Part shown: positions 1-59,641 of the stretch, in pieces
How the letters are laid out: each line of letters begins with the position of its first letter
How positions within the stretch are numbered: the stretch's first letter is position 1
Assembly (NCBI GenBank): GCA_028286915.1
Contig: JAQBQQ010000013.1
Span: forward strand, 1-59,641
Length of the DNA stretch: 59,641 nt
Direction: 5' to 3'
From: Candidatus Peribacteria bacterium
GTDB lineage: Bacteria > Patescibacteriota > Gracilibacteria > Peribacterales > Peribacteraceae
Program-made: the position numbers and the translations under genes
The notes under the pieces: generated by a model
The model's input: the letters and a program-made list of their open reading frames with translations, nothing else
Databases searched by the model: none
Told to the model about the DNA's origin: nothing

Positions 1-1
1 G

Positions 2-346
2 TTTCATCATTCCTATTCGCGCTACCCGGTATTTGGTGAATCTCTGGATGATATACGCGGTCAGATTTTGAGCCGCGATATTCTGTCGGCACTCGCCCAG
101 GGCAAAGATGACGAACTGGTGGAAACGCTTATGCAGGATATTCTGATTGTTCCGGCGGCCATGCGAAACGACAGGCTGCTCACATTGTTCCGCAACCGCT
201 ATATCCATATTGCCATTGTCCAGGAGCACGGAAAGACAGTCGGTGTGGTAACACTGGAGGATGTGCTGGAAGAACTGGTGGGAGAAATTGAGGACGAAGC
301 GGACAAGGAAAAGCCGAAGCCGAGGATAGCGGTGAAGAGGAGGTAA
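2..346 (+). CDS. CBS-domain protein, CNNM/CorC-HlyC type (5' partial)
   Basis: The reading frame is open from base 2, so the gene begins before the window. The first visible residues (HSRYPVFGESLDDIRG) match the first CBS motif of the CNNM/HlyC-CorC family, where a CBS pair follows an N-terminal membrane domain. The second CBS motif is seen as VTLEDVLEELVGEIEDE, the usual end of the pair. Such proteins are membrane-anchored, linked to divalent cation (Mg/Co) efflux, with the CBS pair sensing adenine nucleotides. After the CBS pair only a short Lys-rich tail remains, so the CorC/HlyC C-terminal domain common in the family is absent. The membrane domain lies outside the window. The gene converges on the glycosyltransferase, with 4 bases between the stops. 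Family assignment is firm; substrate is unknown. Confidence 0.85.
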   Translation, partial: FHHSYSRYPVFGESLDDIRGQILSRDILSALAQGKDDELVETLMQDILIVPAAMRNDRLLTLFRNRYIHIAIVQEHGKTVGVVTLEDVLEELVGEIEDEADKEKPKPRIAVKRR

Positions 347-350
347 ATTT

Positions 351-1451
351 TTACAGATATGTTTTCCTCGCATCCTCCACGGCTGCCTGCATTCTTTCCC
401 GGAAGCGTGTCGCAGAGAATTGCTCCGCATGTGCGCGAATAGTTTGCGGATCGGTACGTATGGTGTTGAACTCCTGAATGGCACTGCTGATGGACGCCGG
501 TGTTTGTTCGGTGAAGAATACGCCTGTCACACCGTTTTTTACGGAGTCCAGTGCGCCGCCTCTGGCGTAGGCAATAACAGGTGTGCCGCAGGCCTGCGCT
601 TCCAGCGGTACAATGCCGGCATCTTCGTACTGCGGGAACAGCAGCGCTTTTGCGCCGCCATACAGTTGTGGCAATTCGGCGTCCGGAACAAATCCCAGAA
701 ATTCCACGGTCGGCCCGGCCATATGTTTTAACCGTGCTTCCTCCTGTCCGGTACCGGCAATTCGCAGCGGAAACCGCAGCGCATTTGCCGCTTCTATGAG
801 CAGGTCAAAACGCTTATAGGGAACCAGCCGGCCAATTGCCAGAAAGTACGACCGTTCTCCGGCGGGAATAAGCGGTGTCTGAAACAGCCGGTCGGCTGCC
901 GGCGGTGGAATAATAATACTGTCGCGCGCATAGACGTTTTGAATTCTTTTTTGCGTTTCGCTGGAATTGGCAATAAACATATCCACGCGCTTTGCGGTTG
1001 TCATGTCCCAGCGGCGTAATTTTTTTAAGCGGGTTTTAATGGCTTTGCGCAGAAGTTTCGGCACGCGGAAATCATCCAGATATTCATCTTCCATTTCCCA
1101 GGCGTAGCGCATGGGAGTGTGACAATAGCAAATATGCACGCTGCCGTGCGGCGGAATAATTCCTTTGGCCACCGCGTGCGAAGAGCTCAAAATGGTATCG
1201 AACCCGCGCAGGTCCATGCTTTCCACTGCCCGCGGCATCAGCAGTAATAAAGCCTGATGCTTTTTGACGATGTTGTAAAAGCGCTGCAGTGTTGTCGTGC
1301 GGATATCGGCATGCGCCAGCGGACCCAGCTTTTCCGGCCGCGCAACCGTGGTGAACAGCGGTGCCTTCGGCCATAGCTCATGAAATTCCGCAATGGCATG
1401 TTCGGCGCCGCCAAAAACAGTAAGCCAGTCGGCAACTATGGCAAGTTTCAT
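351..1451 (-). CDS. Glycosyltransferase family 4 (group 1)
   Basis: A 366-residue GT-B glycosyltransferase. The N-terminus has the Rossmann start MKLAIVADWLTVFGGAE typical of GT4 enzymes that grip an acceptor and begin with a Gly-Gly-Ala-Glu loop. The C-terminal half holds the donor-binding region, with FLAIGRLVPYKRFDLLIEA and the PLEAQACGTPVIAYARGG signature, including the EX7E-like Glu that contacts the nucleotide sugar. It probably transfers a sugar (mannose or similar) to a surface glycan or lipid carrier at the cytoplasmic membrane face; the actual sugar cannot be told. On the minus strand a TACTAT hexamer at 1458-1463 ends 6 bases before the ATG, so a leaderless mRNA is expected. It stands alone, divergent from ftsQ. 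Confidence 0.88.
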   Translation of the reverse strand: MKLAIVADWLTVFGGAEHAIAEFHELWPKAPLFTTVARPEKLGPLAHADIRTTTLQRFYNIVKKHQALLLLMPRAVESMDLRGFDTILSSSHAVAKGIIPPHGSVHICYCHTPMRYAWEMEDEYLDDFRVPKLLRKAIKTRLKKLRRWDMTTAKRVDMFIANSSETQKRIQNVYARDSIIIPPPAADRLFQTPLIPAGERSYFLAIGRLVPYKRFDLLIEAANALRFPLRIAGTGQEEARLKHMAGPTVEFLGFVPDAELPQLYGGAKALLFPQYEDAGIVPLEAQACGTPVIAYARGGALDSVKNGVTGVFFTEQTPASISSAIQEFNTIRTDPQTIRAHAEQFSATRFRERMQAAVEDARKTYL

Positions 1452-1457
1452 GGGAGG

Positions 1458-1463
1458 ATAGTA
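1458..1463 (-). promoter_or_regulatory. -10 element of the glycosyltransferase gene
   Basis: TACTAT on the minus strand, 6 bases before the ATG. This supports the start at 1451 and a leaderless transcript. Confidence 0.6.
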
Positions 1464-1647
1464 GCAGAAACATGTTCAGTATTAAGGGATATGTAGTATG
1501 TAGTATGGGATTGCATATCCCGTAATACCTTTTCCATAATCCATCATGGTTGCAAATTGAACGACTCAGCATTGCCTCGCGGACAAAACTCCACACTGTC
1601 CATAACCTTTCTGCCTTTCCAGCCTTCCCTCGTCTTCCAGCCTTCAT

Positions 1648-1653
1648 TAAGAT
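1648..1653 (+). promoter_or_regulatory. -10 element of ftsQ
   Basis: TAAGAT, 6 bases before the ATG at 1660. The stretch before it carries a short direct repeat (TCCAGCCTTC twice in about 25 bases). Confidence 0.5.
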
Positions 1654-1659
1654 CTCTCC

Positions 1660-2598
1660 ATGCTCAAGCGCCCCACGCGCCCGCTCCCGAAGAAGTTCAA
1701 CCGGCGGACAACAGCGGCTACCCGCAGCTTTATCAAGCGCACGCATAAGCGCAAGGCTGGTCATAAGAAGCAGCGCTGGCAGCGTTTTTACCGGCATTTT
1801 CTGCGGTGGGTGGAGACGACAAAAAATGCCGTACGCCGATGGTATGTGGCGGTGCTCGTTGGTATAAGTGCGCTCGTGCTTGGTCTTTTTCTTTTTTCGC
1901 CCATTGTGCAGGTGCGCGATATCCGTATTCAGCGTTCGGATGCGAGACTGAATGTGGACAAGGTGAAGCGTGCTCTTATTCCGCTTTTCGGTCAGCATCT
2001 GCTGCTCCTGTCCACGCACGATGTCGAAGCGCTGGTGCGACAGGCAGTGCCGGATATGCAGAGCGTGAGCATTCATAAAAATTATCCGTCGCAGCTGGTG
2101 TTGCGCGTGCAACAGGTGCCGCTGGTTGCGCGTCTTGCCGTTATCCTGCCGCAGGCAGCGAGTGCATCTGGCGCCGTGGCGGCAACCGGTGCCACGCTGG
2201 CCGTAAAGCCGGGCCATGAATACCTGACGGCCAATGGTCTGTATGTCTCCATTCCGCTGGCGGAGTCCGGCGTGTCTCTGCCGCTCATACGAGTGGAAGA
2301 TATTGGCACCATGCCAGAGCCGGGTGAGCGGCTTGTAAAGAAAGAATTGCTGGATCGCATGCAGGCAGCCGAAAAAACCATCAAGAGTGAATTCGGCCTG
2401 AAAGTTCCCTATCGCACGATGTATGTCAGTGCCCGGGAATTCCATTTGTCCGTTGGTCGTTACAGCTTATGGTTTGATATGGCATCGCCGCTGGAGGACC
2501 AGCTGCAGCGCTACCGTACTTTTTTGCAATCACCAGGCAGCCGGGAAGTAACCCGCTATGTGGATCTGCGCCTGGCGGAAGCGATTGTCTACAGGTAG
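1660..2598 (+). CDS. ftsQ: Cell division protein FtsQ/DivIB
   Basis: A 312-residue bitopic protein. Residues 1-60 are strongly basic (many K/R), residues about 65-85 form one membrane segment (VAVLVGISALVLGLFLF), followed by a POTRA domain starting VQVRDIRIQRSDARLNVDKV and then the FtsQ/DivIB beta domain. FtsQ sits in the membrane with its bulk outside and recruits FtsB/FtsL and FtsW/FtsI to the divisome. The basic cytoplasmic tail is longer than in E. coli. The start is fixed by TAAGAT 6 bases upstream. It is followed by the D,D-carboxypeptidase and the LysM-M23 hydrolase on the same strand, so this is a cell-wall neighbourhood. The call rests on domain order rather than strong sequence identity, as is normal for this fast-evolving family. 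Confidence 0.8.
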   Translation: MLKRPTRPLPKKFNRRTTAATRSFIKRTHKRKAGHKKQRWQRFYRHFLRWVETTKNAVRRWYVAVLVGISALVLGLFLFSPIVQVRDIRIQRSDARLNVDKVKRALIPLFGQHLLLLSTHDVEALVRQAVPDMQSVSIHKNYPSQLVLRVQQVPLVARLAVILPQAASASGAVAATGATLAVKPGHEYLTANGLYVSIPLAESGVSLPLIRVEDIGTMPEPGERLVKKELLDRMQAAEKTIKSEFGLKVPYRTMYVSAREFHLSVGRYSLWFDMASPLEDQLQRYRTFLQSPGSREVTRYVDLRLAEAIVYR

Positions 2599-2716
2599 TC
2601 ATTCGTTTGTTCGGCCTTTGTCCGCCGCGACAAACTGCCAGCTTCTTGCTTGACGAGTCGGCTTAATTAACCCTGCAAAATCGGTTGCGGTGCTTTGCCT
2701 GGCGGCGGACTCCAGA

Positions 2717-2722
2717 TACACT
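2717..2722 (+). promoter_or_regulatory. -10 element of the D,D-carboxypeptidase gene
   Basis: TACACT, 7 bases before the ATG at 2730. It favours this ATG over the in-frame TTG at 2685, which would lie upstream of the promoter. Confidence 0.5.
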
Positions 2723-2729
2723 GCCCGGG

Positions 2730-3602
2730 ATGTACCTTCCACTCGTGTCGGTGCTGCTCCTGGGCATGATCCCGGTGACGGGTTCGCTCTCGGGCGGCGG
2801 CATAGAACTCGGCGATTTGCAGATTGCTCCTCCGTCTGCCATTGCGCAGAACGCACAAACAGCTCTAAGCCTGCGCGAAGGCGTATCCGCGTCCGGCATT
2901 CTTATTACAGACCTGGCCAGCGGACAAGTGGTATACGGGCGTGACCTGGACAGGCGCCGGTCCATTGCCAGTCTTACCAAGCTCATGACAGCTATAGTTG
3001 TGGTGGAACGCATGAAGATGGATGATGTGGTGACGGTGCCCGAGAATGTAAAAGACGTGGAAGGCGAAGTGGTTCACCTAAGGGCCGGAGCGCACTACCG
3101 GGTGGGGGATTTACTCAGCGCCATGCTGGTGAACTCGGCTAACGATGCGGCCGTTGTTCTGGCGGAGGCGACAAGCGGTTCTGTAGGTGAATTTGTAAAG
3201 GACATGAATGCCCGCGCCAAGGCGCTCGGCCTGCACGACACGTCGTTCGCCAACCCCAGCGGACTCGATGAAGACAATCATTTTTCCACGCCGCGTGACT
3301 TGGCATGGCTTGTGTCTTTTGCCCTGCGCAATCCGAACATTGCCGAACGGATGGCGACAAAAACGGAGACAATCCAAAGTCTGGAAGGTGATTCCATTGC
3401 CCTTACCCACACGCATCAGCTTCTCCATACGGCATCAGCCGTGCTGCTTGGCAAAACCGGTACAACGGATGCCGCCGGCCAGTGCCTGCTTTCGGTTGTG
3501 AAAGAAGGCGGCCGCAAATATGTGGTCATCCTACTGCACTCACGCGAGCGCTACGCCGACATGCGTATGCTCTTGAATGCGCTCGCCCACCTTTCCGTCT
3601 AA
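2730..3602 (+). CDS. Serine-type D-Ala-D-Ala carboxypeptidase (peptidase S11)
   Basis: A penicillin-binding-protein-type hydrolase of about 290 residues. All three active-site motifs are visible: SxxK as SIASLTKLM (nucleophile Ser and general-base Lys), SxN as VNSANDAA, and KTG as LLGKTGTTDAAG. It trims the terminal D-Ala of peptidoglycan stem peptides outside the membrane. The start at 2730 gives a clean signal peptide (MYLPLVSVLLLGMIPVTGSL); an upstream in-frame TTG at 2685 would put 15 polar residues before it and is less likely. No C-terminal amphipathic anchor of the DacA type is evident, and the domain stops soon after the catalytic fold, so it may be a minimal S11 enzyme released or held by an uncleaved signal. 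The M23 gene follows after 6 bases. Confidence 0.87.
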   Translation: MYLPLVSVLLLGMIPVTGSLSGGGIELGDLQIAPPSAIAQNAQTALSLREGVSASGILITDLASGQVVYGRDLDRRRSIASLTKLMTAIVVVERMKMDDVVTVPENVKDVEGEVVHLRAGAHYRVGDLLSAMLVNSANDAAVVLAEATSGSVGEFVKDMNARAKALGLHDTSFANPSGLDEDNHFSTPRDLAWLVSFALRNPNIAERMATKTETIQSLEGDSIALTHTHQLLHTASAVLLGKTGTTDAAGQCLLSVVKEGGRKYVVILLHSRERYADMRMLLNALAHLSV

Positions 3603-3608
3603 GCCCGC

Positions 3609-4694
3609 ATGCGCACGCCTCTTATGCGCCGGCTGTCCGTTCGTTTGCGCTTGTTGCTTGCGGGCGCGTTCGTCATTGGCGTCTTCCTGCCGCCATATAT
3701 TCCTCAGGCCGCACTGGCCGGTGACGGCAACGAGCTGCCGCCGTCACAATTCCTCTTTGTGGAGGACGGATTTCTCATGAAGACATCCGCGCTCGGGCAG
3801 CAGGGCACGCGCCTTGCGTACAGCGAGGGGCTCCTTCATACGGTGCAGACCGGTGAAACGATGGATGCCATTGCCAAGCGCTACGGCATTTCCTCTCAAA
3901 CGATCCAGTGGGTAAACGGGCTGACCGGCAAAGTGCTTAAGCCCGGCCAGGAGCTGGTAATTCTGCCGGTAGATGGCGTATTGCATACGGTGCGCCGCGG
4001 CCAGACTCTCGGCCGCATCGCACAATTATACGATATTCCGGCGGATGTAATTGCCCGTCAGAATAATATTAAAGGCGGTTTTATCATTGCCGGTCAGGAA
4101 CTGATTGTTCCGGGCGGCAAGCCCATTGGTAATCCGGATCTTATTGCCGGCAGCTCCGCTATCGATCCGGCAAACCTCACGCCGGAGCAAAAGCTTCAGT
4201 TCGCCAATAAGTTGCCGTCCAAAGATATTGCGTTCAAGTTCGGTAAGCCTCTTGTCCCTCCTACTACCGGGCCGACCGGTACCAGGTCGCCGCCGGCTGT
4301 TGCCGCCGTGGTGACGAGCGGTATTTTGCAGATGCCGTGTAACAAGTGTGCTTTCACGCAGTACTACCATGCGGGGCACTACGCGGTGGATATTCAGACC
4401 CGGGGCGGCGGGCCAAACTTTGCGGCCGAGGCAGGTACGGTTATCCGGGCGGATTATGGCTGGAACGGCGGCTACGGTAACGTGGTGGAAATTGATCACG
4501 GAAACGGCCTCGTCACGCTGTACGGTCACAATAAAGAACTCTACGTGAAGAAGGGCGACAAAGTGGAGCGCGGCCAGACTATCGGCTTCATGGGTAACAC
4601 CGGTTTCGTGTATGGAGTAACAGGTATTCACGTTCACTTTGAAGTGCGTGTAAACGGCGTAAAGAAGAATCCGCTTCTCTATCTGGAAGGTTGA
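3609..4694 (+). CDS. LysM-repeat M23 metallopeptidase
   Basis: A 361-residue exported peptidoglycan hydrolase. A signal peptide (residues about 8-38) is followed by two LysM modules, residues about 78-122 (HTVQTGETMDAIAKRYGIS) and about 124-168 (HTVRRGQTLGRIAQLYDIP), which bind peptidoglycan. A Pro/Thr linker leads to an M23 LytM/lysostaphin domain at about 245-358. The zinc motif is seen as HYAVDI (HxxxD) and later HVHFEVRV (HxH). Such enzymes cut the cross-bridges or act as EnvC/NlpD-like amidase activators; both catalytic motifs are intact, so an active endopeptidase is likely. Two cysteines before the catalytic domain (CNKC) could form a disulfide. It is probably co-transcribed with the carboxypeptidase 6 bases upstream. 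Confidence 0.92.
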   Translation: MRTPLMRRLSVRLRLLLAGAFVIGVFLPPYIPQAALAGDGNELPPSQFLFVEDGFLMKTSALGQQGTRLAYSEGLLHTVQTGETMDAIAKRYGISSQTIQWVNGLTGKVLKPGQELVILPVDGVLHTVRRGQTLGRIAQLYDIPADVIARQNNIKGGFIIAGQELIVPGGKPIGNPDLIAGSSAIDPANLTPEQKLQFANKLPSKDIAFKFGKPLVPPTTGPTGTRSPPAVAAVVTSGILQMPCNKCAFTQYYHAGHYAVDIQTRGGGPNFAAEAGTVIRADYGWNGGYGNVVEIDHGNGLVTLYGHNKELYVKKGDKVERGQTIGFMGNTGFVYGVTGIHVHFEVRVNGVKKNPLLYLEG

Positions 4695-4704
4695 TTAGAC
4701 ATAA

Positions 4705-4740
4705 AGTTGATTGGTTTTTGGTTATTCGGTTGATTGGACT
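4705..4740 (+). repeat. G/T-rich dispersed repeat, copy 1
   Basis: A stretch just after the M23 stop with the pattern AGTTGATTGGTTTTTGGTTA followed by GGTTGATTGGA. A near copy lies just after the yidC stop at 12515-12550. Non-coding; its G/T-rich character continues to about 4790. Confidence 0.6.
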
Positions 4741-4868
4741 GTGCGGTTCGTTGGATCGTTCATCGTTTGTTCGTTTTTGGTTCAGTTGCTTCATGAATGA
4801 CTGTAAACTTCGCCGTTTATCCTAGGAACCGTGCACAGCTCCTTATTGTTAATTTATGATAAATATGC

Positions 4869-4874
4869 TATAAT
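4869..4874 (+). promoter_or_regulatory. -10 element of the small membrane protein gene
   Basis: A perfect TATAAT, 7 bases before the ATG at 4882, implying a leaderless transcript. Confidence 0.65.
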
Positions 4875-4881
4875 ACTACAA

Positions 4882-5028
4882 ATGCCAGACAAGCACATCC
4901 ATCCACGGCAATTTGCGCTTTCCTTTGGTCATTTGCTGTACCAAATGCGCACGGTTATCCTTATGTGGCTGATTGTGGCCGGCTTGTTTGTGTACCTGGC
5001 GCATACGTTTGCGGCTTCAATTTCCTAA
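4882..5028 (+). CDS. Small single-span membrane protein
   Basis: A 48-residue protein starting MPDKHIHPRQFALSFGHLL, with one hydrophobic segment (VILMWLIVAGLFVYLA) near the C-terminus. The start at 4882 is chosen because a perfect TATAAT ends 7 bases before it; the longer in-frame ATG at 4831 would lie upstream of the promoter. No family is recognised. It is monocistronic, between the M23 gene and the tRNA-Asp region. The promoter and start geometry, shared with real genes here, are the main evidence that it is expressed. Confidence 0.55.
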   Translation: MPDKHIHPRQFALSFGHLLYQMRTVILMWLIVAGLFVYLAHTFAASIS

Positions 5029-5159
5029 AAAGGGTCCAAACGCCATTGTCAGACAGCCCGCGTGCTGGTACGGTTTCCCGGCTCTGGTTTATAGCTTGGG
5101 CAAAATGTGACCGTTCTTTTTGAATTACTGATAGAATTCGTTTGATGGTTGATTCGTTG

Positions 5160-5179
5160 TTGGTTTATCGATAAACCAA
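5160..5179. repeat. 20-bp perfect palindrome
   Basis: TTGGTTTATCGATAAACCAA, followed by a degenerate continuation (aaacgataaacgaataac). It lies upstream of the tRNA-Asp relic. Its role is unknown; it could be a protein-binding site or a cruciform. Confidence 0.6.
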
Positions 5180-5212
5180 TAAACGATAAACGAATAACAG
5201 TTCCACACAAGT

Positions 5213-5273
5213 GGAGCCATAGCTCCCACCTTCGTCCGCCTCGGCGGACTACGGCGGGCAGGCAATGGTTAGA
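5213..5273 (+). pseudogene. tRNA-Asp 5' fragment interrupted by a hairpin element
   Basis: Bases 5213-5225 and 5264-5273 together repeat the first 23 bases of the intact tRNA-Asp (GGAGCCATAGCTC then AATGGTTAGA), including the two bases AG before both copies. Between them, inside the D-loop, sits a 38-base insert (5226-5263) with the hairpin GTCCGCC-TCG-GCGGAC. No anticodon or T-arm follows, so it cannot make a tRNA. Confidence 0.75.
5226..5263. repeat. 38-nt palindromic insert in the tRNA-Asp relic
   Basis: A GC-rich element with the stem GTCCGCC/GCGGAC and tail TACGGCGGGCAGGC. Its clean insertion in an otherwise unchanged tRNA fragment marks its exact ends. From memory, similar GC-rich hairpin units recur in CPR genomes; this window cannot show copy number. 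Confidence 0.6.
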
Positions 5274-5287
5274 ATTTCTCCTTAAGT

Positions 5288-5363
5288 GGAGCCATAGCTC
5301 AATGGTTAGAGCGCTGCCCTGTCACGGCAGAGGTTGCGGGTTCGAGCCCCGTTGGCTCCGCCA
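5288..5363 (+). tRNA. tRNA-Asp (anticodon GTC)
   Basis: A full cloverleaf: acceptor GGAGCCA pairs with TGGCTCC, the anticodon loop CTGTCAC gives anticodon GTC, the T-loop is TTCGAGC, the discriminator is G and the CCA end is encoded (5361-5363). It reads aspartate codons; the cognate synthetase gene aspS is at 49068. A broken copy of its 5' end lies 75 bases upstream. Confidence 0.95.
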
Positions 5364-5453
5364 CGTAAAACAGCTGCGCTGTCACGTGGCACAGTCTTCA
5401 ATATTAAAAATAATCCCATTAACCTTCGCCAAGAGTGCAGTTCAGTTTTACTG

Positions 5454-5459
5454 TAAAAT
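5454..5459 (+). promoter_or_regulatory. -10 element of the HIT-protein gene
   Basis: TAAAAT, 6 bases before the ATG at 5466. It decides for the second of two close in-frame ATGs (5460 and 5466). Confidence 0.5.
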
Positions 5460-5465
5460 ATGTAT

Positions 5466-6131
5466 ATGACTCTTCCGCACATTTTTTCAGAAGAATATAT
5501 TCAAGAGCATTGTCCTCATTGCGATCCTGCTTCCGATGCCTTTAGCACGCTTCTTAATGAAAGTGAACATTTCCGTATAGTCTGCGATCATCATCCTATT
5601 ATCGAAGGACATATCTTGATTATTCCCAAAGAGCATTTTTCCTGCCTTGGCGATTATCCTGAGCATATTTTTTCTGAATTCATTGATCAGTACGAACGTG
5701 TAAGAAATTTTCTTATCGAACAGTATGGGTGTGTCAGCGCGTTTGAGCACGGGAAAATAGGTCAGACTGTCTTTCATTCGCATGTACATTTTTTGCCTTA
5801 TAAAGGTGATCCTTTGCTTATCATTTCAGAAGGAATGGAGCATCTTGTGGCATTGCCGTCATTCGTTGAGTTACGGAGATTGTACAAGCAGTATGGCCGG
5901 TATCTTTTCTTTTCCATCGATGCTCTTGCATGGGTGGTCAATCCGTTGCTTGCCACTCCCAGATTCTTCCGGGATCGCTTTGCATTAGCCCTTGATGTTT
6001 CCGAGCGTGGAAATTGGAAAAATATGCATATGAATGAACGATTGATGGCTACCGCCCAGGAAGATAATGCGAGGGTGAAATTGCTATGGGATAATGGTGA
6101 GATCTGTTCTGATCGGTTATCACGGGCATAA
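5466..6131 (+). CDS. HIT (histidine triad) family protein
   Basis: A protein of about 221 residues with an N-terminal HIT domain (residues about 10-120) and a C-terminal extension. The triad is seen as HSHVHFLP (H-x-H-x-H like), preceded by the family segment EGHILIIPKEHF. HIT hydrolases cut nucleotide phosphoramidates or dinucleoside polyphosphates through a His-AMP intermediate. A CPHC pair near the N-terminus may bind zinc, as in some HIT proteins. The extension of about 95 residues is uncommon for the roughly 110-140 residue core family and has no recognised domain; it holds a hydrophobic stretch (YLFFSIDALAWVV). The gene is monocistronic after tRNA-Asp. Confidence 0.82.
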   Translation: MTLPHIFSEEYIQEHCPHCDPASDAFSTLLNESEHFRIVCDHHPIIEGHILIIPKEHFSCLGDYPEHIFSEFIDQYERVRNFLIEQYGCVSAFEHGKIGQTVFHSHVHFLPYKGDPLLIISEGMEHLVALPSFVELRRLYKQYGRYLFFSIDALAWVVNPLLATPRFFRDRFALALDVSERGNWKNMHMNERLMATAQEDNARVKLLWDNGEICSDRLSRA

Positions 6132-6395
6132 TGACCATTATAGCTTCTTTATTCCCTCCTCGCTTTCGGCAACTTTGAACGCTCGGAAGGATAAAGCTAT
6201 ATTTCGCTTCGTTGCTCCGCATCCTTCCACAGCCTGCTAAATACCTCACGCAAATTCAGCGCCAGCAATATGTCATATATTTTAATTTCTGAAAGCTGGT
6301 TTGCAACAGATGAAAAGGAAAGCTCCAATGATTCATTTCATTGGGGCTTTTTACATGCATTTTCTTACGGCCTGGACATCAATGTATCTACAATG

Positions 6396-6401
6396 TATAC
6401 T
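6396..6401 (+). promoter_or_regulatory. -10 element of mazEF
   Basis: TATACT, 6 bases before the ATG at 6408. It rules out the much longer in-frame start at 6270. Confidence 0.6.
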
Positions 6402-6407
6402 CGTAGT

Positions 6408-6641
6408 ATGAAAACTGTCATTCGTTCCTGGGGAAACAGTCTTGCCGTTCGCATTCCGAAGGCATTTGCCATGCATCTTGGTATTGAGCCCGGCAAAGAA
6501 GTGGATTTATCCATGGAGCCTGATGGCTTGAAGATCGCAACCTCTGTGCAAAACCTTGAAAGCTTATTGAAACAGGTAACGTCCCAGAACATACATAGCG
6601 AAACGCTGACGGGTGATTCTACAGGACGTGAAGTATGGTAA
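6408..6641 (+). CDS. mazE: MazE-like antitoxin (AbrB/SpoVT fold)
   Basis: A 77-residue DNA-binding antitoxin. The swapped-hairpin AbrB fold is clear from MKTVIRSWGNSLAVRIPKAF and LGIEPGKEVDLSMEPDGL. The C-terminal 25 residues are polar and probably the disordered tail that wraps and blocks MazF. The start at 6408 is set by a TATACT box 6 bases upstream. The last codons overlap the toxin start by 7 bases (ATGGTAA), which couples translation. MazE-MazF complexes usually repress their own promoter, here very close to the start codon. Confidence 0.88.
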   Translation: MKTVIRSWGNSLAVRIPKAFAMHLGIEPGKEVDLSMEPDGLKIATSVQNLESLLKQVTSQNIHSETLTGDSTGREVW

Positions 6642-6973
6642 AGAAGTCCACTCCTGAGCGCGGCACTATTATCATGCTTGATTTTCAGCCACAGCTAGGC
6701 AGGGAACAGGCGGGCCGTCGTCCGGCACTGGTTCTTTCGCCTGCGTCCTATAATAAGAAAGTGGGTCTTGCCATTCTGTGTCCTATTACCAGCCATGCCA
6801 AGGGTTATCCATTTGAAGTGGCTTTACCCCGTGGAATAAAAACAAAAGGAGTTATTCTTGCTGATCATGTGAAAAGTCTGGATTGGGAGGCGCGCAATGC
6901 AAAAATAATTGAGCACATATCACCTGCTGTGCTTTCTGAAGTCCTCGAAAAACTTGCATTGCTTATTTCATAG
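6635..6973 (+). CDS. mazF: MazF-like endoribonuclease toxin
   Basis: A 112-residue PemK/MazF family toxin. The family features are RGTIIMLDFQPQLGREQAGRRPALVLSP (positions 9-36) and the later ITSHAKGYPFEVAL, KGVILADHVKSLDW. The Arg in GRRPALVLSP and the Thr/Ser in CPITSH are the usual catalytic positions for cutting mRNA at short motifs. Length matches the family, and there is no frameshift or missing motif. It overlaps mazE and is probably translated from the same leaderless mRNA by coupling. A toxin-antitoxin pair in such a compact genome may serve in stress control or stabilise the locus. Confidence 0.9.
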   Translation: MVKKSTPERGTIIMLDFQPQLGREQAGRRPALVLSPASYNKKVGLAILCPITSHAKGYPFEVALPRGIKTKGVILADHVKSLDWEARNAKIIEHISPAVLSEVLEKLALLIS

Positions 6974-6989
6974 CTCTATCTGTAATGGC

Positions 6990-7850
6990 ATGAATTCTCC
7001 TTCCTCCTACTCCCTCCTCGACTTCGGCAACGCAGAACGCCTGGAGCAATGGGGCGAATTTCGTCTTATCCGGCCGGACCCAACCGCTACCGGCCCGCGC
7101 ATTCATCCAGCACTCTGGGCCGATGCCGATGCCGTGTACGAGGGCGAGAAAGGCAAAGGCATATGGACGCACGCAAAGCCCCTGCCCGACAGCTGGCTGG
7201 TTTCTTTTGATGACATTCAGCTCGTCATCAAGCTGGCGCCGTATAAGCACACGGGCGCGTTTCCGGAGCAGCAGCTGAACTGGCAGTGGATGCGTGAGCG
7301 CGCAAAAAAGACAGGGAGGCCGCTAAGCGTTCTCAATCTATTCGCCTACACCGGCGGCGCCACTATGGCACTGGCCAAAGACGGCCATAAAGTGACGCAT
7401 GTGGATAGTTCCAAGCCTGCTATTGGTTGGGCGAAGGAAAATGCAATACAGAACAATCTTCCGGCGGATGCCGTCCGGTGGATACTGGAAGACGCAGCGG
7501 TTTTTGCCGAGCGCGAACACAAGCGCGGCAAAACGTACGATGCCATCATTCTGGACCCGCCTGCCTTTGGCCATTCGCCGACCGGCAAAACCTGGAAGGT
7601 GGAACGCGATCTGGCTCCTCTGCTGGAGCATTGTGCCGCTCTCCTCTCCTCTGCGCCGTCCTTCCTGGTTCTTAACGGCTACGCGCGCAACGATACGCCG
7701 GACAGCTTTAAGCGGCTGTTAACGGGCATACTGCGGACACAAAATGCCGACCGGAAGTTTTTGTTTGAAGGCGGCAATCTTTTGCTAAAAGCAACGGATG
7801 GCCGGGAATTATCGACAGGAACGGTGATTCGGTGTTCCTTTGGTGCCTAG
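6990..7850 (+). CDS. Class I SAM-dependent methyltransferase (RlmI/RlmL-like)
   Basis: A protein of about 286 residues with a Rossmann methyltransferase domain. Motif I is NLFAYTGGATMALAKDG, motif II ends in VTHVDSSKPAIGWAKEN, and motif IV is DAIILDPPAFGHSP, the DPPxF form found in rRNA base methyltransferases such as RlmI and RlmKL. This suggests methylation of a ribosomal RNA base. The N-terminal PUA domain of RlmI is missing; about 115 residues precede motif I instead. The start at 6990 is the first ATG after the mazF stop, with a weak -10 (TATCTG) 7 bases upstream; longer in-frame starts would overlap mazF. Confidence 0.82.
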   Translation: MNSPSSYSLLDFGNAERLEQWGEFRLIRPDPTATGPRIHPALWADADAVYEGEKGKGIWTHAKPLPDSWLVSFDDIQLVIKLAPYKHTGAFPEQQLNWQWMRERAKKTGRPLSVLNLFAYTGGATMALAKDGHKVTHVDSSKPAIGWAKENAIQNNLPADAVRWILEDAAVFAEREHKRGKTYDAIILDPPAFGHSPTGKTWKVERDLAPLLEHCAALLSSAPSFLVLNGYARNDTPDSFKRLLTGILRTQNADRKFLFEGGNLLLKATDGRELSTGTVIRCSFGA

Positions 7851-7888
7851 CGATATTTTGACATATTTTGATTTTATTCTACATAATC

Positions 7889-7894
7889 TATAAT
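7889..7894 (+). promoter_or_regulatory. -10 element of the orphan gene at 7905
   Basis: A perfect TATAAT, 10 bases before the ATG, so the leader would be 0-4 bases. Confidence 0.6.
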
Positions 7895-7904
7895 ATGTTT
7901 TTCT

Positions 7905-8369
7905 ATGGCAGTATTTTCTGAGGCTCAATGTACAGTGTGGATGCGGGAACAGACCGGGTTGCCGGTTGATACTTCCATAATAAAGGATAAAGGCAGAAAA
8001 GAAGTGCTCGTTGTTATTCTGTTGGAACTGGAACTTTTTCGAACAGCAATGGCGTACCGGCTTGAGGATATTGCAGTGCCCAGGGGCTTAAAGGCTGAAT
8101 GCACGACTCAGACAAGGCGCATAGCTTTGTTTGCCAATTTTTCTGATGCTGCCCGTGTTATGCATACAACGTTAGGTGAGCGGGCCGGCACCATGCGATT
8201 GCTGGCAGATGATGATTCGGCATTGACGGATCCGGAGACAGAGTCGGACTGCCTAAATCTTATAGTAGAATTACAGGATGTTGCGCGTACGCGCATATTT
8301 GAACAATGCTCAGATGCCGATATTTCCGCTATTGACCGTAAGCTTACAAAAAATAAGAAGCGCCGATAA
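7905..8369 (+). CDS. Hypothetical protein, 154 aa
   Basis: I do not recognise a family. The protein is soluble, with mixed charge and no signal peptide or membrane segment. A hydrophobic helix (VLVVILLELELFRTAMAY) sits at about residues 35-52, and the C-terminus is basic (KLTKNKKRR). It has its own TATAAT box. An 11-bp hairpin starts before the stop codon and covers it (8354-8380). Confidence 0.6.
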   Translation: MAVFSEAQCTVWMREQTGLPVDTSIIKDKGRKEVLVVILLELELFRTAMAYRLEDIAVPRGLKAECTTQTRRIALFANFSDAARVMHTTLGERAGTMRLLADDDSALTDPETESDCLNLIVELQDVARTRIFEQCSDADISAIDRKLTKNKKRR

Positions 8370-8380
8370 GGCGCTTCTTA
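8354..8380 (+). terminator. Hairpin over the stop codon of the 7905 gene
   Basis: An 11-bp perfect stem (TAAGAAGCGCC / GGCGCTTCTTA) with the 5-base loop GATAA that includes the UAA stop. There is no T-run, so it may stabilise the 3' end or stop transcription weakly between this gene and the convergent one at 8404. Confidence 0.5.
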
Positions 8381-8403
8381 GGATGAAGATCTTGTAGTAC
8401 TAA

Positions 8404-8805
8404 TTAGCCAACAAGTGATTGTCTGTAGCCGCGGGCAAAGCTGCCGGAGGCATGTGTAATTTGAGCTTCTGCCGTACGAATCTCTTTTACTTTTTCTTCG
8501 GCTGCATCTGCAAAGCGTTTCATGATTATCTGATCATCAGCAGGTATGTCATATGTGGAAATGATCTTATGAAGACGGATAGCTAATTCTTGTAGATCGC
8601 TATCAATTCCCTTGGTATCCATACGGCCGATTTTTTCATCGCCGGACGTAATTTTTCTTTCAAGGCCTTCCATGCCCATAGTCGGATTCAGGGGCATAAT
8701 CTTGTCGATTTGGTCGGCAATGTCCCACATTTCCGCGTAGGCGGCATCCGTGAGAGACTTGCCACTCATGGCTTCGGAATTCAGTTCAGGAGAATGAATC
8801 TTCAT
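8404..8805 (-). CDS. Hypothetical protein, 133 aa
   Basis: No family recognised. The protein is soluble, acidic-to-neutral and mostly predicted helical (ADQIDKIMPLNP, ELAIRLHKIISTY, KRFADAAEEKVKEIR). No signal peptide. It lies alone, convergent with the 7905 gene; an A/T-rich stretch of about 110 bases separates it from gatA, which reads in the same direction upstream. No clear -10 at the expected distance was seen, so the start is less certain than for its neighbours. Confidence 0.55.
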   Translation of the reverse strand: MKIHSPELNSEAMSGKSLTDAAYAEMWDIADQIDKIMPLNPTMGMEGLERKITSGDEKIGRMDTKGIDSDLQELAIRLHKIISTYDIPADDQIIMKRFADAAEEKVKEIRTAEAQITHASGSFARGYRQSLVG

Positions 8806-8918
8806 AGTTATGAAGGAAAAAAGATATTAATTAATATTAAACACTATTAGTTTAAATATGTCAAATAAAATATGATAAAACATCGTAAAAAGACCAATAC
8901 TACCAAAATTATATAAGT

Positions 8919-10376
8919 TTATAGAACAGCCCTCCCAAACCCGTCCGGCCATGCGGCCTTTTCGTAGGCATGGGCAGCTTTCAGAATTGTCTCTTCGCCC
9001 CACTGCGGCCCCATAATCTGCAGTCCGATGGGCAGCTTGTCGGCGGATAATCCGCACGGGACAGATAGTGCGGGAATGCCGGCCATCACCTGGGCCGTTA
9101 AAAAGACATCTTCCAGGTACATTGCCAGCGGGTCATTCTGGTGCGCGCCAACGGGGAAAGCCACGTGTGGCGATACCGGTGAAATAATAATATCCACTTT
9201 TTTGAATGCTTCATCGAATTCGTTCTTAATGACGGTGCGGACTTTCTGGGCCTGCCTGTAATACGCATCGTAGTAACCGGCCGACAGCGCGTAGGTGCCG
9301 ATCATAATGCGGCGCTTTACTTCCGGGCCAAAGCCTTCGCTGCGAGCTTGTTCATAGTAATCCAGCAGACTTTCGGCACCGGAAACGGTATGGCCGTAGC
9401 GAATGCCGTCATAGCGGGCCATATTGGAACTTACTTCGCACGGGCACAGCACGTAATACGTGGCAATGGCATACTTAGTATGTGGCAAACTTATTTCGAT
9501 CAGCTCTCCTCCCAGATTCTGCAATACAGTGGCAGCATCATGCACTGCTTTTTCCACGGCCGGCTGAATGCCTTCCACAAAGTATTCTTTGGGCAGTCCG
9601 ATTTTCATGTTTTTCATATCACCGGTCAGCAGGCTCCGGTAATTCGGTACCGGGCGGCTGGAAGTGGTGCCGTCTTTGGGGTCTTTGCCGCTTATTGCTT
9701 CCAGAAGAATGGCTAAATCCTCTATGTTTTTCGCAAACGGCCCGATGGTATCCAGCGAGCTCGCCATGCTCATAACGCCATAGCGGCTGGTGCGGCCGTA
9801 TGTGGGGCGGATGCCGGAAATACCGCAGAACCCGGCCGGTTGGCGGATGCTGCCGCCCGTATCGGTGCCCAAAGAAAACAGTGCCTCATCGGCTGCCAAA
9901 CCTGCCGCCGAGCCGCCGGAAGAGCCGCCTGCCACACGGCTGGTGTCCCACGGGTTGCGTGTGACGCCGAATGCGGATGTTTCGGTGGAGGCACCCATAG
10001 TGAATTCGTCGGTGTTGGCTTTGGCAATGCTGATGGCGCCCACTGCATTCAGTCGTTCGGTTGTCGTGGAGCTGAACGGCGGAACGTAATCCTTATTGCG
10101 CAGCATGTTGGAGCTGGCCGTGGTGGGTACGCCTTCCTCGCAGAATACATCTTTGGCCAGGTACGGAATGCCGGTCAGGGGATGTTCAAATGCCCCGGCT
10201 TCATCGATCCTTTTTGCATTGGCCAGAGCTTTGTCATAATTCTTATGCACAATGGCATTCAGCTTTGTATCAATTGATTCAATACGATCAATACAGGCTT
10301 GTGTCAGTTCTACGGAAGAAATTTCTTTCGTCTTCAGTTTATCATGCGCCTGCGTAATGGTGAGAGAGTTGAGCAT
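8919..10376 (-). CDS. gatA: Asp-tRNA(Asn)/Glu-tRNA(Gln) amidotransferase subunit A
   Basis: A 485-residue amidase-signature enzyme that releases ammonia from glutamine or asparagine for the GatB active site. The Ser-cisSer-Lys triad region is complete: Lys in YLAKDVF, the Gly/Ser-rich signature VAGGSSGGSAAGLAADEA, and the nucleophile loop SLGTDTGGSIRQPAG. Length fits the family. It directly follows gatC, with start and stop sharing one base. gatB is not in the window. With GltX and probably AspS being non-discriminating, the complex makes Gln-tRNA and/or Asn-tRNA, usual where GlnRS or AsnRS are absent. Confidence 0.96.
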   Translation of the reverse strand: MLNSLTITQAHDKLKTKEISSVELTQACIDRIESIDTKLNAIVHKNYDKALANAKRIDEAGAFEHPLTGIPYLAKDVFCEEGVPTTASSNMLRNKDYVPPFSSTTTERLNAVGAISIAKANTDEFTMGASTETSAFGVTRNPWDTSRVAGGSSGGSAAGLAADEALFSLGTDTGGSIRQPAGFCGISGIRPTYGRTSRYGVMSMASSLDTIGPFAKNIEDLAILLEAISGKDPKDGTTSSRPVPNYRSLLTGDMKNMKIGLPKEYFVEGIQPAVEKAVHDAATVLQNLGGELIEISLPHTKYAIATYYVLCPCEVSSNMARYDGIRYGHTVSGAESLLDYYEQARSEGFGPEVKRRIMIGTYALSAGYYDAYYRQAQKVRTVIKNEFDEAFKKVDIIISPVSPHVAFPVGAHQNDPLAMYLEDVFLTAQVMAGIPALSVPCGLSADKLPIGLQIMGPQWGEETILKAAHAYEKAAWPDGFGRAVL

Positions 10377-10669
10377 TACCCGTGTGCGGAAGGCGTTTGA
10401 ATCTGATGATCTTTGATGGGTAGCGGACTGGTGTGTAGAAGTGCATCAGCGGAAACAGTGGATTGAACGACATCCGGCCGCAGGGCGTTTTCCAGACCGG
10501 TTACCTGTGCCGTTGCTTCAATACCATCGGTATTCACTTCGCCCAGCATCTCCACATACTGCAGAATATTCGTCATCTCCGTAGCGAATTTTTCCACTTC
10601 ACTGTCGCTTAAGCGTAACCGCGCAAGCTTGGCAATATGTCGGACCTGGTCGGGGGTGAGAGAGGGCAT
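10376..10669 (-). CDS. gatC: Asp-tRNA(Asn)/Glu-tRNA(Gln) amidotransferase subunit C
   Basis: A 97-residue GatC. The family start is clear (LTPDQVRHIAKLARLRLSD), followed by NILQYVEMLGEVNTDGIE and the Pro-rich tail that wraps around GatA (LRPDV). GatC holds GatA and GatB together. A minus-strand TATTCT (10679-10684) ends 9 bases before the ATG, so gatCA form one leaderless transcript. Confidence 0.93.
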   Translation of the reverse strand: MPSLTPDQVRHIAKLARLRLSDSEVEKFATEMTNILQYVEMLGEVNTDGIEATAQVTGLENALRPDVVQSTVSADALLHTSPLPIKDHQIQTPSAHG

Positions 10670-10689
10670 GCGGGAGGAAGAATAGGGAC

Positions 10690-10770
10690 ATCTGAAGAAG
10701 AATCAAGAATCTTGATTCTGAGTCTTGAACAGACAAAATTCAAGACTCTAGACTCAAAACTCAAAATTCA
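10690..10770. repeat. Low-complexity CAAGACTC-type repeat, locus A
   Basis: A run of CAAGACTC/CAAAACTC/TCTTGA variants in both orientations, upstream of rnpA. Related runs occur at 19041-19110, 27046-27077 (inside murB) and 38813-38876. It separates gatC and rnpA, and no gene fits here. Confidence 0.55.
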
Positions 10771-10786
10771 TACAGTCCATTCTTTA

Positions 10787-10814
10787 TTGACTCCATCTCT
10801 TAAACCGATAACTC
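10787..10814 (+). promoter_or_regulatory. Promoter of rnpA-yidC
   Basis: -35 TTGACT (10787-10792), 16-base spacer, -10 TAACTC (10809-10814), then 7 bases to the ATG at 10822. Both boxes are visible, which makes this a good case for a leaderless start. Confidence 0.6.
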
Positions 10815-10821
10815 TTGCCGT

Positions 10822-11202
10822 ATGAAGCTTTCCCGCCTTCGCGGCCGCAAGATCTGCGCCATGGTGCTTAAAAAAGGAATTGTCTGGAAGGGCAAGACCA
10901 TGGTCATGCGTTATGTATGGGGTGCGCCATGGCATCCGGCTGCCAATCCTCTGGTTCCAGCGGTGTATGTGGGAACCATGGCGTCGGCTAAGCTGGATAA
11001 GTCTGCCGTGCGACGGAACCGCATGCGACGGCGTTGCAGGGAGGCATTGCGTACCGAGCTGCAAAAATACGACACTTTTCCCGCGCATCAGTTGTTGATT
11101 GCGCCGCGTTCGGGTAGTCTCACAGCTCCCTTTGCGGACATTCAGACGGACATCCGCAACTTCCTTACCTTCCTGCATGGCTCAAGCACGAAAAAAAAAT
11201 AA
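10822..11202 (+). CDS. rnpA: Ribonuclease P protein component
   Basis: A 126-residue basic protein. The RNR signature is present as SAVRRNRMRRRCREALR; this helix binds the catalytic RNA and tRNA leader. RnpA joins the RNase P RNA to mature tRNA 5' ends. The N-terminus (MKLSRLRGRKICAMVLKKG) fits the family but has an insertion around residues 35-45 (WGAPWHPAANPL). The usual upstream rpmH gene (L34) is not adjacent. The 3' end overlaps yidC by 26 bases, the common rnpA-yidC order. Confidence 0.9.
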   Translation: MKLSRLRGRKICAMVLKKGIVWKGKTMVMRYVWGAPWHPAANPLVPAVYVGTMASAKLDKSAVRRNRMRRRCREALRTELQKYDTFPAHQLLIAPRSGSLTAPFADIQTDIRNFLTFLHGSSTKKK

Positions 11203-12505
11203 TTTCATCCAGTTCGCCCTTATTTTTGCATTGGTGTATTTGGGTTCGAATCTGGTGATGCGGACATTTTTCCCGAATTCATTCGGTAATAATACCAAGG
11301 CGCCGGGCGTGTATTTGTCGGCGGCAAATGTGCGCGAAGGAAATGACGCGGCGATCAAAATTCAGAATACCACGGATACGGCACTGATCTTGCCGAACCG
11401 CTGCCCCAATTCGCCGGTAGATATTTTCCGGGTAGATACCAGCGGCGGAGCCGATACGCTCACTCCCCTTACGGCAACGGGTACCGCCGTTCCGTGCGAG
11501 GCCGTTCCGCCTATTTTGCCACGAACAACCGCAACGGTATCGCTCACGCCGTGGAAGTATTCCATTCTGGGCCAACTGGGTACCTATGAAGTGCGTCTGG
11601 GCAAAGAAAATGCCAGCGCTTTTACCGGCTCGGGTGCCATGCGCACTGGTTCCGGCGCCACGCAGTCCGGCGCGGCATTGGCACAAGGTGGTCCGTCCGT
11701 CCGTTTTACGGTCTACGAGCCGGGCGTACTTACCAAGTTGTTCCGCACGCTTATTACCAAGCCGTTTCTGAATTTCCTTATCTTCAATGCTTCCTGGCTG
11801 CCGGGTCATAACCTGGGACTGGCGATCATTCTGCTGACTGTCATTGTGAAATTGCTTCTCTTCATCCCGACCCAAAAAGCGTTGCAGGGCCAGAAGGAAA
11901 TGCAGAAGTTGCAGCCGAAAGTAGAGGCTCTCAAGAAGAAATATCCGGATAATCCGGTTAAATTGCAGGAGGAAACCATGAAGCTGTGGAAAGAGCATAA
12001 AGTGAATCCTATGCAGTCATGTCTGCCGACTCTTATCCAGTTTCCGGTACTCATTGGTCTCTTCTATGTTATTCGTGACGGCTCGCACCTGGAAGTATCG
12101 CGTCACCTTATTTACCCGGCGTACCAGCACCTCAGCTGGACGTTCGGTACCAATTTCCTGGGCCTGAATTTGCTTAAGCCAAGCTGGTTCATATTGCCGC
12201 CATTGCTCATAGTCATGCAGTTCTTCCAGATGAAGCTGGCCTTTGCCATTTCCGACCGCAAGAAGGTGAAGAACGACAATATTATTGATGTGCCGTCGGT
12301 CAAAGAGATTCAGAAGGAAATGAAGGAGGCGTCAACGGATCCTGTTTCCGCGCAGAAGCTCCAGCAGAATATGATGCTCTACGGCCTCCCGGTTATGATC
12401 GGCGTCATGGCATTCCAGTTTCCGGCAGCAGTGGCCATTTACTGGGGTATTTCTACGCTGTTCGGCATTGCTCAGCAGCTGGTGGTGAACAGGAAGAGTC
12501 TGTAA
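11177..12505 (+). CDS. yidC: Membrane protein insertase YidC/Oxa1
   Basis: A protein of about 442 residues. One N-terminal membrane helix (FIQFALIFALVYLGSNL), a short periplasmic-type beta region (residues about 35-195), then the conserved insertase core: GHNLGLAIILLTVIVKLLLF, QPKVEALKKKYPDNPVKL, PMQSCLPTLIQFPVLIGLFY and FPAAVAIYWGISTLFG. The hydrophilic-groove Arg may be the Lys/Arg in TVIVKLLLF, as in other family members. It inserts membrane proteins alone or with SecYEG. The outer domain is shorter than in Gram-negative YidC but larger than in Gram-positive Oxa1-type proteins. The start at 11177 is the first ATG, inside the end of rnpA. Confidence 0.93.
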   Translation: MAQARKKNNFIQFALIFALVYLGSNLVMRTFFPNSFGNNTKAPGVYLSAANVREGNDAAIKIQNTTDTALILPNRCPNSPVDIFRVDTSGGADTLTPLTATGTAVPCEAVPPILPRTTATVSLTPWKYSILGQLGTYEVRLGKENASAFTGSGAMRTGSGATQSGAALAQGGPSVRFTVYEPGVLTKLFRTLITKPFLNFLIFNASWLPGHNLGLAIILLTVIVKLLLFIPTQKALQGQKEMQKLQPKVEALKKKYPDNPVKLQEETMKLWKEHKVNPMQSCLPTLIQFPVLIGLFYVIRDGSHLEVSRHLIYPAYQHLSWTFGTNFLGLNLLKPSWFILPPLLIVMQFFQMKLAFAISDRKKVKNDNIIDVPSVKEIQKEMKEASTDPVSAQKLQQNMMLYGLPVMIGVMAFQFPAAVAIYWGISTLFGIAQQLVVNRKSL

Positions 12506-12514
12506 TCTTTGTGC

Positions 12515-12550
12515 AAGTTGATTGGTTCATTGGTTATCTGGTTGATTGGA
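12515..12550 (+). repeat. G/T-rich dispersed repeat, copy 2
   Basis: Reads AGTTGATTGGTTCATTGGTT then GGTTGATTGGA, a near copy of 4705-4740. Both copies start within 20 bases of a stop codon. Confidence 0.6.
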
Positions 12551-12594
12551 AACGTTTATTCCCATAAGCCAGTCAGCCAAACAAGCAGACACTC

Positions 12595-12669
12595 GGCCTC
12601 ATAGTTCAATGGATAGAACGACCCTCTCCTAAGGGGTAAATGCAGGTTCGATCCCCGCTGAGGCTACCA
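12595..12669 (+). tRNA. tRNA-Arg (anticodon CCT)
   Basis: Acceptor GGCCTCA pairs with TGAGGCT (one G-T pair), D-arm GTTC/GAAC, anticodon stem ACCCT/GGGGT with loop CTCCTAA giving anticodon CCT, T-loop TTCGATC, discriminator A and encoded CCA. The T-stem has one mismatch. It reads AGG codons. A fragment matching its 3' half lies 21 bases downstream. Confidence 0.92.
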
Positions 12670-12690
12670 TGTATATGATAGGCGAAGGCG

Positions 12691-12730
12691 AAAGGGGTAA
12701 ATGCAGGTTCGATTCCCGCCGAGGACACCA
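12691..12730 (+). pseudogene. tRNA 3'-half relic
   Basis: Repeats the anticodon 3' stem, T-arm and CCA end of the tRNA-Arg next to it (AAGGGGTAAATGCAGGTTCG), then differs in the acceptor (GAGGACACCA). No matching 5' half (GTCCTC) is present. It may come from another Arg-type tRNA or from an attachment-site duplication. Confidence 0.65.
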
Positions 12731-12743
12731 TTTTAGTGTACAA

Positions 12744-12775
12744 AAAACGGGCAGTTGCCTGCCCGTTTTCTTTTT
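12744..12775 (+). terminator. Intrinsic terminator after tRNA-Arg
   Basis: An 11-bp stem AAAACGGGCAG / CTGCCCGTTTT with loop TTGC, followed by CTTTTT. It also stops the convergent large gene on the minus strand in principle, since the stem begins with AAAA. Confidence 0.85.
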
Positions 12776-12816
12776 ATCCCATCCTTATAGCTGTCTGCTT
12801 ATTGCCTCGTAGCCGG

Positions 12817-15800
12817 TTAATGTCCGGTGCCATTGGGAGGCACGACAGTAACGTTAATACTTTCTGATCCAATGACAGTATTCTGAAGATCCGTTACCTG
12901 GAAATCCATGGGATAGATGTTATTCAGTGTCCGCCAGGTCCATGTGCTGAAATCGACCCATGCGTGCTTGAATGATTCCGTGACGGGTTCTGTGTCCAGG
13001 TTGAAAAACTGGCCGTTGCCCGTGCGCCAGCCGATGTTGTATGTGTTAATATCCAGCCCGTCGATGACTGCCCGGATCTCCTGCAGGCCGGAAATGGTAC
13101 TATTGGCTGTGGGGAATAAAAGATGAATGGGATAGGTGGAACCCGGGTTCGGCGGGCCGGGCGGAGTTCCTACCGTAAAGACGAACGCACTGTTCTTCCA
13201 GAAATAGAGCGTTGAGTAGTTGGCAGAGAACACGCCGATTTTTACAATATATTTGCCGTTGGCAGCCGGCAGTGTGACTGCCCAGTCATTGGAAAACAGC
13301 TGATTTTTGACCAGATTTGTAGTGACGACATGGCTGAGTAATTCCGTGCCGGTACTGCTGTATATTTTGGTGACAATGGAAACGTTGGGTACGGCATTCG
13401 TGGCGGCGACATTGGTGGTGACGGTTGTCGGGTCGCCCGGCTGGAAAATATTCTTCGGCATGCTGGCCGATACAACGAACGACGTGAAGGTAGGCGGTGG
13501 TGGAGGCGGAGGTGCAATATTATTATTCACCGTTACTGTCACCGGTGGCGATGTTGTCTCATTGCCGGCCGTGTCGCGGGCTTTGGCTGACAGTGTATGT
13601 GGTCCGTTGGCAATGAGCGTTGTGTCCCAGGCTATACCATACGGTGCCGCGGTGTCAGTGGGGCCAAAGGGAGCGTTATCCACGAGGAATTGCACGCTGG
13701 CAATGCCACTGGCATCCGTTGCGCTGGCCGTTATGACGGATGCGCCTGTGACAGTTGCCTTGTCGGCCGGATCGGTAATAGCGGTTACCGGCGGAGTGGT
13801 ATCCGCTGGAGGCGGTAATACGTCGTCCCTCTTCGCCCAGCTCAGCTTCGCCACGGCATTGCCGTACGCTTCGTAGTATTCAAACAGCACCAGGTGGCTC
13901 CCGGCCGTCATGGTCTTCGTCACGTTGTAGGTTGTGGCCGGCTGATCTGTGAACTTGTCGATAATCACCGTGCCATCCACCGACACGCGCACGCCATCAT
14001 CGGCCACGGCGGTAAAATCATAGTCACCTGCTTTGAACGTAAAGTTCCCCTGTGACTTCAAAGAAAAATTATCCGCCGGCACAACCGGATCAGGCGACCC
14101 GCCGCCCCAGTCAAAGCTGAGTGCCCCATCGGTCCGTGCCAGCTTGAGGCTGGAGAAATTCTTGCCACTGTAGTAGCAGCTGGTGAAGGCGTTGGTGCCG
14201 GGAGTGTTGCAGGCGGGTGGAACTACGGGTGGGAGCTGGCCTGTACTGAGTGTTGCCGTGTACGTCTGGTTTACAGACGGCGAGAAAAACGTATGGCTTG
14301 CCGTGCCGCCGTCGGACCAGGACGTAAATGTATAACTGGTTCCACTGATAGTCTGCGGGCTGGCTATGCTGAGCGTGCGCTGAATGCCGGCAACGCTTTG
14401 GGTCTGGTAGGGCGTGGTGAATGGCTGGCCATCCAGCAGAAGCTGCGCACCATTGGGATTACTGGCAAGGCCCAGTGTGGCGACAGTGGGGTAGACAGGA
14501 ACCTGGAGTTCGGTCGACAGTCCGGCTGAATCGGTCACTACCAGATCGAATACGAACCACGTGTTCGGGTCCGGTTCGCCTTCGCGCGGTATGACATAGT
14601 TGCCGGCAGTTACGCCCTGGATTTCATCGGGCGTGTGAATGTGCGTATTGTGGTGCGGAATGATTTTCCAGAAGTAGGCGCTGGCAGGTAACGGGTTGCC
14701 TGCCGTATCGGTGGCGGTACCTGCAAAATGGATACTGTCACCGGCAACATATTTTGCGTTCGCTGCCGGACTGGTAATGCTGATAACCGGCGGTTTGTAG
14801 CCGGCCCAGACAGTGACGTTTGCACTTTGCATCTCGTTATCATTATTGACGCTGAGTGTGGCCGTGTAGACACCTTTGGTGGTGTATGTATGGGCGGGTG
14901 ACGCTTCCGTACTTGTTGCGCCGTCGCCGAACGTCCAGGCATAGGTGAGCGCGTGGCCCAGAGAATCATTGCTGCCGGTACTCGTAAACCGGACTGTAAG
15001 CGGCAGGTCGCCGGATGTTTTATCGGAGCCGGCTTTCACGGTGAGTATACCGCTCCGCGTTTGGGTGTAGCAGGTTTTAAATAGATTGCCGGGGAAAATA
15101 GTGAGCGTGTACATGCATCCGTCTGCTCCAAACGCGATATTGGACAGGGCGCCGGCCTGGCCTTCAAATGACTGGAAATTACTGGCATTGCCATTGGCAT
15201 CAATCGTGACGGTTTTAATGGTTCCCTGCACGTAGTCGCCATAAAAATACTGGTGCTGGTATTGGGCCGGGAAATTCTGGCCGCGGTATGTGTCACCGCC
15301 CAGAACGGATGTCCCCTGGCCGTTATGCGCAATGACAAACACAGGCGGCGTAATGCCGCCGCAATTTGGCCGGCAGTCGCCTTCCACTGTGGGCCAGCCA
15401 TAGTTGGCACCTGCCTGTACCCGGATAATTTTTTCGTACAGGTTCTGCCCGACGTCGCCGACAATCGGCCGGCCCTGTTCATCAAAGTTAAAATGCCACG
15501 GGTTGCGGAAACCCATGGCATAAATAGCTTTCTGCGCACCGGGCGTGTCGTAGAAAGGGTTATCCGGCGGAATGGTGCCGTCTTTGTTGATGCGGATCAT
15601 TTTACCTTCCAATGCCGACAGGTCCTGGGACGTCAGTCCTTTGCCGTCGTTGCCAAGCGTGGCGTACAGTTTGCCATCCGGCCCGAAGCGCACGGTGCCG
15701 GCATTTAGTGCTCCGCCCCAGGTGGCGGGGTTTTCCAGCAGAATGAGTTCCGATGCAGGGCTGATCGTATTGCCTGACATGGTAAAACGTGACACGCGCT

Positions 15801-16155
15801 GGTGCAGCGCTGTGGATGTATAAAACAGATACACGTACGGGCTGGCCGGGAAAGCCGGGTCGAGTGTAATGCCGAGCAGGCCGCGGTCGCCGCCGTTCCC
15901 AACCGGGAGATTAAGCGCCGGCGTAGCGAGCAGCTGGTTATCTTTGAAGATCACTACTTTCCCCTGTTGCTGTGCAACGAAGATACGGTTATCGGGTGCC
16001 ATGGCAAAGTCCGTCGGCAGGCTGAGGCCGGCCGTAAGAAGTTGCTTTGAAAAGCCGCCGGGTGGTGCGGCATGCGCGGGCGGCGAGATTGAAAAAAGAG
16101 AGGCGCAGAGCAGCGCAATGCCCAAAAGCCTGAAATTGGCTGCAATTGTTGGCAT
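12817..16155 (-). CDS. Secreted glucose/sorbosone dehydrogenase-like protein with PKD and PA14 domains
   Basis: A 1112-residue exported protein. Order: signal peptide (1-29, ending SPPAHA); six-bladed beta-propeller of the soluble glucose/sorbosone dehydrogenase (PQQ-type) family (about 33-360) with GNGGDRGLLGITLDP, YATLGNDGKG and YAMGFRNPWHFNFD; a PKD domain (about 368-450, YAWTFGDGATST, HTYTTKGVYTATL); Ig-like segments (about 455-640); a PA14 domain (about 655-785, DYDFTAVADDGVRVSVDG); an Ig-like domain (about 790-880); then a Pro-rich linker and two beta-sandwich-like repeats to the end. Likely a surface or released protein that binds and perhaps oxidises sugars. There is no C-terminal membrane anchor or sorting motif. 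PQQ synthesis genes are not seen, so catalysis is unproven and a pure binding role is possible. TTATTC ends 9 bases before the ATG. Confidence 0.88.
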   Translation of the reverse strand: MPTIAANFRLLGIALLCASLFSISPPAHAAPPGGFSKQLLTAGLSLPTDFAMAPDNRIFVAQQQGKVVIFKDNQLLATPALNLPVGNGGDRGLLGITLDPAFPASPYVYLFYTSTALHQRVSRFTMSGNTISPASELILLENPATWGGALNAGTVRFGPDGKLYATLGNDGKGLTSQDLSALEGKMIRINKDGTIPPDNPFYDTPGAQKAIYAMGFRNPWHFNFDEQGRPIVGDVGQNLYEKIIRVQAGANYGWPTVEGDCRPNCGGITPPVFVIAHNGQGTSVLGGDTYRGQNFPAQYQHQYFYGDYVQGTIKTVTIDANGNASNFQSFEGQAGALSNIAFGADGCMYTLTIFPGNLFKTCYTQTRSGILTVKAGSDKTSGDLPLTVRFTSTGSNDSLGHALTYAWTFGDGATSTEASPAHTYTTKGVYTATLSVNNDNEMQSANVTVWAGYKPPVISITSPAANAKYVAGDSIHFAGTATDTAGNPLPASAYFWKIIPHHNTHIHTPDEIQGVTAGNYVIPREGEPDPNTWFVFDLVVTDSAGLSTELQVPVYPTVATLGLASNPNGAQLLLDGQPFTTPYQTQSVAGIQRTLSIASPQTISGTSYTFTSWSDGGTASHTFFSPSVNQTYTATLSTGQLPPVVPPACNTPGTNAFTSCYYSGKNFSSLKLARTDGALSFDWGGGSPDPVVPADNFSLKSQGNFTFKAGDYDFTAVADDGVRVSVDGTVIIDKFTDQPATTYNVTKTMTAGSHLVLFEYYEAYGNAVAKLSWAKRDDVLPPPADTTPPVTAITDPADKATVTGASVITASATDASGIASVQFLVDNAPFGPTDTAAPYGIAWDTTLIANGPHTLSAKARDTAGNETTSPPVTVTVNNNIAPPPPPPPTFTSFVVSASMPKNIFQPGDPTTVTTNVAATNAVPNVSIVTKIYSSTGTELLSHVVTTNLVKNQLFSNDWAVTLPAANGKYIVKIGVFSANYSTLYFWKNSAFVFTVGTPPGPPNPGSTYPIHLLFPTANSTISGLQEIRAVIDGLDINTYNIGWRTGNGQFFNLDTEPVTESFKHAWVDFSTWTWRTLNNIYPMDFQVTDLQNTVIGSESINVTVVPPNGTGH

Positions 16156-16425
16156 AAAAATGGGGAATAAAATAATGAAGATGGACCCAACCGTAGACGG
16201 AGCTTCGGCGCTAACTTACGTAATCCCGGGATGACAAATATTCAATATTGATATGTATTGATGAATCACTCGCTATACGACAGTCCCGTTCGGCGGTACT
16301 GCATCCCGCTTATACCGGGGATCGTACTGTAAGCAGAAAGGCGCCTGCGGGCCTTATGGGCTCCGTATAATTCTTTTTACTTGAACAATGGAATGTTTTG
16401 TCTTAGAATGGCCATGTATCACGAC
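16156..16425. other. Intergenic region without a recognised gene
   Basis: No ORF with coding character. It contains TACGTAATCCCGGGATGAC near 16215 and several possible stems between about 16285 and 16370 (such as AAGGC/GCCTT), but no convincing promoter-terminator pair. I see no clear RNA gene. Confidence 0.4.
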
Positions 16426-16469
16426 AAAAAGACCCCCTTGAGGTGCCGTCCTCAAGGGGTGCTTTTTTT
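16426..16469. terminator. Bidirectional terminator
   Basis: Stem CCCCTTGAGG / CCTCAAGGGG with a six-base loop. On the plus strand it is followed by GCTTTTTTT, on the minus strand by CTTTTTG. On the minus strand it ends the NYN gene. Confidence 0.85.
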
Positions 16470-16955
16470 GTACTCCAGTTTTTTGCGATGCGGCTGAACA
16501 AAGGCGATCTTCTCGGCCGCCGCAGGCTTAAGGAGCGCCGAATAGCGTTTCTGGTCCGGAATCAGTAATGTCTTCAGCTTCTTTTTCTCCCGTAAGTATT
16601 TCACCAGTGAGTGGAAATCACCATCGCCACTTACTATGACAGCCTGGTCGTAATGCGGATATTCAATCATGGTGTGCAGCACTAAATCCGCATCGCAGTT
16701 GCCTTTTACTTCCCCTTCTTTATTGGTGAGGATAGGTTTGAAAATAAGAATATAGCCAAAGTTTTGCAGTGCGGTGTATAAATCCGAATTCGTGGGAATG
16801 AATCCCATAAACATGTAGCACTTGTTCACATGGTATTTTTCCTTCAGGTATACACGAAATCGTTTGTAATCCAGCGTCCAGTTAAGACCTTTAATTGCCT
16901 TGTGAAGATTTTGACCGTCGATGAATGCGAAATTGTTTTCCGCTTTTTTGGACAT
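16452..16955 (-). CDS. NYN-domain (LabA/DUF88-type) nuclease
   Basis: A 167-residue PIN-like NYN protein. The first acidic motif is NNFAFIDGQNLHKAIKGL, then a middle region GNCDADLVLHTMIEY with the second acidic pair, and AVIVSGDGDFHSLVKYLREK with the third. These Asp residues form the metal site of a single-strand RNase fold. The length is typical for the family. The start at 16955 (MSKKAENNFAF) is preceded by TATCAT 6 bases upstream; the longer in-frame start at 17027 would precede the promoter. Its RNA target is unknown. Confidence 0.88.
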   Translation of the reverse strand: MSKKAENNFAFIDGQNLHKAIKGLNWTLDYKRFRVYLKEKYHVNKCYMFMGFIPTNSDLYTALQNFGYILIFKPILTNKEGEVKGNCDADLVLHTMIEYPHYDQAVIVSGDGDFHSLVKYLREKKKLKTLLIPDQKRYSALLKPAAAEKIAFVQPHRKKLEYKKSTP

Positions 16956-16961
16956 ATGAGG

Positions 16962-16967
16962 ATGATA
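16962..16967 (-). promoter_or_regulatory. -10 element of the NYN gene
   Basis: TATCAT on the minus strand, 6 bases before the ATG. A small inverted repeat (ATGGGATA ggc ATATCCCAT) lies just upstream at about 16980-17000. Confidence 0.55.
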
Positions 16968-17071
16968 GCAGGAAAAAACAATGGGATAGGCATATCCCAT
17001 AATATATACCCTTAATACCGTATACACTCCGGGAGATTGGCTTAAAAGAGCATAGTCTGCGCCTATTACAG

Positions 17072-17605
17072 TTACGCCAACACCACCACCTGCCGTCCCT
17101 CCTGTGGCAGGCCGCCTTTCAGTTTGAATTCTTTCATCATAGACGCATCATTGGCGCCGAGTGCCTTGAACATGGGGTCTTCGGGGTCGCCTTCTTCGCC
17201 CGGTACGAGTACCAGAATGCGCGGATCAAACTCATCAACCAGCTTTTGAATCAGTTTTATATCGCCGGTTGGCATAACGAGCACATCAATATTTCCAGCC
17301 GTCTCCATTTGCGCATCACTCCACTGCTGCAGTGGAGAAGATATAAAACACAGGCGGACATCATCCATAATGGCCACAAAAGACACCTGCTGGCCGTCGC
17401 GGTGGGCAATACCCTTTAGGCTGACGCTGCCGATATTGTATTCACCGGGCCAGGAAATAGTATTGGCGGTTGGCTCTTCCTCGGGCACGGATAGCAGCAC
17501 TTGCGTGCTCTGGCTGGCGCCTTCCGAAGATTTTGGGTACACAATGAATGTCTTGTCCGGGCCGGTTACCTTTATACCGCTGGTGAGGGAAGAGAAAGTG
17601 ATCAT
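17072..17605 (-). CDS. Beta-lactamase-fold (UlaG-like) protein lacking metal ligands
   Basis: A 177-residue protein resembling the short beta-lactamase-superfamily proteins of the UlaG group found in CPR genomes: it starts with a strand (ITFSSLTSGIKVTG), has the WPGEYNIGSVSLKGIAH segment in place of the metal motif, and ends with DIKLIQKLVDEFDPRILVLVPG. The HxHxDH zinc motif is absent, so hydrolase activity is doubtful; a structural or binding role is more likely. A minus-strand TACCAT box (17615-17620) ends 9 bases before the ATG. The fold call is from pattern only. Confidence 0.6.
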   Translation of the reverse strand: MITFSSLTSGIKVTGPDKTFIVYPKSSEGASQSTQVLLSVPEEEPTANTISWPGEYNIGSVSLKGIAHRDGQQVSFVAIMDDVRLCFISSPLQQWSDAQMETAGNIDVLVMPTGDIKLIQKLVDEFDPRILVLVPGEEGDPEDPMFKALGANDASMMKEFKLKGGLPQEGRQVVVLA

Positions 17606-17720
17606 AGGGGAAGTATGGTACTGGAGAATCGGGTTGGTGGAAAGCTTTGATAGGGAAGCTGGCAGTCGAAAGTATGTCTCTCTTCCGGCTTAAAGCTGAC
17701 AGCTCACGGCTAATGATCGG

Positions 17721-18986
17721 CTATTTTTCCGTTCGTACAATATTCGCGCCCAGTGCGCGTAGTTTTTCATCAAGTTTATCGTAGCCGCGCTCTATGTAGC
17801 GGACATCGGTAATGGTTGTTTCGCCTTCGGCACAGAGTGCGGCCAGCACCATGGCGCAGCCGGCGCGGATATCGTTGCTGGCGACAATGCGGCCTTTTAG
17901 CGGAGTCGGCCCGATAATGAGTGCCTGGTGGCTGTTGAGAATCTCCACATGGGCGCCCATTTTTTCCAGTTCATAGAGGTACGCCAGTCTTCCTTCGAAG
18001 AGCCTTTCAAACATGCGCGAAACGCCGTGTGCCTGTGTCATGGCGACACCAATAGGTGCCTGCAAATCGGTCGGGAAGCCCGGGAAAATATTCGTGCGTA
18101 CATTCATGGCCTGCAGTGACGACAGTTCGCCATCCACAGACAGTGTTCCTTCTTTGGAATCCAGTGTGCAGACGCAGCCGGCTTTCTGCAGCGTATACAG
18201 AAAAGTGAGTAGATCATCGGTTGGGAATTCATGGATGCGAATGTTGCTGTGCGTCACCAGCCCGGCCAGTACGAATGCACCGGCCTCCAGATAGTCCGAT
18301 ACGACCCGGTGTTTTACGGCCTTCAGCAGCGGTTTCCCCGTTACACGTACCGTGTGGTTACCCACGCCGTCTACCGTCACGCCGGCTTTCTGCAAAAATT
18401 TCTGCAGGTCCTGTACATGCGGTTCGCCCGCAGCCAGGTCAATGCGTGTTTCGCCCGGCAGAAGCGATGCAGCCATGAGAACATTTTCGGTAGCCGTGAC
18501 GGAGAATTCCGGCAGCACCACGTGCGCGGCATGCAGTGTTCCCTGCAGGTGCAGCACTTCATCGGTGCTCATATCTTCGGCGCCCATTTGCTCAAAAGCT
18601 TCTATGTGCGGTCCCACCGGACGTTTGCCAAGCACGCAGCCGCCGGGGTAGCTCATTTCCACCACGCCAAAGCGCGCCAGAAGTGGCCCCAAAAGCACGA
18701 TAGACCCGCGCAACTTGGATACATATTCGGCAGGAATAGGCTGATTCTTCACTTTATCGGTATTTATTCGGACAGTATTTCCCTCGAAACTCACATCGGC
18801 ACCCAGAAATGCCAGAATGCGCACCATCATTTCGGTATCGCTTAAGCGCGGCACATTGTCCAGGACGGTATCGCCCTGTACCAACAGTGTGGCAGCCAAA
18901 AGCGGCAAAGCTGCATTTTTGGAACCACTGATGGTTACGTCGCCTTTGAGGGGAGTACCCCCCCGGACCAGGTAGCTAATATCCAT
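17721..18986 (-). CDS. murA: UDP-N-acetylglucosamine 1-carboxyvinyltransferase
   Basis: A 421-residue EPSP-synthase-fold enzyme that adds enolpyruvate from PEP to UDP-GlcNAc, the first committed step of peptidoglycan synthesis in the cytoplasm. The start LKGDVTISGSKNAALPLLAA includes the conserved Lys-Asn pair, and the active-site loop PGGCVLGKRPVGPHI carries the catalytic Cys, so fosfomycin sensitivity is expected. The C-terminal part DIRAGCAMVLAALCAEGET is also typical. TACACT (18995-19000, minus) ends 8 bases before the ATG. The next gene on this strand, lspA, is about 100 bases upstream. Confidence 0.96.
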   Translation of the reverse strand: MDISYLVRGGTPLKGDVTISGSKNAALPLLAATLLVQGDTVLDNVPRLSDTEMMVRILAFLGADVSFEGNTVRINTDKVKNQPIPAEYVSKLRGSIVLLGPLLARFGVVEMSYPGGCVLGKRPVGPHIEAFEQMGAEDMSTDEVLHLQGTLHAAHVVLPEFSVTATENVLMAASLLPGETRIDLAAGEPHVQDLQKFLQKAGVTVDGVGNHTVRVTGKPLLKAVKHRVVSDYLEAGAFVLAGLVTHSNIRIHEFPTDDLLTFLYTLQKAGCVCTLDSKEGTLSVDGELSSLQAMNVRTNIFPGFPTDLQAPIGVAMTQAHGVSRMFERLFEGRLAYLYELEKMGAHVEILNSHQALIIGPTPLKGRIVASNDIRAGCAMVLAALCAEGETTITDVRYIERGYDKLDEKLRALGANIVRTEK

Positions 18987-18994
18987 AGGCGGGG

Positions 18995-19000
18995 AGTGTA
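18995..19000 (-). promoter_or_regulatory. -10 element of murA
   Basis: TACACT on the minus strand, 8 bases before the ATG. Confidence 0.55.
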
Positions 19001-19040
19001 GCAGAGTGGGACGGAAGGAAAATGAAATGTTGGCGGATTG

Positions 19041-19110
19041 TGCGCTTTGAATTTAGAGCCTTGAATTTGGGCGGCAATCCTGGTGACCATGAGTCAAAAC
19101 TTACTATTCA
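19041..19110. repeat. Low-complexity CAAGACTC-type repeat, locus B
   Basis: Between lspA and murA: TTGAATTT runs and GAGTCAAAACTTACTATTCA then AGACTC. Same character as the loci at 10690, 27046 and 38813. Confidence 0.45.
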
Positions 19111-19553
19111 AGACTCTTTGATGTGTGTGTATAAAAATGGACAGAGAATATCTCGATTAACAGCACGACGACTCCCACCGTAATACAGCTATCCGCCATA
19201 TTGAAAATGTAAAAACTTCCCACCTGGAAAAAATCAGTCACCGAGCCATCGGGCAGACGATCTGCAATATTACCCAGTGCGCCGCCGATAATGAGCCCGA
19301 AGCCGATCTGCTGCCAGTGTGTTTTGGCTGATCGTACCGCCGCCACGGTGAGGGCGATAACAGCCGCGCCAATCAGAAGCGTCTGGATAATGGGAGGCAT
19401 GTTGATGCCAAAGGCAATGCCAGGGTTTTGTGTGCGGACAATACCGGCAAACGAGCCTAGAACCGGAATCCGGTCGGACACAAATGTGTCAACTGCCAGG
19501 GCGCTAAAAACACTCATGCAGAAGCTGACGATGGCGGTAGCCCAGAGACGCAT
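19104..19553 (-). CDS. lspA: Lipoprotein signal peptidase (signal peptidase II)
   Basis: A protein of about 149 residues with four membrane segments. The two catalytic Asp motifs are visible: GGALGNIADRLPDG and FNMADSCITVG. It cuts prolipoprotein signals before the lipobox Cys; substrates in this window include the lipoproteins at 23386 and 48199. The start is uncertain: 19553 (MRLWATAIVSFCM) gives a standard first helix, while in-frame ATGs at 19592 and 19595 would add about 14 residues. The gene is divergent from ftsW. Confidence 0.87.
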   Translation of the reverse strand: MRLWATAIVSFCMSVFSALAVDTFVSDRIPVLGSFAGIVRTQNPGIAFGINMPPIIQTLLIGAAVIALTVAAVRSAKTHWQQIGFGLIIGGALGNIADRLPDGSVTDFFQVGSFYIFNMADSCITVGVVVLLIEIFSVHFYTHTSKSLE

Positions 19554-19643
19554 GATGCAATGGAAAATGAATGCTGCCCGCACATAGTCCATCATTATTT
19601 CGAAATTCTCAATTAACAATTATCAATTTTCAATTCCGTCCGT

Positions 19644-19649
19644 TATGAT
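19644..19649 (+). promoter_or_regulatory. -10 element of ftsW
   Basis: TATGAT, 9 bases before the ATG at 19659. Confidence 0.55.
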
Positions 19650-19658
19650 CTCCGCCTC

Positions 19659-20852
19659 ATGGCCCGCTCTGTCGACATACGCCGCGTGGATCTTCTGTTG
19701 CTCGGCATCACCGTTGTGCTGACGCTTTTTGGTTTGGCGATGATTGCCAGCGTGAGCGTGTTTGAAAGTTACCAGCTTACGGCGCGCCTGTACGGCAAGC
19801 CATACAACTCGTTCTTTTTATGGAAAAGTTTCCTGCATATGATTTTCGGGTTTGTGAGCATGGGTGTAACGGCCATTATTCCGTATCACTTCTGGGAGCG
19901 GCATGCGCGCCTTATTTTCTTTGTCACGCTCTTCATGGTGCTCGGCGTTTTTATTCCGGGTATTGCCGCCAACTGGGGAACGTCCCACAGCTGGGTGAGA
20001 ATCGGGCCGTTTTCCATGCAGCCCGCTGAGTTTTTGAAAATATCATTTATCTTTTACCTCTCAGTCTGGCTCCAGAAGCGCGAACAGCTCATTGGAACAT
20101 TTAAGGAAGGTTTTCTGCCATTTGTGACCGTGCTGCTTATTTCCACTTTCTTCGTCGCCATTCAGCCGGATCTGGGGTCTTTCCTGGTGATCTCCAGTAT
20201 TGCCTGCGTGATGTTTTTTATTGCCGGCGGGAATCCGTTTCAGTTGTTGCTCGGCGGCGCGCTGTCGGCCGTGGTCGGCTTGCCGATTATTTTGCAAAAA
20301 GAGTACGTGCGCGCGCGCTTTACGGCATTCCTGTTCCCGAATGACCCTACCATTGCCGAAGGTATCGGTTTTCAGATCAAGCAGGCGCTTATAGCCATTG
20401 GCAGCGGCGGATTTTTTGGTGTCGGCTACGGTAAGTCCATTCAGAAGTTCGGTTACCTGCCGGAAGTGCAGGCGGACATGATCTTCTCGGCCATGGCGGA
20501 AGAGCTCGGTTTCATGCGTCTGCTGATTGTCCTTCTGATGTACGGCATTCTGGTCGTACGCGGCTACCGTATTGCGCGCCATGCGCCGGATCGTTTCGGG
20601 TTCCTGGTAGCGTCCGGTATTACTACATGGATCGCCATGCAGACGGTCATTAATATTTCGGTGAATATCGGCCTGTTTCCCATTACCGGTCTTACGTTGC
20701 CGTTCATTAGTTCCGGCGGTACATCGCTACTTACCGTTCTGGCGGCCGTTGGTATTCTGCTGAATATTTCCATGCACTCCACAGAAGAAGCCACGCTCGC
20801 CCGAAGAACCAAGCGGCCGGAGCAATCGTTGTTTAAGGGGCTTTTTTCATAA
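19659..20852 (+). CDS. ftsW: FtsW/RodA/SpoVE (SEDS) glycosyltransferase
   Basis: A 397-residue polytopic SEDS protein with about ten membrane segments. Signature parts: SWVRIGPFSMQPAEFLKISF, IQPDLGSFLVISSIA (the Asp essential for polymerase activity), FLFPNDPTIAEGIGFQIKQA and GLTLPFISSGGTSLL. SEDS proteins polymerise lipid II into glycan strands with a partner class B PBP. The gene is followed by murG, which suggests FtsW rather than RodA. No PBP partner is seen in the window. A TATGAT box sets the start. Confidence 0.92.
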   Translation: MARSVDIRRVDLLLLGITVVLTLFGLAMIASVSVFESYQLTARLYGKPYNSFFLWKSFLHMIFGFVSMGVTAIIPYHFWERHARLIFFVTLFMVLGVFIPGIAANWGTSHSWVRIGPFSMQPAEFLKISFIFYLSVWLQKREQLIGTFKEGFLPFVTVLLISTFFVAIQPDLGSFLVISSIACVMFFIAGGNPFQLLLGGALSAVVGLPIILQKEYVRARFTAFLFPNDPTIAEGIGFQIKQALIAIGSGGFFGVGYGKSIQKFGYLPEVQADMIFSAMAEELGFMRLLIVLLMYGILVVRGYRIARHAPDRFGFLVASGITTWIAMQTVINISVNIGLFPITGLTLPFISSGGTSLLTVLAAVGILLNISMHSTEEATLARRTKRPEQSLFKGLFS

Positions 20853-20854
20853 AA

Positions 20855-20935
20855 TTCCAAATTCCAAAATATAGGTAGGAAATTGTAGAATTGGTTATTG
20901 TTTAGAGCTTGGAATTTAGTGCTTGGAATTTTTAC
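20855..20935. repeat. Low-complexity AATTCCAA-type stretch
   Basis: A/T-rich direct and inverted variants of AAATTCCAA and TTGGAATTT between ftsW and murG. A related A/T-rich run lies at 19600-19640 before ftsW. Confidence 0.4.
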
Positions 20936-20967
20936 TCGTTTCCCGTGCAGTTTTGGTCTGCACCCAT

Positions 20968-20973
20968 TACACT
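20968..20973 (+). promoter_or_regulatory. -10 element of murG
   Basis: TACACT, 7 bases before the ATG at 20981. It excludes the in-frame start at 20909. Confidence 0.55.
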
Positions 20974-20980
20974 CCACTCC

Positions 20981-22075
20981 ATGCGCATCCTGTTTGCCGG
21001 CGGCGGTTCCATCGGCCATATTGCGCCGAGCGTGGCAGTGTTCCGCGAAGTGCAGCGTCTGGACCCCGGTGCCAAAGGGCATTTTATTTGTTCCACGTCG
21101 CGTGAGGATGCGGCTTTTTTGGAGAAAGAAAAACTGCCTTATTCCCAGATTGTACGTCCGCGGGTGTCGGTGCGTCTGCCGTATCAGTTATGGAAAGCTG
21201 CCAAAGCAACGCGGGAGATTCTGGCCACTTTCCGTCCGCAGGTAATTTTTACCAAAGGCGGCAGTCTTACCGTCCCGGTCGCGCGCGAAGCGGCCAAGCT
21301 TGGCATTCCCATTGTGCTGCACGAATCGGACGCTGTCTCGGGCCGGGCAAACCGTATTATCAGTGCGTCGGCGCAGGTTATCTGCACCGGTTTTCCGCCG
21401 CAGGATAACGACAGTGCATTCGGCTTGCGTAAGCGCGGTTCCGCCAATGCCGAACGTGTTATGTACACCGGCAATCCGGTACGCCCGGAGGTGACAGCCG
21501 GCTCTGCGGAAAAAGCCTACAGGCTCACCGGCTTCAATGGCCGCCGGCCGGTACTGCTTGTCTATGGCGGCAGCCAGGGCGCACAGGCGTTGAACCAGAT
21601 TGTGTGGGACAAGCTGGATGATCTTCTGGAACTTTGCGATATTATTCACATTACCGGCCGCGGCAAAGAAGGTGAAAAGCGTGAGCTGGCCGGCTACTAC
21701 CCGCGCGCATTTGCCCATGATGATCTGCCGCATTTTTACGCCATTGCAGACCTGGCTATCAGCCGGGCAGGCGCGGGTTCCATTAGTGAGTTGGCAACGT
21801 GCGGTATTCCGTCCATTCTGGTTCCACTGCGCGGCGTGGCACATGATCATCAAATGATAAATGCCACGGTTGCCGCAAAGACCGGCGGGTTTTTGGTAGC
21901 GGATCAGAAAGAACTCAAAAAAAGTATTGTATCCATGGTTCGTGATCTGTTTCAGTACCCGCATCGCCGTGAGGAAATGTCGCACCTTATTCGTCGTCTG
22001 GCCGTGCCGGATGCCGCCACGCACATTGCACAAATACTGCTCGATCTGGCGCAACGCAATACTCGTTCACTGTAA
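20981..22075 (+). CDS. murG: UDP-GlcNAc:lipid I N-acetylglucosaminyltransferase
   Basis: A 364-residue GT-B enzyme that makes lipid II on the inner face of the membrane. The N-terminal lipid-I binding loop reads MRILFAGGGSIGHIAPSVAV, one of the G-loops. The third G-loop is LLVYGGSQGAQALNQIVW. The donor site has SRAGAGSISELATCGIPSIL and VPLRGVAHDHQMINA (usually ...ADNHQ..NA). The start at 20981 fits both the family start and the -10 box. It probably works with FtsW encoded just upstream. Confidence 0.95.
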   Translation: MRILFAGGGSIGHIAPSVAVFREVQRLDPGAKGHFICSTSREDAAFLEKEKLPYSQIVRPRVSVRLPYQLWKAAKATREILATFRPQVIFTKGGSLTVPVAREAAKLGIPIVLHESDAVSGRANRIISASAQVICTGFPPQDNDSAFGLRKRGSANAERVMYTGNPVRPEVTAGSAEKAYRLTGFNGRRPVLLVYGGSQGAQALNQIVWDKLDDLLELCDIIHITGRGKEGEKRELAGYYPRAFAHDDLPHFYAIADLAISRAGAGSISELATCGIPSILVPLRGVAHDHQMINATVAAKTGGFLVADQKELKKSIVSMVRDLFQYPHRREEMSHLIRRLAVPDAATHIAQILLDLAQRNTRSL

Positions 22076-22091
22076 TTTTCCGTTTTCCCTT

Positions 22092-22742
22092 ATGAAGTTT
22101 TTTGTATCACTCGCTCTCGCTTTTGTTTCTTTTCTCTTTCCTTTCATGACGTCCGCCGCATCAAAGTCAGATATCCCGGCCAATCTTTCCGGAAAGCATA
22201 CTGTCATTCTTAAAACTACCATGGGCGATATTACGTTGGAACTCAATGCCGATACGGCTCCCAAAACCGTGACAAACTTTGTCACGCTCGCCGGCCGCGG
22301 TTATTACGACGGCGTTATTTTTCACCGCGTCATTCCCGGCTTCATGATTCAGGGCGGCGACCCGGACGGCACCGGCCGCGGCGGCGAAAGTATTTTCGGT
22401 TCCACGTTCGCAGATGAGCTGGGCAAAGATTTATCCATGAAGCGCGGCACGCTGGCCATGGCCAACCGCGGGCCGGACACCAATGGCAGCCAGTTCTTCA
22501 TTCTGCAGGCAGATAGCTACCAGGGCCCCTACACGCAGTTCGGCACCGTAACCAAAGGCATGGATGTCGTGGATGCCATTTCCGCCGTGGATCGTGATGG
22601 CAACGACAAGCCACTCAAGCCCGTCAGTTTTACGGCAACGGTTGCCGGTGCTCCCAAAAAACTGGGTGATCTCCGCAAGGAAATTGTCATGAAACGAAAA
22701 GCTGCGGCAAAGGTTCGTATCCTCAAGCGGAGTCAGAAGTAA
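22092..22742 (+). CDS. Secreted cyclophilin-type peptidyl-prolyl isomerase
   Basis: A 216-residue protein: signal peptide MKFFVSLALAFVSFLFPFMTSAAS, then a compact bacterial cyclophilin domain (about 38-190) with FHRVIPGFMIQGGDPDGTGR (catalytic Arg in the FHRVI part), MANRGPDTNGSQFFI and YTQFGTVTKGMDVVDAI. It speeds prolyl isomerisation of exported proteins. The C-terminal 25 residues are Lys/Arg-rich. It has a paralogue 0.6 kb downstream (23386), which carries an insertion. A longer upstream in-frame start inside murG is rejected because of the signal peptide. Confidence 0.93.
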   Translation: MKFFVSLALAFVSFLFPFMTSAASKSDIPANLSGKHTVILKTTMGDITLELNADTAPKTVTNFVTLAGRGYYDGVIFHRVIPGFMIQGGDPDGTGRGGESIFGSTFADELGKDLSMKRGTLAMANRGPDTNGSQFFILQADSYQGPYTQFGTVTKGMDVVDAISAVDRDGNDKPLKPVSFTATVAGAPKKLGDLRKEIVMKRKAAAKVRILKRSQK

Positions 22743-22769
22743 ATCGTGCGGATAGTTAATTTCCTCAAA

Positions 22770-22812
22770 GATAACCGCTTCTATCGTTAACCGGATTTAA
22801 ACCCCGGTTAGC
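22770..22812 (+). terminator. Possible weak hairpin terminator
   Basis: TAACCGG and CCGGTTA arms separated by about ten bases, after the cyclophilin gene. There is no proper T-run, so it is weak evidence. Confidence 0.3.
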
Positions 22813-22852
22813 GACAGAAAAGGCAGTCGGAAATTATGCAGATGGAATGCTT

Positions 22853-23266
22853 TTATATAAGTATCTCTTCTACGAAAGGAAGAAGATCATCCTGATGAAA
22901 ACCCAACTTGATCTGTTGAATTTCTTTCAGGTTCATCCATTGCATGGCTGCTCCTTCGTGCAGGACGGGCTTCGCTTCTGGGACGGTGCATAACCATACC
23001 CAATTCCTGGCTCCCAATCGCTTCAATAACAGTTTGCAGTCTTCTTCGCGCACATTTACATCAAACTCTTCTTTGATTTCACGAATAACAGTGTGAATAT
23101 ATTCTTCGCCTTCGTCGCAGCGACCTCCGGGAAAACACCACTGATTTGGAAACCTTTTATCTTGAGCGTCTCGTAGTTGCATCAGTATCTTTTTTTCTTT
23201 TACCAACAGAAAAATGACTCCTCTCGGCGAAGAAAGTGGATCAGTCTTATTTTTTCGTACCGGCAT
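22853..23266 (-). CDS. Nudix hydrolase
   Basis: A 137-residue Nudix protein. The Nudix box runs from GGRCDEGEEYIHT to VIREIKEEFDV and keeps the REIKEE metal ligands. The N-terminal RGVIFLLVKEKKILMQLRD and the motif FPNQWCFPGGRC suggest a MutT-like or general nucleotide-sugar pyrophosphatase. It probably cleans up damaged or excess nucleoside diphosphate derivatives; the substrate cannot be told. TAGAAT (23273-23278, minus) ends 6 bases before the ATG, a clear leaderless start. Confidence 0.88.
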   Translation of the reverse strand: MPVRKNKTDPLSSPRGVIFLLVKEKKILMQLRDAQDKRFPNQWCFPGGRCDEGEEYIHTVIREIKEEFDVNVREEDCKLLLKRLGARNWVWLCTVPEAKPVLHEGAAMQWMNLKEIQQIKLGFHQDDLLPFVEEILI

Positions 23267-23272
23267 ATGTTC

Positions 23273-23278
23273 ATTCTA
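23273..23278 (-). promoter_or_regulatory. -10 element of the Nudix gene
   Basis: TAGAAT on the minus strand, 6 bases before the ATG. Confidence 0.55.
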
Positions 23279-23385
23279 ACAGAAATGAACAGCGAACTAT
23301 TTGAAAAATTATTACTTCGACGTATGTGTAAAACATTGCCCTGTCACTTGCGAACCTGCCGCCTCCCGATTACCCTACTTTCACT

Positions 23386-24153
23386 ATGTACAAAATTCAT
23401 CGTTTCATTCTTCCGCTTTTTGTTTTAGCAATCCTTCTCGTTGGTTGTAATAAAAATACAGCCAATCCGAATGCCGCCAATACGTCTTCTTCCATGGCAG
23501 CCAGTGTTGCATCGGCCCGCGCTATTGATTTTGATGGAAAAATTCTCACCGGTCTTCACACCGTAACCATCAGCACATCCAAAGGCGATGTCGTACTGGA
23601 ATTAAATGCTGATGCCGCGCCCAAGGCAGTGACGAACTTTATTGCATTGGCCAGGTCCGGCTACTATGACGGCCTTACCTTCCACCGCATTATTCCCACC
23701 TTCATGGTGCAGGGTGGTGACCCGAAGGGTGATGGCACCGGCGGCGAGAGCGTCTTTGGTCCGACATTTGAAGATGAGATTAGTGCGCTGTCATACAGCC
23801 TGGACAAAAAAACACTGGCGGACCTGGCGCAGGGCCAGCAGATTCCACCGGAGCTCCAGAAGATGACGTTGAAAGCGTATTACGAAAAGCAGGGTTATGT
23901 GTACAACAATACGCTCAAATCTTTGCCTATGAACCGTGGTGCCATTGCCATGGCCAACCGCGGGCCTAATACCAACGGCAGTCAGTTCTTTATTGTGCAG
24001 GGTGAGAATATCAACTGGCTGGAAGGGAAGTACACCGTGTTCGGCAAAGTGACGAAGGGCATGGAAGTAGTGGATACTATCGCCCAGTTACAGCGCGACG
24101 AAAATAACAAGCCGCTGCAGCCGGTTACACTCTCTGTGAAGGTAGATAAATAA
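23386..24153 (+). CDS. Cyclophilin-type peptidyl-prolyl isomerase, lipoprotein
   Basis: A 255-residue protein with a lipoprotein signal (ILPLFVLAILLVGC, lipobox LVGC), so it should be tethered to the outer face of the membrane after LspA cleavage. The cyclophilin domain (about 60-252) has FHRIIPTFMVQGGDPKGDGT and MANRGPNTNGSQFFI. Compared with the soluble paralogue at 22092 it has an insertion of about 45 residues (roughly 130-175, DKKTLADLAQGQQIPPELQK) between the two core motifs, predicted helical. The insert may bind a partner. A weak -10 (TACCCT) ends 9 bases before the ATG. Confidence 0.92.
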   Translation: MYKIHRFILPLFVLAILLVGCNKNTANPNAANTSSSMAASVASARAIDFDGKILTGLHTVTISTSKGDVVLELNADAAPKAVTNFIALARSGYYDGLTFHRIIPTFMVQGGDPKGDGTGGESVFGPTFEDEISALSYSLDKKTLADLAQGQQIPPELQKMTLKAYYEKQGYVYNNTLKSLPMNRGAIAMANRGPNTNGSQFFIVQGENINWLEGKYTVFGKVTKGMEVVDTIAQLQRDENNKPLQPVTLSVKVDK

Positions 24154-24228
24154 GTTCTGAGTATTATTTCGTAATACGTGCTACATACTACGTAGTACGT
24201 ATTATGTAGTAAGTGAACTGTTTTCTGG

Positions 24229-24234
24229 TATAGT
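24229..24234 (+). promoter_or_regulatory. Extended -10 element of gltX
   Basis: TGGTATAGT (extended form), with the hexamer ending 8 bases before the ATG at 24243. A palindromic TACTACGTAGTA lies just upstream (about 24186-24197). Confidence 0.6.
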
Positions 24235-24242
24235 TTTTTCCC

Positions 24243-25703
24243 ATGCGCACCCGTTTTGCCCCTTCCCCTACCGGCTACCTTCACGTTGGCGGTTTGCGTA
24301 CCGCTTTGTACGCCTATCTTCTGGCGCGGCAGACGAAGGACAATTTTATCCTGCGCATAGAAGATACGGACCAGGGCCGTTCGGTAGATGGCGCAGTTGA
24401 GCAGATTGTCCACGGCCTTGCATGGGCCGGCATTGCGCCAGATGAAGGTGTCGTGTTGGAAAATGGTGAAGTAGCCCAGACAGGTGACAAGGGTCCGTAC
24501 ATTCAGTCGGAACGCCTGGAGCTCTATAAAAAATATGCGGATCAACTGCTGCACGACGGTTTTGCCTACACGTGTTTCTGTTCCCCTGCCCGCCTGGATG
24601 AAATGCGCAAGCAGCAGCAGGCGGATCATAGGGCGCCCATGTACGATAGGCATTGTCTGTCGCTGGACCCGGAAGATATAGCCGACCGTATTGCCGCCGG
24701 TGACAAGTACGTTATTCGCATGAAAGTGCCGCATGATGAACTGATTGAATTCACAGACGTAGTCCGCGGCGAGATGAGTTTTCGCGGTGATACGATTGAT
24801 GATCAGGTGCTTTTAAAGAGTGACGGTTTCCCCACGTATCACCTGGCGCACGTAGTGGATGATCACCTGATGGGCGTGGATATGATTACCCGGTCCGAGG
24901 AGTGGTTGCCCAGCACGCCGAAGCATTTGCTGTTATTCCAGGCGTTCGGTTGGCCGGCACCCACGTATGCGCATTTTCCGCTTATTTTAAACAAAGACAG
25001 GACCAAACTGTCCAAGCGGCGGAACTCGGTATCGGTGAACGGCTATAGGGAAAAAGGCTATCTGCCGGAGGCGCTTATCAACTTTCTGGCGCTGCTTGGC
25101 TGGAACCCGGGGACGACGCAGGAATTATTTACACTGGAAGAACTGATTGAGCAATTTTCCATGGAACGTGTTCAGAAAGCCGGCGCTATTTTTGATACCG
25201 AAAAACTCGACTGGCTGCAGGGACAGTGGATGCGGAAATTCTCACTGAGTGAATTTGCCAGCCGCATTCGTGAGCTGGTTGGTGAGCAGTATCCGGCTGC
25301 TCTGGCCGATACGGAGTTCGAGAAAAAAGCCGCCCTTATTCAGGAGCGTATTACGTTCTTTCACGAGGCACCGGATATGATGTCTTTTTTTTACACCGAA
25401 CCTGCCGTGCGCATGGACGTCATTGCGAATCCGAAACAGAAAGTGACAGCGGACATACTGCCGGACGTTGTGAATATACTGATTGAAACGCTGGGCAGCA
25501 TTCATGAACCGGACTGGAATCTGGAAAGTATTTCCTCAAGTCTTATTGCCGCTATAGATGCATCAGGACTTAAGAAAGGCCAGGTTCTCTGGCCGCTTCG
25601 TGCCATTCTCACCGGCCGGGAGTACAGCCCGGGAGCGTTTGAAGTGGCGGAAGTGTTGGGCAAAGAGACAACGCTCAAGCGGCTAAAGGGGGTGTTTGCT
25701 TAA
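24243..25703 (+). CDS. gltX: Glutamate--tRNA ligase
   Basis: A 486-residue class I synthetase. The N-terminal HIGH-type motif is PSPTGYLHVGGLRTALY, with FILRIEDTDQGR following, and the KMSKS-type motif is KDRTKLSKRRNSVS. The C-terminal anticodon-binding part ends with ILTGREYSPGAFEVAEVLG. It charges tRNA-Glu and, since gatCA are present and no GlnRS is seen, probably also mischarges tRNA-Gln for GatCAB to amidate. The length is usual. It is monocistronic, followed by a candidate small RNA. Confidence 0.96.
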   Translation: MRTRFAPSPTGYLHVGGLRTALYAYLLARQTKDNFILRIEDTDQGRSVDGAVEQIVHGLAWAGIAPDEGVVLENGEVAQTGDKGPYIQSERLELYKKYADQLLHDGFAYTCFCSPARLDEMRKQQQADHRAPMYDRHCLSLDPEDIADRIAAGDKYVIRMKVPHDELIEFTDVVRGEMSFRGDTIDDQVLLKSDGFPTYHLAHVVDDHLMGVDMITRSEEWLPSTPKHLLLFQAFGWPAPTYAHFPLILNKDRTKLSKRRNSVSVNGYREKGYLPEALINFLALLGWNPGTTQELFTLEELIEQFSMERVQKAGAIFDTEKLDWLQGQWMRKFSLSEFASRIRELVGEQYPAALADTEFEKKAALIQERITFFHEAPDMMSFFYTEPAVRMDVIANPKQKVTADILPDVVNILIETLGSIHEPDWNLESISSSLIAAIDASGLKKGQVLWPLRAILTGREYSPGAFEVAEVLGKETTLKRLKGVFA

Positions 25704-25721
25704 ATAGTAATAATATGTTAT

Positions 25722-25860
25722 TATGTACACAGCTACCAGGTTGAATTTTCAACCCTGTAGCGATGAGCATCATGTAGTAATACACACACAAGTCGCAGAT
25801 ACAGTAGTGGTTCAGGTTTGTGACTTTGCTCACCCTTGGCTGAAAAGCCGGGGGATTTTT
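25722..25860 (+). ncRNA. Candidate small structured RNA
   Basis: About 140 bases after gltX with no ORF. It begins after a TATTAT box (25715-25720 region), forms a strong hairpin CTACCAGGTTGAA...TTCAACCCTGTAG with a small internal loop, and ends with a 9-bp stem capped by GAAA and a short T-run. The function is unknown; it could also be a 3' UTR of gltX processed from its mRNA. Confidence 0.4.
25833..25860 (+). terminator. GAAA-capped terminator
   Basis: Stem CCCTTGGCT / AGCCGGGGG (two G-T pairs) with loop GAAA, then ATTTTT. Confidence 0.65.
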
Positions 25861-25872
25861 ATGTGCTGATAG

Positions 25873-25901
25873 TTGCAACATATCTAAAAAAGTAGTATGG
25901 T
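25873..25901 (+). promoter_or_regulatory. Promoter of the SD-led gene at 25969
   Basis: -35 TTGCAA (25873-25878), 17-base spacer, -10 TATGGT (25896-25901). The leader of about 60 bases includes a small hairpin CTGC-AAAGA-GCAG (25916-25928) and GGAG at 25957-25960, 8 bases before the ATG. Confidence 0.5.
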
Positions 25902-25968
25902 GTTATTCGTATTATCTGCAAAGAGCAGCTACATACGGAATGTTCCTTTACCCAATGGAGATTCAGAA

Positions 25969-26451
25969 ATGACCTTCGACGAGCGGAAAAAAGCAATCGA
26001 AGAGGCCATGAGGATGCTTCAGGAGGCCATCGTTGCGCACGAGCTTGGCACATCCGGTACCGGTCTCATCACCCGGACGTGGGCAGTCATTCATGTCGGC
26101 ATGGAAGGCAAGCCGGTCTGTGAAGATGTTGCAGAGTTGATGTACGAGCTCCTCGTTCGTATCCAGGGGATTGAGGGTTCCAACAGCAACTTGATCGGTC
26201 TGGCGCCTATCTTCGCCTTCATGGCCGAAACGGCTGATGATCTGGCGCAGGCGAAGCAGGATGCCCTGGTGTCCAACCCGAAGGCTGCGGTCAAATTGGC
26301 GCAATGGCTGGCCGGCAAGCCGGCTAACTGGTCCAACCCGATTCACCGGTTCCTTTCTCATTTGGCAGACAGGGCAAGCCGGGCATCTGCCATTGGTGAC
26401 TACGTCTGGGACGGTATCCCCGAGACCCTGGCGGCACTGGAACATGTTTGA
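25969..26451 (+). CDS. Hypothetical SD-led protein, 160 aa
   Basis: No family recognised. The protein is soluble and mostly helical, with a start rich in charged residues (MTFDERKKAIEEAMRMLQEA) and a middle part repeating Ala/Leu helices (FAFMAETADDLAQAKQDALV). No signal peptide. Codon use is richer in C-ending codons (ATC, GTC, CTC) than in the neighbours. It differs from most genes here by having a leader of about 60 bases, a Shine-Dalgarno GGAG and its own terminator with an ACCC loop. The in-frame start at 25897 overlaps the promoter and is rejected. Confidence 0.65.
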   Translation: MTFDERKKAIEEAMRMLQEAIVAHELGTSGTGLITRTWAVIHVGMEGKPVCEDVAELMYELLVRIQGIEGSNSNLIGLAPIFAFMAETADDLAQAKQDALVSNPKAAVKLAQWLAGKPANWSNPIHRFLSHLADRASRASAIGDYVWDGIPETLAALEHV

Positions 26452-26470
26452 ACCGGTTGAACCGGGTATG

Positions 26471-26498
26471 GAAGCCTGCACCCGCAGGCTTCTTCTTT
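26471..26498 (+). terminator. ACCC-loop intrinsic terminator
   Basis: Stem GAAGCCTGC / GCAGGCTTC with loop ACCC, followed by TTCTTT. It ends the SD-led gene at 25969. Confidence 0.85.
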
Positions 26499-26529
26499 AA
26501 GACTGCTTGGAGTGCCCGTCACATTCGTT

Positions 26530-26535
26530 CATACT
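26530..26535 (+). promoter_or_regulatory. -10 element of murB
   Basis: CATACT, 6 bases before a GTG at 26542; it supports that GTG as start. Confidence 0.45.
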
Positions 26536-26541
26536 TCTATC

Positions 26542-27441
26542 GTGGATATTCAGGAACTCGTTGCCATTGGCACCAAGACCACCATGAAAATAGGCGGCCA
26601 GGCACGCTTCTTTGCCGACATCAGAACAAAACAGGATTTGGAGGAAGCCTACGCCTTTGCATCTGGTAAAAACCTGCCGCTTATTGTTCTGGGCGCCGGT
26701 TCCAACACCGTCTTTGCGGAGGGTGTTATAGAAGCCGTAGTTATTCGCATAAAAGCTGATGCGAAATGCCAGGTATCAAATACAGAATATCAATACGTGG
26801 AAGCCGGTAAATATCTCGCCATGCTCATTAATGAACTCGCAGCTGAAGGTTTGGACCTCTCCCCGCTTACCGGTATTCCGGGCACCATCGGCGGCGCTGT
26901 CTTCGGCAATGCCGGCCAGGGCGCCAAAGGGATCTGGATGGACCACTACATACAAGAAGTGGAAGTGTTTGATAGCGGCGAATGGAAAATTTTGAGCAAA
27001 GAAGAATGTGAATTTCGTTACAGGGAAAGTTTTTTTAAAGATCATTCTCAAAACTCAAAACTCAAGATTCAAGACTCGCCTATCATTTGGTCTGCAACCC
27101 TGGAAATTCCCGCCGGCGAGCCCGAAGTTATTAAAAAAGAAATTGAACGCCTGCTTCAAAAGCGCATAGAAACCCAGCCGCATGTAAAGACTGCCGGCTC
27201 CTGTTTTAAGAGCTTGCCGGATGGCACACCCGCCTGGCAGCTCATAGAAAAAGCCGGGCTGCGCGGGCTTACCATTGGCGGCATTCAGGTGGCCGAAAAG
27301 CATGCCAACTTTTTGCTGAACACCGGCGGCGGAACGTTTGATGATATTGTGACGATGACCAAAGCGATTCGGGAAAAAGTTCCGGAAATCGCCGGCATAG
27401 AGATGAGATTATACGGAGCAGACGGCACAATCGTCGCGTAA
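26542..27441 (+). CDS. murB: UDP-N-acetylenolpyruvoylglucosamine reductase
   Basis: A 299-residue FAD enzyme that reduces the MurA product to UDP-MurNAc. Motifs: TTMKIGGQARFF, PLIVLGAGSNTVFAEGV (FAD loop), SPLTGIPGTIGGAVFGNAGQ, FRYRESFFKD, and the C-terminal KTAGSCFKSLPDGTPAWQLI and EKHANFLLNTGGGTFDDI. It looks like the shorter MurB type. A low-complexity repeat of about 32 bases, the same type as in several intergenic regions, sits in frame at 27046-27077 and adds about ten residues (SQNSKLKIQD) in a surface loop. The start is a GTG supported by a -10 box; an earlier GTG at 26512 is the alternative. Confidence 0.93.
   Translation: MDIQELVAIGTKTTMKIGGQARFFADIRTKQDLEEAYAFASGKNLPLIVLGAGSNTVFAEGVIEAVVIRIKADAKCQVSNTEYQYVEAGKYLAMLINELAAEGLDLSPLTGIPGTIGGAVFGNAGQGAKGIWMDHYIQEVEVFDSGEWKILSKEECEFRYRESFFKDHSQNSKLKIQDSPIIWSATLEIPAGEPEVIKKEIERLLQKRIETQPHVKTAGSCFKSLPDGTPAWQLIEKAGLRGLTIGGIQVAEKHANFLLNTGGGTFDDIVTMTKAIREKVPEIAGIEMRLYGADGTIVA
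27046..27077 (+). repeat. Low-complexity CAAGACTC-type repeat inside murB, locus C
   Basis: Direct repeats CAAAACTC, CAAAACTC, CAAGATTC, CAAGACTC in frame within murB (residues about 168-179). The same units make up intergenic loci at 10690, 19041 and 38813. Confidence 0.65.
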
Positions 27442-27448
27442 TTCTTTC

Positions 27449-27454
27449 TATGTT
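27449..27454 (+). promoter_or_regulatory. -10 element of the kinase-like gene
   Basis: TATGTT, 6 bases before the ATG at 27461. Confidence 0.45.
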
Positions 27455-27460
27455 ATACAT

Positions 27461-28006
27461 ATGCCAAATCTGTTGATTATTACCGGTCAGGAAGGAACAG
27501 GGAAATCCACACTATGCCGAATCCTTCTTAAGCATACGGTGAACGCGGCAAGCTTTGGTGCCGAAGATGTAGGTCAGACCAATCCATGGGAGATGAATGC
27601 CGAGTTTATGGAATTGCTCTGGTCAAATGTCATATGCTTGATACGGAATTTTCTGAAAGCGGGTTTTTCTACGGTTATTGCTGCAAGTTTTATACATACC
27701 TATGAAAATTTTCGCGCATTCAAAAGGCGGTTTCCTGATGATATGGATATATACATTGTTCATCTGTGTGCCGACAGAGCCGTACGCGATGCGAGACGGA
27801 TAAGCCGCAGTAAGCCTACGCATGAGGCGTGGCGAGAAGAAATGGAAAAGTCGCATCCGGAAGATATGACATTAAAAGACCATCTGGCGGATTATCGGTA
27901 TATCCGCATCGACAATACGGATCTTTCTGCCGAAGAAACGGTGATAGAAATCATGAGAAGTATTCCCGAATTATATCAAGTGGATGGCAAAATAATTGGT
28001 TCGTAA
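27461..28006 (+). CDS. P-loop kinase-like protein (AAA/adenylate-kinase fold)
   Basis: A 181-residue protein. Walker A is LLIITGQEGTGKSTLCRILL. A Walker-B-like strand is STVIAASFIH, and the lid-like region has DRAVRDARRISRSKP, with several Arg that could contact phosphates. This resembles the group of small nucleoside or gluconate-type kinases; the substrate is not predictable. The gene has its own -10 box, 20 bases after murB. Confidence 0.72.
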   Translation: MPNLLIITGQEGTGKSTLCRILLKHTVNAASFGAEDVGQTNPWEMNAEFMELLWSNVICLIRNFLKAGFSTVIAASFIHTYENFRAFKRRFPDDMDIYIVHLCADRAVRDARRISRSKPTHEAWREEMEKSHPEDMTLKDHLADYRYIRIDNTDLSAEETVIEIMRSIPELYQVDGKIIGS

Positions 28007-28055
28007 GCGCATTTTTTTGACGACTGAATATGAGCCGGTAAAGTGCAGGTTTACT

Positions 28056-28385
28056 ATGAATCACGCACCGTTATTTTCTGCGGAAGAATACAGCGCCATG
28101 ACAATGGAGGCATGGAAACGGTCGCCTCTTTATGCGCGTACATCCACTACGGCATGTGCCGCGCGACGCTTGCTTCTGCGAGGGCAGATGGAGGAAATAC
28201 GCTTAATGGGAAAGGCAGAAACACCGTCGTATATATATGACGAGCTAGCCCAGTTACAACTGGAAAGATATGCGGCGCGGGCAGAGGCACTTGCCCAGGA
28301 ATTGCAGGAAACCAGAGCCTTGTTAACTGCCATGGTGAATGAAGATGTTATGCGTGAATTACCGGAGGGGCTCCAGATGAAATAA
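28056..28385 (+). CDS. Hypothetical protein, 109 aa
   Basis: No family recognised. A soluble, mostly helical protein with a Glu/Ala/Leu-rich C-terminal half that may form a coiled coil (ELAQLQLERYAARAEALAQE). ATG 28056 is preferred; an in-frame TTG at 27996 would overlap the previous gene. A good terminator follows directly. Confidence 0.55.
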   Translation: MNHAPLFSAEEYSAMTMEAWKRSPLYARTSTTACAARRLLLRGQMEEIRLMGKAETPSYIYDELAQLQLERYAARAEALAQELQETRALLTAMVNEDVMRELPEGLQMK

Positions 28386-28416
28386 TAAAAAACCGGCCCA
28401 CAGCGGACCGGTTTTT
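28386..28416 (+). terminator. Intrinsic terminator
   Basis: Stem AAAAACCGG / CCGGTTTTT, 9 bp, with T-run formed by the stem; it acts on both strands, ending the 28056 gene and possibly ssb. Confidence 0.75.
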
Positions 28417-28536
28417 GAATCAATTGAATGTGTATCGTTTGTACATGTGAAGCTGATCTGTGTCGGCGGCGTGTCTACGATTGATCATGCGATGCCATGA
28501 TTCTTTGCTTGAAATAAGCATACACACGAAGCCGTA

Positions 28537-29406
28537 TTAGAATGGCAGATCCTCCACTTTAATTTCGGAGGCGTACGCAACTTCCGGGACGGACGGGACT
28601 TCCTGACCGTAACTGTTGCCGCTGTCCTGGTTCATGGATGCATCCGGTGCGCCGTACGAAACGGGTGCGGCGTTGGACTGGATATTCGAATCCACCTGCG
28701 CATTTTTGGTGCCAAGAAGGGAGACGGTATCGGCCACGATTTCTGTGGTGTAGCGCTTGGAACCTTCTTTGGTTTCCCAGGAACGTGTCTGTACACGGCC
28801 GGAAACGAACACACGATTACCCTTGTGAATAGCGGCGCTTACATCCTGGGCAAGTTTGCCCCAAATGACCACGTTGTGGAATTCGGTCCGTTCTTTCTCT
28901 TCGTTGGTGGTGCGGTCTTTCCAGCGCTCGTTGGTGGCAACGCCAATAGTCAGTACCTGCTGGCCGTTGGTCGTAGTGCGCATTTCGGGATCCTTGGTAA
29001 CGTTACCGATAATGTCGGTACGGTTTAAGAGGCCGCTGATACCGGATGCGGCGGGCACAGGCAGCTGGCCGTCTTTCGGGTCCAGCAGAATCATGTCCAT
29101 GCCGACGATTTTCGTCTTGGAGCGCTTCTCGCTGGTCTTTTCGTCGTCCCAGGAATCGGTCTGGAGGCGTCCGGAAATGAAGACCTGCGAACCGGGCTTG
29201 AGGTACTTGGCGGCAACGTCTGCCATAGGCCCCCAAAGGGTGACCGTGTGGAAGCCTTTGCCATCCAGCATTTCGCCGGATTCTGCCTGGAAGCGGTAAG
29301 GGGCAACCAGGTTTAAATCGGTAACGCTCTGGCCACCTGGTGTCTGTCGTACTTCGACGGGCTGTGTCTGATAACCGATAATATGAACTTTATTAAGTGA
29401 ATACAT
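28537..29406 (-). CDS. ssb: Single-stranded DNA-binding protein with two OB folds
   Basis: A 289-residue SSB. Two OB-fold units lie in tandem: residues about 1-112 (MYSLNKVHIIGYQTQPVEVR ... VFISGRLQTDSW) and about 122-238 (LLNRTDIIGNVTKDPEMRTT ... VFVSGRVQTRSWETKEG). Both keep the SSB hallmarks (first strand N-x-V-x-I-I-G, F-H-x-V-x-x-W-G, and V-x-x-x-G-R-x-Q-T). A flexible Gln/Asn/Ser-rich linker leads to the acidic tip VEDLPF, which binds partner proteins. Most bacteria use one OB fold and a tetramer; here a dimer of two-fold chains would give four OB folds, as known in Deinococcus-Thermus. The gene is alone, without rpsF or rpsR beside it. Confidence 0.93.
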   Translation of the reverse strand: MYSLNKVHIIGYQTQPVEVRQTPGGQSVTDLNLVAPYRFQAESGEMLDGKGFHTVTLWGPMADVAAKYLKPGSQVFISGRLQTDSWDDEKTSEKRSKTKIVGMDMILLDPKDGQLPVPAASGISGLLNRTDIIGNVTKDPEMRTTTNGQQVLTIGVATNERWKDRTTNEEKERTEFHNVVIWGKLAQDVSAAIHKGNRVFVSGRVQTRSWETKEGSKRYTTEIVADTVSLLGTKNAQVDSNIQSNAAPVSYGAPDASMNQDSGNSYGQEVPSVPEVAYASEIKVEDLPF

Positions 29407-29775
29407 GTCGCTGAGGGAAAATGGAAGTAAAGGAGGTCACGGATCCGAACGCACCTCACTCTTTCTTGGTCCCAGAGAGCTACCCTGGGGAAGGCAATAA
29501 TGCCGAGTGAAGTGTGAACGATTGTCCACCCATTGTGACCGGAGTTCAAGTATTCCTGCTCATCAAAATTTTGTAAATATTGTGTAATACTACTTGGCCT
29601 GCAGAGGCCTGAATAGCGGCAGAATTGCTTTTTGCATCAAAACGAAGCCAAAAATTACCAATCTGTTTTTGTTGAATCTGCCTATGGTCCGGCATTTCAT
29701 AAAATTGGAAAAACTGTCAAGGACAAGTCATCATTTTGTGTGGAGTAGCGGGTTCAATAAAGCGCATATTTCTGG
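29407..29775. other. Intergenic region between ssb and the exported-protein operon
   Basis: No convincing gene in about 370 bases. On the minus strand, the part next to ssb forms possible stems (CCCAG/CTGGG around 29470-29500, and GAGGT...ACCTC around 29433-29457), which may be a structured ssb leader. A possible minus-strand promoter is near 29570-29590. The rest is A/T-rich and unassigned. Confidence 0.4.
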
Positions 29776-29781
29776 TATACT
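29776..29781 (+). promoter_or_regulatory. Extended -10 promoter of the five-gene exported-protein operon
   Basis: TGGTATACT (extended -10), with the hexamer ending 12 bases before the ATG at 29794. It is the only promoter-like site seen before the operon. Confidence 0.6.
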
Positions 29782-29793
29782 CTTGAGATTCAC

Positions 29794-32700
29794 ATGCTTC
29801 CTGTCCGCCGCCGGCTTTTGCCTTTCTCCCTGCTGATTTACGGTGGCACGATAGCTGTGCAGATTGCCTACGGCAGCCCGTACGTTTTGCCCGAACAGCC
29901 GCCGGCGAATTTTGCGGAGATACAGGCACTCGTCTCCCGTAAAGAAAGCGGCGGAACCGACGGACCGATTGCGACCGCATTGGCCGGTGCCATGTGCGGC
30001 GGAACGGCCGCAGCGGAATCTATTGGGACAGGCGGGCAGACGAAAATCCCGACCGTGCGCGGCGTGCCGGGACGGGCCGGTTTGCCGCTGGATAACGTGT
30101 TATCCGGCATGGCTACGCGTGCGGAGAAAGGCGGCACGCTCAACGACGGTTACCAGTTTCCGGAAGATGCCACCGGCTTCACGACAGCTTGTCAGTTAAA
30201 CGTAACGGATAAAACGGTAAAACGGTACGTGAGCTTTTTGGGAACCGAGGTGGATGTGGAGTATCCGCATGTTACGGACCCGATCTGTAAAAATTTTGAT
30301 GACAAGACGCACTCGCCCATGTCGCCGGAAACCTGTAAGGCGGCATCGGATTACCTGAATGACACACGCTTCACCTGGAGAGACTGCCGCAATGCTATTT
30401 TTAACCCCCTCACATTTACCTTCGTCTGTACGGATTGGCAGCAGAAGTATGTCTGCTCGGATGAATGGGTGACGGCACCGGTAATAAAGAAAAACAGCGA
30501 GGAATGTACGGGCAGCGCCTGCCGGTGTCCCGGCCCCGGTTGCAAGTATGCGGCCAATCGCCAGCCGTATGTATCGTACTTCCGCAAGTACGAAGCCAAA
30601 ACTTCCCGGCAGAAAGTCTCGGCTGTGCCCACGGATTTACTGGCGGTTTCAGCGAGCAGTGCGGGTGGCGGCGGTGCCTGCACGGCCGAGAAAGATGCGC
30701 TCGCGCAGGCACAGAATGAATTTGCCATCGCTGATGCGGCGTACCGGAAGGCAGTGGCGGATTATCAGCCGAAAATTGATGCCTATAAGAGCGGCGTTAT
30801 TCAGCTGACGGCTCTGTACGCGGCTATTGAAGACATCAAAAGTAAGCTGGCCAACCCCGTGCCGCCGGCGGGCATGTCGGTGGCGGATTATATGAAGCTG
30901 CTTCAGGCCAGCCTGGCGTCGTATGCCAAGCAGTTGGGCGAACTCATACCCAAAGTGCTCAAGTTGCAGGCCGAGGCAACCGGCCTGGAGGCGCTGGTAC
31001 AGGCCGCCGAAGACAAGATGCACAATGCGCGGCAGCGGTTGCTGGATGCGGAATCGGCTTTGGATGCGTGTCTGAACGGCAAGCCCATTGCTATGCCGGT
31101 GGCCTGCTATGGCAATTACGAGGAATTCGATACGCGCAAAAAAACAACGGTACAGAAAGACATGCGCTGCGTCATTCGTTTTCCATTTACCGCCGATGAG
31201 CTCAGAACAAGCCAGAGCGGCAAGGGAACCTATGGCGTGACGGCAGCCGATTTCCCGCAGGTAAAACGTAATACGTCGTACAATGACGGCAAGGATTTAT
31301 GGTACCCCAACGTGAGCGACAGTATGTCCCTGCTCAGCGACAGTTCTTTTGAGCAAAACTACGGCAACGATTTGTCGCAGGCGCTTTTAAGTCCGGATAA
31401 GTCCGATATTCGCGCCTACCCCCAGCGGTCCAGCAGCCTGTATGCCACCACGTCTACGGTGCGTGCGTTTGATGAAACAGTGAGCAAGAGTGCCGATGCC
31501 AGCCTGAACCGCAATGATGAACGGTCGCTTACCACGTGGTGGCAGCGCATGGAAACTGATGCCGACCGCCTGTTCTCGCCGCCGGCCGTGCGGCTGCGCC
31601 TGCCGGATACCGTGGCGTTGTCCGTGCAAGACCTGCCGAGTGCCAGCGGCAGTGTTATTCACACCGATCCGCGCACGCAATCTATTGATGTCCAGTTAAG
31701 GGCCGGTGATGATTTGCTGGGTGAAGTGGCGGGTTTTTTGCAGAAATCATTACTGCTCCAGGTGCGCGAGGAGCCGGTGCCGGTGGTGGTGCCGCTCGGT
31801 TCGCCATTGGATTTCCGCGCCGATGCCGAGCGCTGGAAAGGCTGGCGGGCGCAGCGGAAATTATATGGCCTGGCACCGGTGCCGGAAGTGGATGCGCTCA
31901 TTTTACAGCTGGAAGAGTATGCCGTGCAGATAGAGCGCGTCCGCCAACTGCGCTCCGAACTGGCGAGGTACATTGGCGGCGTCATTGATCATCAGCAGGA
32001 AGTGCTCATCAATATAAATACCTGGGTGCAGCAGAATTTGGACGTCTATAAGTCTTACCTCAAAAACCGTGAGGCACGATTGTCTCTGCGTGGCCGGTGG
32101 GTGGCGGTGCAGCAGGAGTACCTTAAGTTTCATGACGATATCAATATGCCGTGGTGCCGGAATGACCGGTTCACCACGCCTGTGTATTCCATGCTTGATT
32201 TCTGGTACAGGGGACAGCACACGTCTTTGTCCGCCGGTATCCCCCAGTGCGGAACGGCGGTGGGTGGCGGGCTGCCGCTTTTGTGCGTACCGCAAGCCGA
32301 AGAAGATATGGTATTTGATCTCTCGAACCTGCGCGTTATGACGGGTGCGCTGGCCGTACCGGTGCTCAAGCCCACGCAGTTGTCGCTGGCTATTCCGCTG
32401 CCGGGCCCGGTGGATGAAGAGATGACGGCCGATCAGAAGAAAAGTCTTTTATTACCGGATCTGCCATTGGTCCCAACCATCGACACGGCAATTATTGATG
32501 CGTTGCCGACGGTAAAAGTGGAGTCCATGCCGCCAACCATTGTGCCGCCGACACTGCTGAATACGCTGCAGGCAAACCTGGTGCTCAATCAGTCTCAGTT
32601 CATTCTGCAGAATATGAACAAGACGTACCAGAAATTCTGGGACAGCCTTGCGCCAACCGATACCACCAGAAAACTGGAGTGTAATGACTGGGCGGATGGC

Positions 32701-33099
32701 AGTTGTATTCATGTGGAAACGGATTTGATGGAACGTTTTACGCGCATTATGGCGCGGCCGGCTGTGCTACTTAAAGAAGATCTGCAGTCGCTCGGCGCGC
32801 CGCGGGCCCGCATTTCCGGCACAGGCGATGCGTCGGTTACCTGTAATCCGGCGGATCATGCATGTGTTACGCTCAAGCAGCAGCGAACCGTTCCCAAAGA
32901 CGGCTGGCAGATAGTGCCGCCCAGGGTGCTGCCCGACGAGCAGAATGTTATTGACGCACTGCGGACCGGGATGCGGCGGAAAACGCTGCAGGATAATCTG
33001 CAGATAACGAATGGCGTTCCTTATATTTCATCGCCGGAAGATATTCTGCCGATCTATACTGTCCCGGAGTCTCTGGATCTCCGCCCGCCCAAACTATGA
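29794..33099 (+). CDS. Large exported Cys-rich protein with coiled coil, operon gene 1
   Basis: An 1101-residue protein I cannot assign to a family. Signal peptide: residues 1-28 (LLPFSLLIYGGTIAVQIAYG). Residues about 65-270 are Cys-rich (more than ten Cys, with a dense part ECTGSACRCPGPGC). Residues about 295-425 are Ala/Leu/Lys-rich and helical, likely a coiled coil (ALAQAQNEFAIADAAYRKAV), bounded by Cys on both sides. The rest is mixed, with scattered Cys to the end. No membrane anchor after the signal. It is likely disulfide-rich outside the membrane. It overlaps the next gene by 4 bases (ATGA). The long protein, periodic helices and operon context suggest a structural or scaffold part of a surface assembly; that is inference. 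Confidence 0.7.
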   Translation: MLPVRRRLLPFSLLIYGGTIAVQIAYGSPYVLPEQPPANFAEIQALVSRKESGGTDGPIATALAGAMCGGTAAAESIGTGGQTKIPTVRGVPGRAGLPLDNVLSGMATRAEKGGTLNDGYQFPEDATGFTTACQLNVTDKTVKRYVSFLGTEVDVEYPHVTDPICKNFDDKTHSPMSPETCKAASDYLNDTRFTWRDCRNAIFNPLTFTFVCTDWQQKYVCSDEWVTAPVIKKNSEECTGSACRCPGPGCKYAANRQPYVSYFRKYEAKTSRQKVSAVPTDLLAVSASSAGGGGACTAEKDALAQAQNEFAIADAAYRKAVADYQPKIDAYKSGVIQLTALYAAIEDIKSKLANPVPPAGMSVADYMKLLQASLASYAKQLGELIPKVLKLQAEATGLEALVQAAEDKMHNARQRLLDAESALDACLNGKPIAMPVACYGNYEEFDTRKKTTVQKDMRCVIRFPFTADELRTSQSGKGTYGVTAADFPQVKRNTSYNDGKDLWYPNVSDSMSLLSDSSFEQNYGNDLSQALLSPDKSDIRAYPQRSSSLYATTSTVRAFDETVSKSADASLNRNDERSLTTWWQRMETDADRLFSPPAVRLRLPDTVALSVQDLPSASGSVIHTDPRTQSIDVQLRAGDDLLGEVAGFLQKSLLLQVREEPVPVVVPLGSPLDFRADAERWKGWRAQRKLYGLAPVPEVDALILQLEEYAVQIERVRQLRSELARYIGGVIDHQQEVLININTWVQQNLDVYKSYLKNREARLSLRGRWVAVQQEYLKFHDDINMPWCRNDRFTTPVYSMLDFWYRGQHTSLSAGIPQCGTAVGGGLPLLCVPQAEEDMVFDLSNLRVMTGALAVPVLKPTQLSLAIPLPGPVDEEMTADQKKSLLLPDLPLVPTIDTAIIDALPTVKVESMPPTIVPPTLLNTLQANLVLNQSQFILQNMNKTYQKFWDSLAPTDTTRKLECNDWADGSCIHVETDLMERFTRIMARPAVLLKEDLQSLGAPRARISGTGDASVTCNPADHACVTLKQQRTVPKDGWQIVPPRVLPDEQNVIDALRTGMRRKTLQDNLQITNGVPYISSPEDILPIYTVPESLDLRPPKL

Positions 33100-33962
33100 A
33101 GCGCTCTCTGCAATATCTATTCGGCAAAAATGTTCGCATGGTAGTGGCGTGCCTTCTTGTCTTTGCCGGCTTTCTGCCGACGCAGGGAAGTATGTCCGTT
33201 CTGGCCGCAAATTCCGCCTCTTCTTCATCCCTAAATGAAGGGCCGATAGACAGTTGCCAGAGACAGGTGGAGGATCAGGCGAGTGCGGTGCAGGCGCAGC
33301 ATCGGAGCATTCTGTTCGGCCAGAAGCCGGCCAGGGATCTGCCGATTAACAGTATTACATACGATGAAAGTTTTCTGCGCTGGATTAAGACCGGCACGGA
33401 TAAATGGACCGGCCCGGGTGGGCGCGCGGCAACGAATGCCGAGATGGATAAGCGCTCGCCGTTCGCCGGGCGCCGGGGCATATTTGAAACGCGCGGCGTG
33501 ACGACATCCGAACTTATTCCTTCACTTACGCAGGACGCCCGCGCCTTTGATTGCGCGCTGGCCGCCGTGTGCGTGAATGCCGGTTTGTCTGCCGCGCAGA
33601 TTCAGGAACTCACGCAGAAAGACGGCCGCATAAAAATTGAAACCCGCGGCTGCCTGCCGGTTATGACTCAGCCTTTATCGGCATGCAGTGCGCTAAACAC
33701 CACAGGTGACCGGGCAAGCATAGACATTGCCAATACCTACTGCCAGCCAATGGTAGACAGTATTGTGCAGCATGAAAATGACGTCTTGAAAATGACGGTG
33801 AGTTACGACGCGGCCTACCGATCGCTGTTGCAATTTGCCGGTAGTTTTGACGGATTTCTGGGCCAGTTCAAAGGCGATCTGCTAACGCCCATCGAGCAGA
33901 CGGCATCCCTCGTAAGCCAGTTATCGCGCATTCCCTGCTTCCTTGCCGAATGTAATGAGTAA
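33096..33962 (+). CDS. Exported Cys-containing protein, operon gene 2
   Basis: A 288-residue protein of unknown family with an N-terminal signal or anchor (VVACLLVFAGFLPTQGSMSVLA, about 15-38). It holds about eight Cys (for example FDCALAAVCVNAG and the C-terminal IPCFLAECNE). The core is mostly helical. The ATG lies in the ATGA overlap with gene 1, and its own end overlaps gene 3 by 8 bases, so translation is coupled. No Shine-Dalgarno is seen. It is probably a partner of the other four products. Confidence 0.65.
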   Translation: MKRSLQYLFGKNVRMVVACLLVFAGFLPTQGSMSVLAANSASSSSLNEGPIDSCQRQVEDQASAVQAQHRSILFGQKPARDLPINSITYDESFLRWIKTGTDKWTGPGGRAATNAEMDKRSPFAGRRGIFETRGVTTSELIPSLTQDARAFDCALAAVCVNAGLSAAQIQELTQKDGRIKIETRGCLPVMTQPLSACSALNTTGDRASIDIANTYCQPMVDSIVQHENDVLKMTVSYDAAYRSLLQFAGSFDGFLGQFKGDLLTPIEQTASLVSQLSRIPCFLAECNE

Positions 33963-34806
33963 CTCGCTCTCTCGCATCGGCTTTGTGGCAAAACATGCAC
34001 ATGCATGGGCCGTTGCCGGTGTCTGTCTGCTGATACTTGCAGTGCTGCTCATGGCGCGCGGGCACGGTGCCACGGCCGCACTGGTGACAACGGATGTGCA
34101 GCCGGTTTTATCCGCATGTTCGGGCAGCGATATTCTTTTCCCGCAGAGCGTGGATGCGTTTGATAAGGCGGCACTGGTAGATGAAAATGGTAAACTTCTG
34201 TATACCGGCAAGCTGGAGGAATGGCGTAAAAAATATGATGAGAATGTGAATAAAATTTTAAAAACGCACCTGGAGCAGACAGCCATTATGTGTACCGATT
34301 TAGTGGCCGAACCGCCCAGTACGGAGCTGCGCGGGCTGGCAGCGGAACTGCCGCCGTGGCAGAGTGCCAAGCGGCTGGAGACGCTGTCGGAGGACCAGAT
34401 GCAGTCGGTATTGCTGGAGCAGTTGCGCGTGTACCAGTGCCGCCTGCGCGAGCAGATTTATTTCCGCTGGTCCACGTCCGACGCCGAGGATCTGCTGAGA
34501 AAAAAAATGATCTCGCAGACCGACATAGGAACCGATGCCATTATGTTTGCGGCGCAACAGACATGGGTGGACCGTGAGCTGGAAGCGGCACCCAGGGCTT
34601 TGGAACGGACACTTAAATACGTGGAGGGCATGAATCGTTTGCGGCCACTGGATCAGTCGCTCGAATGTCTGTCGCGGACATCACTGGATATACGAAATAT
34701 TCTGGGTCTTGCCGCCGAGACAAGCGCCTGTCTGCCGCGTATTTGGGATGCGCGCGGTTCGTTGCGCGACTTGACTGCGACAGTTCTCCCCGTCAGTTCA
34801 AAATGA
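33955..34806 (+). CDS. Membrane-anchored exported protein, operon gene 3
   Basis: A 283-residue protein of unknown family. Residues about 15-36 form one hydrophobic segment (WAVAGVCLLILAVLLMARG) without a clear cleavage site, so it may stay anchored with the bulk outside. The remainder is helical and charged (LYTGKLEEWRKKYDENVNKI), with five to six Cys. The ATG at 33955 overlaps the end of gene 2 (ATGAGTAA); gene 4 starts in an ATGA overlap with its stop. Confidence 0.65.
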   Translation: MSNSLSRIGFVAKHAHAWAVAGVCLLILAVLLMARGHGATAALVTTDVQPVLSACSGSDILFPQSVDAFDKAALVDENGKLLYTGKLEEWRKKYDENVNKILKTHLEQTAIMCTDLVAEPPSTELRGLAAELPPWQSAKRLETLSEDQMQSVLLEQLRVYQCRLREQIYFRWSTSDAEDLLRKKMISQTDIGTDAIMFAAQQTWVDRELEAAPRALERTLKYVEGMNRLRPLDQSLECLSRTSLDIRNILGLAAETSACLPRIWDARGSLRDLTATVLPVSSK

Positions 34807-37373
34807 GAAAGATTATTGTTTCCTGCATGGGCTTGCTCCTGTTGGCACCAGCCATGGTGACGGCCGCCGCGCCATCTATCTACGACACCATGCGCTCCAT
34901 TGGAAATATGGAAATGATCCGGAACAATGCGGGTGAACCTGCCGCGGAGGTGGCGGTGAAACAATATGTGGCAGCGCTGTTTAATGAGCAGCTATTACAG
35001 CCCGATGATATAGATGCCGCCCTGCGCGATGACAGGGAATTTTGCAAAGAGAGAACGGCTGGCACTACTACGCGGCCGGCTTTGAATCTGCTGGATTGCA
35101 ACCGGTTATCGGAAGAAATTATCCGCATTGTGCAGCGCGAAGAGCGTGTCCGTACGCTGGGCCGCGATTTGCAGATTATCGCGTCCAGTAATGAGTTGCC
35201 GGTTACGGGCGTGGTAGCCGGCCGCACCAACCTGCCCGTACGCGCCCAGAGTATTATGCGCATCTGGCGTGCCGGTTCCGGCAGCAGTGCCGCCACGCAG
35301 ACTGGCGTCATTATCCGTTCGTTCGTCTTCCCCGTGGAGGCGCAGAAACCATTGGAAGATCTGCATGCTGCGTTACAAAAATTGCAGGGTTCACCGTCAT
35401 CCGCAGGTCCGGATGAATTCACAGCTGCTGTCTGGCGGTATGAATATGGCGTCGGGTTTGTGACAGGAAAATTCAGTCCGGAGTTTCCGCCGCCAAAGGA
35501 TGACACGGCTCCCGGTACGGAGCGGCAGTACCTGTATAAGCACTGGACCGCTGCCTCCGGTGCACCGGTAGAGGAGGCGCTTACGCAACTTTCTTTGTTG
35601 TTGCCAAAATCATTTGTCCCGCCGCTCGGCCGCACGGAAGCGGCGGTATTCCGTCTGGCGGATGATGCCACCGCTCCCGGTTTTCAGGCTAAAAATCAGT
35701 TTGACGAACTGGGTATCGCCGTGTGGGGCACCGTGGAAACAGTAGATGGCAAACAGATTATTGATGCCGGCCTGCAGTGGCTCATGCCTGTGGAGCCGGT
35801 GCTGCCGTCGCTGTGTAAAGATGCGGTTGCCGGTAGCGCCTGCGACCCCATTCTCGGCGGTGCCGTGCCGCCAGACAGTAAAGACGGCATGGGTTTGTGT
35901 CTTCAGCCGCTCAGCCGTAACGGTTACCTATGCCGCGATATGACGGCCAGCCAGAACCCGAGCGTGTGCCGGCAGCAGATCGGTTCTGCCAGTGACGCTA
36001 TTACCCTGGCTGCCTGCACCTCCGCGGAGCCAGCCATTGTAACCACCGGCGGCCCGGACGTTTGCCGCGATACCAACTGGATGCTGCCGCGCGCGCCGGA
36101 CCCGGTGAAGCAGTGTAATCTTGTGTTCCAATGCGCAGCTGCGGCACCCGTGGCCGCGCACCGTTTTCCGCTCAAAAAAATACTTACCGGCCCGGTGGGC
36201 AAGCAGGAAGGAACGATTGTTATTGCCACGCCGGCCGGTACGGAACTTCCAACCGAATACGCTCTTATGCAGTCGCTTACGCAGGCGCGCCAGATTTGCG
36301 ACCTTCCCGCAGGCACGGACCCGTACACACTGGGCGGCATTACCCAAATGAACAACAGTTGCTGTCGCCTGGAAATGGATGCCAACCGCGTTGCCTGTGA
36401 AGCCATGCAGGCGGATACGTTATTTGGAAACGAGCAGTCGTTGAACACGGCGTATAACGCCGTTACGTGTGCCGATATCCTTACCGATTCCACCTGCCGC
36501 AGCCGGGGCTTTGGCAAGTGTGCCGGTACGTTTACGTCCGGTAATACCGACGCGGTTGTCCAGAGCTGGCGCACGGCGCTGGTAAATGTTATCCGCACGC
36601 GCTGGACGGAACTTCATGCCGGGGACATAAAGGCAGATCCGGCCTACGGGTCTTGCAATGCTCTCCTGGGAAATACCGGCACCAGCGGTATTGCGCCGCG
36701 CATCAATGGCATAGTCCAGACCATTAAACAGATAGGCCGCGAAGTGTGTACGCCGTTGGCCCGTACGCAATTTGAAAATACAATCGGCAATAACCTGTGC
36801 TACCTGGGACAATGTCTGGAGCAGACGTATGAACAGCACAGAACCACGCCCGGCCGGCAGCCGCTTACCGTACAGGACGAAGCCTACCCGTGGGATGCCT
36901 GCATGCTGCCGTCGCGCACGGCCGGTGCGCTTACGACCGGCGGCACGGAACTTGGTACCAACCTGCCGCTGTACCGGCCGCAGCTTTTGGTGCAACAGCT
37001 GGATGAAGCGCTGTGCCAGATGAATGGCCTGCCGCCGCAGTCGTCACCGGTTCGTTGCGCCTTCGATATCACCAGACGTCTGCTCCTCCCGCTTACATCG
37101 TTGCGGACATCGCTGAGCATTCTGGATCAGACCAGTGAACAGCGCAGTGCCGCGCAGGGATTGCAGGGTATGAGTGAGGCAATCGGTTCCAGAGTCGGTA
37201 CGCAACTGTATGTGGATTACCTCGGCCGCAGCGCGCGTGCCTTGTCGGTCGTTACCAAAAATGCTGCCACGCTGCTGGAGACATTTACCAAAGTTACTTT
37301 CACGCGGGCTATGTGTCCGCAAAACGATGCCGCCGGCGATGCGTTGCACGCCACTCCTTTCTGTCTGCCGTAA
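34803..37373 (+). CDS. Large exported Cys-rich protein, operon gene 4
   Basis: An 856-residue protein of unknown family. Signal peptide MRKIIVSCMGLLLLAPAMVTAAA. An N-terminal helical region (about 25-150) is followed by a mixed region and, from about 370 onwards, a strongly Cys-rich part with closely spaced Cys (LCKDAVAGSACDP, LCLQPLSRNGYLCRD, VCRDTNW, NSCCRLEMD). No C-terminal anchor. The many Cys suggest extracellular disulfide-stabilised domains. ATG 34803 is set by the ATGA overlap with gene 3; upstream in-frame codons lie inside gene 3. Confidence 0.68.
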   Translation: MRKIIVSCMGLLLLAPAMVTAAAPSIYDTMRSIGNMEMIRNNAGEPAAEVAVKQYVAALFNEQLLQPDDIDAALRDDREFCKERTAGTTTRPALNLLDCNRLSEEIIRIVQREERVRTLGRDLQIIASSNELPVTGVVAGRTNLPVRAQSIMRIWRAGSGSSAATQTGVIIRSFVFPVEAQKPLEDLHAALQKLQGSPSSAGPDEFTAAVWRYEYGVGFVTGKFSPEFPPPKDDTAPGTERQYLYKHWTAASGAPVEEALTQLSLLLPKSFVPPLGRTEAAVFRLADDATAPGFQAKNQFDELGIAVWGTVETVDGKQIIDAGLQWLMPVEPVLPSLCKDAVAGSACDPILGGAVPPDSKDGMGLCLQPLSRNGYLCRDMTASQNPSVCRQQIGSASDAITLAACTSAEPAIVTTGGPDVCRDTNWMLPRAPDPVKQCNLVFQCAAAAPVAAHRFPLKKILTGPVGKQEGTIVIATPAGTELPTEYALMQSLTQARQICDLPAGTDPYTLGGITQMNNSCCRLEMDANRVACEAMQADTLFGNEQSLNTAYNAVTCADILTDSTCRSRGFGKCAGTFTSGNTDAVVQSWRTALVNVIRTRWTELHAGDIKADPAYGSCNALLGNTGTSGIAPRINGIVQTIKQIGREVCTPLARTQFENTIGNNLCYLGQCLEQTYEQHRTTPGRQPLTVQDEAYPWDACMLPSRTAGALTTGGTELGTNLPLYRPQLLVQQLDEALCQMNGLPPQSSPVRCAFDITRRLLLPLTSLRTSLSILDQTSEQRSAAQGLQGMSEAIGSRVGTQLYVDYLGRSARALSVVTKNAATLLETFTKVTFTRAMCPQNDAAGDALHATPFCLP

Positions 37374-37376
37374 GCT

Positions 37377-38816
37377 ATGTTCCGCCGTCTTTCCGCCTTC
37401 GGCCTGCTTCTCTTTCTGCCTGTACAGGTGGCGTTTGCCACGCAGTCTGATTCATACGCCACGCAGGTGTTGGACCGTGCCGATCAATCCATGGCATACA
37501 TCGACAGCCAGGAAAAAATAGTGAGCTTCTTCCAAAGTGCGCTGCCCAGCTGGACGCGTAGTACTTTTTCCGCGCTGTCCGACATTGTGGATACGGACCT
37601 GTTGGTAAACCAGCAGCAGCGCGACCTGCTTGAATTTACACCGTGCCTGCATACCGACGCCGCTCTTATAGAAGCAAAAATTGTGGAGGTGCAAAAAAAA
37701 CTGGTGGAGGCCAACGACGCCCGCGACGCCTGGCGTATTCTGCAGTACAAATCACTCATTGTTTTTTTGCGGGATCGCATTGCCGTTCTGCTGCGCGGCG
37801 CGGTTGACCCTGCATTCAAAGACCCGGACTGGACAGCGGTGAGTACATTTGAGCCGTTGCCCGAAGCAGACCTTGCCAATGTCTGCCCGTTTGACTCGGA
37901 TTATTTACCGCCCAGCCTGGGCGGATACGGCTGCGATATTGAAGCCATTGATGCCAAGCTGGCCGCCATGGACAGTTCATTGCCTGCTTTAAAAGATACG
38001 CTTACAAACGAGCGCCAGTCGCTTACCCGGGTACAGGCGGCGGCCAACCAGTATTACGCGCAGTCCCAGTCCATCAGGCAGATTCAAAATGCCATTGACG
38101 CCGTGGTGGAAGGAAAGCCGGTGCCGGCGACATCTGTTACACCGGTTATACGAACGCATAAACGCGTACTCGGCTGCGAAGTGCCCGGCTGCCTGCAAGA
38201 CGGTTCCGGTTGCCGCGCCATGACCGGTGCGCTGTTTACCACATTGCGTGGGCCGTTCTCGTTGGAACGTAATGAACTCACGTTACTAAGCAACTTCCGC
38301 AGGCTCCGCAAAAGCCAGGCGGAAGCGCGTCCGCCATCGGACTTGCTGGCCGTTCAGCCTGTAGACCCAAACGGTTATTCACTGGACAGCACATTCGGGT
38401 CCATCGGCAGAAACGTGTTCAAGGATTTCAGTGTGGACATTGCAGACCAGGAAACACTCATCTTTGCGCTTGGCGCCGACTCCTCGCAGCGCATTGGCGC
38501 CGTCCTCACGCCCGTGCGGGATTCCATCGAACGCCTTGCCCGCCTGGTGTACCCCAAGGCAAGCGACGCCGCTCCGGCTGATACAACTGGCAATACTGCC
38601 GGTGGCGCATCGTCGGACAGCAAGATCGTCGGTCTGCGCGCCTTCGTACGGGATTTCGCCTATTTCCTCCGGCGCTCCTGCCTGGAACGGCCGTGTAACG
38701 AACGCCTGGATCGCGTGCTCAAAATAGTCTTCCAGGACGCCTGTTTCCCTTACACCAAAGGGACGTACCTTACGGAAGATGAAAAGGCGGCATGTGTGAA
38801 AGCGGCGGGACTTTGA
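37377..38816 (+). CDS. Exported Cys-containing protein, operon gene 5
   Basis: A 479-residue protein of unknown family. Signal peptide MFRRLSAFGLLLFLPVQVAFA. It is mostly helical, with likely coiled-coil parts (IEAKIVEVQKKLVEANDARD and AIDAKLAAMDSSLPALKDTL) and about a dozen Cys, including the cluster LGCEVPGCLQDGSGC. Its ATG follows the gene 4 stop by 3 bases. The stop (TGA) runs directly into a low-complexity repeat, with no clear terminator. Confidence 0.66.
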   Translation: MFRRLSAFGLLLFLPVQVAFATQSDSYATQVLDRADQSMAYIDSQEKIVSFFQSALPSWTRSTFSALSDIVDTDLLVNQQQRDLLEFTPCLHTDAALIEAKIVEVQKKLVEANDARDAWRILQYKSLIVFLRDRIAVLLRGAVDPAFKDPDWTAVSTFEPLPEADLANVCPFDSDYLPPSLGGYGCDIEAIDAKLAAMDSSLPALKDTLTNERQSLTRVQAAANQYYAQSQSIRQIQNAIDAVVEGKPVPATSVTPVIRTHKRVLGCEVPGCLQDGSGCRAMTGALFTTLRGPFSLERNELTLLSNFRRLRKSQAEARPPSDLLAVQPVDPNGYSLDSTFGSIGRNVFKDFSVDIADQETLIFALGADSSQRIGAVLTPVRDSIERLARLVYPKASDAAPADTTGNTAGGASSDSKIVGLRAFVRDFAYFLRRSCLERPCNERLDRVLKIVFQDACFPYTKGTYLTEDEKAACVKAAGL

Positions 38817-38876
38817 GTCTTGAGTCTCGAGTTTTGAATACGTCAAAAATCAAGACTCAGGACTCAATATTCACAT
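38813..38876. repeat. Low-complexity CAAGACTC-type repeat, locus D
   Basis: TTGAGTCTTGAGTCTCGAGT and, in the other sense, ATCAAGACTCAGGACTCAA, directly after the operon. Same family as loci A-C. It could form a long imperfect hairpin (GAGTCTTGA/TCAAGACTC) and so serve as the operon's 3' end. Confidence 0.55.
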
Positions 38877-38898
38877 TTTATACGATATTTGGATCAAT

Positions 38899-38927
38899 TT
38901 GATAAAAAATACTTTTTGTGCTATAAT
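38899..38927 (+). promoter_or_regulatory. Near-consensus promoter of the structured RNA
   Basis: -35 TTGATA (38899-38904), 17-base spacer, -10 TATAAT (38922-38927). One of the two best-formed promoters in the window (with 58687-58715). Confidence 0.8.
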
Positions 38928-38933
38928 AACTAT

Positions 38934-39262
38934 GCCTCAACACAAAAAGATTCTTCACTTCACAGTATAAGACTGAACCGTCTGTATCCGGCCCATCGCG
39001 GTGGGTGCAGGAGAGGGGGTCACCATTCCGTATAGGCAGTGCTGCTGCCGCCACGGAACACCCTCGCTCCGTTGTAGCATGCTATGGACTTTATACTCCA
39101 TGGCGCGGAGGACTCGGGCACCGCCCCTTCCTCTCGGGTACAGTGGCAAAGTCAAACCTGATTACCGCTTTTCGAAGCGAGAATCCAGTCCGGACCCCGC
39201 GGTTTGCAATCACGGACCGGTAAGAAGAGGTACAAACCCGGCGCAAGCCGGGTTTGTTCGTG
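38934..39262 (+). ncRNA. Highly structured non-coding RNA candidate, about 330 nt
   Basis: A near-consensus promoter leads into about 330 GC-rich bases with no plausible ORF. Visible stems: TTCCGT...ACGGAA enclosing GGCAG/CTGCC (about 39028-39060); CTCCG...CGGAG enclosing ATGGA/TCCAT (about 39069-39115); CGCTT-TTCG-AAGCG, a UUCG tetraloop (about 39168-39181); GTCCG...CGGAC (about 39191-39222); and a closing 8-bp hairpin AACCCGGC-GCAA-GCCGGGTT (39238-39257) as the 3' end. I looked for and did not find the conserved cores of RNase P RNA, tmRNA, SRP RNA or 6S RNA. It may be a very divergent one of these or a new RNA. Confidence 0.5.
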
Positions 39263-39430
39263 GGCAGATTTTTTTCATAGATTCGATAGTTTTGTTTCAA
39301 ATATGTATGGGGCGCAAAGCTCACTTGTGGTCTTTGTGGAATTCGTCCTCTCCAGCGCTTATGGATAAATCCGTAGTAATAAAAATTTTGGCTTACAGAA
39401 AACAAAGATAGGCATGTTGGTCTATTTTTT

Positions 39431-39458
39431 TTGACATCAGGACCCGGAGTGCCATAGT
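39431..39458 (+). promoter_or_regulatory. Promoter of the orphan gene at 39582
   Basis: -35 TTGACA (39431-39436), 16-base spacer, -10 CATAGT (39453-39458). A leader of about 115 bases follows, with the hairpin AAACGGAT / ATCCGTTT (39525-39548). Confidence 0.5.
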
Positions 39459-39581
39459 GGGGTATCTTTTGTTCCTTTTTACGACAGTCCTTTCCAGGGA
39501 GTTTTCTTTAAAGAAAGCTGCCTGAAACGGATTTTGGTAGATCCGTTTCATGTCAATCGCGTCAACAGCAGAGACCGCATC

Positions 39582-39830
39582 ATGACGAAGAAGCTGCAGT
39601 CGGAGGTTCAGTGGCTCAAAATCCTGAGCTTCACCCCCAGCACGTTCTATCTGGAGGGCTCCATGCACAGCCCCGAGTTGCTGCGCCACCCTCTGGACCC
39701 CTACGGCTACCAGCGCGGCGATTCCGTCCCGGTCAGAACGGAAAGGGACGAACACGGGCATCCGCATCTGGTCATCGCAATGGACTTGCTCACACCTGTT
39801 GCCAAGCGCCGGGCCCAGCATGCTGCGTGA
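39582..39830 (+). CDS. Hypothetical protein, 82 aa, with long structured leader
   Basis: No family recognised. A small soluble protein (MTKKLQSEVQWLKILSFTPS ...) ending in a basic tail (VAKRRAQHAA). ATG 39582 is chosen because the in-frame TTG at 39534 lies within the leader hairpin. The Shine-Dalgarno is weak (AGAGA). It has its own promoter, long leader with a strong hairpin, and a strong terminator, like the SD-led genes at 25969, 41136 and 58781. Confidence 0.55.
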   Translation: MTKKLQSEVQWLKILSFTPSTFYLEGSMHSPELLRHPLDPYGYQRGDSVPVRTERDEHGHPHLVIAMDLLTPVAKRRAQHAA

Positions 39831-39848
39831 GTACGCTCACGCCTACCC

Positions 39849-39885
39849 GAGACCCCATCCGCCGCGCGGATGGGGTCTCTTTTTA
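39849..39885 (+). terminator. Strong intrinsic terminator
   Basis: A 13-bp stem GAGACCCCATCCG / CGGATGGGGTCTC followed by TTTTT. It ends the 39582 gene and lies at the 3' end of the convergent 39883 gene. Confidence 0.9.
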
Positions 39886-40944
39886 TTCTCCAAAAAATCT
39901 TTCACCACCGGTCACTGTTTTCATGCAGCGTGCATAGTGTTCCGGTTGTAACTCTTTGCAGAGTGCGCGTGTTTTACTAAGCGATGCAAAATTCACCAGA
40001 TAGTAGCTGCTCATGCCGTCTATGCAGTACGGTTCCATGTCCGGCGTATGGCTGCTGCAGACACGTTCCACTAGTGCCGGGTCTTTAATAGTAAATTTCA
40101 TAGTCGCGCTGCCGACACCTTTGGCGCAGGCATCGCGGTATTTTTCTTCGGCGCCGTCGCACCATTTAAGGGCGTCTTCAAAAGCATCCGTATGAATACG
40201 CAGGTAAAAACGCGGTGCGTAGAAATAGCACACCGGCTTAAGTAGCTCAGGCTGATCCGCACACGGGTAAAACGGATCTTCGGCTTTTAAATACTCAGAC
40301 GGATGCGCCTTAAAATCGGTATTGTAGTTTTCCATGTACACGCCTTCGGCACATTGGATTTTTTGGAACGGCTCCGCATATGTCTGGCAGAGTTTTATGG
40401 ATTGTACGACATTATTATCCAGAAAAAACATGAGCCCGTGGCCGACGCCGTGGAAACAGCTGGCATCACCCGGCTTGCAGATTATCCGCATGGTTTGTTC
40501 TATGTTTCCCACTTTGGCAAAGTGCGTTTCCACCACGCCATGCAGGTAGCCGGATCCACAGATATCATTTTCAAACAGCAGCGACCCCGTGAAGCTATTG
40601 GTTTTTTCGTAGGCTGCGTGGCCAATTTCGTGGGCTAGGGCATGGCACAGCCGCAGTACGCGGCCATCGGCATTCATGTCTGTGCGCAGAACAGCCAGAG
40701 CCTCTTTTGGGCTGGCGGTTTGCACAACCTGCGTGAGCTTTTTTATTTCCAGCTTGTACCAATCCGTACTGTTGGCGGATGACGCAAAAGAGGCAGAGTC
40801 GCTCCTAATTCCCGGAGTGTCTATGGCAGACGGAGTGATAACGGTTGTGCCCCTGTAAACGTGCAGCAAGAGAATAAGAGCCGCATCCGCTGCCAGTAAA
40901 AGGAGAAGCAGGAATGTACGCAGAAGAAAGGCGGAGGAGCGCAT
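39883..40944 (-). CDS. Membrane-anchored His/Cys-rich protein with HEIGH motif
   Basis: A 353-residue protein with an N-terminal hydrophobic anchor (LLRTFLLLLLLAADAALILLL). The outer part repeats His-containing motifs: LCHALAHEIGHAAYE (about 98-113), CGSGYLHGVVETHF (about 128-142), and CFHGVGHGLMFFL (about 162-175), followed by regularly spaced Cys (KLCQTYAEP, IQCAEGVYMEN, YPCADQPE, VCYFYAPRF). HEIGH matches the HExxH zinc-peptidase pattern, but the later His motifs suggest a repeated metal- or haem-binding design rather than a standard protease. No known family is assigned. TACTAT (40952-40957, minus) ends 7 bases before the ATG. Confidence 0.7.
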   Translation of the reverse strand: MRSSAFLLRTFLLLLLLAADAALILLLHVYRGTTVITPSAIDTPGIRSDSASFASSANSTDWYKLEIKKLTQVVQTASPKEALAVLRTDMNADGRVLRLCHALAHEIGHAAYEKTNSFTGSLLFENDICGSGYLHGVVETHFAKVGNIEQTMRIICKPGDASCFHGVGHGLMFFLDNNVVQSIKLCQTYAEPFQKIQCAEGVYMENYNTDFKAHPSEYLKAEDPFYPCADQPELLKPVCYFYAPRFYLRIHTDAFEDALKWCDGAEEKYRDACAKGVGSATMKFTIKDPALVERVCSSHTPDMEPYCIDGMSSYYLVNFASLSKTRALCKELQPEHYARCMKTVTGGERFFGE

Positions 40945-40951
40945 GCCAGAA

Positions 40952-40957
40952 ATAGTA
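40952..40957 (-). promoter_or_regulatory. -10 element of the His/Cys-rich gene
   Basis: TACTAT on the minus strand, 7 bases before the ATG at 40944. Confidence 0.5.
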
Positions 40958-41000
40958 GCCGAAAATTATGATGGTGGCCGTAATTTTCCGCTTTCGTCGG

Positions 41001-41026
41001 TAGCCGGGGAATTAATTCCCCGGCTA
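41001..41026. repeat. Dispersed palindrome, copy 1
   Basis: A 26-bp perfect palindrome TAGCCGGGGAATT / AATTCCCCGGCTA. Upstream of the SD-led gene at 41136. Confidence 0.85.
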
Positions 41027-41040
41027 ACAGGTGAAGCAAG

Positions 41041-41094
41041 TTGCTATTTATAAAATATATGCTTAAATATACGTAAGCTGAGCAAACGTTGCTC
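41041..41094 (+). promoter_or_regulatory. Promoter and 5' hairpin of the 41136 gene
   Basis: -35 TTGCTA (41041-41046), 17-base spacer, -10 TAAATA (41064-41069). The hairpin GAGCAA-ACG-TTGCTC (41080-41094) would lie near the 5' end of the mRNA. Confidence 0.5.
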
Positions 41095-41135
41095 ACTTCA
41101 CAAGAGAGTCCGGTCTTTCACAGGGGGGTCGTTCC

Positions 41136-41624
41136 ATGTCTGAGTCCACTTTCGACAAGGTTCTCGCCATTGCCATTCGTCTCGCTGACAACGCCGGGGA
41201 CCATCCCCTGGCAGTGCAGTGCGTGGAGGAGCTGAAGGGGCTCGTTCCGCATCCGTGTACTCATGAATTGGACTTGTGTTATATTAGGGTTTTATACCGC
41301 TGGAGTTGTTTACAGGGTAATAGCTCTTATAAAGCGCAGGTCTTGAATAGCATGTATCGGCTTGCCGAAACAGGCCATCATCCGACTATCATCAGTATGA
41401 TTGATTTTCTGGAGGCCGAGGCTGACGAACCTGAAGTTCAAGTTAACCTGATGAAGCATGCCCTCAGTCTGGGCTCGGATAATATCGACCATAAATTCCG
41501 GCTGGTTGACCTGCTCCTTCGTAGTAAGCAGGCCGATGAAGCGTCAAAGGCCATTATTGAGATCTTTAAACTGGATCCCATTCGTGCACAGGCCTTTCTT
41601 GCCAAAAGGATGACAGCTTTCTAG
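41136..41624 (+). CDS. Hypothetical SD-led helical-repeat protein, 162 aa
   Basis: No family recognised by motif. The protein consists of Ala/Leu-rich helices of about 15 residues (VLAIAIRLADNAGDHPLAVQ, FRLVDLLLRSKQADEASKAI), which resemble TPR-type helical repeats. No signal peptide. Initiation is by a strong Shine-Dalgarno (AGGGGGG, 41122-41128, 7 bases from ATG), unlike most genes here. The gene has its own promoter, 5' hairpin and ACCC-loop terminator, and the whole unit lies between two copies of a 26-30 bp palindrome, so it looks like a self-contained cassette. Confidence 0.65.
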   Translation: MSESTFDKVLAIAIRLADNAGDHPLAVQCVEELKGLVPHPCTHELDLCYIRVLYRWSCLQGNSSYKAQVLNSMYRLAETGHHPTIISMIDFLEAEADEPEVQVNLMKHALSLGSDNIDHKFRLVDLLLRSKQADEASKAIIEIFKLDPIRAQAFLAKRMTAF

Positions 41625-41639
41625 GGATGACTCTCTTGT

Positions 41640-41671
41640 CCGGCCCCACACCCGTGGGGCCGGCTTTTTTA
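41640..41671 (+). terminator. ACCC-loop intrinsic terminator
   Basis: A 10-bp stem CCGGCCCCAC / GTGGGGCCGG with loop ACCC, followed by CTTTTTT. Confidence 0.95.
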
Positions 41672-41696
41672 TGTGCAATACAATCCTGTTTACGGC

Positions 41697-41726
41697 GGTA
41701 GCCGGGGAATTAATTCCCCGGCTACC
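41697..41726. repeat. Dispersed palindrome, copy 2
   Basis: A 30-bp perfect palindrome, GGTAGCCGGGGAATT and its reverse complement. Between the 41136 terminator and dnaE. Confidence 0.9.
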
Positions 41727-41782
41727 AAAAATATTAAATCAGAATCCTTACGAACTTATCTCTCGCCTGGCATTAAACCTGC

Positions 41783-41788
41783 TATCAT
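41783..41788 (+). promoter_or_regulatory. -10 element of dnaE
   Basis: TATCAT, 8 bases before the ATG at 41797. It excludes the earlier in-frame start at 41671, which would run through the palindrome. Confidence 0.55.
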
Positions 41789-41796
41789 TCCTTTCC

Positions 41797-44700
41797 ATGA
41801 ATCCATCAGATTTTGTCCATCTGCACAACCATTCCACCTACTCGTTATTGGAGGGTTTGCCGAGCCCGGCCGAAATTGTGGCGCGGGCAAAGGAGTTGGG
41901 CCAGACGGCCGTGGGGCTGGCGGATAAAGGCCACACGTACGGGCTTATTGAGTTATATCAGTACGCCCAAAAAGAAGGCATCAAACCTATTTTAGGCCTG
42001 GATGCCTACATAGCCGCGCGCAGCCGGACGGACAAAGAGAGCGGCGTGGATACCAAGCGCTGGCCTATTACTTTGCTGGCCGAAACGCAGGAGGGTTACG
42101 AAAACCTGTTGCAGCTGGCAACGCTCAGCGCTTTGGAGGGCATGTACTACAAGCCGCGGGTGGATAAAGAATTACTGACAAAATACGGCAAGGGACTCAT
42201 TGCATTATCGGGTCCTTTATCGAGTGCCATTTCGCAGGCGGCATTGGCCGAGGACGGCGAGCGCATCAAAAAACTGGTGGATGAATATCATGGTTACTTT
42301 GGTGTCGGAAATTTATATTTCGAGCTGATGGACCTGCCAAACGTCGCCGGGCAGGCCGAGGTGAATCAGCAGCTTATAAAGTACGGCAAAGAACTCGGCG
42401 TGCCGGTGGTGGCAACATGTTACAGCCACTATTGTCGGGCGCCGGATGCCGAAGCGCATGATGTGCTGCTGTGTATTCAGAAAAATGCACAAATGGAAGA
42501 CCCGGGCCGTTTCTCCATGCGCGATAACGATTATTCCATGCGCTCGTTTGAAGAAATGGAGCAGGCGTTCGCCCATGTGCCGGAGGCGCTGGAAAATACG
42601 CGCGTCATTGCCGACCGCTGTAACGTGTCGTTTGAATTCGGTGTGAATAAAATTCCGCGCTTTCCGGTGCCGACCGCACAAACCGAAGAGGAATATTTAA
42701 CGGAGTTGGCCAACACGGGATTCCAAAAATTCTATCCGCCAACGTATGCGGAGAAGACGGACCTGGGTCTGGATGTCTCCCAGGCCTCATTAAAAGAGCG
42801 TCTGAATTACGAGTTGAAAATTATTATTCAGGCCGGTTTTTCCGGCTACTTCCTTATTGTGTCGGACTTCATAAACGAGGCCAAGCGGCGTGGCATTACG
42901 GTGGGGCCGGGGCGCGGTTCGGCGGCCGGTTCCATGGTGAGTTACGTTATGGGTATTACCACCATTGATCCCATTCCGCACGGCCTGCTGTTCGAGCGGT
43001 TTTTGAACCCGGAACGTGTGTCCATGCCGGACGTGGATATCGACTTTGCCGATACGCGCCGGGACGAGGTGCTGGACTATGTGCGCCAGAAGTACGGGCT
43101 GGATCACGTGGTGCAGATTTGTACCTTCGGGACACTGGCCGCCCGCGCCGCCGTGAAAGATGTCGGCCGTGCCTTTGGCGTGTCATTTTTGGAAATGAAC
43201 GCGCTGGCCAAGCTGATTCCGGAACGGCCCGGTACCAAATTAAAGGAAGCCATGGAAACGGATGAGCTCAAGGCGGCGTATGACAGTAACGATACGTACC
43301 GTCGCGTCATCGATATCGCGTTTAAGCTGGAGGGCAAAGCCCGCCACGTGAGCATTCATGCCTGCGGCGTTATTATTACCGAAAAGCCGGCGACGGAATA
43401 TACGGCCGTGCAGCGCGCGCCGAAGAACGACGCCATTATCATTACGCAGTATTCGGCCAAGCCGCTGGAATCGTTGGGCTTGCTCAAAATGGACTTCCTC
43501 GGCCTTACCAACCTTACGGTGATACAGACGACGCTGGAAATTATCGAGCGTCTGCACGGCACCAAACTGGATTTATCCAACGTGCCGCTGGATGATGAGG
43601 AATCGTATAAGCTGCTCCAGCGCGGCGAGACAACCGGTGTGTTCCAGCTGGAATCGCCGGGTATGCGCCGCTACTTAAAGCAGTTAAAGCCGACGGAATT
43701 CGGTGATATTACCGCCATGGTCTCGCTATATCGTCCGGGTCCAATGGACTACATTCCACAGTTCATTAAGCGCAAGCACGGTCTGGAAACGGTAAAATAT
43801 GTACATGATGATTTAAAGCCGGTGCTGGAACCCACCTACGGTATTGGCGTGTATCAGGAGCAGATTCTGCAAATCGCCCGGGTGTTTGCCGGTTTTACAT
43901 TGGGCGAGGCGGACATTCTGCGGAAGGCGATTGGTAAGAAGATCATGAAAGAGCTGTCGGCGCAGCGCGAGAAATTTATTGCCGGTGCCGTAGCCAGAAA
44001 ATATGATAAAAAACTTGCCGAGAAAATTTTTGATGATGTCATTACGCCGTTCGCCGGTTACGGTTTTAATAAATCCCACGCCGCCGGTTACGCCCGCATT
44101 GCGTACGAAACGGCGTACCTAAAAGCGCATTATCCGACTGAGTTTATGGCGGCGCTGCTGTCCAGCGATGCCCAGCGCACCGACCGCGTCATGATCGAAA
44201 TTGAGGAATGCCGCGCCATGGGCATTGCCGTGCTGCCGCCGGATATCAATGAATCGCTGCGTCATTTTACGGCAATTCCGGCAAAAAGAGCGGGCCTGCC
44301 CGCCGGAGCACGCAGTGCGCAGGCGGGTTCCATCCGCTTCGGGCTTGCGGCTATTAAGGGCCTGGGTGATTCCACCGTGCAGCAGATTATTGCCGTGCGC
44401 GAAGAAGGCGGTCCGTTTTTGTCGGTGGAAGACCTGGCCCGGCGTGTGCCGGCAAAATTGCTCAACAAAAAAACATTGGAAGCCCTGGCCAAGTCCGGCG
44501 CGCTGGATTCACTCGTTGAGCGCCGCACGGTTATAGAGAACTACGAGCTTATTAGTGAGTACAGCAAGCAGACGGGTGACGGCGCATCTATTCAAGCCGA
44601 CTTATTCGGCAGTCTGGGCGGTGAAATGGAAGAGGCAAAAATTGAATTCCCGCACGTGACGCCGGCGACATCTCTGGAAAAGCTTAAATGGGAAAAAGAA

Positions 44701-45531
44701 ATACTGGGGCTCTATGTTTCCAGCCATCCGCTGGCGGGCTTGCGAAAATATATCGGCAAGAAGGCCGTGCTCATTGCCAATATAACGCCCAAGCTGGTTG
44801 GCAAAAAAGTTACGCTGGCCGGCATAGAGGAAGGCATGAAAAAGCTGGTCACTAAAAAGGGCGAAACGATGGGCATTCTGACGATTGAAGATCCAACCGG
44901 TAAAATTGAGGTCATGTTATTCCCCAAAACGTATTCCCAGTTCGAGCACCTGCTCGGGCAGAGCGACAGCATGCTGGTTATAAACGGTGTTTTAAACATG
45001 CGCGGCGGTTTGCCGCAGCTGCAGGCCGATGTTCTAAAGAAGGCATCCATCCAGATTATGATCGACAAGGCTAAAAAGGACGGTTTCTTCGATGAAGAGG
45101 AAGCCAAAAACGGTATCCGTTTGCAGGTGCGGGATGAAGAAGAAACGGTGGATTTGCTGGACGAAGAAGGCAACGTGATTGCCGGCGAGGCGGTAAAAGT
45201 AAAAGAGGAAAAAGCCGAACCTGCCGATGTGCCAGCGGCCAATGAGACGACGAATTCCCAGCAATCACCTTCCCCGGAAGAATCATCGCCTGCTTCCGCC
45301 TCCGGTGCTTCCGCGGCATCCGTTCATGTTCATACCATTGAGCTGCCCGCCCGTGCTCCGAAGCAGCTGCTACTGGATTTGAAGCATGTGTTTGAAACAT
45401 TTCCCGGCCACGAGAAAGTGCAGTTAAAAATCGGTGAGCAGTTGGTGCCGGTGCCGCTCACGGTGAGCATGTCCGCCGTTTTGGAAGCGCGCATACAGGA
45501 GCTGTTGGCAGGCTATGCGGTTGCCATGTAG
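41797..45531 (+). CDS. dnaE: DNA polymerase III alpha subunit
   Basis: A 1244-residue replicative polymerase of the DnaE type. N-terminal PHP domain (FVHLHNHSTYSLLEGL), then the polymerase core with GPGRGSAAGSMVSYVMGI and PDVDIDFADTRRDEVLDYV (catalytic Asp pair), thumb and fingers regions (MVSLYRPGPMDYIPQFI, GVYQEQILQIARVFAG), a helix-hairpin-helix part (FGLAAIKGLGDSTVQQI), and an OB fold (about 1000-1090). A Pro/Ser/Glu-rich linker of about 50 residues joins the OB fold to a C-terminal helical part (ELPARAPKQLLLDLKHVF) seen in some DnaE proteins. No frameshift. It is leaderless by its -10 box and follows a palindrome at 41697. Confidence 0.97.
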   Translation: MNPSDFVHLHNHSTYSLLEGLPSPAEIVARAKELGQTAVGLADKGHTYGLIELYQYAQKEGIKPILGLDAYIAARSRTDKESGVDTKRWPITLLAETQEGYENLLQLATLSALEGMYYKPRVDKELLTKYGKGLIALSGPLSSAISQAALAEDGERIKKLVDEYHGYFGVGNLYFELMDLPNVAGQAEVNQQLIKYGKELGVPVVATCYSHYCRAPDAEAHDVLLCIQKNAQMEDPGRFSMRDNDYSMRSFEEMEQAFAHVPEALENTRVIADRCNVSFEFGVNKIPRFPVPTAQTEEEYLTELANTGFQKFYPPTYAEKTDLGLDVSQASLKERLNYELKIIIQAGFSGYFLIVSDFINEAKRRGITVGPGRGSAAGSMVSYVMGITTIDPIPHGLLFERFLNPERVSMPDVDIDFADTRRDEVLDYVRQKYGLDHVVQICTFGTLAARAAVKDVGRAFGVSFLEMNALAKLIPERPGTKLKEAMETDELKAAYDSNDTYRRVIDIAFKLEGKARHVSIHACGVIITEKPATEYTAVQRAPKNDAIIITQYSAKPLESLGLLKMDFLGLTNLTVIQTTLEIIERLHGTKLDLSNVPLDDEESYKLLQRGETTGVFQLESPGMRRYLKQLKPTEFGDITAMVSLYRPGPMDYIPQFIKRKHGLETVKYVHDDLKPVLEPTYGIGVYQEQILQIARVFAGFTLGEADILRKAIGKKIMKELSAQREKFIAGAVARKYDKKLAEKIFDDVITPFAGYGFNKSHAAGYARIAYETAYLKAHYPTEFMAALLSSDAQRTDRVMIEIEECRAMGIAVLPPDINESLRHFTAIPAKRAGLPAGARSAQAGSIRFGLAAIKGLGDSTVQQIIAVREEGGPFLSVEDLARRVPAKLLNKKTLEALAKSGALDSLVERRTVIENYELISEYSKQTGDGASIQADLFGSLGGEMEEAKIEFPHVTPATSLEKLKWEKEILGLYVSSHPLAGLRKYIGKKAVLIANITPKLVGKKVTLAGIEEGMKKLVTKKGETMGILTIEDPTGKIEVMLFPKTYSQFEHLLGQSDSMLVINGVLNMRGGLPQLQADVLKKASIQIMIDKAKKDGFFDEEEAKNGIRLQVRDEEETVDLLDEEGNVIAGEAVKVKEEKAEPADVPAANETTNSQQSPSPEESSPASASGASAASVHVHTIELPARAPKQLLLDLKHVFETFPGHEKVQLKIGEQLVPVPLTVSMSAVLEARIQELLAGYAVAM

Positions 45532-45607
45532 CTGCGATTAAAACGGCAGTTTAGTTGACTCTCATGGCCCGAATACAGGACAATGGTTAATTGCCCATGT
45601 TGAATCA

Positions 45608-45835
45608 ATGCTGAATCAATTCTTTGTCATCGGCCTGTTCGCCTTCCTTATTTTGGTAAGTGAATTTGGTATGTGGCGTATGTTCAGGCGGCACCATCAT
45701 GGCATAGAGTTCCCCCACTCAGCCGACCGTTCCATGTTCCGGTTCTTAACCGACACGCGCATGCGGGTTATCGTTTTTTGCCACACGCTTTTTCTGCTGA
45801 TTGTTACCATGCTTTCCATTGCGATTGTATGGTAG
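45608..45835 (+). CDS. Small two-span membrane protein
   Basis: A 75-residue protein with two hydrophobic segments (FVIGLFAFLILVSEFGMW and VIVFCHTLFLLIVTMLSIAIVW) joined by a basic, His-rich loop. No family recognised. The region before the ATG carries a short duplication (ATGTTGAATCA then ATGCTGAATCA), so a second upstream ATG exists in another frame and stops after five codons. It overlaps the next gene by 7 bases (ATGGTAG), which suggests a coupled pair in the membrane. Confidence 0.55.
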   Translation: MLNQFFVIGLFAFLILVSEFGMWRMFRRHHHGIEFPHSADRSMFRFLTDTRMRVIVFCHTLFLLIVTMLSIAIVW

Positions 45836-46407
45836 AAGAAACCGCTCGCGGTCGGCCAGTCACGTTCCAGGGGAAAGATCCCGGCGAAGATTTCCAGTTC
45901 TACTATCGCCAGCATTGGATTCGCCTGGGGCCGTATGTCCTCCGTATGGTGCTTATATCGCTGGCAGTATTTGGCATTGGCATCTTACTGCTGATGTTCA
46001 TAGGTATTACCGAGCCAATCGCCAGGCGCGCTGTGCTTGTTTTTCTGTTATGTATTTTTATTATGACGCAGCTGGATTTCCTGTCGCGGTTTTATAAATA
46101 TTTTTTGCATGTGGTCATTATTACGGATCGCAAAGTGCATCGCATCAAAAAAACATTACTCGCAACCAATGAACATGAATCGGTGGATTTGTGGGTACTG
46201 CAGGATATTCGCAAGTCACAACGGGGTATTATTCAGAATATGCTTGGCTACGGCACTATCATTCTGGAAGCGCAGAACACAACACTCCGTCTGCACTTTA
46301 CGCCGCGTATCGATTCGCACTATCACCAGATTATTCAAATGCGGGAGCGTGCCCGCCAGGGGCTCACCGAGCAGATTCTGGAAGAGACACAGAAGCCAAA
46401 GCAATAA
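45829..46407 (+). CDS. PH-domain (bPH2/YdbS-type) membrane protein
   Basis: A 192-residue protein. Two membrane segments (VLRMVLISLAVFGIGILLL, AVLVFLLCIFIMTQLDFL) come before a bacterial PH-like domain (about 100-180: VHRIKKTLLATNEHESVDLW, LQDIRKSQRGIIQNMLGYGT). Such domains are common in bPH2/YdbS-like membrane proteins of unclear role. The start at 45829 follows from the overlap with the upstream gene; longer in-frame starts would lie inside it. It ends at the terminator region shared with the minus-strand regulator. Confidence 0.75.
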   Translation: MVEETARGRPVTFQGKDPGEDFQFYYRQHWIRLGPYVLRMVLISLAVFGIGILLLMFIGITEPIARRAVLVFLLCIFIMTQLDFLSRFYKYFLHVVIITDRKVHRIKKTLLATNEHESVDLWVLQDIRKSQRGIIQNMLGYGTIILEAQNTTLRLHFTPRIDSHYHQIIQMRERARQGLTEQILEETQKPKQ

Positions 46408-46433
46408 AAAATGCCGGCCCCGGGTGGGGGCCG
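46408..46433 (-). terminator. ACCC-loop terminator of the regulator
   Basis: On the minus strand: stem CGGCCCC / GGGGCCGG with loop ACCC, then CATTTTTT. Third terminator in the window with an ACCC loop. Confidence 0.8.
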
Positions 46434-46448
46434 ACGTGACGGCCTGGC

Positions 46449-46871
46449 TTACTTTGGTAGTGAGCCAAGGATTATGTAGGCTTTGACGATCTCTCTGCCC
46501 TTGTCGGTGAGGGCGTAGATGCGTTTTCCGCCATGGCGCGTTCGCGAGACGAGGCCGTTGCTACAGAGGGTTTTAACATGCTCAGCAACTGTTGCCTGAT
46601 TCATCCTGAGCTTGGCGGCCAGGGTCATCATGCTTTGCTCTGCCGACAGCTGCAGGAGGATGGCGGCTCGCACTTCGTTGCTGATTGCGTCAAGCAGGAT
46701 GGCCCCCTTTTGGGAAAGCAACTTGAGCTTGTCGGAGGCAGGTGGCCTGCCGGCCGAAGCAGGAATTCTTGGAATTGTCCCGATGACGACAGGAGCGCTG
46801 AATGCGCCACAGATGCCTCGCTCGGAATTCCGTTCTTGTCCGCGCCGCTTCAGATCTTTAACGAGGTCCAT
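46449..46871 (-). CDS. ArsR/MarR-like winged-helix regulator
   Basis: A 140-residue protein. Residues about 50-135 form a winged helix: LLDAISNEVRAAILLQLSAE (helix 1-2), MMTLAAKLRMNQATVAEHVK (helix-turn-helix) and GLVSRTRHGGKRIYALTDKG (wing). The N-terminal 45 residues are basic, then Pro/Ser-rich, and unassigned. No metal-binding Cys pair is seen. A GGAG Shine-Dalgarno lies 8 bases before the ATG. The promoter region holds a perfect inverted repeat (46904-46921), either an operator or a 5' hairpin of the mRNA. Confidence 0.8.
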   Translation of the reverse strand: MDLVKDLKRRGQERNSERGICGAFSAPVVIGTIPRIPASAGRPPASDKLKLLSQKGAILLDAISNEVRAAILLQLSAEQSMMTLAAKLRMNQATVAEHVKTLCSNGLVSRTRHGGKRIYALTDKGREIVKAYIILGSLPK

Positions 46872-46903
46872 TGGCCGGTCTCCGTACTAGAGAAAAGATC
46901 ATC

Positions 46904-46921
46904 ATCTACAAAAGTGTAGAT
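46904..46921 (-). promoter_or_regulatory. Inverted repeat upstream of the regulator
   Basis: ATCTACA / TGTAGAT, 7-bp perfect arms with 4 bases between. It lies between the divergent regulator and the threonylcarbamoyl-AMP synthase gene, suited to an autoregulatory operator; it could instead fold at the 5' end of the regulator mRNA. Confidence 0.6.
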
Positions 46922-46969
46922 ATGCATATCAAAACATATAAATATAAAATATGCAATAGCAGGTTCTGC

Positions 46970-46975
46970 TACTAT
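46970..46975 (+). promoter_or_regulatory. -10 element of the threonylcarbamoyl-AMP synthase gene
   Basis: TACTAT, 7 bases before the ATG at 46983; the in-frame ATG at 46974 overlaps it. Confidence 0.5.
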
Positions 46976-46982
46976 GGCCTTT

Positions 46983-47615
46983 ATGAAGCTTCTGCCTGTT
47001 ACCAACGGTGAAAATCTGATGACATTGCATGAATCTCTGAATGCTCTTCAGAAAGGCCTGGTCATCGCCCATCCCACAGAAACCTGCTACGGGCTGGCGT
47101 GTGATCTGACCAATAAGAAAGCCGTTGAACGGTTATTTGCCATTAAGCAGCGGCCGGTAATGCAGCCGCTCAGTGCGCTCTTTGCAAGCGTCTGGCACGC
47201 ACAGCAGTATGTAGAATGGAATGATATGGCCGAAAAGATCGCACAGAAACATCTGCCCGGGCCGCTCACTCTCATTCTTCCGCTCCGCGGCAGTGCACCG
47301 TATCCCATTTTTGTCACACCTGATGGCGGCAGGACAATAGGCGTTCGCATCTCGTCGCATCCGTTTACGTCGGAACTGGCTGCCGGTTTTCATCATCCGC
47401 TTTCAACTACTTCGGCAAATCTTCACGGCTTTCCGGAGCCGTATTGTGACGAGGATGTCATGAGCCAGTATGCGGATCAGCCGTTGCAGCCGGATGTGCT
47501 GCTGCAGGCTGGTTCACTGTCTGTCCAGCCGCCATCAACCATTCTGGATCTAACCGGAAAAGAAATACGCGTGGTGCGGCAGGGATCGATCAGTATTGAC
47601 GTGCATCAGCTGTAA
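46983..47615 (+). CDS. L-threonylcarbamoyladenylate synthase (Sua5/YciO/YrdC)
   Basis: A 210-residue YrdC-domain enzyme. The nucleotide/threonine pocket is seen as GLVIAHPTETCYGLACDLTN and AIKQRPVMQPLSALFAS, then LPGPLTLILPL and RTIGVRISSHPF, HPLSTTSANLHG. It makes threonylcarbamoyl-AMP for the t6A37 tRNA modification with TsaD/B/E. It lacks the extra Sua5 domain. It is leaderless by TACTAT and precedes nrdR by 19 bases, but nrdR has its own -10 box. Confidence 0.9.
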   Translation: MKLLPVTNGENLMTLHESLNALQKGLVIAHPTETCYGLACDLTNKKAVERLFAIKQRPVMQPLSALFASVWHAQQYVEWNDMAEKIAQKHLPGPLTLILPLRGSAPYPIFVTPDGGRTIGVRISSHPFTSELAAGFHHPLSTTSANLHGFPEPYCDEDVMSQYADQPLQPDVLLQAGSLSVQPPSTILDLTGKEIRVVRQGSISIDVHQL

Positions 47616-47622
47616 AAAAATC

Positions 47623-47628
47623 TATACT
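47623..47628 (+). promoter_or_regulatory. -10 element of nrdR
   Basis: TATACT, 6 bases before the ATG at 47635. Confidence 0.6.
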
Positions 47629-47634
47629 CATTTC

Positions 47635-48081
47635 ATGCACTGCCCCCGTTGCCGTTCTACCGACACCGCCGTCATCGATTCCCGCATTTCCGAGGAAGGA
47701 AAAGCGGTCAGAAGACGAAGAGAGTGTACAAAATGTCAACATCGCTTTACCACATTTGAGCGCCAGGAGTTAAGCAGTCTCATTGTCGTCAAGCGCGATG
47801 GCACGCGTGAACCGTACAGCCGCTCCAAAATTGAGCGCGGCGTGTGGATTGCCTGTACCAAGCGCCCGGTTACCCAGCAGCAAATCGACGCCATGCTGTC
47901 CAAGCTGGAAGACAAGTGGGGTGCCAATAAGCAGGAAGTGGAAAGCAGCGACATTGGCCAGGATGTCATGAAGGAACTGCGCGTTATTGACGATGTCGCC
48001 TACATTCGCTTTGCCTCCGTCCACCGCGAATTTAAAGACGTGGAGGAATTTAAGGAGGAATTGGGGAAGATTTTTAAGTAG
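47635..48081 (+). CDS. nrdR: Transcriptional repressor NrdR
   Basis: A 148-residue NrdR. Zinc ribbon MHCPRCRSTDTAVIDSR with CTKCQHRFTTFER, then the ATP-cone (LIVVKRDGTREPYSRSKIER). It senses ATP/dATP and represses ribonucleotide reductase genes, which are not in this window. The full length matches the family. The start at 47635 is fixed by the zinc-ribbon start and the -10 box. Confidence 0.96.
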   Translation: MHCPRCRSTDTAVIDSRISEEGKAVRRRRECTKCQHRFTTFERQELSSLIVVKRDGTREPYSRSKIERGVWIACTKRPVTQQQIDAMLSKLEDKWGANKQEVESSDIGQDVMKELRVIDDVAYIRFASVHREFKDVEEFKEELGKIFK

Positions 48082-48198
48082 AGATGCAGGGGGTACAAGG
48101 GGTACAGGGGAAGCAGGAGATTCAGGGGATTAAGTGAATAACTGTAACCAAAGCCGAAAATTACCGTAGTATCACTGTATCCACTTCTCTTTTCCTTC

Positions 48199-48819
48199 AT
48201 GCGTTCATCATTTGTTTCGGGTTTGTGTCTTAGTGTTCTTGTCAGTTCATTGGCAGCATGTTCAGCGGTAACGCCGGTTGATACATCGGTAAACAGTTCA
48301 AGCTCAGCGTCATCAGTTATAAGCAGTGCAGTCAGTTCGGTTTCTGCAGATACGCTGACAGATTCAGGCGCAATGCGACTATATAAAAATGGAACGTATG
48401 GTTATCAGCTTTTATTTTCAAAGGACGTAAGCGTATTGCCGGCGAATAATGGTGAAGATATCGCGCTCGCTATTCCCGACAGTCTCTATGCCGGAACGGT
48501 TTTATCCAGTGCCACCGTAAGTGTGACGAGCCAGAAAGATGCCTGTCCGGCCCCAAATTATGAGCAACAGACGGGCAAGCATACCGAAGTGATCAACAGT
48601 ATTCCCTTTGATGTCACCACGGGAACAGGTGTCGGTGCCGGCAATTTATACGAAAGCAGCATCTACAACACCGTTCATAACGGCGTCTGCCACAGTATTG
48701 TGCTACTCAGGCACAGTTGTAACCTTGGCCCGGACTGCGGTGAAGGCCACACGAAACCGTATAATAAAAAGGCAGTTAATGAGGCGCTCATGTCGATTGT
48801 GCGGACGTTCGCTTTTTAA
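48199..48819 (+). CDS. Hypothetical lipoprotein
   Basis: A 206-residue lipoprotein: signal with lipobox SLAAC (residues about 6-21), then a Ser/Val-rich spacer (SSSSASSVISSAVSSVSA) and a compact beta-rich domain (about 55-206) with four Cys (DACPAPNY, GVCHSIV, LRHSCNLGPDCGEGH), likely disulfide-bonded. No known family is assigned. It should be tethered to the membrane outer face after LspA processing. Confidence 0.7.
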   Translation: MRSSFVSGLCLSVLVSSLAACSAVTPVDTSVNSSSSASSVISSAVSSVSADTLTDSGAMRLYKNGTYGYQLLFSKDVSVLPANNGEDIALAIPDSLYAGTVLSSATVSVTSQKDACPAPNYEQQTGKHTEVINSIPFDVTTGTGVGAGNLYESSIYNTVHNGVCHSIVLLRHSCNLGPDCGEGHTKPYNKKAVNEALMSIVRTFAF

Positions 48820-48830
48820 AAGCGTTATTT

Positions 48831-49018
48831 GGTAGCCAGGGAATTAATTCCCTGGCTACCAAAGGCTTCTCGTTAACTAATTCCCTGGCTATCAAACGTT
48901 TCTCGTTAATCGGGCTACTCCCCGGTTACCAAAGGCTTCTCGTTAACTGGGCACTCCCCGGTTACCAAAGGCTTCTCGTTAACCGGGTAGCCAGGGAATT
49001 AATTCCCGGGCTACCCGG
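48831..49018. repeat. Palindrome-bounded tandem repeat array
   Basis: Starts with a 30-bp perfect palindrome (48831-48860, GGTAGCCAGGGAATT and its complement). Then come four copies of a unit of about 35 bases carrying ACCAAAGGCTTCTCGTTAA (second copy changed to ATCAAACGTTTCTCGTTAA). It ends with a 36-base palindrome with one mismatch (48983-49018). The palindromes match the copies at 41001 and 41697, apart from a few changes. Confidence 0.9.
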
Positions 49019-49052
49019 CAGAAAGGCCTAGCACTTGACCGTATTCGCACTC

Positions 49053-49058
49053 TATACT
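49053..49058 (+). promoter_or_regulatory. -10 element of aspS
   Basis: TATACT, 9 bases before the ATG at 49068. Confidence 0.55.
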
Positions 49059-49067
49059 CAGCATACT

Positions 49068-50831
49068 ATGCTACGCTCTCATACCTGCGGCGAACTCCAT
49101 GCCGATCATACTGGCCAGGAAGTTACTCTTTGCGGCTGGGCCAATGCCCGACGGGATCATGGTGGCCTGATATTTATCGATCTCCGCGACCGTTACGGGC
49201 TCACGCAGGTGGTATTTTATCCGGAGACTCAGGCTGAATTATTTAAAATAGCGGAGACGATCCGACCCGAGTGGGTGCTGCAGATAAAAGGCGTGGTGAC
49301 GAAGCGCATAGAAGGCACGCAGAATGCCCGCATGGCGACTGGTGATGTAGAGCTTGTAGCGAGCGAGCTTACTATTTTAAACAAAGCCAAAACTCCCCCG
49401 TTTGAAATCAACAATTCGGATACGAATGTGAACGAAGAGTTGCGTCTGGAATACCGGTATCTGGATATGCGTACCGAACGCATGCAGAAAAATATCGCAC
49501 TGCGGTCAAAAGTATTTCAGATTATTCGTGAATATTTCATAGCGCAGGATTGCCTGGAAATTGACACGCCGTGTCTTATAAAAGGCACGCCGGAAGGAGC
49601 GCGTGAATATTTGGTTCCGTCGCGCGTGTACCCCGGAAATTTCTTTGTGCTGCCGCAGAGCCCGCAGCAGTTGAAACAGCTGTGTATGGTGGGCGGCATG
49701 GACCGGTATTTTCAGATTGCCCGTTGTTTTCGTGATGAAGATTTGCGCGGCGACCGTCAGCCGGAATTTTTGCAGCTGGATTACGAAATGAGTTTTTGCA
49801 CCGAGGAGGATGTGCGTGCGGTTATTCAGGGTTCACTGGAACAAATCATACAAAAGTGCAGCCCTAAGCCGCTCAAGAACGGCAAAGTGGAAAGTTATAC
49901 ATGGAAACACGTCATGAATACCTATGGGTCGGATAAGCCGGATTTACGCTACGATCTCCCCATTACGGATATCTCGGACATTGCCGCCGACTGCGGCTTT
50001 GAAGTGTTTGAGAAGGCATTGCAGGCCAAGGGCACGGTGCGGGCATTGCGGGTGCCCGGTGGTGCGGATCTGAGCCGCAAAGAGATTGATGTGTGGACCG
50101 AGCTGGCGAAAGAACTGAAGGCAAAAGGATTGGCATATATCTTGCTTAAAGAAGAAGGTCCTGTATCGCCGCTGCTTAAATTTTTTAAAGAAGGATTTTT
50201 GGAAAAGCTGATGGAACAGACGGGTGCCAAAACCGGTGACGCACTCTTTTTTGGCGCTGATACATTCAGCATTGTGTGTGCGGCGCTCAGCCGTATTCGC
50301 AGCGAGGCAGCCAGGCGGTTTAATTTGATTGATACGTCCGTTCATGCTTTATTTTGGGTGACGGACTTCCCCATGTTTGAGGAAAATGATGACGGTTCGC
50401 TTACGTTCAGCCACCATCCGTTTACGAGCCCCAACCCCGGGCAATGGAAGAACCGCAAAGAGAAGCCGTTGGATGTTCATGCCGTGTGTTACGACTTGGT
50501 TTTAGACGGCTATGAGCTCGGATCCGGCTCTATCCGCATTCATGACCCCGTGTTGCAGCAGGAGGTATTCGACATGCTGGGAATAAGCCCGGAGGATCAG
50601 CAGAAGCGTTTCGGACACATTCTGAAGGCATTTGAATACGGCGCCCCGCCACACGGCGGCTTTGCCTACGGCATCGACCGCGTGGTCATGATTCTCGCCG
50701 GCGAGCCGAACATCCGCGAGGTCACGCCATTCCCGAAGGATCAGAAAGCCAAAGACCTTATGCTATCCGCACCATCACCCGTGCCGGAGAAGCAGCTAAA
50801 GGAATTGGGAATTAAAGTTGTAGAAGAATAA
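49068..50831 (+). CDS. aspS: Aspartate--tRNA ligase (bacterial type)
   Basis: A 587-residue class II synthetase. The N-terminal anticodon-binding OB fold is VTLCGWANARRDHGGLIFID; motif 2 is RYFQIARCFRDEDLRGDRQPEFLQLDYE, split here as FRDEDLRGDRQPE; a bacterial GAD insert follows (about 280-410); motif 3 is FAYGIDRVVMILAG. It charges tRNA-Asp (gene at 5288) and, given gatCA and the lack of an AsnRS in view, may also aspartylate tRNA-Asn. The start at 49068 follows a TATACT box; the in-frame TTG at 49035 would precede it. Confidence 0.96.
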   Translation: MLRSHTCGELHADHTGQEVTLCGWANARRDHGGLIFIDLRDRYGLTQVVFYPETQAELFKIAETIRPEWVLQIKGVVTKRIEGTQNARMATGDVELVASELTILNKAKTPPFEINNSDTNVNEELRLEYRYLDMRTERMQKNIALRSKVFQIIREYFIAQDCLEIDTPCLIKGTPEGAREYLVPSRVYPGNFFVLPQSPQQLKQLCMVGGMDRYFQIARCFRDEDLRGDRQPEFLQLDYEMSFCTEEDVRAVIQGSLEQIIQKCSPKPLKNGKVESYTWKHVMNTYGSDKPDLRYDLPITDISDIAADCGFEVFEKALQAKGTVRALRVPGGADLSRKEIDVWTELAKELKAKGLAYILLKEEGPVSPLLKFFKEGFLEKLMEQTGAKTGDALFFGADTFSIVCAALSRIRSEAARRFNLIDTSVHALFWVTDFPMFEENDDGSLTFSHHPFTSPNPGQWKNRKEKPLDVHAVCYDLVLDGYELGSGSIRIHDPVLQQEVFDMLGISPEDQQKRFGHILKAFEYGAPPHGGFAYGIDRVVMILAGEPNIREVTPFPKDQKAKDLMLSAPSPVPEKQLKELGIKVVEE

Positions 50832-50854
50832 TACAGAGACCGTCGTTTTTCTGT

Positions 50855-50860
50855 TATGCT
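50855..50860 (+). promoter_or_regulatory. -10 element of the coiled-coil gene at 50870
   Basis: TATGCT, 9 bases before the ATG at 50870. Confidence 0.5.
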
Positions 50861-50869
50861 TCTCTCCAC

Positions 50870-51841
50870 ATGCCCACCCAGGATCCGCACGATGACACCG
50901 GTGTCACTGTTCCTACCAGTGGCTTTGCACTGCGTCGCGTAGGAACACCGCAGGATGCATCCGCCGATGCGCAGAGTTTTCAGGCTGCCAGCCTTACGGC
51001 CATGCGCAGCGAGGAAGAGCGTGTTGCCGCGCGCAAGGCGCAGCACGAAGCCGAGCAGCAGTCCATTCGCTTGCGGGCGGAGGAGGAAGTACGGCTGCAG
51101 GACGCGGCTGCAGTGCGTACCAAAGAGGAAAAGGCTGAGTGGCAGGCGCAGGAAAAAATACGCAAAGAAGAGCTGGAAAAAGACAAGGCACGCCATGCCA
51201 GCGAAATGGAAGCCATAGAACGGGAACAAAAAGAGAAGAAGGAATTTGCGGAGAAGCAGAAAGAGTATGTGGAATCTTTGCACCAGGCGGGGCATGACAA
51301 AGCCATGGAGGAGCGGCAGGAGCAGAACGAAGAGCAGGAATACAAGCAGAAAGTTCTGAGCACCGAAAAAGAGGCGGCCAGCCGTAAAATGAAAGCCGAA
51401 GCCGATGAGCGGGTGAAAAAAAATAATGCCGAACGCGATATGCTGAGGCAGAAAGAAGCCATCGAGCGGGAGCTGACGGAAAAACAGGCCGCCATGCACA
51501 GCGAGCAGATACGCAAAAAGATGCAGTTCGAGAATGATCTGCGCCAGGACAGCATGCAGCTCGGCTCCATTGCCGACCCGTACCGCAGAAGCCAGCAGGA
51601 GCGCGATACTCAAATAGCCTACAAGCGCAAAGTGAGTGATTTTGAGCGCGAAATGTCACGCCAGAAAACCGCACTGGAATCGGATATCCGCATGAGGAAA
51701 CGCCAGCTGGAACTGGACGCCCAGCGTACTCGCGTACTGGCAGAAACCGAAATGCGGCAGGTTAAAGGCCAGACGGATACGTGGCTGTATACCGAAAAAA
51801 GGCGGCTGGAGGCAGAGCGGAAAGATGCCAAAAAAAAATGA
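50870..51841 (+). CDS. Long coiled-coil protein, 323 aa
   Basis: A highly charged protein: after a polar N-terminus of about 45 residues, residues about 48-320 are Glu/Lys/Gln/Arg/Ala-rich with few hydrophobics, in heptad-like runs (EEERVAARKAQHEAEQQSIR, KEFAEKQKEYVESLHQAGHD). No signal peptide and no transmembrane segment. A cytoplasmic rod or scaffold is likely; no family is recognised. It converges with the 51852 gene, 10 bases apart. Confidence 0.7.
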   Translation: MPTQDPHDDTGVTVPTSGFALRRVGTPQDASADAQSFQAASLTAMRSEEERVAARKAQHEAEQQSIRLRAEEEVRLQDAAAVRTKEEKAEWQAQEKIRKEELEKDKARHASEMEAIEREQKEKKEFAEKQKEYVESLHQAGHDKAMEERQEQNEEQEYKQKVLSTEKEAASRKMKAEADERVKKNNAERDMLRQKEAIERELTEKQAAMHSEQIRKKMQFENDLRQDSMQLGSIADPYRRSQQERDTQIAYKRKVSDFEREMSRQKTALESDIRMRKRQLELDAQRTRVLAETEMRQVKGQTDTWLYTEKRRLEAERKDAKKK

Positions 51842-51851
51842 AAACGCTTCT

Positions 51852-53573
51852 TTATTTCTTTCCTTCCTTTTCCTTGGTTTTATCAATGACTTTCTTGTAG
51901 TACGACTCCACTTTGGTTGTGAACGTATCCAAGTTTGTTACGATCATTTTTTCAGGCTGTGCAGGATCCGGATTAATGCCCATCGCGCTTTGTCCGTCTG
52001 CATCATTCAGTACTTTTTCTTTTTTAAATTCATTCAGCAATTTTGAAATGTTTTCAGGAAAGATGTGAATATAGAGTGTTGGTTCCATACTGTTGGGAGT
52101 TATTTTTACCTCTCCCTTCAGAATACTTTCGATCATAGTGAGAAAGTCGCTTATTTCTTTCGGGAGCGAGCTTCTATCCATGCTGTGGAGTATGGAAACT
52201 TGATTCCTTAATTGAGATTGAAGATTCCCCGCAGCATCTTCCTGTTTTCTTATTATATTCTTTAGGTCATCATTATCTTTCTTTATCTGATCAACCTGTT
52301 TTTGAAGATCCGTGACCAGAGTATCCAATTTTTTAACCGTTTCTTCAGCAGCCTGAAATTCCGTATTGGCTTTGGTCAGGTCGGCTTGCAAAGCGGAATT
52401 CTCCGGGTCTGTTTTTAATTTTCTCTCCGCTTCGTCGCGTGCTGTTTTCTTGTTCGTCATTTCTTGCGATACCTTATCCTTGCTTGCTAACGTGTCACGC
52501 AAAGCTTTGCCGGGACCTTCTACTTTTCCCTCGATTGTATCTGTTTGTATTTGTCGCAATTCTTCATATGTACCGGGTGTCGACTTCATCTTTGAGCCGT
52601 AGGCTTTGCCATCTTTCAAAAAATTCTGAAATTTTTTCAGTTGTATGTCATGTGTTTCGTTGGCGTCTTTTTTAGCATCTATCGGTTTGCCGTCGGCTCC
52701 TACAGTTGCTCCCGGTGTTTTTTCCGGCGAATACGGTTGGTCCCATCCGCCTTTAAATAAATTTCCCACAGCTGTCATGGCTTTCATGCCCGCCGCCATG
52801 ACTTTGCCGAAATTCACTTTTCCATCAGGGCCTTTTTTCATGGCTTCTTTCATCTCCTTCATGGCATCTTCTATATCACGCTGATATTTCTCACCCATGG
52901 TCGTGGGTTGTGTTTTTGTTTCTTCCGGTGCCGGATTGGCTAATTTTTTAGCCGCATCCAATTCGCTGTTTGCTGTAGTATATTCTTGTTTTTTGTTACG
53001 TAGCTCTAGCTCTGCATCTTGCAGAGCTTGCGGGTTTTCTTCAAGAGTTCTCTGAGCGGCTTTATAATCTGTCAGTTGCTTATTAAATCTATCCAATACG
53101 GCTTTCGCTTTCGGTAGCGATTCGCGAATTCCTGCTTTTGCAAGTTCTGTGGTTTCCGGCTTATCTGCCGCCGTTTTCATGGCTGCTATATCTTTTTTTT
53201 GTTTACTAATCGATTGTTCAATAGACCAGTCTGTCTCATCATACTTTTGAAGAGGATGCACAATTCGTAAGCCGCTTTCCCCTTCTGGCGGCGGTGTTGT
53301 TTTCGCGTTGCTTGCCTGTTTGAGTAGGTTAACCTTGGCCGTAACTGCCTGCACTGTGGCATCTAGCTCTTTCACCTTCTTTGTCGCTGAATTGATACGT
53401 TCCTGACGAGCTTCCTCAGCTTTCTTATCTGGTCCTTTTGGTGCTTCTTTTTTATCGAGGCCTTTCTCAGCTGGCCTTGGTTCTGCAGGTGTTTCAGCGG
53501 GTCCTTTAAATATCAGACGCTTTTCCTTAAAGAGCTTTTCTGATGGCCGGAATGCGTACGTGAATATTGCCAT
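51852..53573 (-). CDS. Long hydrophilic coiled-coil protein, 573 aa
   Basis: A Lys/Glu/Ala/Thr-rich soluble protein of unknown family. It starts MAIFTYAFRPSEKLFKEKRL, goes through a Pro/Glu/Lys-rich stretch, then several coiled-coil segments (KVKELDATVQAVTAKVNLLK; LRNKKQEYTTANSELDAAKK; VKKLDTLVTDLQKQVDQIKK), and ends with a small mixed domain (about 480-573) that may be globular. No signal peptide. Base composition is more A/T-rich than the neighbours. Gene 53576 lies just upstream on the same strand (2 bases apart), so the two probably form an operon. Confidence 0.7.
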   Translation of the reverse strand: MAIFTYAFRPSEKLFKEKRLIFKGPAETPAEPRPAEKGLDKKEAPKGPDKKAEEARQERINSATKKVKELDATVQAVTAKVNLLKQASNAKTTPPPEGESGLRIVHPLQKYDETDWSIEQSISKQKKDIAAMKTAADKPETTELAKAGIRESLPKAKAVLDRFNKQLTDYKAAQRTLEENPQALQDAELELRNKKQEYTTANSELDAAKKLANPAPEETKTQPTTMGEKYQRDIEDAMKEMKEAMKKGPDGKVNFGKVMAAGMKAMTAVGNLFKGGWDQPYSPEKTPGATVGADGKPIDAKKDANETHDIQLKKFQNFLKDGKAYGSKMKSTPGTYEELRQIQTDTIEGKVEGPGKALRDTLASKDKVSQEMTNKKTARDEAERKLKTDPENSALQADLTKANTEFQAAEETVKKLDTLVTDLQKQVDQIKKDNDDLKNIIRKQEDAAGNLQSQLRNQVSILHSMDRSSLPKEISDFLTMIESILKGEVKITPNSMEPTLYIHIFPENISKLLNEFKKEKVLNDADGQSAMGINPDPAQPEKMIVTNLDTFTTKVESYYKKVIDKTKEKEGKK

Positions 53574-53575
53574 AG

Positions 53576-53923
53576 TTACATGGATGAAATAACGGCTTCC
53601 AAATTAGTCAGCTCGGAATCCTCCGTTCTGCGATCCTCTTTTTCCACAGATCCAATGGCATCGCGCTGGTATACTTTCACTTTGGTTTCCAGTGCCGCCA
53701 TGTATGCCAGATACTGTGCGTCATATTCTGCAAAGGCTTTGTCGTAGCGTTCGCTGCGCGCGGCCGCCTGCTCCGGTGTTTCATCTTTGTATTTTTCCTT
53801 GAGGGTTTCAATCTGATCCGGCATGAGTTCCGGCTCAATTTTCCCCATCAGCAGGGCATACACTTCATCGCCCGTAGGAATGGCAGGGGCAGCCGGCTCT
53901 TGTTCTATGGGTGTTACGGACAT
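53576..53923 (-). CDS. Hypothetical acidic helical protein, 115 aa
   Basis: A soluble, acidic, mainly helical protein (GDEVYALLMGKIEPELMPDQ, AYDAQYLAY-type helices) of unknown family. The start at 53923 (MSVTPIEQEPAAP) is preferred over an earlier in-frame ATG at 53977. A perfect TATAAT lies 25 bases before it on the minus strand. It is the first gene of a pair with the coiled-coil protein at 51852. Confidence 0.6.
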   Translation of the reverse strand: MSVTPIEQEPAAPAIPTGDEVYALLMGKIEPELMPDQIETLKEKYKDETPEQAAARSERYDKAFAEYDAQYLAYMAALETKVKVYQRDAIGSVEKEDRRTEDSELTNLEAVISSM

Positions 53924-54029
53924 GGTGTGTATGTGAATAGTTCCACTTATTATAGCAAAAATACGATATTTCTGCAATTATTCCATTCTCTCCGTCATTT
54001 CTCTACACTGGCGGGGCACTATATCACCT

Positions 54030-54115
54030 GCCCAGGTGGCGAAATGGCAGACGCGCCAGCCTTAGGAGCTGGTACTCGCAAGAGTATGGAGGTTCAAGTC
54101 CTCTCCTGGGCACCA
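54030..54115 (+). tRNA. tRNA-Leu (anticodon TAG)
   Basis: Acceptor GCCCAGG / CCTGGGC, anticodon stem CCAGC/GCTGG around loop CTTAGGA (anticodon TAG), long variable arm (TACTCGCAAGAGTA) as expected for Leu, T-loop TTCAAGT, and encoded CCA. A hairpin-rich stretch starts directly at its 3' end. Confidence 0.96.
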
Positions 54116-54168
54116 GCCTTTGCTGCGCGAAGGCTGTCCGTCGGAACGAAGTGAAGGAGGACGTTACT
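54114..54168. repeat. Hairpin element at the tRNA-Leu 3' end
   Basis: Two stems: AGCCTT / AAGGCT (54115-54135 region) and GTCC...GGAC (54136-54163). It starts within the CCA end of tRNA-Leu. GC-rich hairpin units are also found in the tRNA-Asp relic (5226-5263). Confidence 0.5.
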
Positions 54169-54236
54169 GGTATAAAATGGACGGAGCTCCCGCTGGCAAG
54201 CTATCATTTTTTAGATGTGAACTTCCTTTCTTCTGT

Positions 54237-54599
54237 ATGCCTTTTACAAAGAAAAAAACTATTGCAAAGACCGGCCCCGGGAAAGTAGCTGTAAAAAAAC
54301 CGGCAGCCAAAAAGAAAGTGGCTTCAAAGAAAGCAATATCTGGCATGCCCGTCACATTTAACTTCTATGCACCGGCGGCGGATTCCATTCATGTCGGTGG
54401 CATGTTTAATAATTGGAGTGAGACAAAAGACAAGCTGAAGAAAGGGAAAGACGGCACGTGGACCATAACTAAAAACCTGGAACCCGGCCGCTACGAGTAT
54501 TTATTTTATGTAAACGGTATGCAGTGGGAACTGGATCCAAGCGCTGCAGAAGCAGTGACCAATGATTTTGGCACGCTGAATGCGGTACTCTATGTTTGA
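54237..54599 (+). CDS. Stand-alone CBM48 (AMPK-type glycogen-binding) protein with basic tail
   Basis: A 120-residue protein. Residues 1-35 are Lys/Ala-rich (KKKTIAKTGPGKVAVKKPAA), like histone-H1-type tails. Residues about 38-120 form a CBM48 domain (MPVTFNFYAPAADSIHVGGM FNNW pattern: FNNWSETKDKLKKGKDGTW; RYEYLFYVNGMQWELDPSA). CBM48 usually sits in glycogen-branching or debranching enzymes and AMPK beta; here it stands alone with a nucleic-acid-like tail. The start is 54237; in-frame ATG 54177 would add 20 residues. Confidence 0.85.
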   Translation: MPFTKKKTIAKTGPGKVAVKKPAAKKKVASKKAISGMPVTFNFYAPAADSIHVGGMFNNWSETKDKLKKGKDGTWTITKNLEPGRYEYLFYVNGMQWELDPSAAEAVTNDFGTLNAVLYV

Positions 54600-54638
54600 T
54601 GCTTTGGGCTGATAAAATGTAAGCCGGTGAGCCGTGAA

Positions 54639-56459
54639 TCAGCGGTATGTTTGCTGATTGCCCTCAATGATTTTCCGCATGTTTGCCAGGTGCTCCGCGG
54701 CGCGGGCATAGTGTGGATCCACGCGTATGACAGCTTCCATTTGCGTAATGGCAGCCGGTAATTTACCTTGGGCGGAATAAATGCCAGCCAGGTGATAATG
54801 AGCCGGGATATATTTGGTGTCGCGCGTTATGGCAGTTTCGTACGCCGCTTGCGCGTCATCCGTGCGGCCGATTTTCTCGTACTGCAAGCCCAGATTGAAG
54901 TACGGTTCGGCAAATTGGGAACCCGCCTGAGTGGCTTTTACAAACAGCGCCAGTGATGCATCGGCGTGGCCCAGTTCCTCCTCCACTTCGCCGGCATAAT
55001 AGTACAGTGCCAGCCCTTCACCTTTGGCGGCCCGCACTTTGTCGATCATGGAAATGCCTTTCAGAAAAACTTCCAGCGCCTTTTGCTGGTTTCCCTCTTC
55101 GCGATACAGTGTGCCAAGACTAACGTAGGATGGAACGTAGGTATTGGTAATGGCCATGGACCGCTCAAAATAGGCGCGTGCCGTATCTGTCTCGCCGCGG
55201 GCTTTGACAATATGGCCTAAGTTATTTTCGGCAATGGCGGAAGGAAATTTGCTCGCCACATTCCGGAATACGGTTTCATTGTTCCGCCAGGTGGCGGCCT
55301 GCACGTGCGCGGTTATAAAAAGTCCGCCTACTATGGCCAGGCCGAGCGAAGTGAACAGAGCGGCGCCCGTACCGGATTTTCCCCACCGGTCATTTGCGTA
55401 TACAAGGCCCAGTGCAACAAGCAGAAGCAGACTGATGCCGGGCAGGTAGAAGTAGCGGTCCGATGCGAAGAATAGCAGGCCGATCCTTTCAAAATTCGTG
55501 AAGCTGGGAATAATCGTCATCAGAAAAAATGCCATGCAGACGGTGACGATGCGCAGGCGTTTTTGTAATGCCGCCGCTACGGCGACGATGACAAGAACAA
55601 GGAGAATTGGCAGAAAAAATTCTGCGGAGTGCAGGGTGACCGGCGTGACCTGTTCGTAAAGCAGCGCAAGTTTTACGGGTGCGAATAATTGGCCGACATA
55701 CAATGCCATGCTCTTACATGCCAGCAGAGTATTGGTAATAAAGTCCGATGACCCGATGATGCCACGTTTGCCCATGAGCGCGATGACACCGAAAATAGTA
55801 CTGAGTACCAGGTACGGAAATTTCTCTCGTACCAGGGCCGTTGTCATTCGTTTTTCGCGGTGCCAGTCGATGAGTAGTAGTGCGACAGGCAGCGTGATGA
55901 CAGTTACTTTGCATAAAAGTCCCAGAAAAAAAACGATGATGCTCCAGTGCAGCCGGCTCCGGTCATCATCTTTTCTATAGACAGCGTACAGAAAAACAGA
56001 TCCCAGAAAAAAGGATGTCGATAACACATCTTTCAGGCCCGATGCCCACATGACGGCTTCGGTATTCAGCGGATGGACGGCAAAGAGAACAGCGGCAAAA
56101 AAAGCCACGCTCCGGCGCCGGGAAAGTATGTCGATGCAGGCAAAAAGCAGTACGGCATTTGCCGTATGAAACAGCAGGCTGGCGGCATGGTACGCCCAGG
56201 GCGCAAAGCCAAACAGCGTGTGGAGTACCTGGTATGTAAACAGCGTGAGCGGAATGTAGAGCTCCGGATCATAACTGCCAAAGGCCCGGACCACGGACCT
56301 TATGGATACATGCTGCACAATGGGATTCTGGTAAATGAGCGAGCCGTCATCAAAATTAATGAATTCGTTGCCAACGAACGGTCCGTACAGCGCCAGGCAC
56401 ACGATGACAATAAGTATGGCCGCAGTCCGCCAGGACAGGCGGTCAAGAGCGTGAAACAT
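54639..56459 (-). CDS. TMTC-like membrane glycosyltransferase with TPR repeats
   Basis: A 606-residue protein. Residues about 10-395 form a polytopic GT-C-type membrane domain with about ten segments; the first outer loop has the acidic pair FINFDDGSLIYQNP and a later loop AVHPLNTEAVMWASGLKDVL; another loop is FFASDRYFYLPG, like the TMTC family. Residues about 400-600 hold five TPR repeats (ENNLGHIVKARGETDTARAY, EPYFNLGLQYEKIGRTDDAQ, PAHYHLAGIYSAQGKLPAAI). It should transfer a sugar from a lipid carrier to an exported protein, with TPRs outside. TAGCGT (56466-56471, minus) ends 6 bases before the ATG. Confidence 0.85.
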   Translation of the reverse strand: MFHALDRLSWRTAAILIVIVCLALYGPFVGNEFINFDDGSLIYQNPIVQHVSIRSVVRAFGSYDPELYIPLTLFTYQVLHTLFGFAPWAYHAASLLFHTANAVLLFACIDILSRRRSVAFFAAVLFAVHPLNTEAVMWASGLKDVLSTSFFLGSVFLYAVYRKDDDRSRLHWSIIVFFLGLLCKVTVITLPVALLLIDWHREKRMTTALVREKFPYLVLSTIFGVIALMGKRGIIGSSDFITNTLLACKSMALYVGQLFAPVKLALLYEQVTPVTLHSAEFFLPILLVLVIVAVAAALQKRLRIVTVCMAFFLMTIIPSFTNFERIGLLFFASDRYFYLPGISLLLLVALGLVYANDRWGKSGTGAALFTSLGLAIVGGLFITAHVQAATWRNNETVFRNVASKFPSAIAENNLGHIVKARGETDTARAYFERSMAITNTYVPSYVSLGTLYREEGNQQKALEVFLKGISMIDKVRAAKGEGLALYYYAGEVEEELGHADASLALFVKATQAGSQFAEPYFNLGLQYEKIGRTDDAQAAYETAITRDTKYIPAHYHLAGIYSAQGKLPAAITQMEAVIRVDPHYARAAEHLANMRKIIEGNQQTYR

Positions 56460-56562
56460 GGCTCTACGCTACACGAGTCCTTTCTCTTTGCGAAGAGTAG
56501 CCGCGGCTGGCAACGCATACGTAAATAGCGATGAGTGATGAGCAGTTACCATGACATGCGAT

Positions 56563-56895
56563 TCAGGATTTTGATTTCTGCTGCTCATCTTTGGCAGCCG
56601 GTGCCACCGTATGCCTGGCGATTTCCACGATGTTCGTTTCCTCTGCCAGCACATGACGCACTTGCTCCTCGTCTTGTCCGGTTATAAATAATCTGCCGAA
56701 TACAAAGACGAATGCGGCATGCAGAATAAGAACAACAGCCCAAATGCCGATTACAACCGTGGCCGCGAGCAGGCCAAAACCCAGAAGGGCACTGGCGGCA
56801 AAGAACAGAATGCCCACCCCTAAAAACGCACATACATGCTTTACAAATAATTTCACGCGTTTGGCCTGAGTTTGTACCGGCTTTGGTGCGTCCAT
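56563..56895 (-). CDS. Two-span membrane protein
   Basis: A 110-residue protein with two adjacent hydrophobic segments (FLGVGILFFAASALLGFGLL and VVIGIWAVVLILHAAFVFVF, residues about 25-70), like '2TM domain' proteins, then a polar C-terminus (QDEEQVRHVLAEETNIVEIA). The start at 56895 (MDAPKPVQ) is set by TACAAA 6 bases upstream; an earlier in-frame ATG at 56910 would overlap the promoter. Confidence 0.6.
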   Translation of the reverse strand: MDAPKPVQTQAKRVKLFVKHVCAFLGVGILFFAASALLGFGLLAATVVIGIWAVVLILHAAFVFVFGRLFITGQDEEQVRHVLAEETNIVEIARHTVAPAAKDEQQKSKS

Positions 56896-56901
56896 GCTTT
56901 C

Positions 56902-56907
56902 TTTGTA
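56902..56907 (-). promoter_or_regulatory. -10 element of the two-span protein gene
   Basis: TACAAA on the minus strand, 6 bases before the ATG at 56895. Confidence 0.45.
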
Positions 56908-56945
56908 CACGCAACGGCTCTTCTGCGCACGTCTTTTCCCCGGTT

Positions 56946-57548
56946 TCAGGCTGCCCTGCCCTGTTCGGCACTTTCCTGCTTCTGTTGGTTATCCGCCACC
57001 TGCGTTTGCTTATTGGCGTTCTCTGTCTGCGTCGTCGCTTTTGCATTTGCGGTTAGGGCTTGCGGTGCTTCTTTAGATGTTGTTGCCGAAGGCGCAGCTA
57101 TATCGGGCGATTTGGTTTTTCCTTCCGGGGTTATGCCGGCCGTAAGCATGTTTGCGGTATCATCCGCCATATCATTATGGCCTTTAATTTGCAGCCGCTC
57201 TTTTTCTGTCGCACGTGCCAGGGCGACCTGTTGTTCAATGAGAGCTTTTTGATCAGCCGTATGGGCAATATCGCCTTGCAGATTTTTTGTGCGGCTATCG
57301 GCTTCTTTTCGTAAGTCGGTCATACGTGATACCGGATCTTCTTTTGCTTCGGGTTGTGCACGCTTTTCATTGTTAGAATCAACTTGTTCGCTACCGGCTT
57401 TTGTATCTTTTTTCATGTCGCTTGTATCAGTATTTTTGCTTTCCACGTTCTGCATATCTCTCTTGGCAGCCTCAATAACATCGGCAAAAAAGAGCAGTCT
57501 GTGCTCCCGGTTATCTGCCGTATTCCATGTGAACGTCTCCTTGGACAT
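56946..57548 (-). CDS. Hydrophilic low-complexity protein, 200 aa
   Basis: A Lys/Glu/Asp/Asn/Thr/Gln-rich soluble protein without a recognised family. After MSKETFTWNTADNREHRLLF it has a long disordered or helical body (TDLRKEADSRTKNLQGDIAH, VALARATEKERLQIKGHNDM) and a Thr/Ala/Gln-rich tail. No signal or membrane segment. ATG 57548 is preferred because TACAAT (57555-57560, minus) ends 6 bases upstream; the ATG at 57563 lies before this box. It resembles, in composition only, the proteins at 50870 and 51852. Confidence 0.6.
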   Translation of the reverse strand: MSKETFTWNTADNREHRLLFFADVIEAAKRDMQNVESKNTDTSDMKKDTKAGSEQVDSNNEKRAQPEAKEDPVSRMTDLRKEADSRTKNLQGDIAHTADQKALIEQQVALARATEKERLQIKGHNDMADDTANMLTAGITPEGKTKSPDIAAPSATTSKEAPQALTANAKATTQTENANKQTQVADNQQKQESAEQGRAA

Positions 57549-57554
57549 CATAAC

Positions 57555-57560
57555 ATTGTA
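57555..57560 (-). promoter_or_regulatory. -10 element of the 56946 gene
   Basis: TACAAT on the minus strand, 6 bases before the chosen ATG. Confidence 0.5.
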
Positions 57561-57757
57561 CATGATCCGGCGGCAAAAAGCGATGGAAAGTTAAAATGCT
57601 CTTAGTATGTAATAAACGCAACGTATTGGCTTATTAGAGAATTCAGTTTGGTATTTCTCCCGAAGTCAGTAAGATTCCACCGCAGTTCCTTCATGTACAG
57701 CATCATAAAGGCGAAATGAAAAACAGTTACTGCATTGGATCTTTTTGTCACTATCGT

Positions 57758-57833
57758 AGGCGCGTAGCTCAGTTGGTAGAGCATCGGTCTCCAAAACCGG
57801 GGGTCACAGGTTCGAGCCCTGTCGCGCCTGCCA
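57758..57833 (+). tRNA. tRNA-Trp (anticodon CCA)
   Basis: Acceptor AGGCGCG / CGCGCCT, D-arm GCTC/GAGC, anticodon stem CGGT/ACCG with loop CTCCAAA (anticodon CCA), T-arm ACAGG/CCTGT, discriminator G, and encoded CCA. UGG is read as Trp; since only CCA is present, UGA is not read as Trp by this tRNA. Confidence 0.96.
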
Positions 57834-57843
57834 TAACAATTAA

Positions 57844-58599
57844 TTATTCTTTTTCATCCGCACTCATCCAAGCCATTTCAAACAATGTTCGAAATGTTTG
57901 CTGTGTTTTGGCATCGTGAATTACTAATGCTGACGGATATTTGCCCAGCGATACAATGACAACTATATCTTTAAGAATAATAAGATCATTATAAATTTGG
58001 AATGATGTATCCATAAAACGAATGGGATGGCGAAGTTTCATATCGCGAAGAGATTCAACATAAGTGCGAGCTGTTTTGCTGTCTGCCAATAATTCCCGCA
58101 CATTGGATTTTTTAGCTGATAAAACTGCCGCTTTAAAGTCGCGTAAAATCCAAGTGTCATAGGAAATAAGATCATCGATATGACTGAGAAACCATACCTC
58201 TTTTCCTTGTGTCACATGTTGGTAGATATTTTCATAGACGTCTTTTAGGCCGGCCGGGGAATCGTGCAATGTTGTTTGTGGCACATTGTTCGTTGCCGAA
58301 CTTATTGCCTGTAAAGTTGGTAGAGCAGCAGCGAGTGCTTTTACTTTTTGCTCTTGAAGTTCCAGAATTTTCTGAGGGCTCTCTGCTTTATAAAGTGGAC
58401 GTTTGCCGCGCTGAAAGCGGCACATGTACTGAGCAGTTAAAAGTTCTTCAATTAAGTTGTATAAATGTGCGCGCTTTAATCCGGAATATTTTGCAACCTC
58501 GGAAATACTCAGTGGTCCATATTCCAGACATGCAAGATAGATCTTTGCCTGTTTTTCTGTAAGGCCGATGGAAAGAAGCGGATTGATAGTGTTATTCAT
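57844..58599 (-). CDS. TrmB-family transcriptional regulator
   Basis: A 251-residue protein. The N-terminal winged helix (about 5-75) is typical TrmB: LLSIGLTEKQAKIYLACLEY, ISEVAKYSGLKRAHLYNLIE. Residues about 75-110 are coiled coil (ILELQEQKVKALAAALPTLQ), and the C-terminal sensor domain (about 115-250) is like the archaeal-type TrmB ligand domain. TrmB regulators often control sugar or envelope genes; the target here is unknown. The start is ATG 58599; an in-frame TTG at 58608 would extend it by three codons. The inverted repeat GTCAA-TTAAT-TTGAC (58604-58618) lies over the start region, fit for autoregulation. Confidence 0.82.
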   Translation of the reverse strand: MNNTINPLLSIGLTEKQAKIYLACLEYGPLSISEVAKYSGLKRAHLYNLIEELLTAQYMCRFQRGKRPLYKAESPQKILELQEQKVKALAAALPTLQAISSATNNVPQTTLHDSPAGLKDVYENIYQHVTQGKEVWFLSHIDDLISYDTWILRDFKAAVLSAKKSNVRELLADSKTARTYVESLRDMKLRHPIRFMDTSFQIYNDLIILKDIVVIVSLGKYPSALVIHDAKTQQTFRTLFEMAWMSADEKE

Positions 58600-58603
58600 A
58601 AGC

Positions 58604-58618
58604 GTCAATTAATTTGAC
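58604..58618. promoter_or_regulatory. Inverted repeat at the TrmB start
   Basis: GTCAA / TTGAC arms with five A/T bases between, 5 bases upstream of the ATG. Candidate operator. Confidence 0.45.
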
Positions 58619-58686
58619 ATAATTTTAAAATAAATCTTACTTTTAATCAAATATAAAGTAATCATATAATATCATTGTTAATAATT

Positions 58687-58715
58687 TTGACAAAACTTAA
58701 TTATAGTTATACGAT
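58687..58715 (+). promoter_or_regulatory. Promoter of the 58781 gene
   Basis: -35 TTGACA (58687-58692), 17-base spacer, -10 TACGAT (58710-58715). Then the hairpin ACGGGAC-AGGT-GTCCCGT (58727-58744) near the mRNA 5' end, and AGGAG at 58770-58774, 6 bases before the ATG. Confidence 0.8.
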
Positions 58716-58780
58716 AATCATGCAATACGGGACAGGTGTCCCGTGATATGCATCGATCCTTCGAGTTACAGGAGAGTTAG

Positions 58781-59212
58781 ATGACCGCTGATGAAAGGCT
58801 GGAGGCTTCAGCCAAGCTGTTCGATGATGTCATGTTGGATGAAGACGGCGCCAACGATTGGCCGCTGCAATTGCCCCGGTTCGGTTCCGTGGCCTCTGCG
58901 AAAGTCGATTTGGGCGCGGACATGAATTCTTGGCATGACCAGCAGTTGGGTCTCTCGATCATCCTCCACAAAAAGGATGATTGCCTGCAGATCGAGGTCC
59001 AGTCCGGCAACAAGTTGTCGCTGGCAGCTAAGGTGGTTTTCCAGAGCGCAACTGGAGGCGGCTGGATTCTCAAGACCGTTAAGCTTACGCATGCCCAGGA
59101 TGGCGGGCACATGGGAGGCATGATGGTCACCATCGCCGAGGTTAGCGATAAGCTGGGACAGGTCATGACCTTCAGCGGATACCTGCTCGTGGCCGATGAG
59201 CAGATGGCGTAA
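58781..59212 (+). CDS. Hypothetical SD-led protein, 143 aa
   Basis: No family recognised. The N-terminal 35 residues are helical and acidic (MTADERLEASAKLFDDVMLD); the rest is beta-rich (LGLSIILHKKDDCLQIEVQS, LAAKVVFQSATGGGWILKTV), with a Gly/Met/His stretch (DGGHMGGMMVTIAEV). No signal peptide. It has the most classical expression signals in the window: consensus -35, near-consensus -10, 5' hairpin, AGGAG and a palindromic terminator, so high expression is likely. Confidence 0.68.
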   Translation: MTADERLEASAKLFDDVMLDEDGANDWPLQLPRFGSVASAKVDLGADMNSWHDQQLGLSIILHKKDDCLQIEVQSGNKLSLAAKVVFQSATGGGWILKTVKLTHAQDGGHMGGMMVTIAEVSDKLGQVMTFSGYLLVADEQMA

Positions 59213-59219
59213 CTCACTA

Positions 59220-59254
59220 TTGTCCCTCCTCGTTAACGAGGAGGGACAAGTTTT
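59220..59254 (+). terminator. Palindromic intrinsic terminator
   Basis: A 30-bp perfect palindrome centred on GTTAAC (TTGTCCCTCCTCG arms), followed by GTTTT. Ends the 58781 gene; also lies at the 3' end of the topA fragment. Confidence 0.85.
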
Positions 59255-59270
59255 ACTATGAAGATTGGTT

Positions 59271-59641
59271 TTACCCCCGCCTCTTCCACTTGCTCGGTCC
59301 TCGTTCGACCTTCTTTGCAATCAGTTCCACCGCTTCTTCAAACGTTATCTTCTCCGGGTCACGCTTTTTGCCCAGCGAACAGTTGGTGACGCCGTCGGTA
59401 AGGTACGGGCCGAAGCGGCCGTCTTTTACCAGCACGGGCTTGCCGGTTACCGGAGAAATGTCCAGCGTCCGCAGCGGCTTGGCGGCTTTTTCTTTCTCGG
59501 CTTTGGATTTCTTCAGAATATCGATACCGCTTTCCAGCGTGACATCCAGCGGATTGATATCCATGGGAAAGAAGGTGATGATGTCATTACGCTGGCGTTC
59601 GGGCGCTTTGGCCCCTACCTCACATGGGGCGAAGTGAAAGC
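59271..59641 (-). CDS. topA: DNA topoisomerase I, C-terminal part (5' partial)
   Basis: The C-terminal end of bacterial topoisomerase I. Clear repeats of the family are FFPMDINPLDVTLESGID and VLVKDGRFGPYLTDGVTNCS, ending with DPEKITFEEAVELIAKKVER and a basic tail (GPSKWKRRG). The gene continues beyond the window on the minus strand, and the frame is open to its last base. Near the window edge the expected segment GPYLTWGEV is not read in the gene; it is found on the opposite strand (59610-59636) between 12-bp inverted repeats, so the last 27 bases before KAPERQ are inverted and read HFAPCEVGA instead. This may be a real inversion or an assembly fold-back at the contig end. Confidence 0.88.
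   Translation of the reverse strand, partial: FHFAPCEVGAKAPERQRNDIITFFPMDINPLDVTLESGIDILKKSKAEKEKAAKPLRTLDISPVTGKPVLVKDGRFGPYLTDGVTNCSLGKKRDPEKITFEEAVELIAKKVERGPSKWKRRG
59598..59641. repeat. Inverted-repeat-bounded inverted segment in topA
   Basis: Arm TTCGGGCGCTTT (59598-59609), 27-base core (59610-59636), and the first five bases of the second arm, AAAGC (59637-59641), before the window ends. The core in the plus orientation encodes GPYLTWGEV, in frame with FGRF and VK, matching the topA motif expected on the minus strand. Confidence 0.7.

Follow-up and report, generated by a model that had tools for sequence, protein, structure and literature searches.

The question raised by this locus is what is done by a run of five genes, all on the forward strand, that takes up 9,023 of the 59,641 bases (15%) of the whole stretch of DNA analysed here, which we call the window, and whose products resemble no described family. 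Gene 1 (29794..33099) encodes 1101 residues, gene 2 (33096..33962) 288, gene 3 (33955..34806) 283, gene 4 (34803..37373) 856 and gene 5 (37377..38816) 479. Successive genes overlap by 4, 8 and 4 bases and a gap of 3 bases precedes gene 5, just as a preliminary description of this DNA had reported along with the lengths, positions and share of the window; it should be noted that the open reading frames were called mechanically and that gene starts are approximate. The surroundings are ordinary, with ftsW, murG, gltX, murB and ssb on one side and dnaE on the other. The promoter claimed in the same description can be read as an extended −10 promoter-like element (TGgTATACT, 29773..29781, forward strand, 12 bases 5′ of the gene 1 ATG), but consensus promoter scans of the operon region did not rise above chance. 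A terminator-like stem-loop (38806..38829, forward strand) overlaps the stop codon of gene 5; the number of terminator-like sites in the operon region is at chance level.

The N-terminus of each of the five products is hydrophobic, consistent with a signal peptide or an anchor, as had been described, that of gene 1 being weak and below the threshold of the transmembrane scan; the scan found no further transmembrane-like stretches. In gene 3 the segment is read as a membrane anchor, and the products of genes 1, 2, 4 and 5 are predicted to be exported. Cysteine makes up 2.55% of the residues pooled over the five proteins (2.0–3.4% in the individual proteins) against 1.29% in the remaining proteins of the window, so that the term ‘cysteine-rich’ given to them at the outset is fair, but the enrichment is modest. 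The stronger fact, in our view, is that many of these cysteines are invariant in alignments of 22–27 relatives: nine in gene 1, eight in gene 2 (all in the mature part of a protein that also has a C-terminal PCF..C motif), five in gene 3, eleven in gene 4 and eight in gene 5. Cysteines are among the best-conserved residues in the operon proteins of the window's family. Four DsbA-like oxidoreductases are encoded in the window's genome; VKOR, as oxidant, was absent on search.

Searches of Pfam and NCBIfam with the five proteins gave nothing over cut-off, and in particular no homology of the operon to VirB/Tra components of type IV secretion or conjugation; hints of MscS_porin, SipD/IpaD and SlyX were set aside as coiled-coil noise. 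Only noise came back when the PDB was searched with profiles of all five families, of the gene 1 core and of the zincin-like domain (the last two are described below), which bears out the initial statement that none of the five has a recognised domain. Profile–profile comparison among the five revealed no internal homology worth claiming; a weak match (59.9%) between the N-terminal parts of genes 4 and 5 sits at the signal-peptide end and was rejected. AlphaFold models built from two sequences each (the window and the relative L021) were poor, with pLDDT values of 46 for gene 2 and 37 for gene 3. A tblastn search of 72,556 plasmids with gene 5 found no relative, and gene 1 patterns were not found in viral contigs.

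Within the window's GTDB family the operon is widespread. Gene 4 has matches in 30 of 36 family genomes by BLAST and in 62 of 73 by profile search, the latter count including one genome (G005; Gnnn and Lnnn are genome labels and f-numbers family labels, arbitrary to this analysis) that is matched solely via a zincin-like domain in a different protein. The gene 4 profile found no match in 270 other genomes of the class. The same gene order recurs in 27 family neighbourhoods, as a rule between murB/ssb and dnaE, and the length of gene 1 in the family ranges from 896 to 1570 aa. Amino-acid identity across the family is roughly 20–48%, and conservation at this distance indicates that the operon genes are real. 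The preliminary description had looked to a conserved gene order with no known homologues as the mark of a new system, and to homology with a secretion, pilus or conjugation system, or absence of the operon from relatives, as the sign of a wrong reading; the operon is present in relatives, where its order is kept, and neither known homologues in general nor relatives among secretion, pilus or conjugation proteins were found.

Gene 1 has relatives beyond the family. When its profile was run over 380 genomes of the phylum, weak additional matches appeared in two other families, in open reading frames of 5,011 and 4,710 codons. Compared by hhalign, the profile of the giants and that of the window's family match with 99.5% probability (E 1e-22, 349 columns). 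What is shared is a core domain of ~400 positions, found by hhalign and profile searches, that corresponds to residues ~579–998 of the window's gene 1 (31528..32787, forward strand). An intermediate core profile that included both giants matched 33 of 361 phylum genomes, with open reading frames of 2,842–5,270 aa outside the window's family, and all of these lie in the class except for one marginal match (G617, E 4e-4). The final core profile finds the domain in 281 of 343 class genomes (201 of the 236 of high quality), lineages with in-frame TGA included; the window's gene 1 matches it at E 1.1e-44, the profile rows including the window itself. The core would appear, within a phylum that was sampled and not exhausted, to be essentially restricted to the class. 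The giant homologues are exported proteins of ~2,800–5,800 aa, and the one whose domains were best read (5,011 aa, in G276) contains SLH, invasin/Ig-like (Big_1), FG-GAP, DUF11 and TSP3 domains; Pfam finds no known surface domain in the window's gene 1. On this evidence gene 1 represents the reduced version of an exported giant, although at 1101 aa it falls short of the several thousand residues of its relatives. This relationship had been overlooked in the preliminary description, along with gene 4's protease-like domain and the spread through the class. As an aside, the members of this class are tiny and probably host-dependent bacteria.

The giant is followed in G276 by four small exported genes, and likewise in 13 of 14 further genomes and in more from other families. 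The order gene 1 to gene 5 was found in 14 other families (f2, f4, f9, f15, f16, f24, f25, f27–f32 and f34), the last gene in f2 and f15 and gene 2 in f15 being assigned by position alone, where no profile matched; in f8 the set is incomplete. Profile–profile matches between the groups fall on the diagonal, at 94.5% for gene 2, 97.1% for gene 3, 89.8% for gene 5 and 65.6% for gene 4, whose assignment, the weakest, is partly position-based; each off-diagonal comparison gave less than 2%. The C-terminus of gene 2, for instance, reads RVPCFTKQC in G276 and RIPCFLAEC in the window. In G238, a single protein results from the fusion of genes 4 and 5. The giant's neighbourhood showed no four-gene set in the sampled members of the TGA-recoded families f14 and f19, in two genomes of f15, or in f6, f11 and f23, so that the giant may be able to work without these genes or with partners encoded elsewhere. 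As far as homology and gene order can tell, the window's operon is a slimmed-down version of one found in many Gracilibacteria lineages. No description of it was found in the open-access literature (subscription journals and preprints lie outside this coverage). It can be called new in the sense that no homologous system has been described; what it does in general, adhesion or display at the surface, may turn out to be ordinary.

A pointer to function is provided by what lies upstream. Among the 20 operon-bearing genomes of other families for which upstream sequence was read, the giant is directly downstream of a type IV pilus set, on the same strand, in 16 genomes from ten families; the exceptions are G043, G340, G036 and G049. 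The set comprises PilM/N, PilO, a PilB/T ATPase, PilC and prepilins, with only a prepilin within reach in G241. PilC, the ATPase and the prepilin are Pfam matches in G276, where PilM/N and PilO were named by position, and the pilus genes of the other genomes were named by similarity to those of G276. It could be argued from this co-directional adjacency, and from the type IV pilus genes that the window's genome carries on a different contig, that the five proteins belong to the pilus as accessory parts, gene 1 being a tip adhesin (in a PilY1-like role) and the others assembly or anchoring partners, with the whole set relocated from the pilus genes in the window's family. We consider this unlikely. 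Genes 1–5 have no sequence homology to pilus components: neither a prepilin signal nor PilY1 homology was detected by Pfam search in the five window proteins or in the nine other-family genes 2–5 that were scanned. In the window's family, where the operon is not beside pilus genes, gene 4 is kept in 15 of the 20 listed PilC-negative family genomes as against 46 of the 52 PilC-positive ones (Fisher p = 0.17). The gene 1 core is likewise kept in 10 of 14 PilC-negative genomes of other families, although PilC-negative calls may include a diverged PilC or missing contigs. The persistence of operon genes in such genomes sets back the notion that they are strictly a pilus part, and the link with the pilus is evidently not obligatory.

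Gene 4 offers a different view of the operon. Its N- and C-terminal modules are conserved (the latter at 36720..37352, forward strand) and its middle is variable. In most close relatives the middle is occupied by a domain of the form HELVHAQQxC...CCxxExxAYxxxC, which resembles peptidase M76/ATP23 in having HExxH followed by CCxxExxAYxxxC. Pfam Peptidase_M76 (PF09768) is weakly matched, below cut-off, by four of 24 gene 4 members, and a family-wide M76 search gave eight weak matches inside gene 4 open reading frames, all again below cut-off (best E 2e-5), and none in 14 control genomes. Unlike that peptidase, the gene 4 domain is part of a large exported protein, and in the window its motif is lost: the weakly M76/ATP23-like, zincin-like domain is here degenerate (36060..36614, forward strand), with QSLTQARQ (36270–36293, forward strand) where relatives have HELVHAQQ, so that the HExxH zinc site, intact in most of them, is replaced by QSLTQ. 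The domain is degenerate also in L030 and L034, and is missing from gene 4 throughout one sub-lineage. It sits in gene 1 of G026, G067, G079 and G080, while G005 has it in another protein, of surface type and with DUF4215 repeats; it was not detected in the nine genes 2–5 of other families. In G075, gene 4 is 2,623 aa long and has an extended series of DUF4215-type repeats in place of its middle, and the window's gene 1 has a coiled-coil insertion of ~160 residues (30595..31077, forward strand) that is found in the window only among the 27 relatives aligned. These swaps of zincin-like, DUF4215 and coiled-coil modules suggest that genes 1 and 4 behave as conserved frames for exchangeable cargo, and the occurrence of the zincin-like domain in either gene, together with the gene 4–gene 5 fusion, points to partners in one assembly.

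The same exchanges bear on the proposal that the five genes serve to make or anchor a structural coat of an S-layer-like or fibrous kind, in which gene 1 would be the coat protein or its anchor and the others linkers to membrane and peptidoglycan, with no specific role in attachment. This we regard as improbable. Consistent with a coat are the SLH domains (PF00395, as in S-layer proteins of that type) of the G276 giant, the near-universal occurrence of the system in the class, PilC-negative genomes included, and its vertical inheritance beside cell-wall genes in the window's family. However, SLH domains are lacking from both the window's gene 1 (Pfam) and the giant of G040, the location by mur genes is not common to other families, and exchangeable modules such as the zincin-like domain and the DUF4215 repeats suggest display and not a lattice. 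Last, a secreted protease system, with the metalloprotease-like domain of gene 4 as its active part and the other proteins as carriers, inhibitors or assembly factors, can be given very little credence despite the HExxH...E domain that most close relatives have in one or other of genes 4 and 1 and the recurrent weak M76 matches, for a domain that is decayed in the window and two relatives, missing from gene 4 throughout a sub-lineage and undetected in the genes 2–5 scanned from other families, while the five genes persist, looks like optional cargo, not the operon's purpose.

On balance, then, we incline to the view that the operon encodes a class-specific, disulfide-stabilised surface complex with gene 1 as scaffold, ancestrally linked to the pilus and probably used in cell–cell attachment. 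Gene 1 would hold the complex together, in most of the class as a giant with surface-display domains round the conserved core, of which the window's family would retain only the core and a cysteine-rich, variable N-terminal part. Gene 4 and genes 2, 3 and 5, whose products may be disulfide-bonded and probably largely helical, would be dedicated partners of gene 1. The five products would meet outside the membrane, braced by disulfides (as the DsbA-like proteins would allow), with gene 3 as the membrane tether and variable modules displayed outwards on genes 1 and 4. The complex may ancestrally have been made together with a type IV pilus, and it would display binding modules, in many relatives also proteolytic ones, at the cell surface, attachment to other cells being the likeliest use. 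A bolder version can be offered only tentatively: that this is an undescribed, class-defining contact organelle for epibiotic or predatory attachment, made of a giant scaffold and four exported subunits and ancestrally built with the pilus, and that in the window's family the giant has been pared down to its core, with the family's own display and protease modules put in. The preliminary description had proposed a cell-surface machine, appendage or host-attachment complex. A surface complex with disulfides is probable, with good support from gene order in at least 15 families of the class, the surface domains of the best-read giant, the invariant cysteines and the four DsbA-like proteins; ‘appendage’ and ‘host attachment’ go further, the one link found for them being an adjacency to pilus genes in other families that is not obligatory.

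Attachment is favoured here by what has been reported for the wider group and for the lineage itself. The predatory Candidatus Vampirococcus lugosii (Absconditabacteria) has ten giant membrane or surface proteins, which, with type IV pili, have been proposed to serve in host recognition and attachment (PMC8080830). They share with the giant of G276 a great length, export or a membrane location, and DUF11 and integrin (FG-GAP-type) domains; that paper describes no operon, no partner genes and no conserved core, and the window's gene 1 has only 1101 aa. For the attachment of the many uncultured patescibacterial lineages to their hosts, only pili and unspecified giant proteins have so far been named. 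An operon that is class-wide, usually giant-based and beside pilus genes is a good candidate for a part in cell attachment or contact; it amounts to a set of orthologous genes that can be searched for in proteomes and recognised by a core domain, which about four fifths of the class genomes sampled contain, and the reduced version in the window's family provides a handful of conserved parts suited to expression and structure determination. Peribacteria genomes, for their part, invest heavily in surface proteins (PMC4736985). Candidatus Peribacter riflensis encodes large, very cysteine-rich extracellular proteins, on average 1,655 aa long with 7.2% cysteine where the Peribacteria average is 1.67%, and these too have been proposed to act in attachment (PMC4736985). 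The five proteins of the window share with them the lineage, the export signals and an enrichment in cysteine, but differ in containing 2.0–3.4% cysteine, well below ~7%, and in belonging to a fixed operon with class-wide conservation.

Genome G040, which belongs to a family of Gracilibacteria other than that of the window, has an 851-aa multi-spanning membrane protein (locus L098:7368-9923) adjoining its 4,694-aa giant homologue of gene 1, in place of genes 2-5; a Pfam search with this membrane protein gave no match. The core that the giants have in common with gene 1 is retained, with in-frame TGA, in the TGA-recoded families f14 and f19, and in none of the four genomes read from these two families were genes 2-5 found after the giant.

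Within the window's own family, genome G005, which is without the five-gene operon, encodes a 1076-aa surface-type protein (L079:9229-12459) that has a sorting-like C-terminus and carries both DUF4215 repeats and the zincin-like domain seen in gene 4. DUF4215-type cysteine repeats also form a long run in the middle of the 2,623-aa gene 4 homologue of genome G075 (L078:11505-19376).

Just 3' of the operon in the window lies the top-scoring promoter-like site of the region (38899-38927, forward strand), which matches 11 of 12 consensus positions and has a TG preceding its -10 element; the ~950 bases downstream contain no obvious gene and gave no match in an Rfam search. An N-anchored protein of 353 aa (39883-40944, reverse strand) contains 14 Cys as well as an AHEIGH motif; it had no match in a Pfam search, and no counterpart was found in any of the 27 related neighbourhoods compared. 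Two further proteins are encoded on the reverse strand: a 1112-aa multidomain surface-type protein (12817-16155) with GSDH, PKD, PA14, Big_7 and Wzt_C domains, and a 573-aa coiled-coil protein devoid of Cys (51852-53573), the gene for which sits in a low-GC stretch with a strong AT skew (-0.36 at 52001-54000).

Elsewhere in the window's own genome, on contig C45, a 1148-aa ORF (L143:1543-4989), the C-terminal part of which is PilC, is possibly a fusion involving that protein; it adjoins a PilB/T-like ATPase and prepilin-like proteins.
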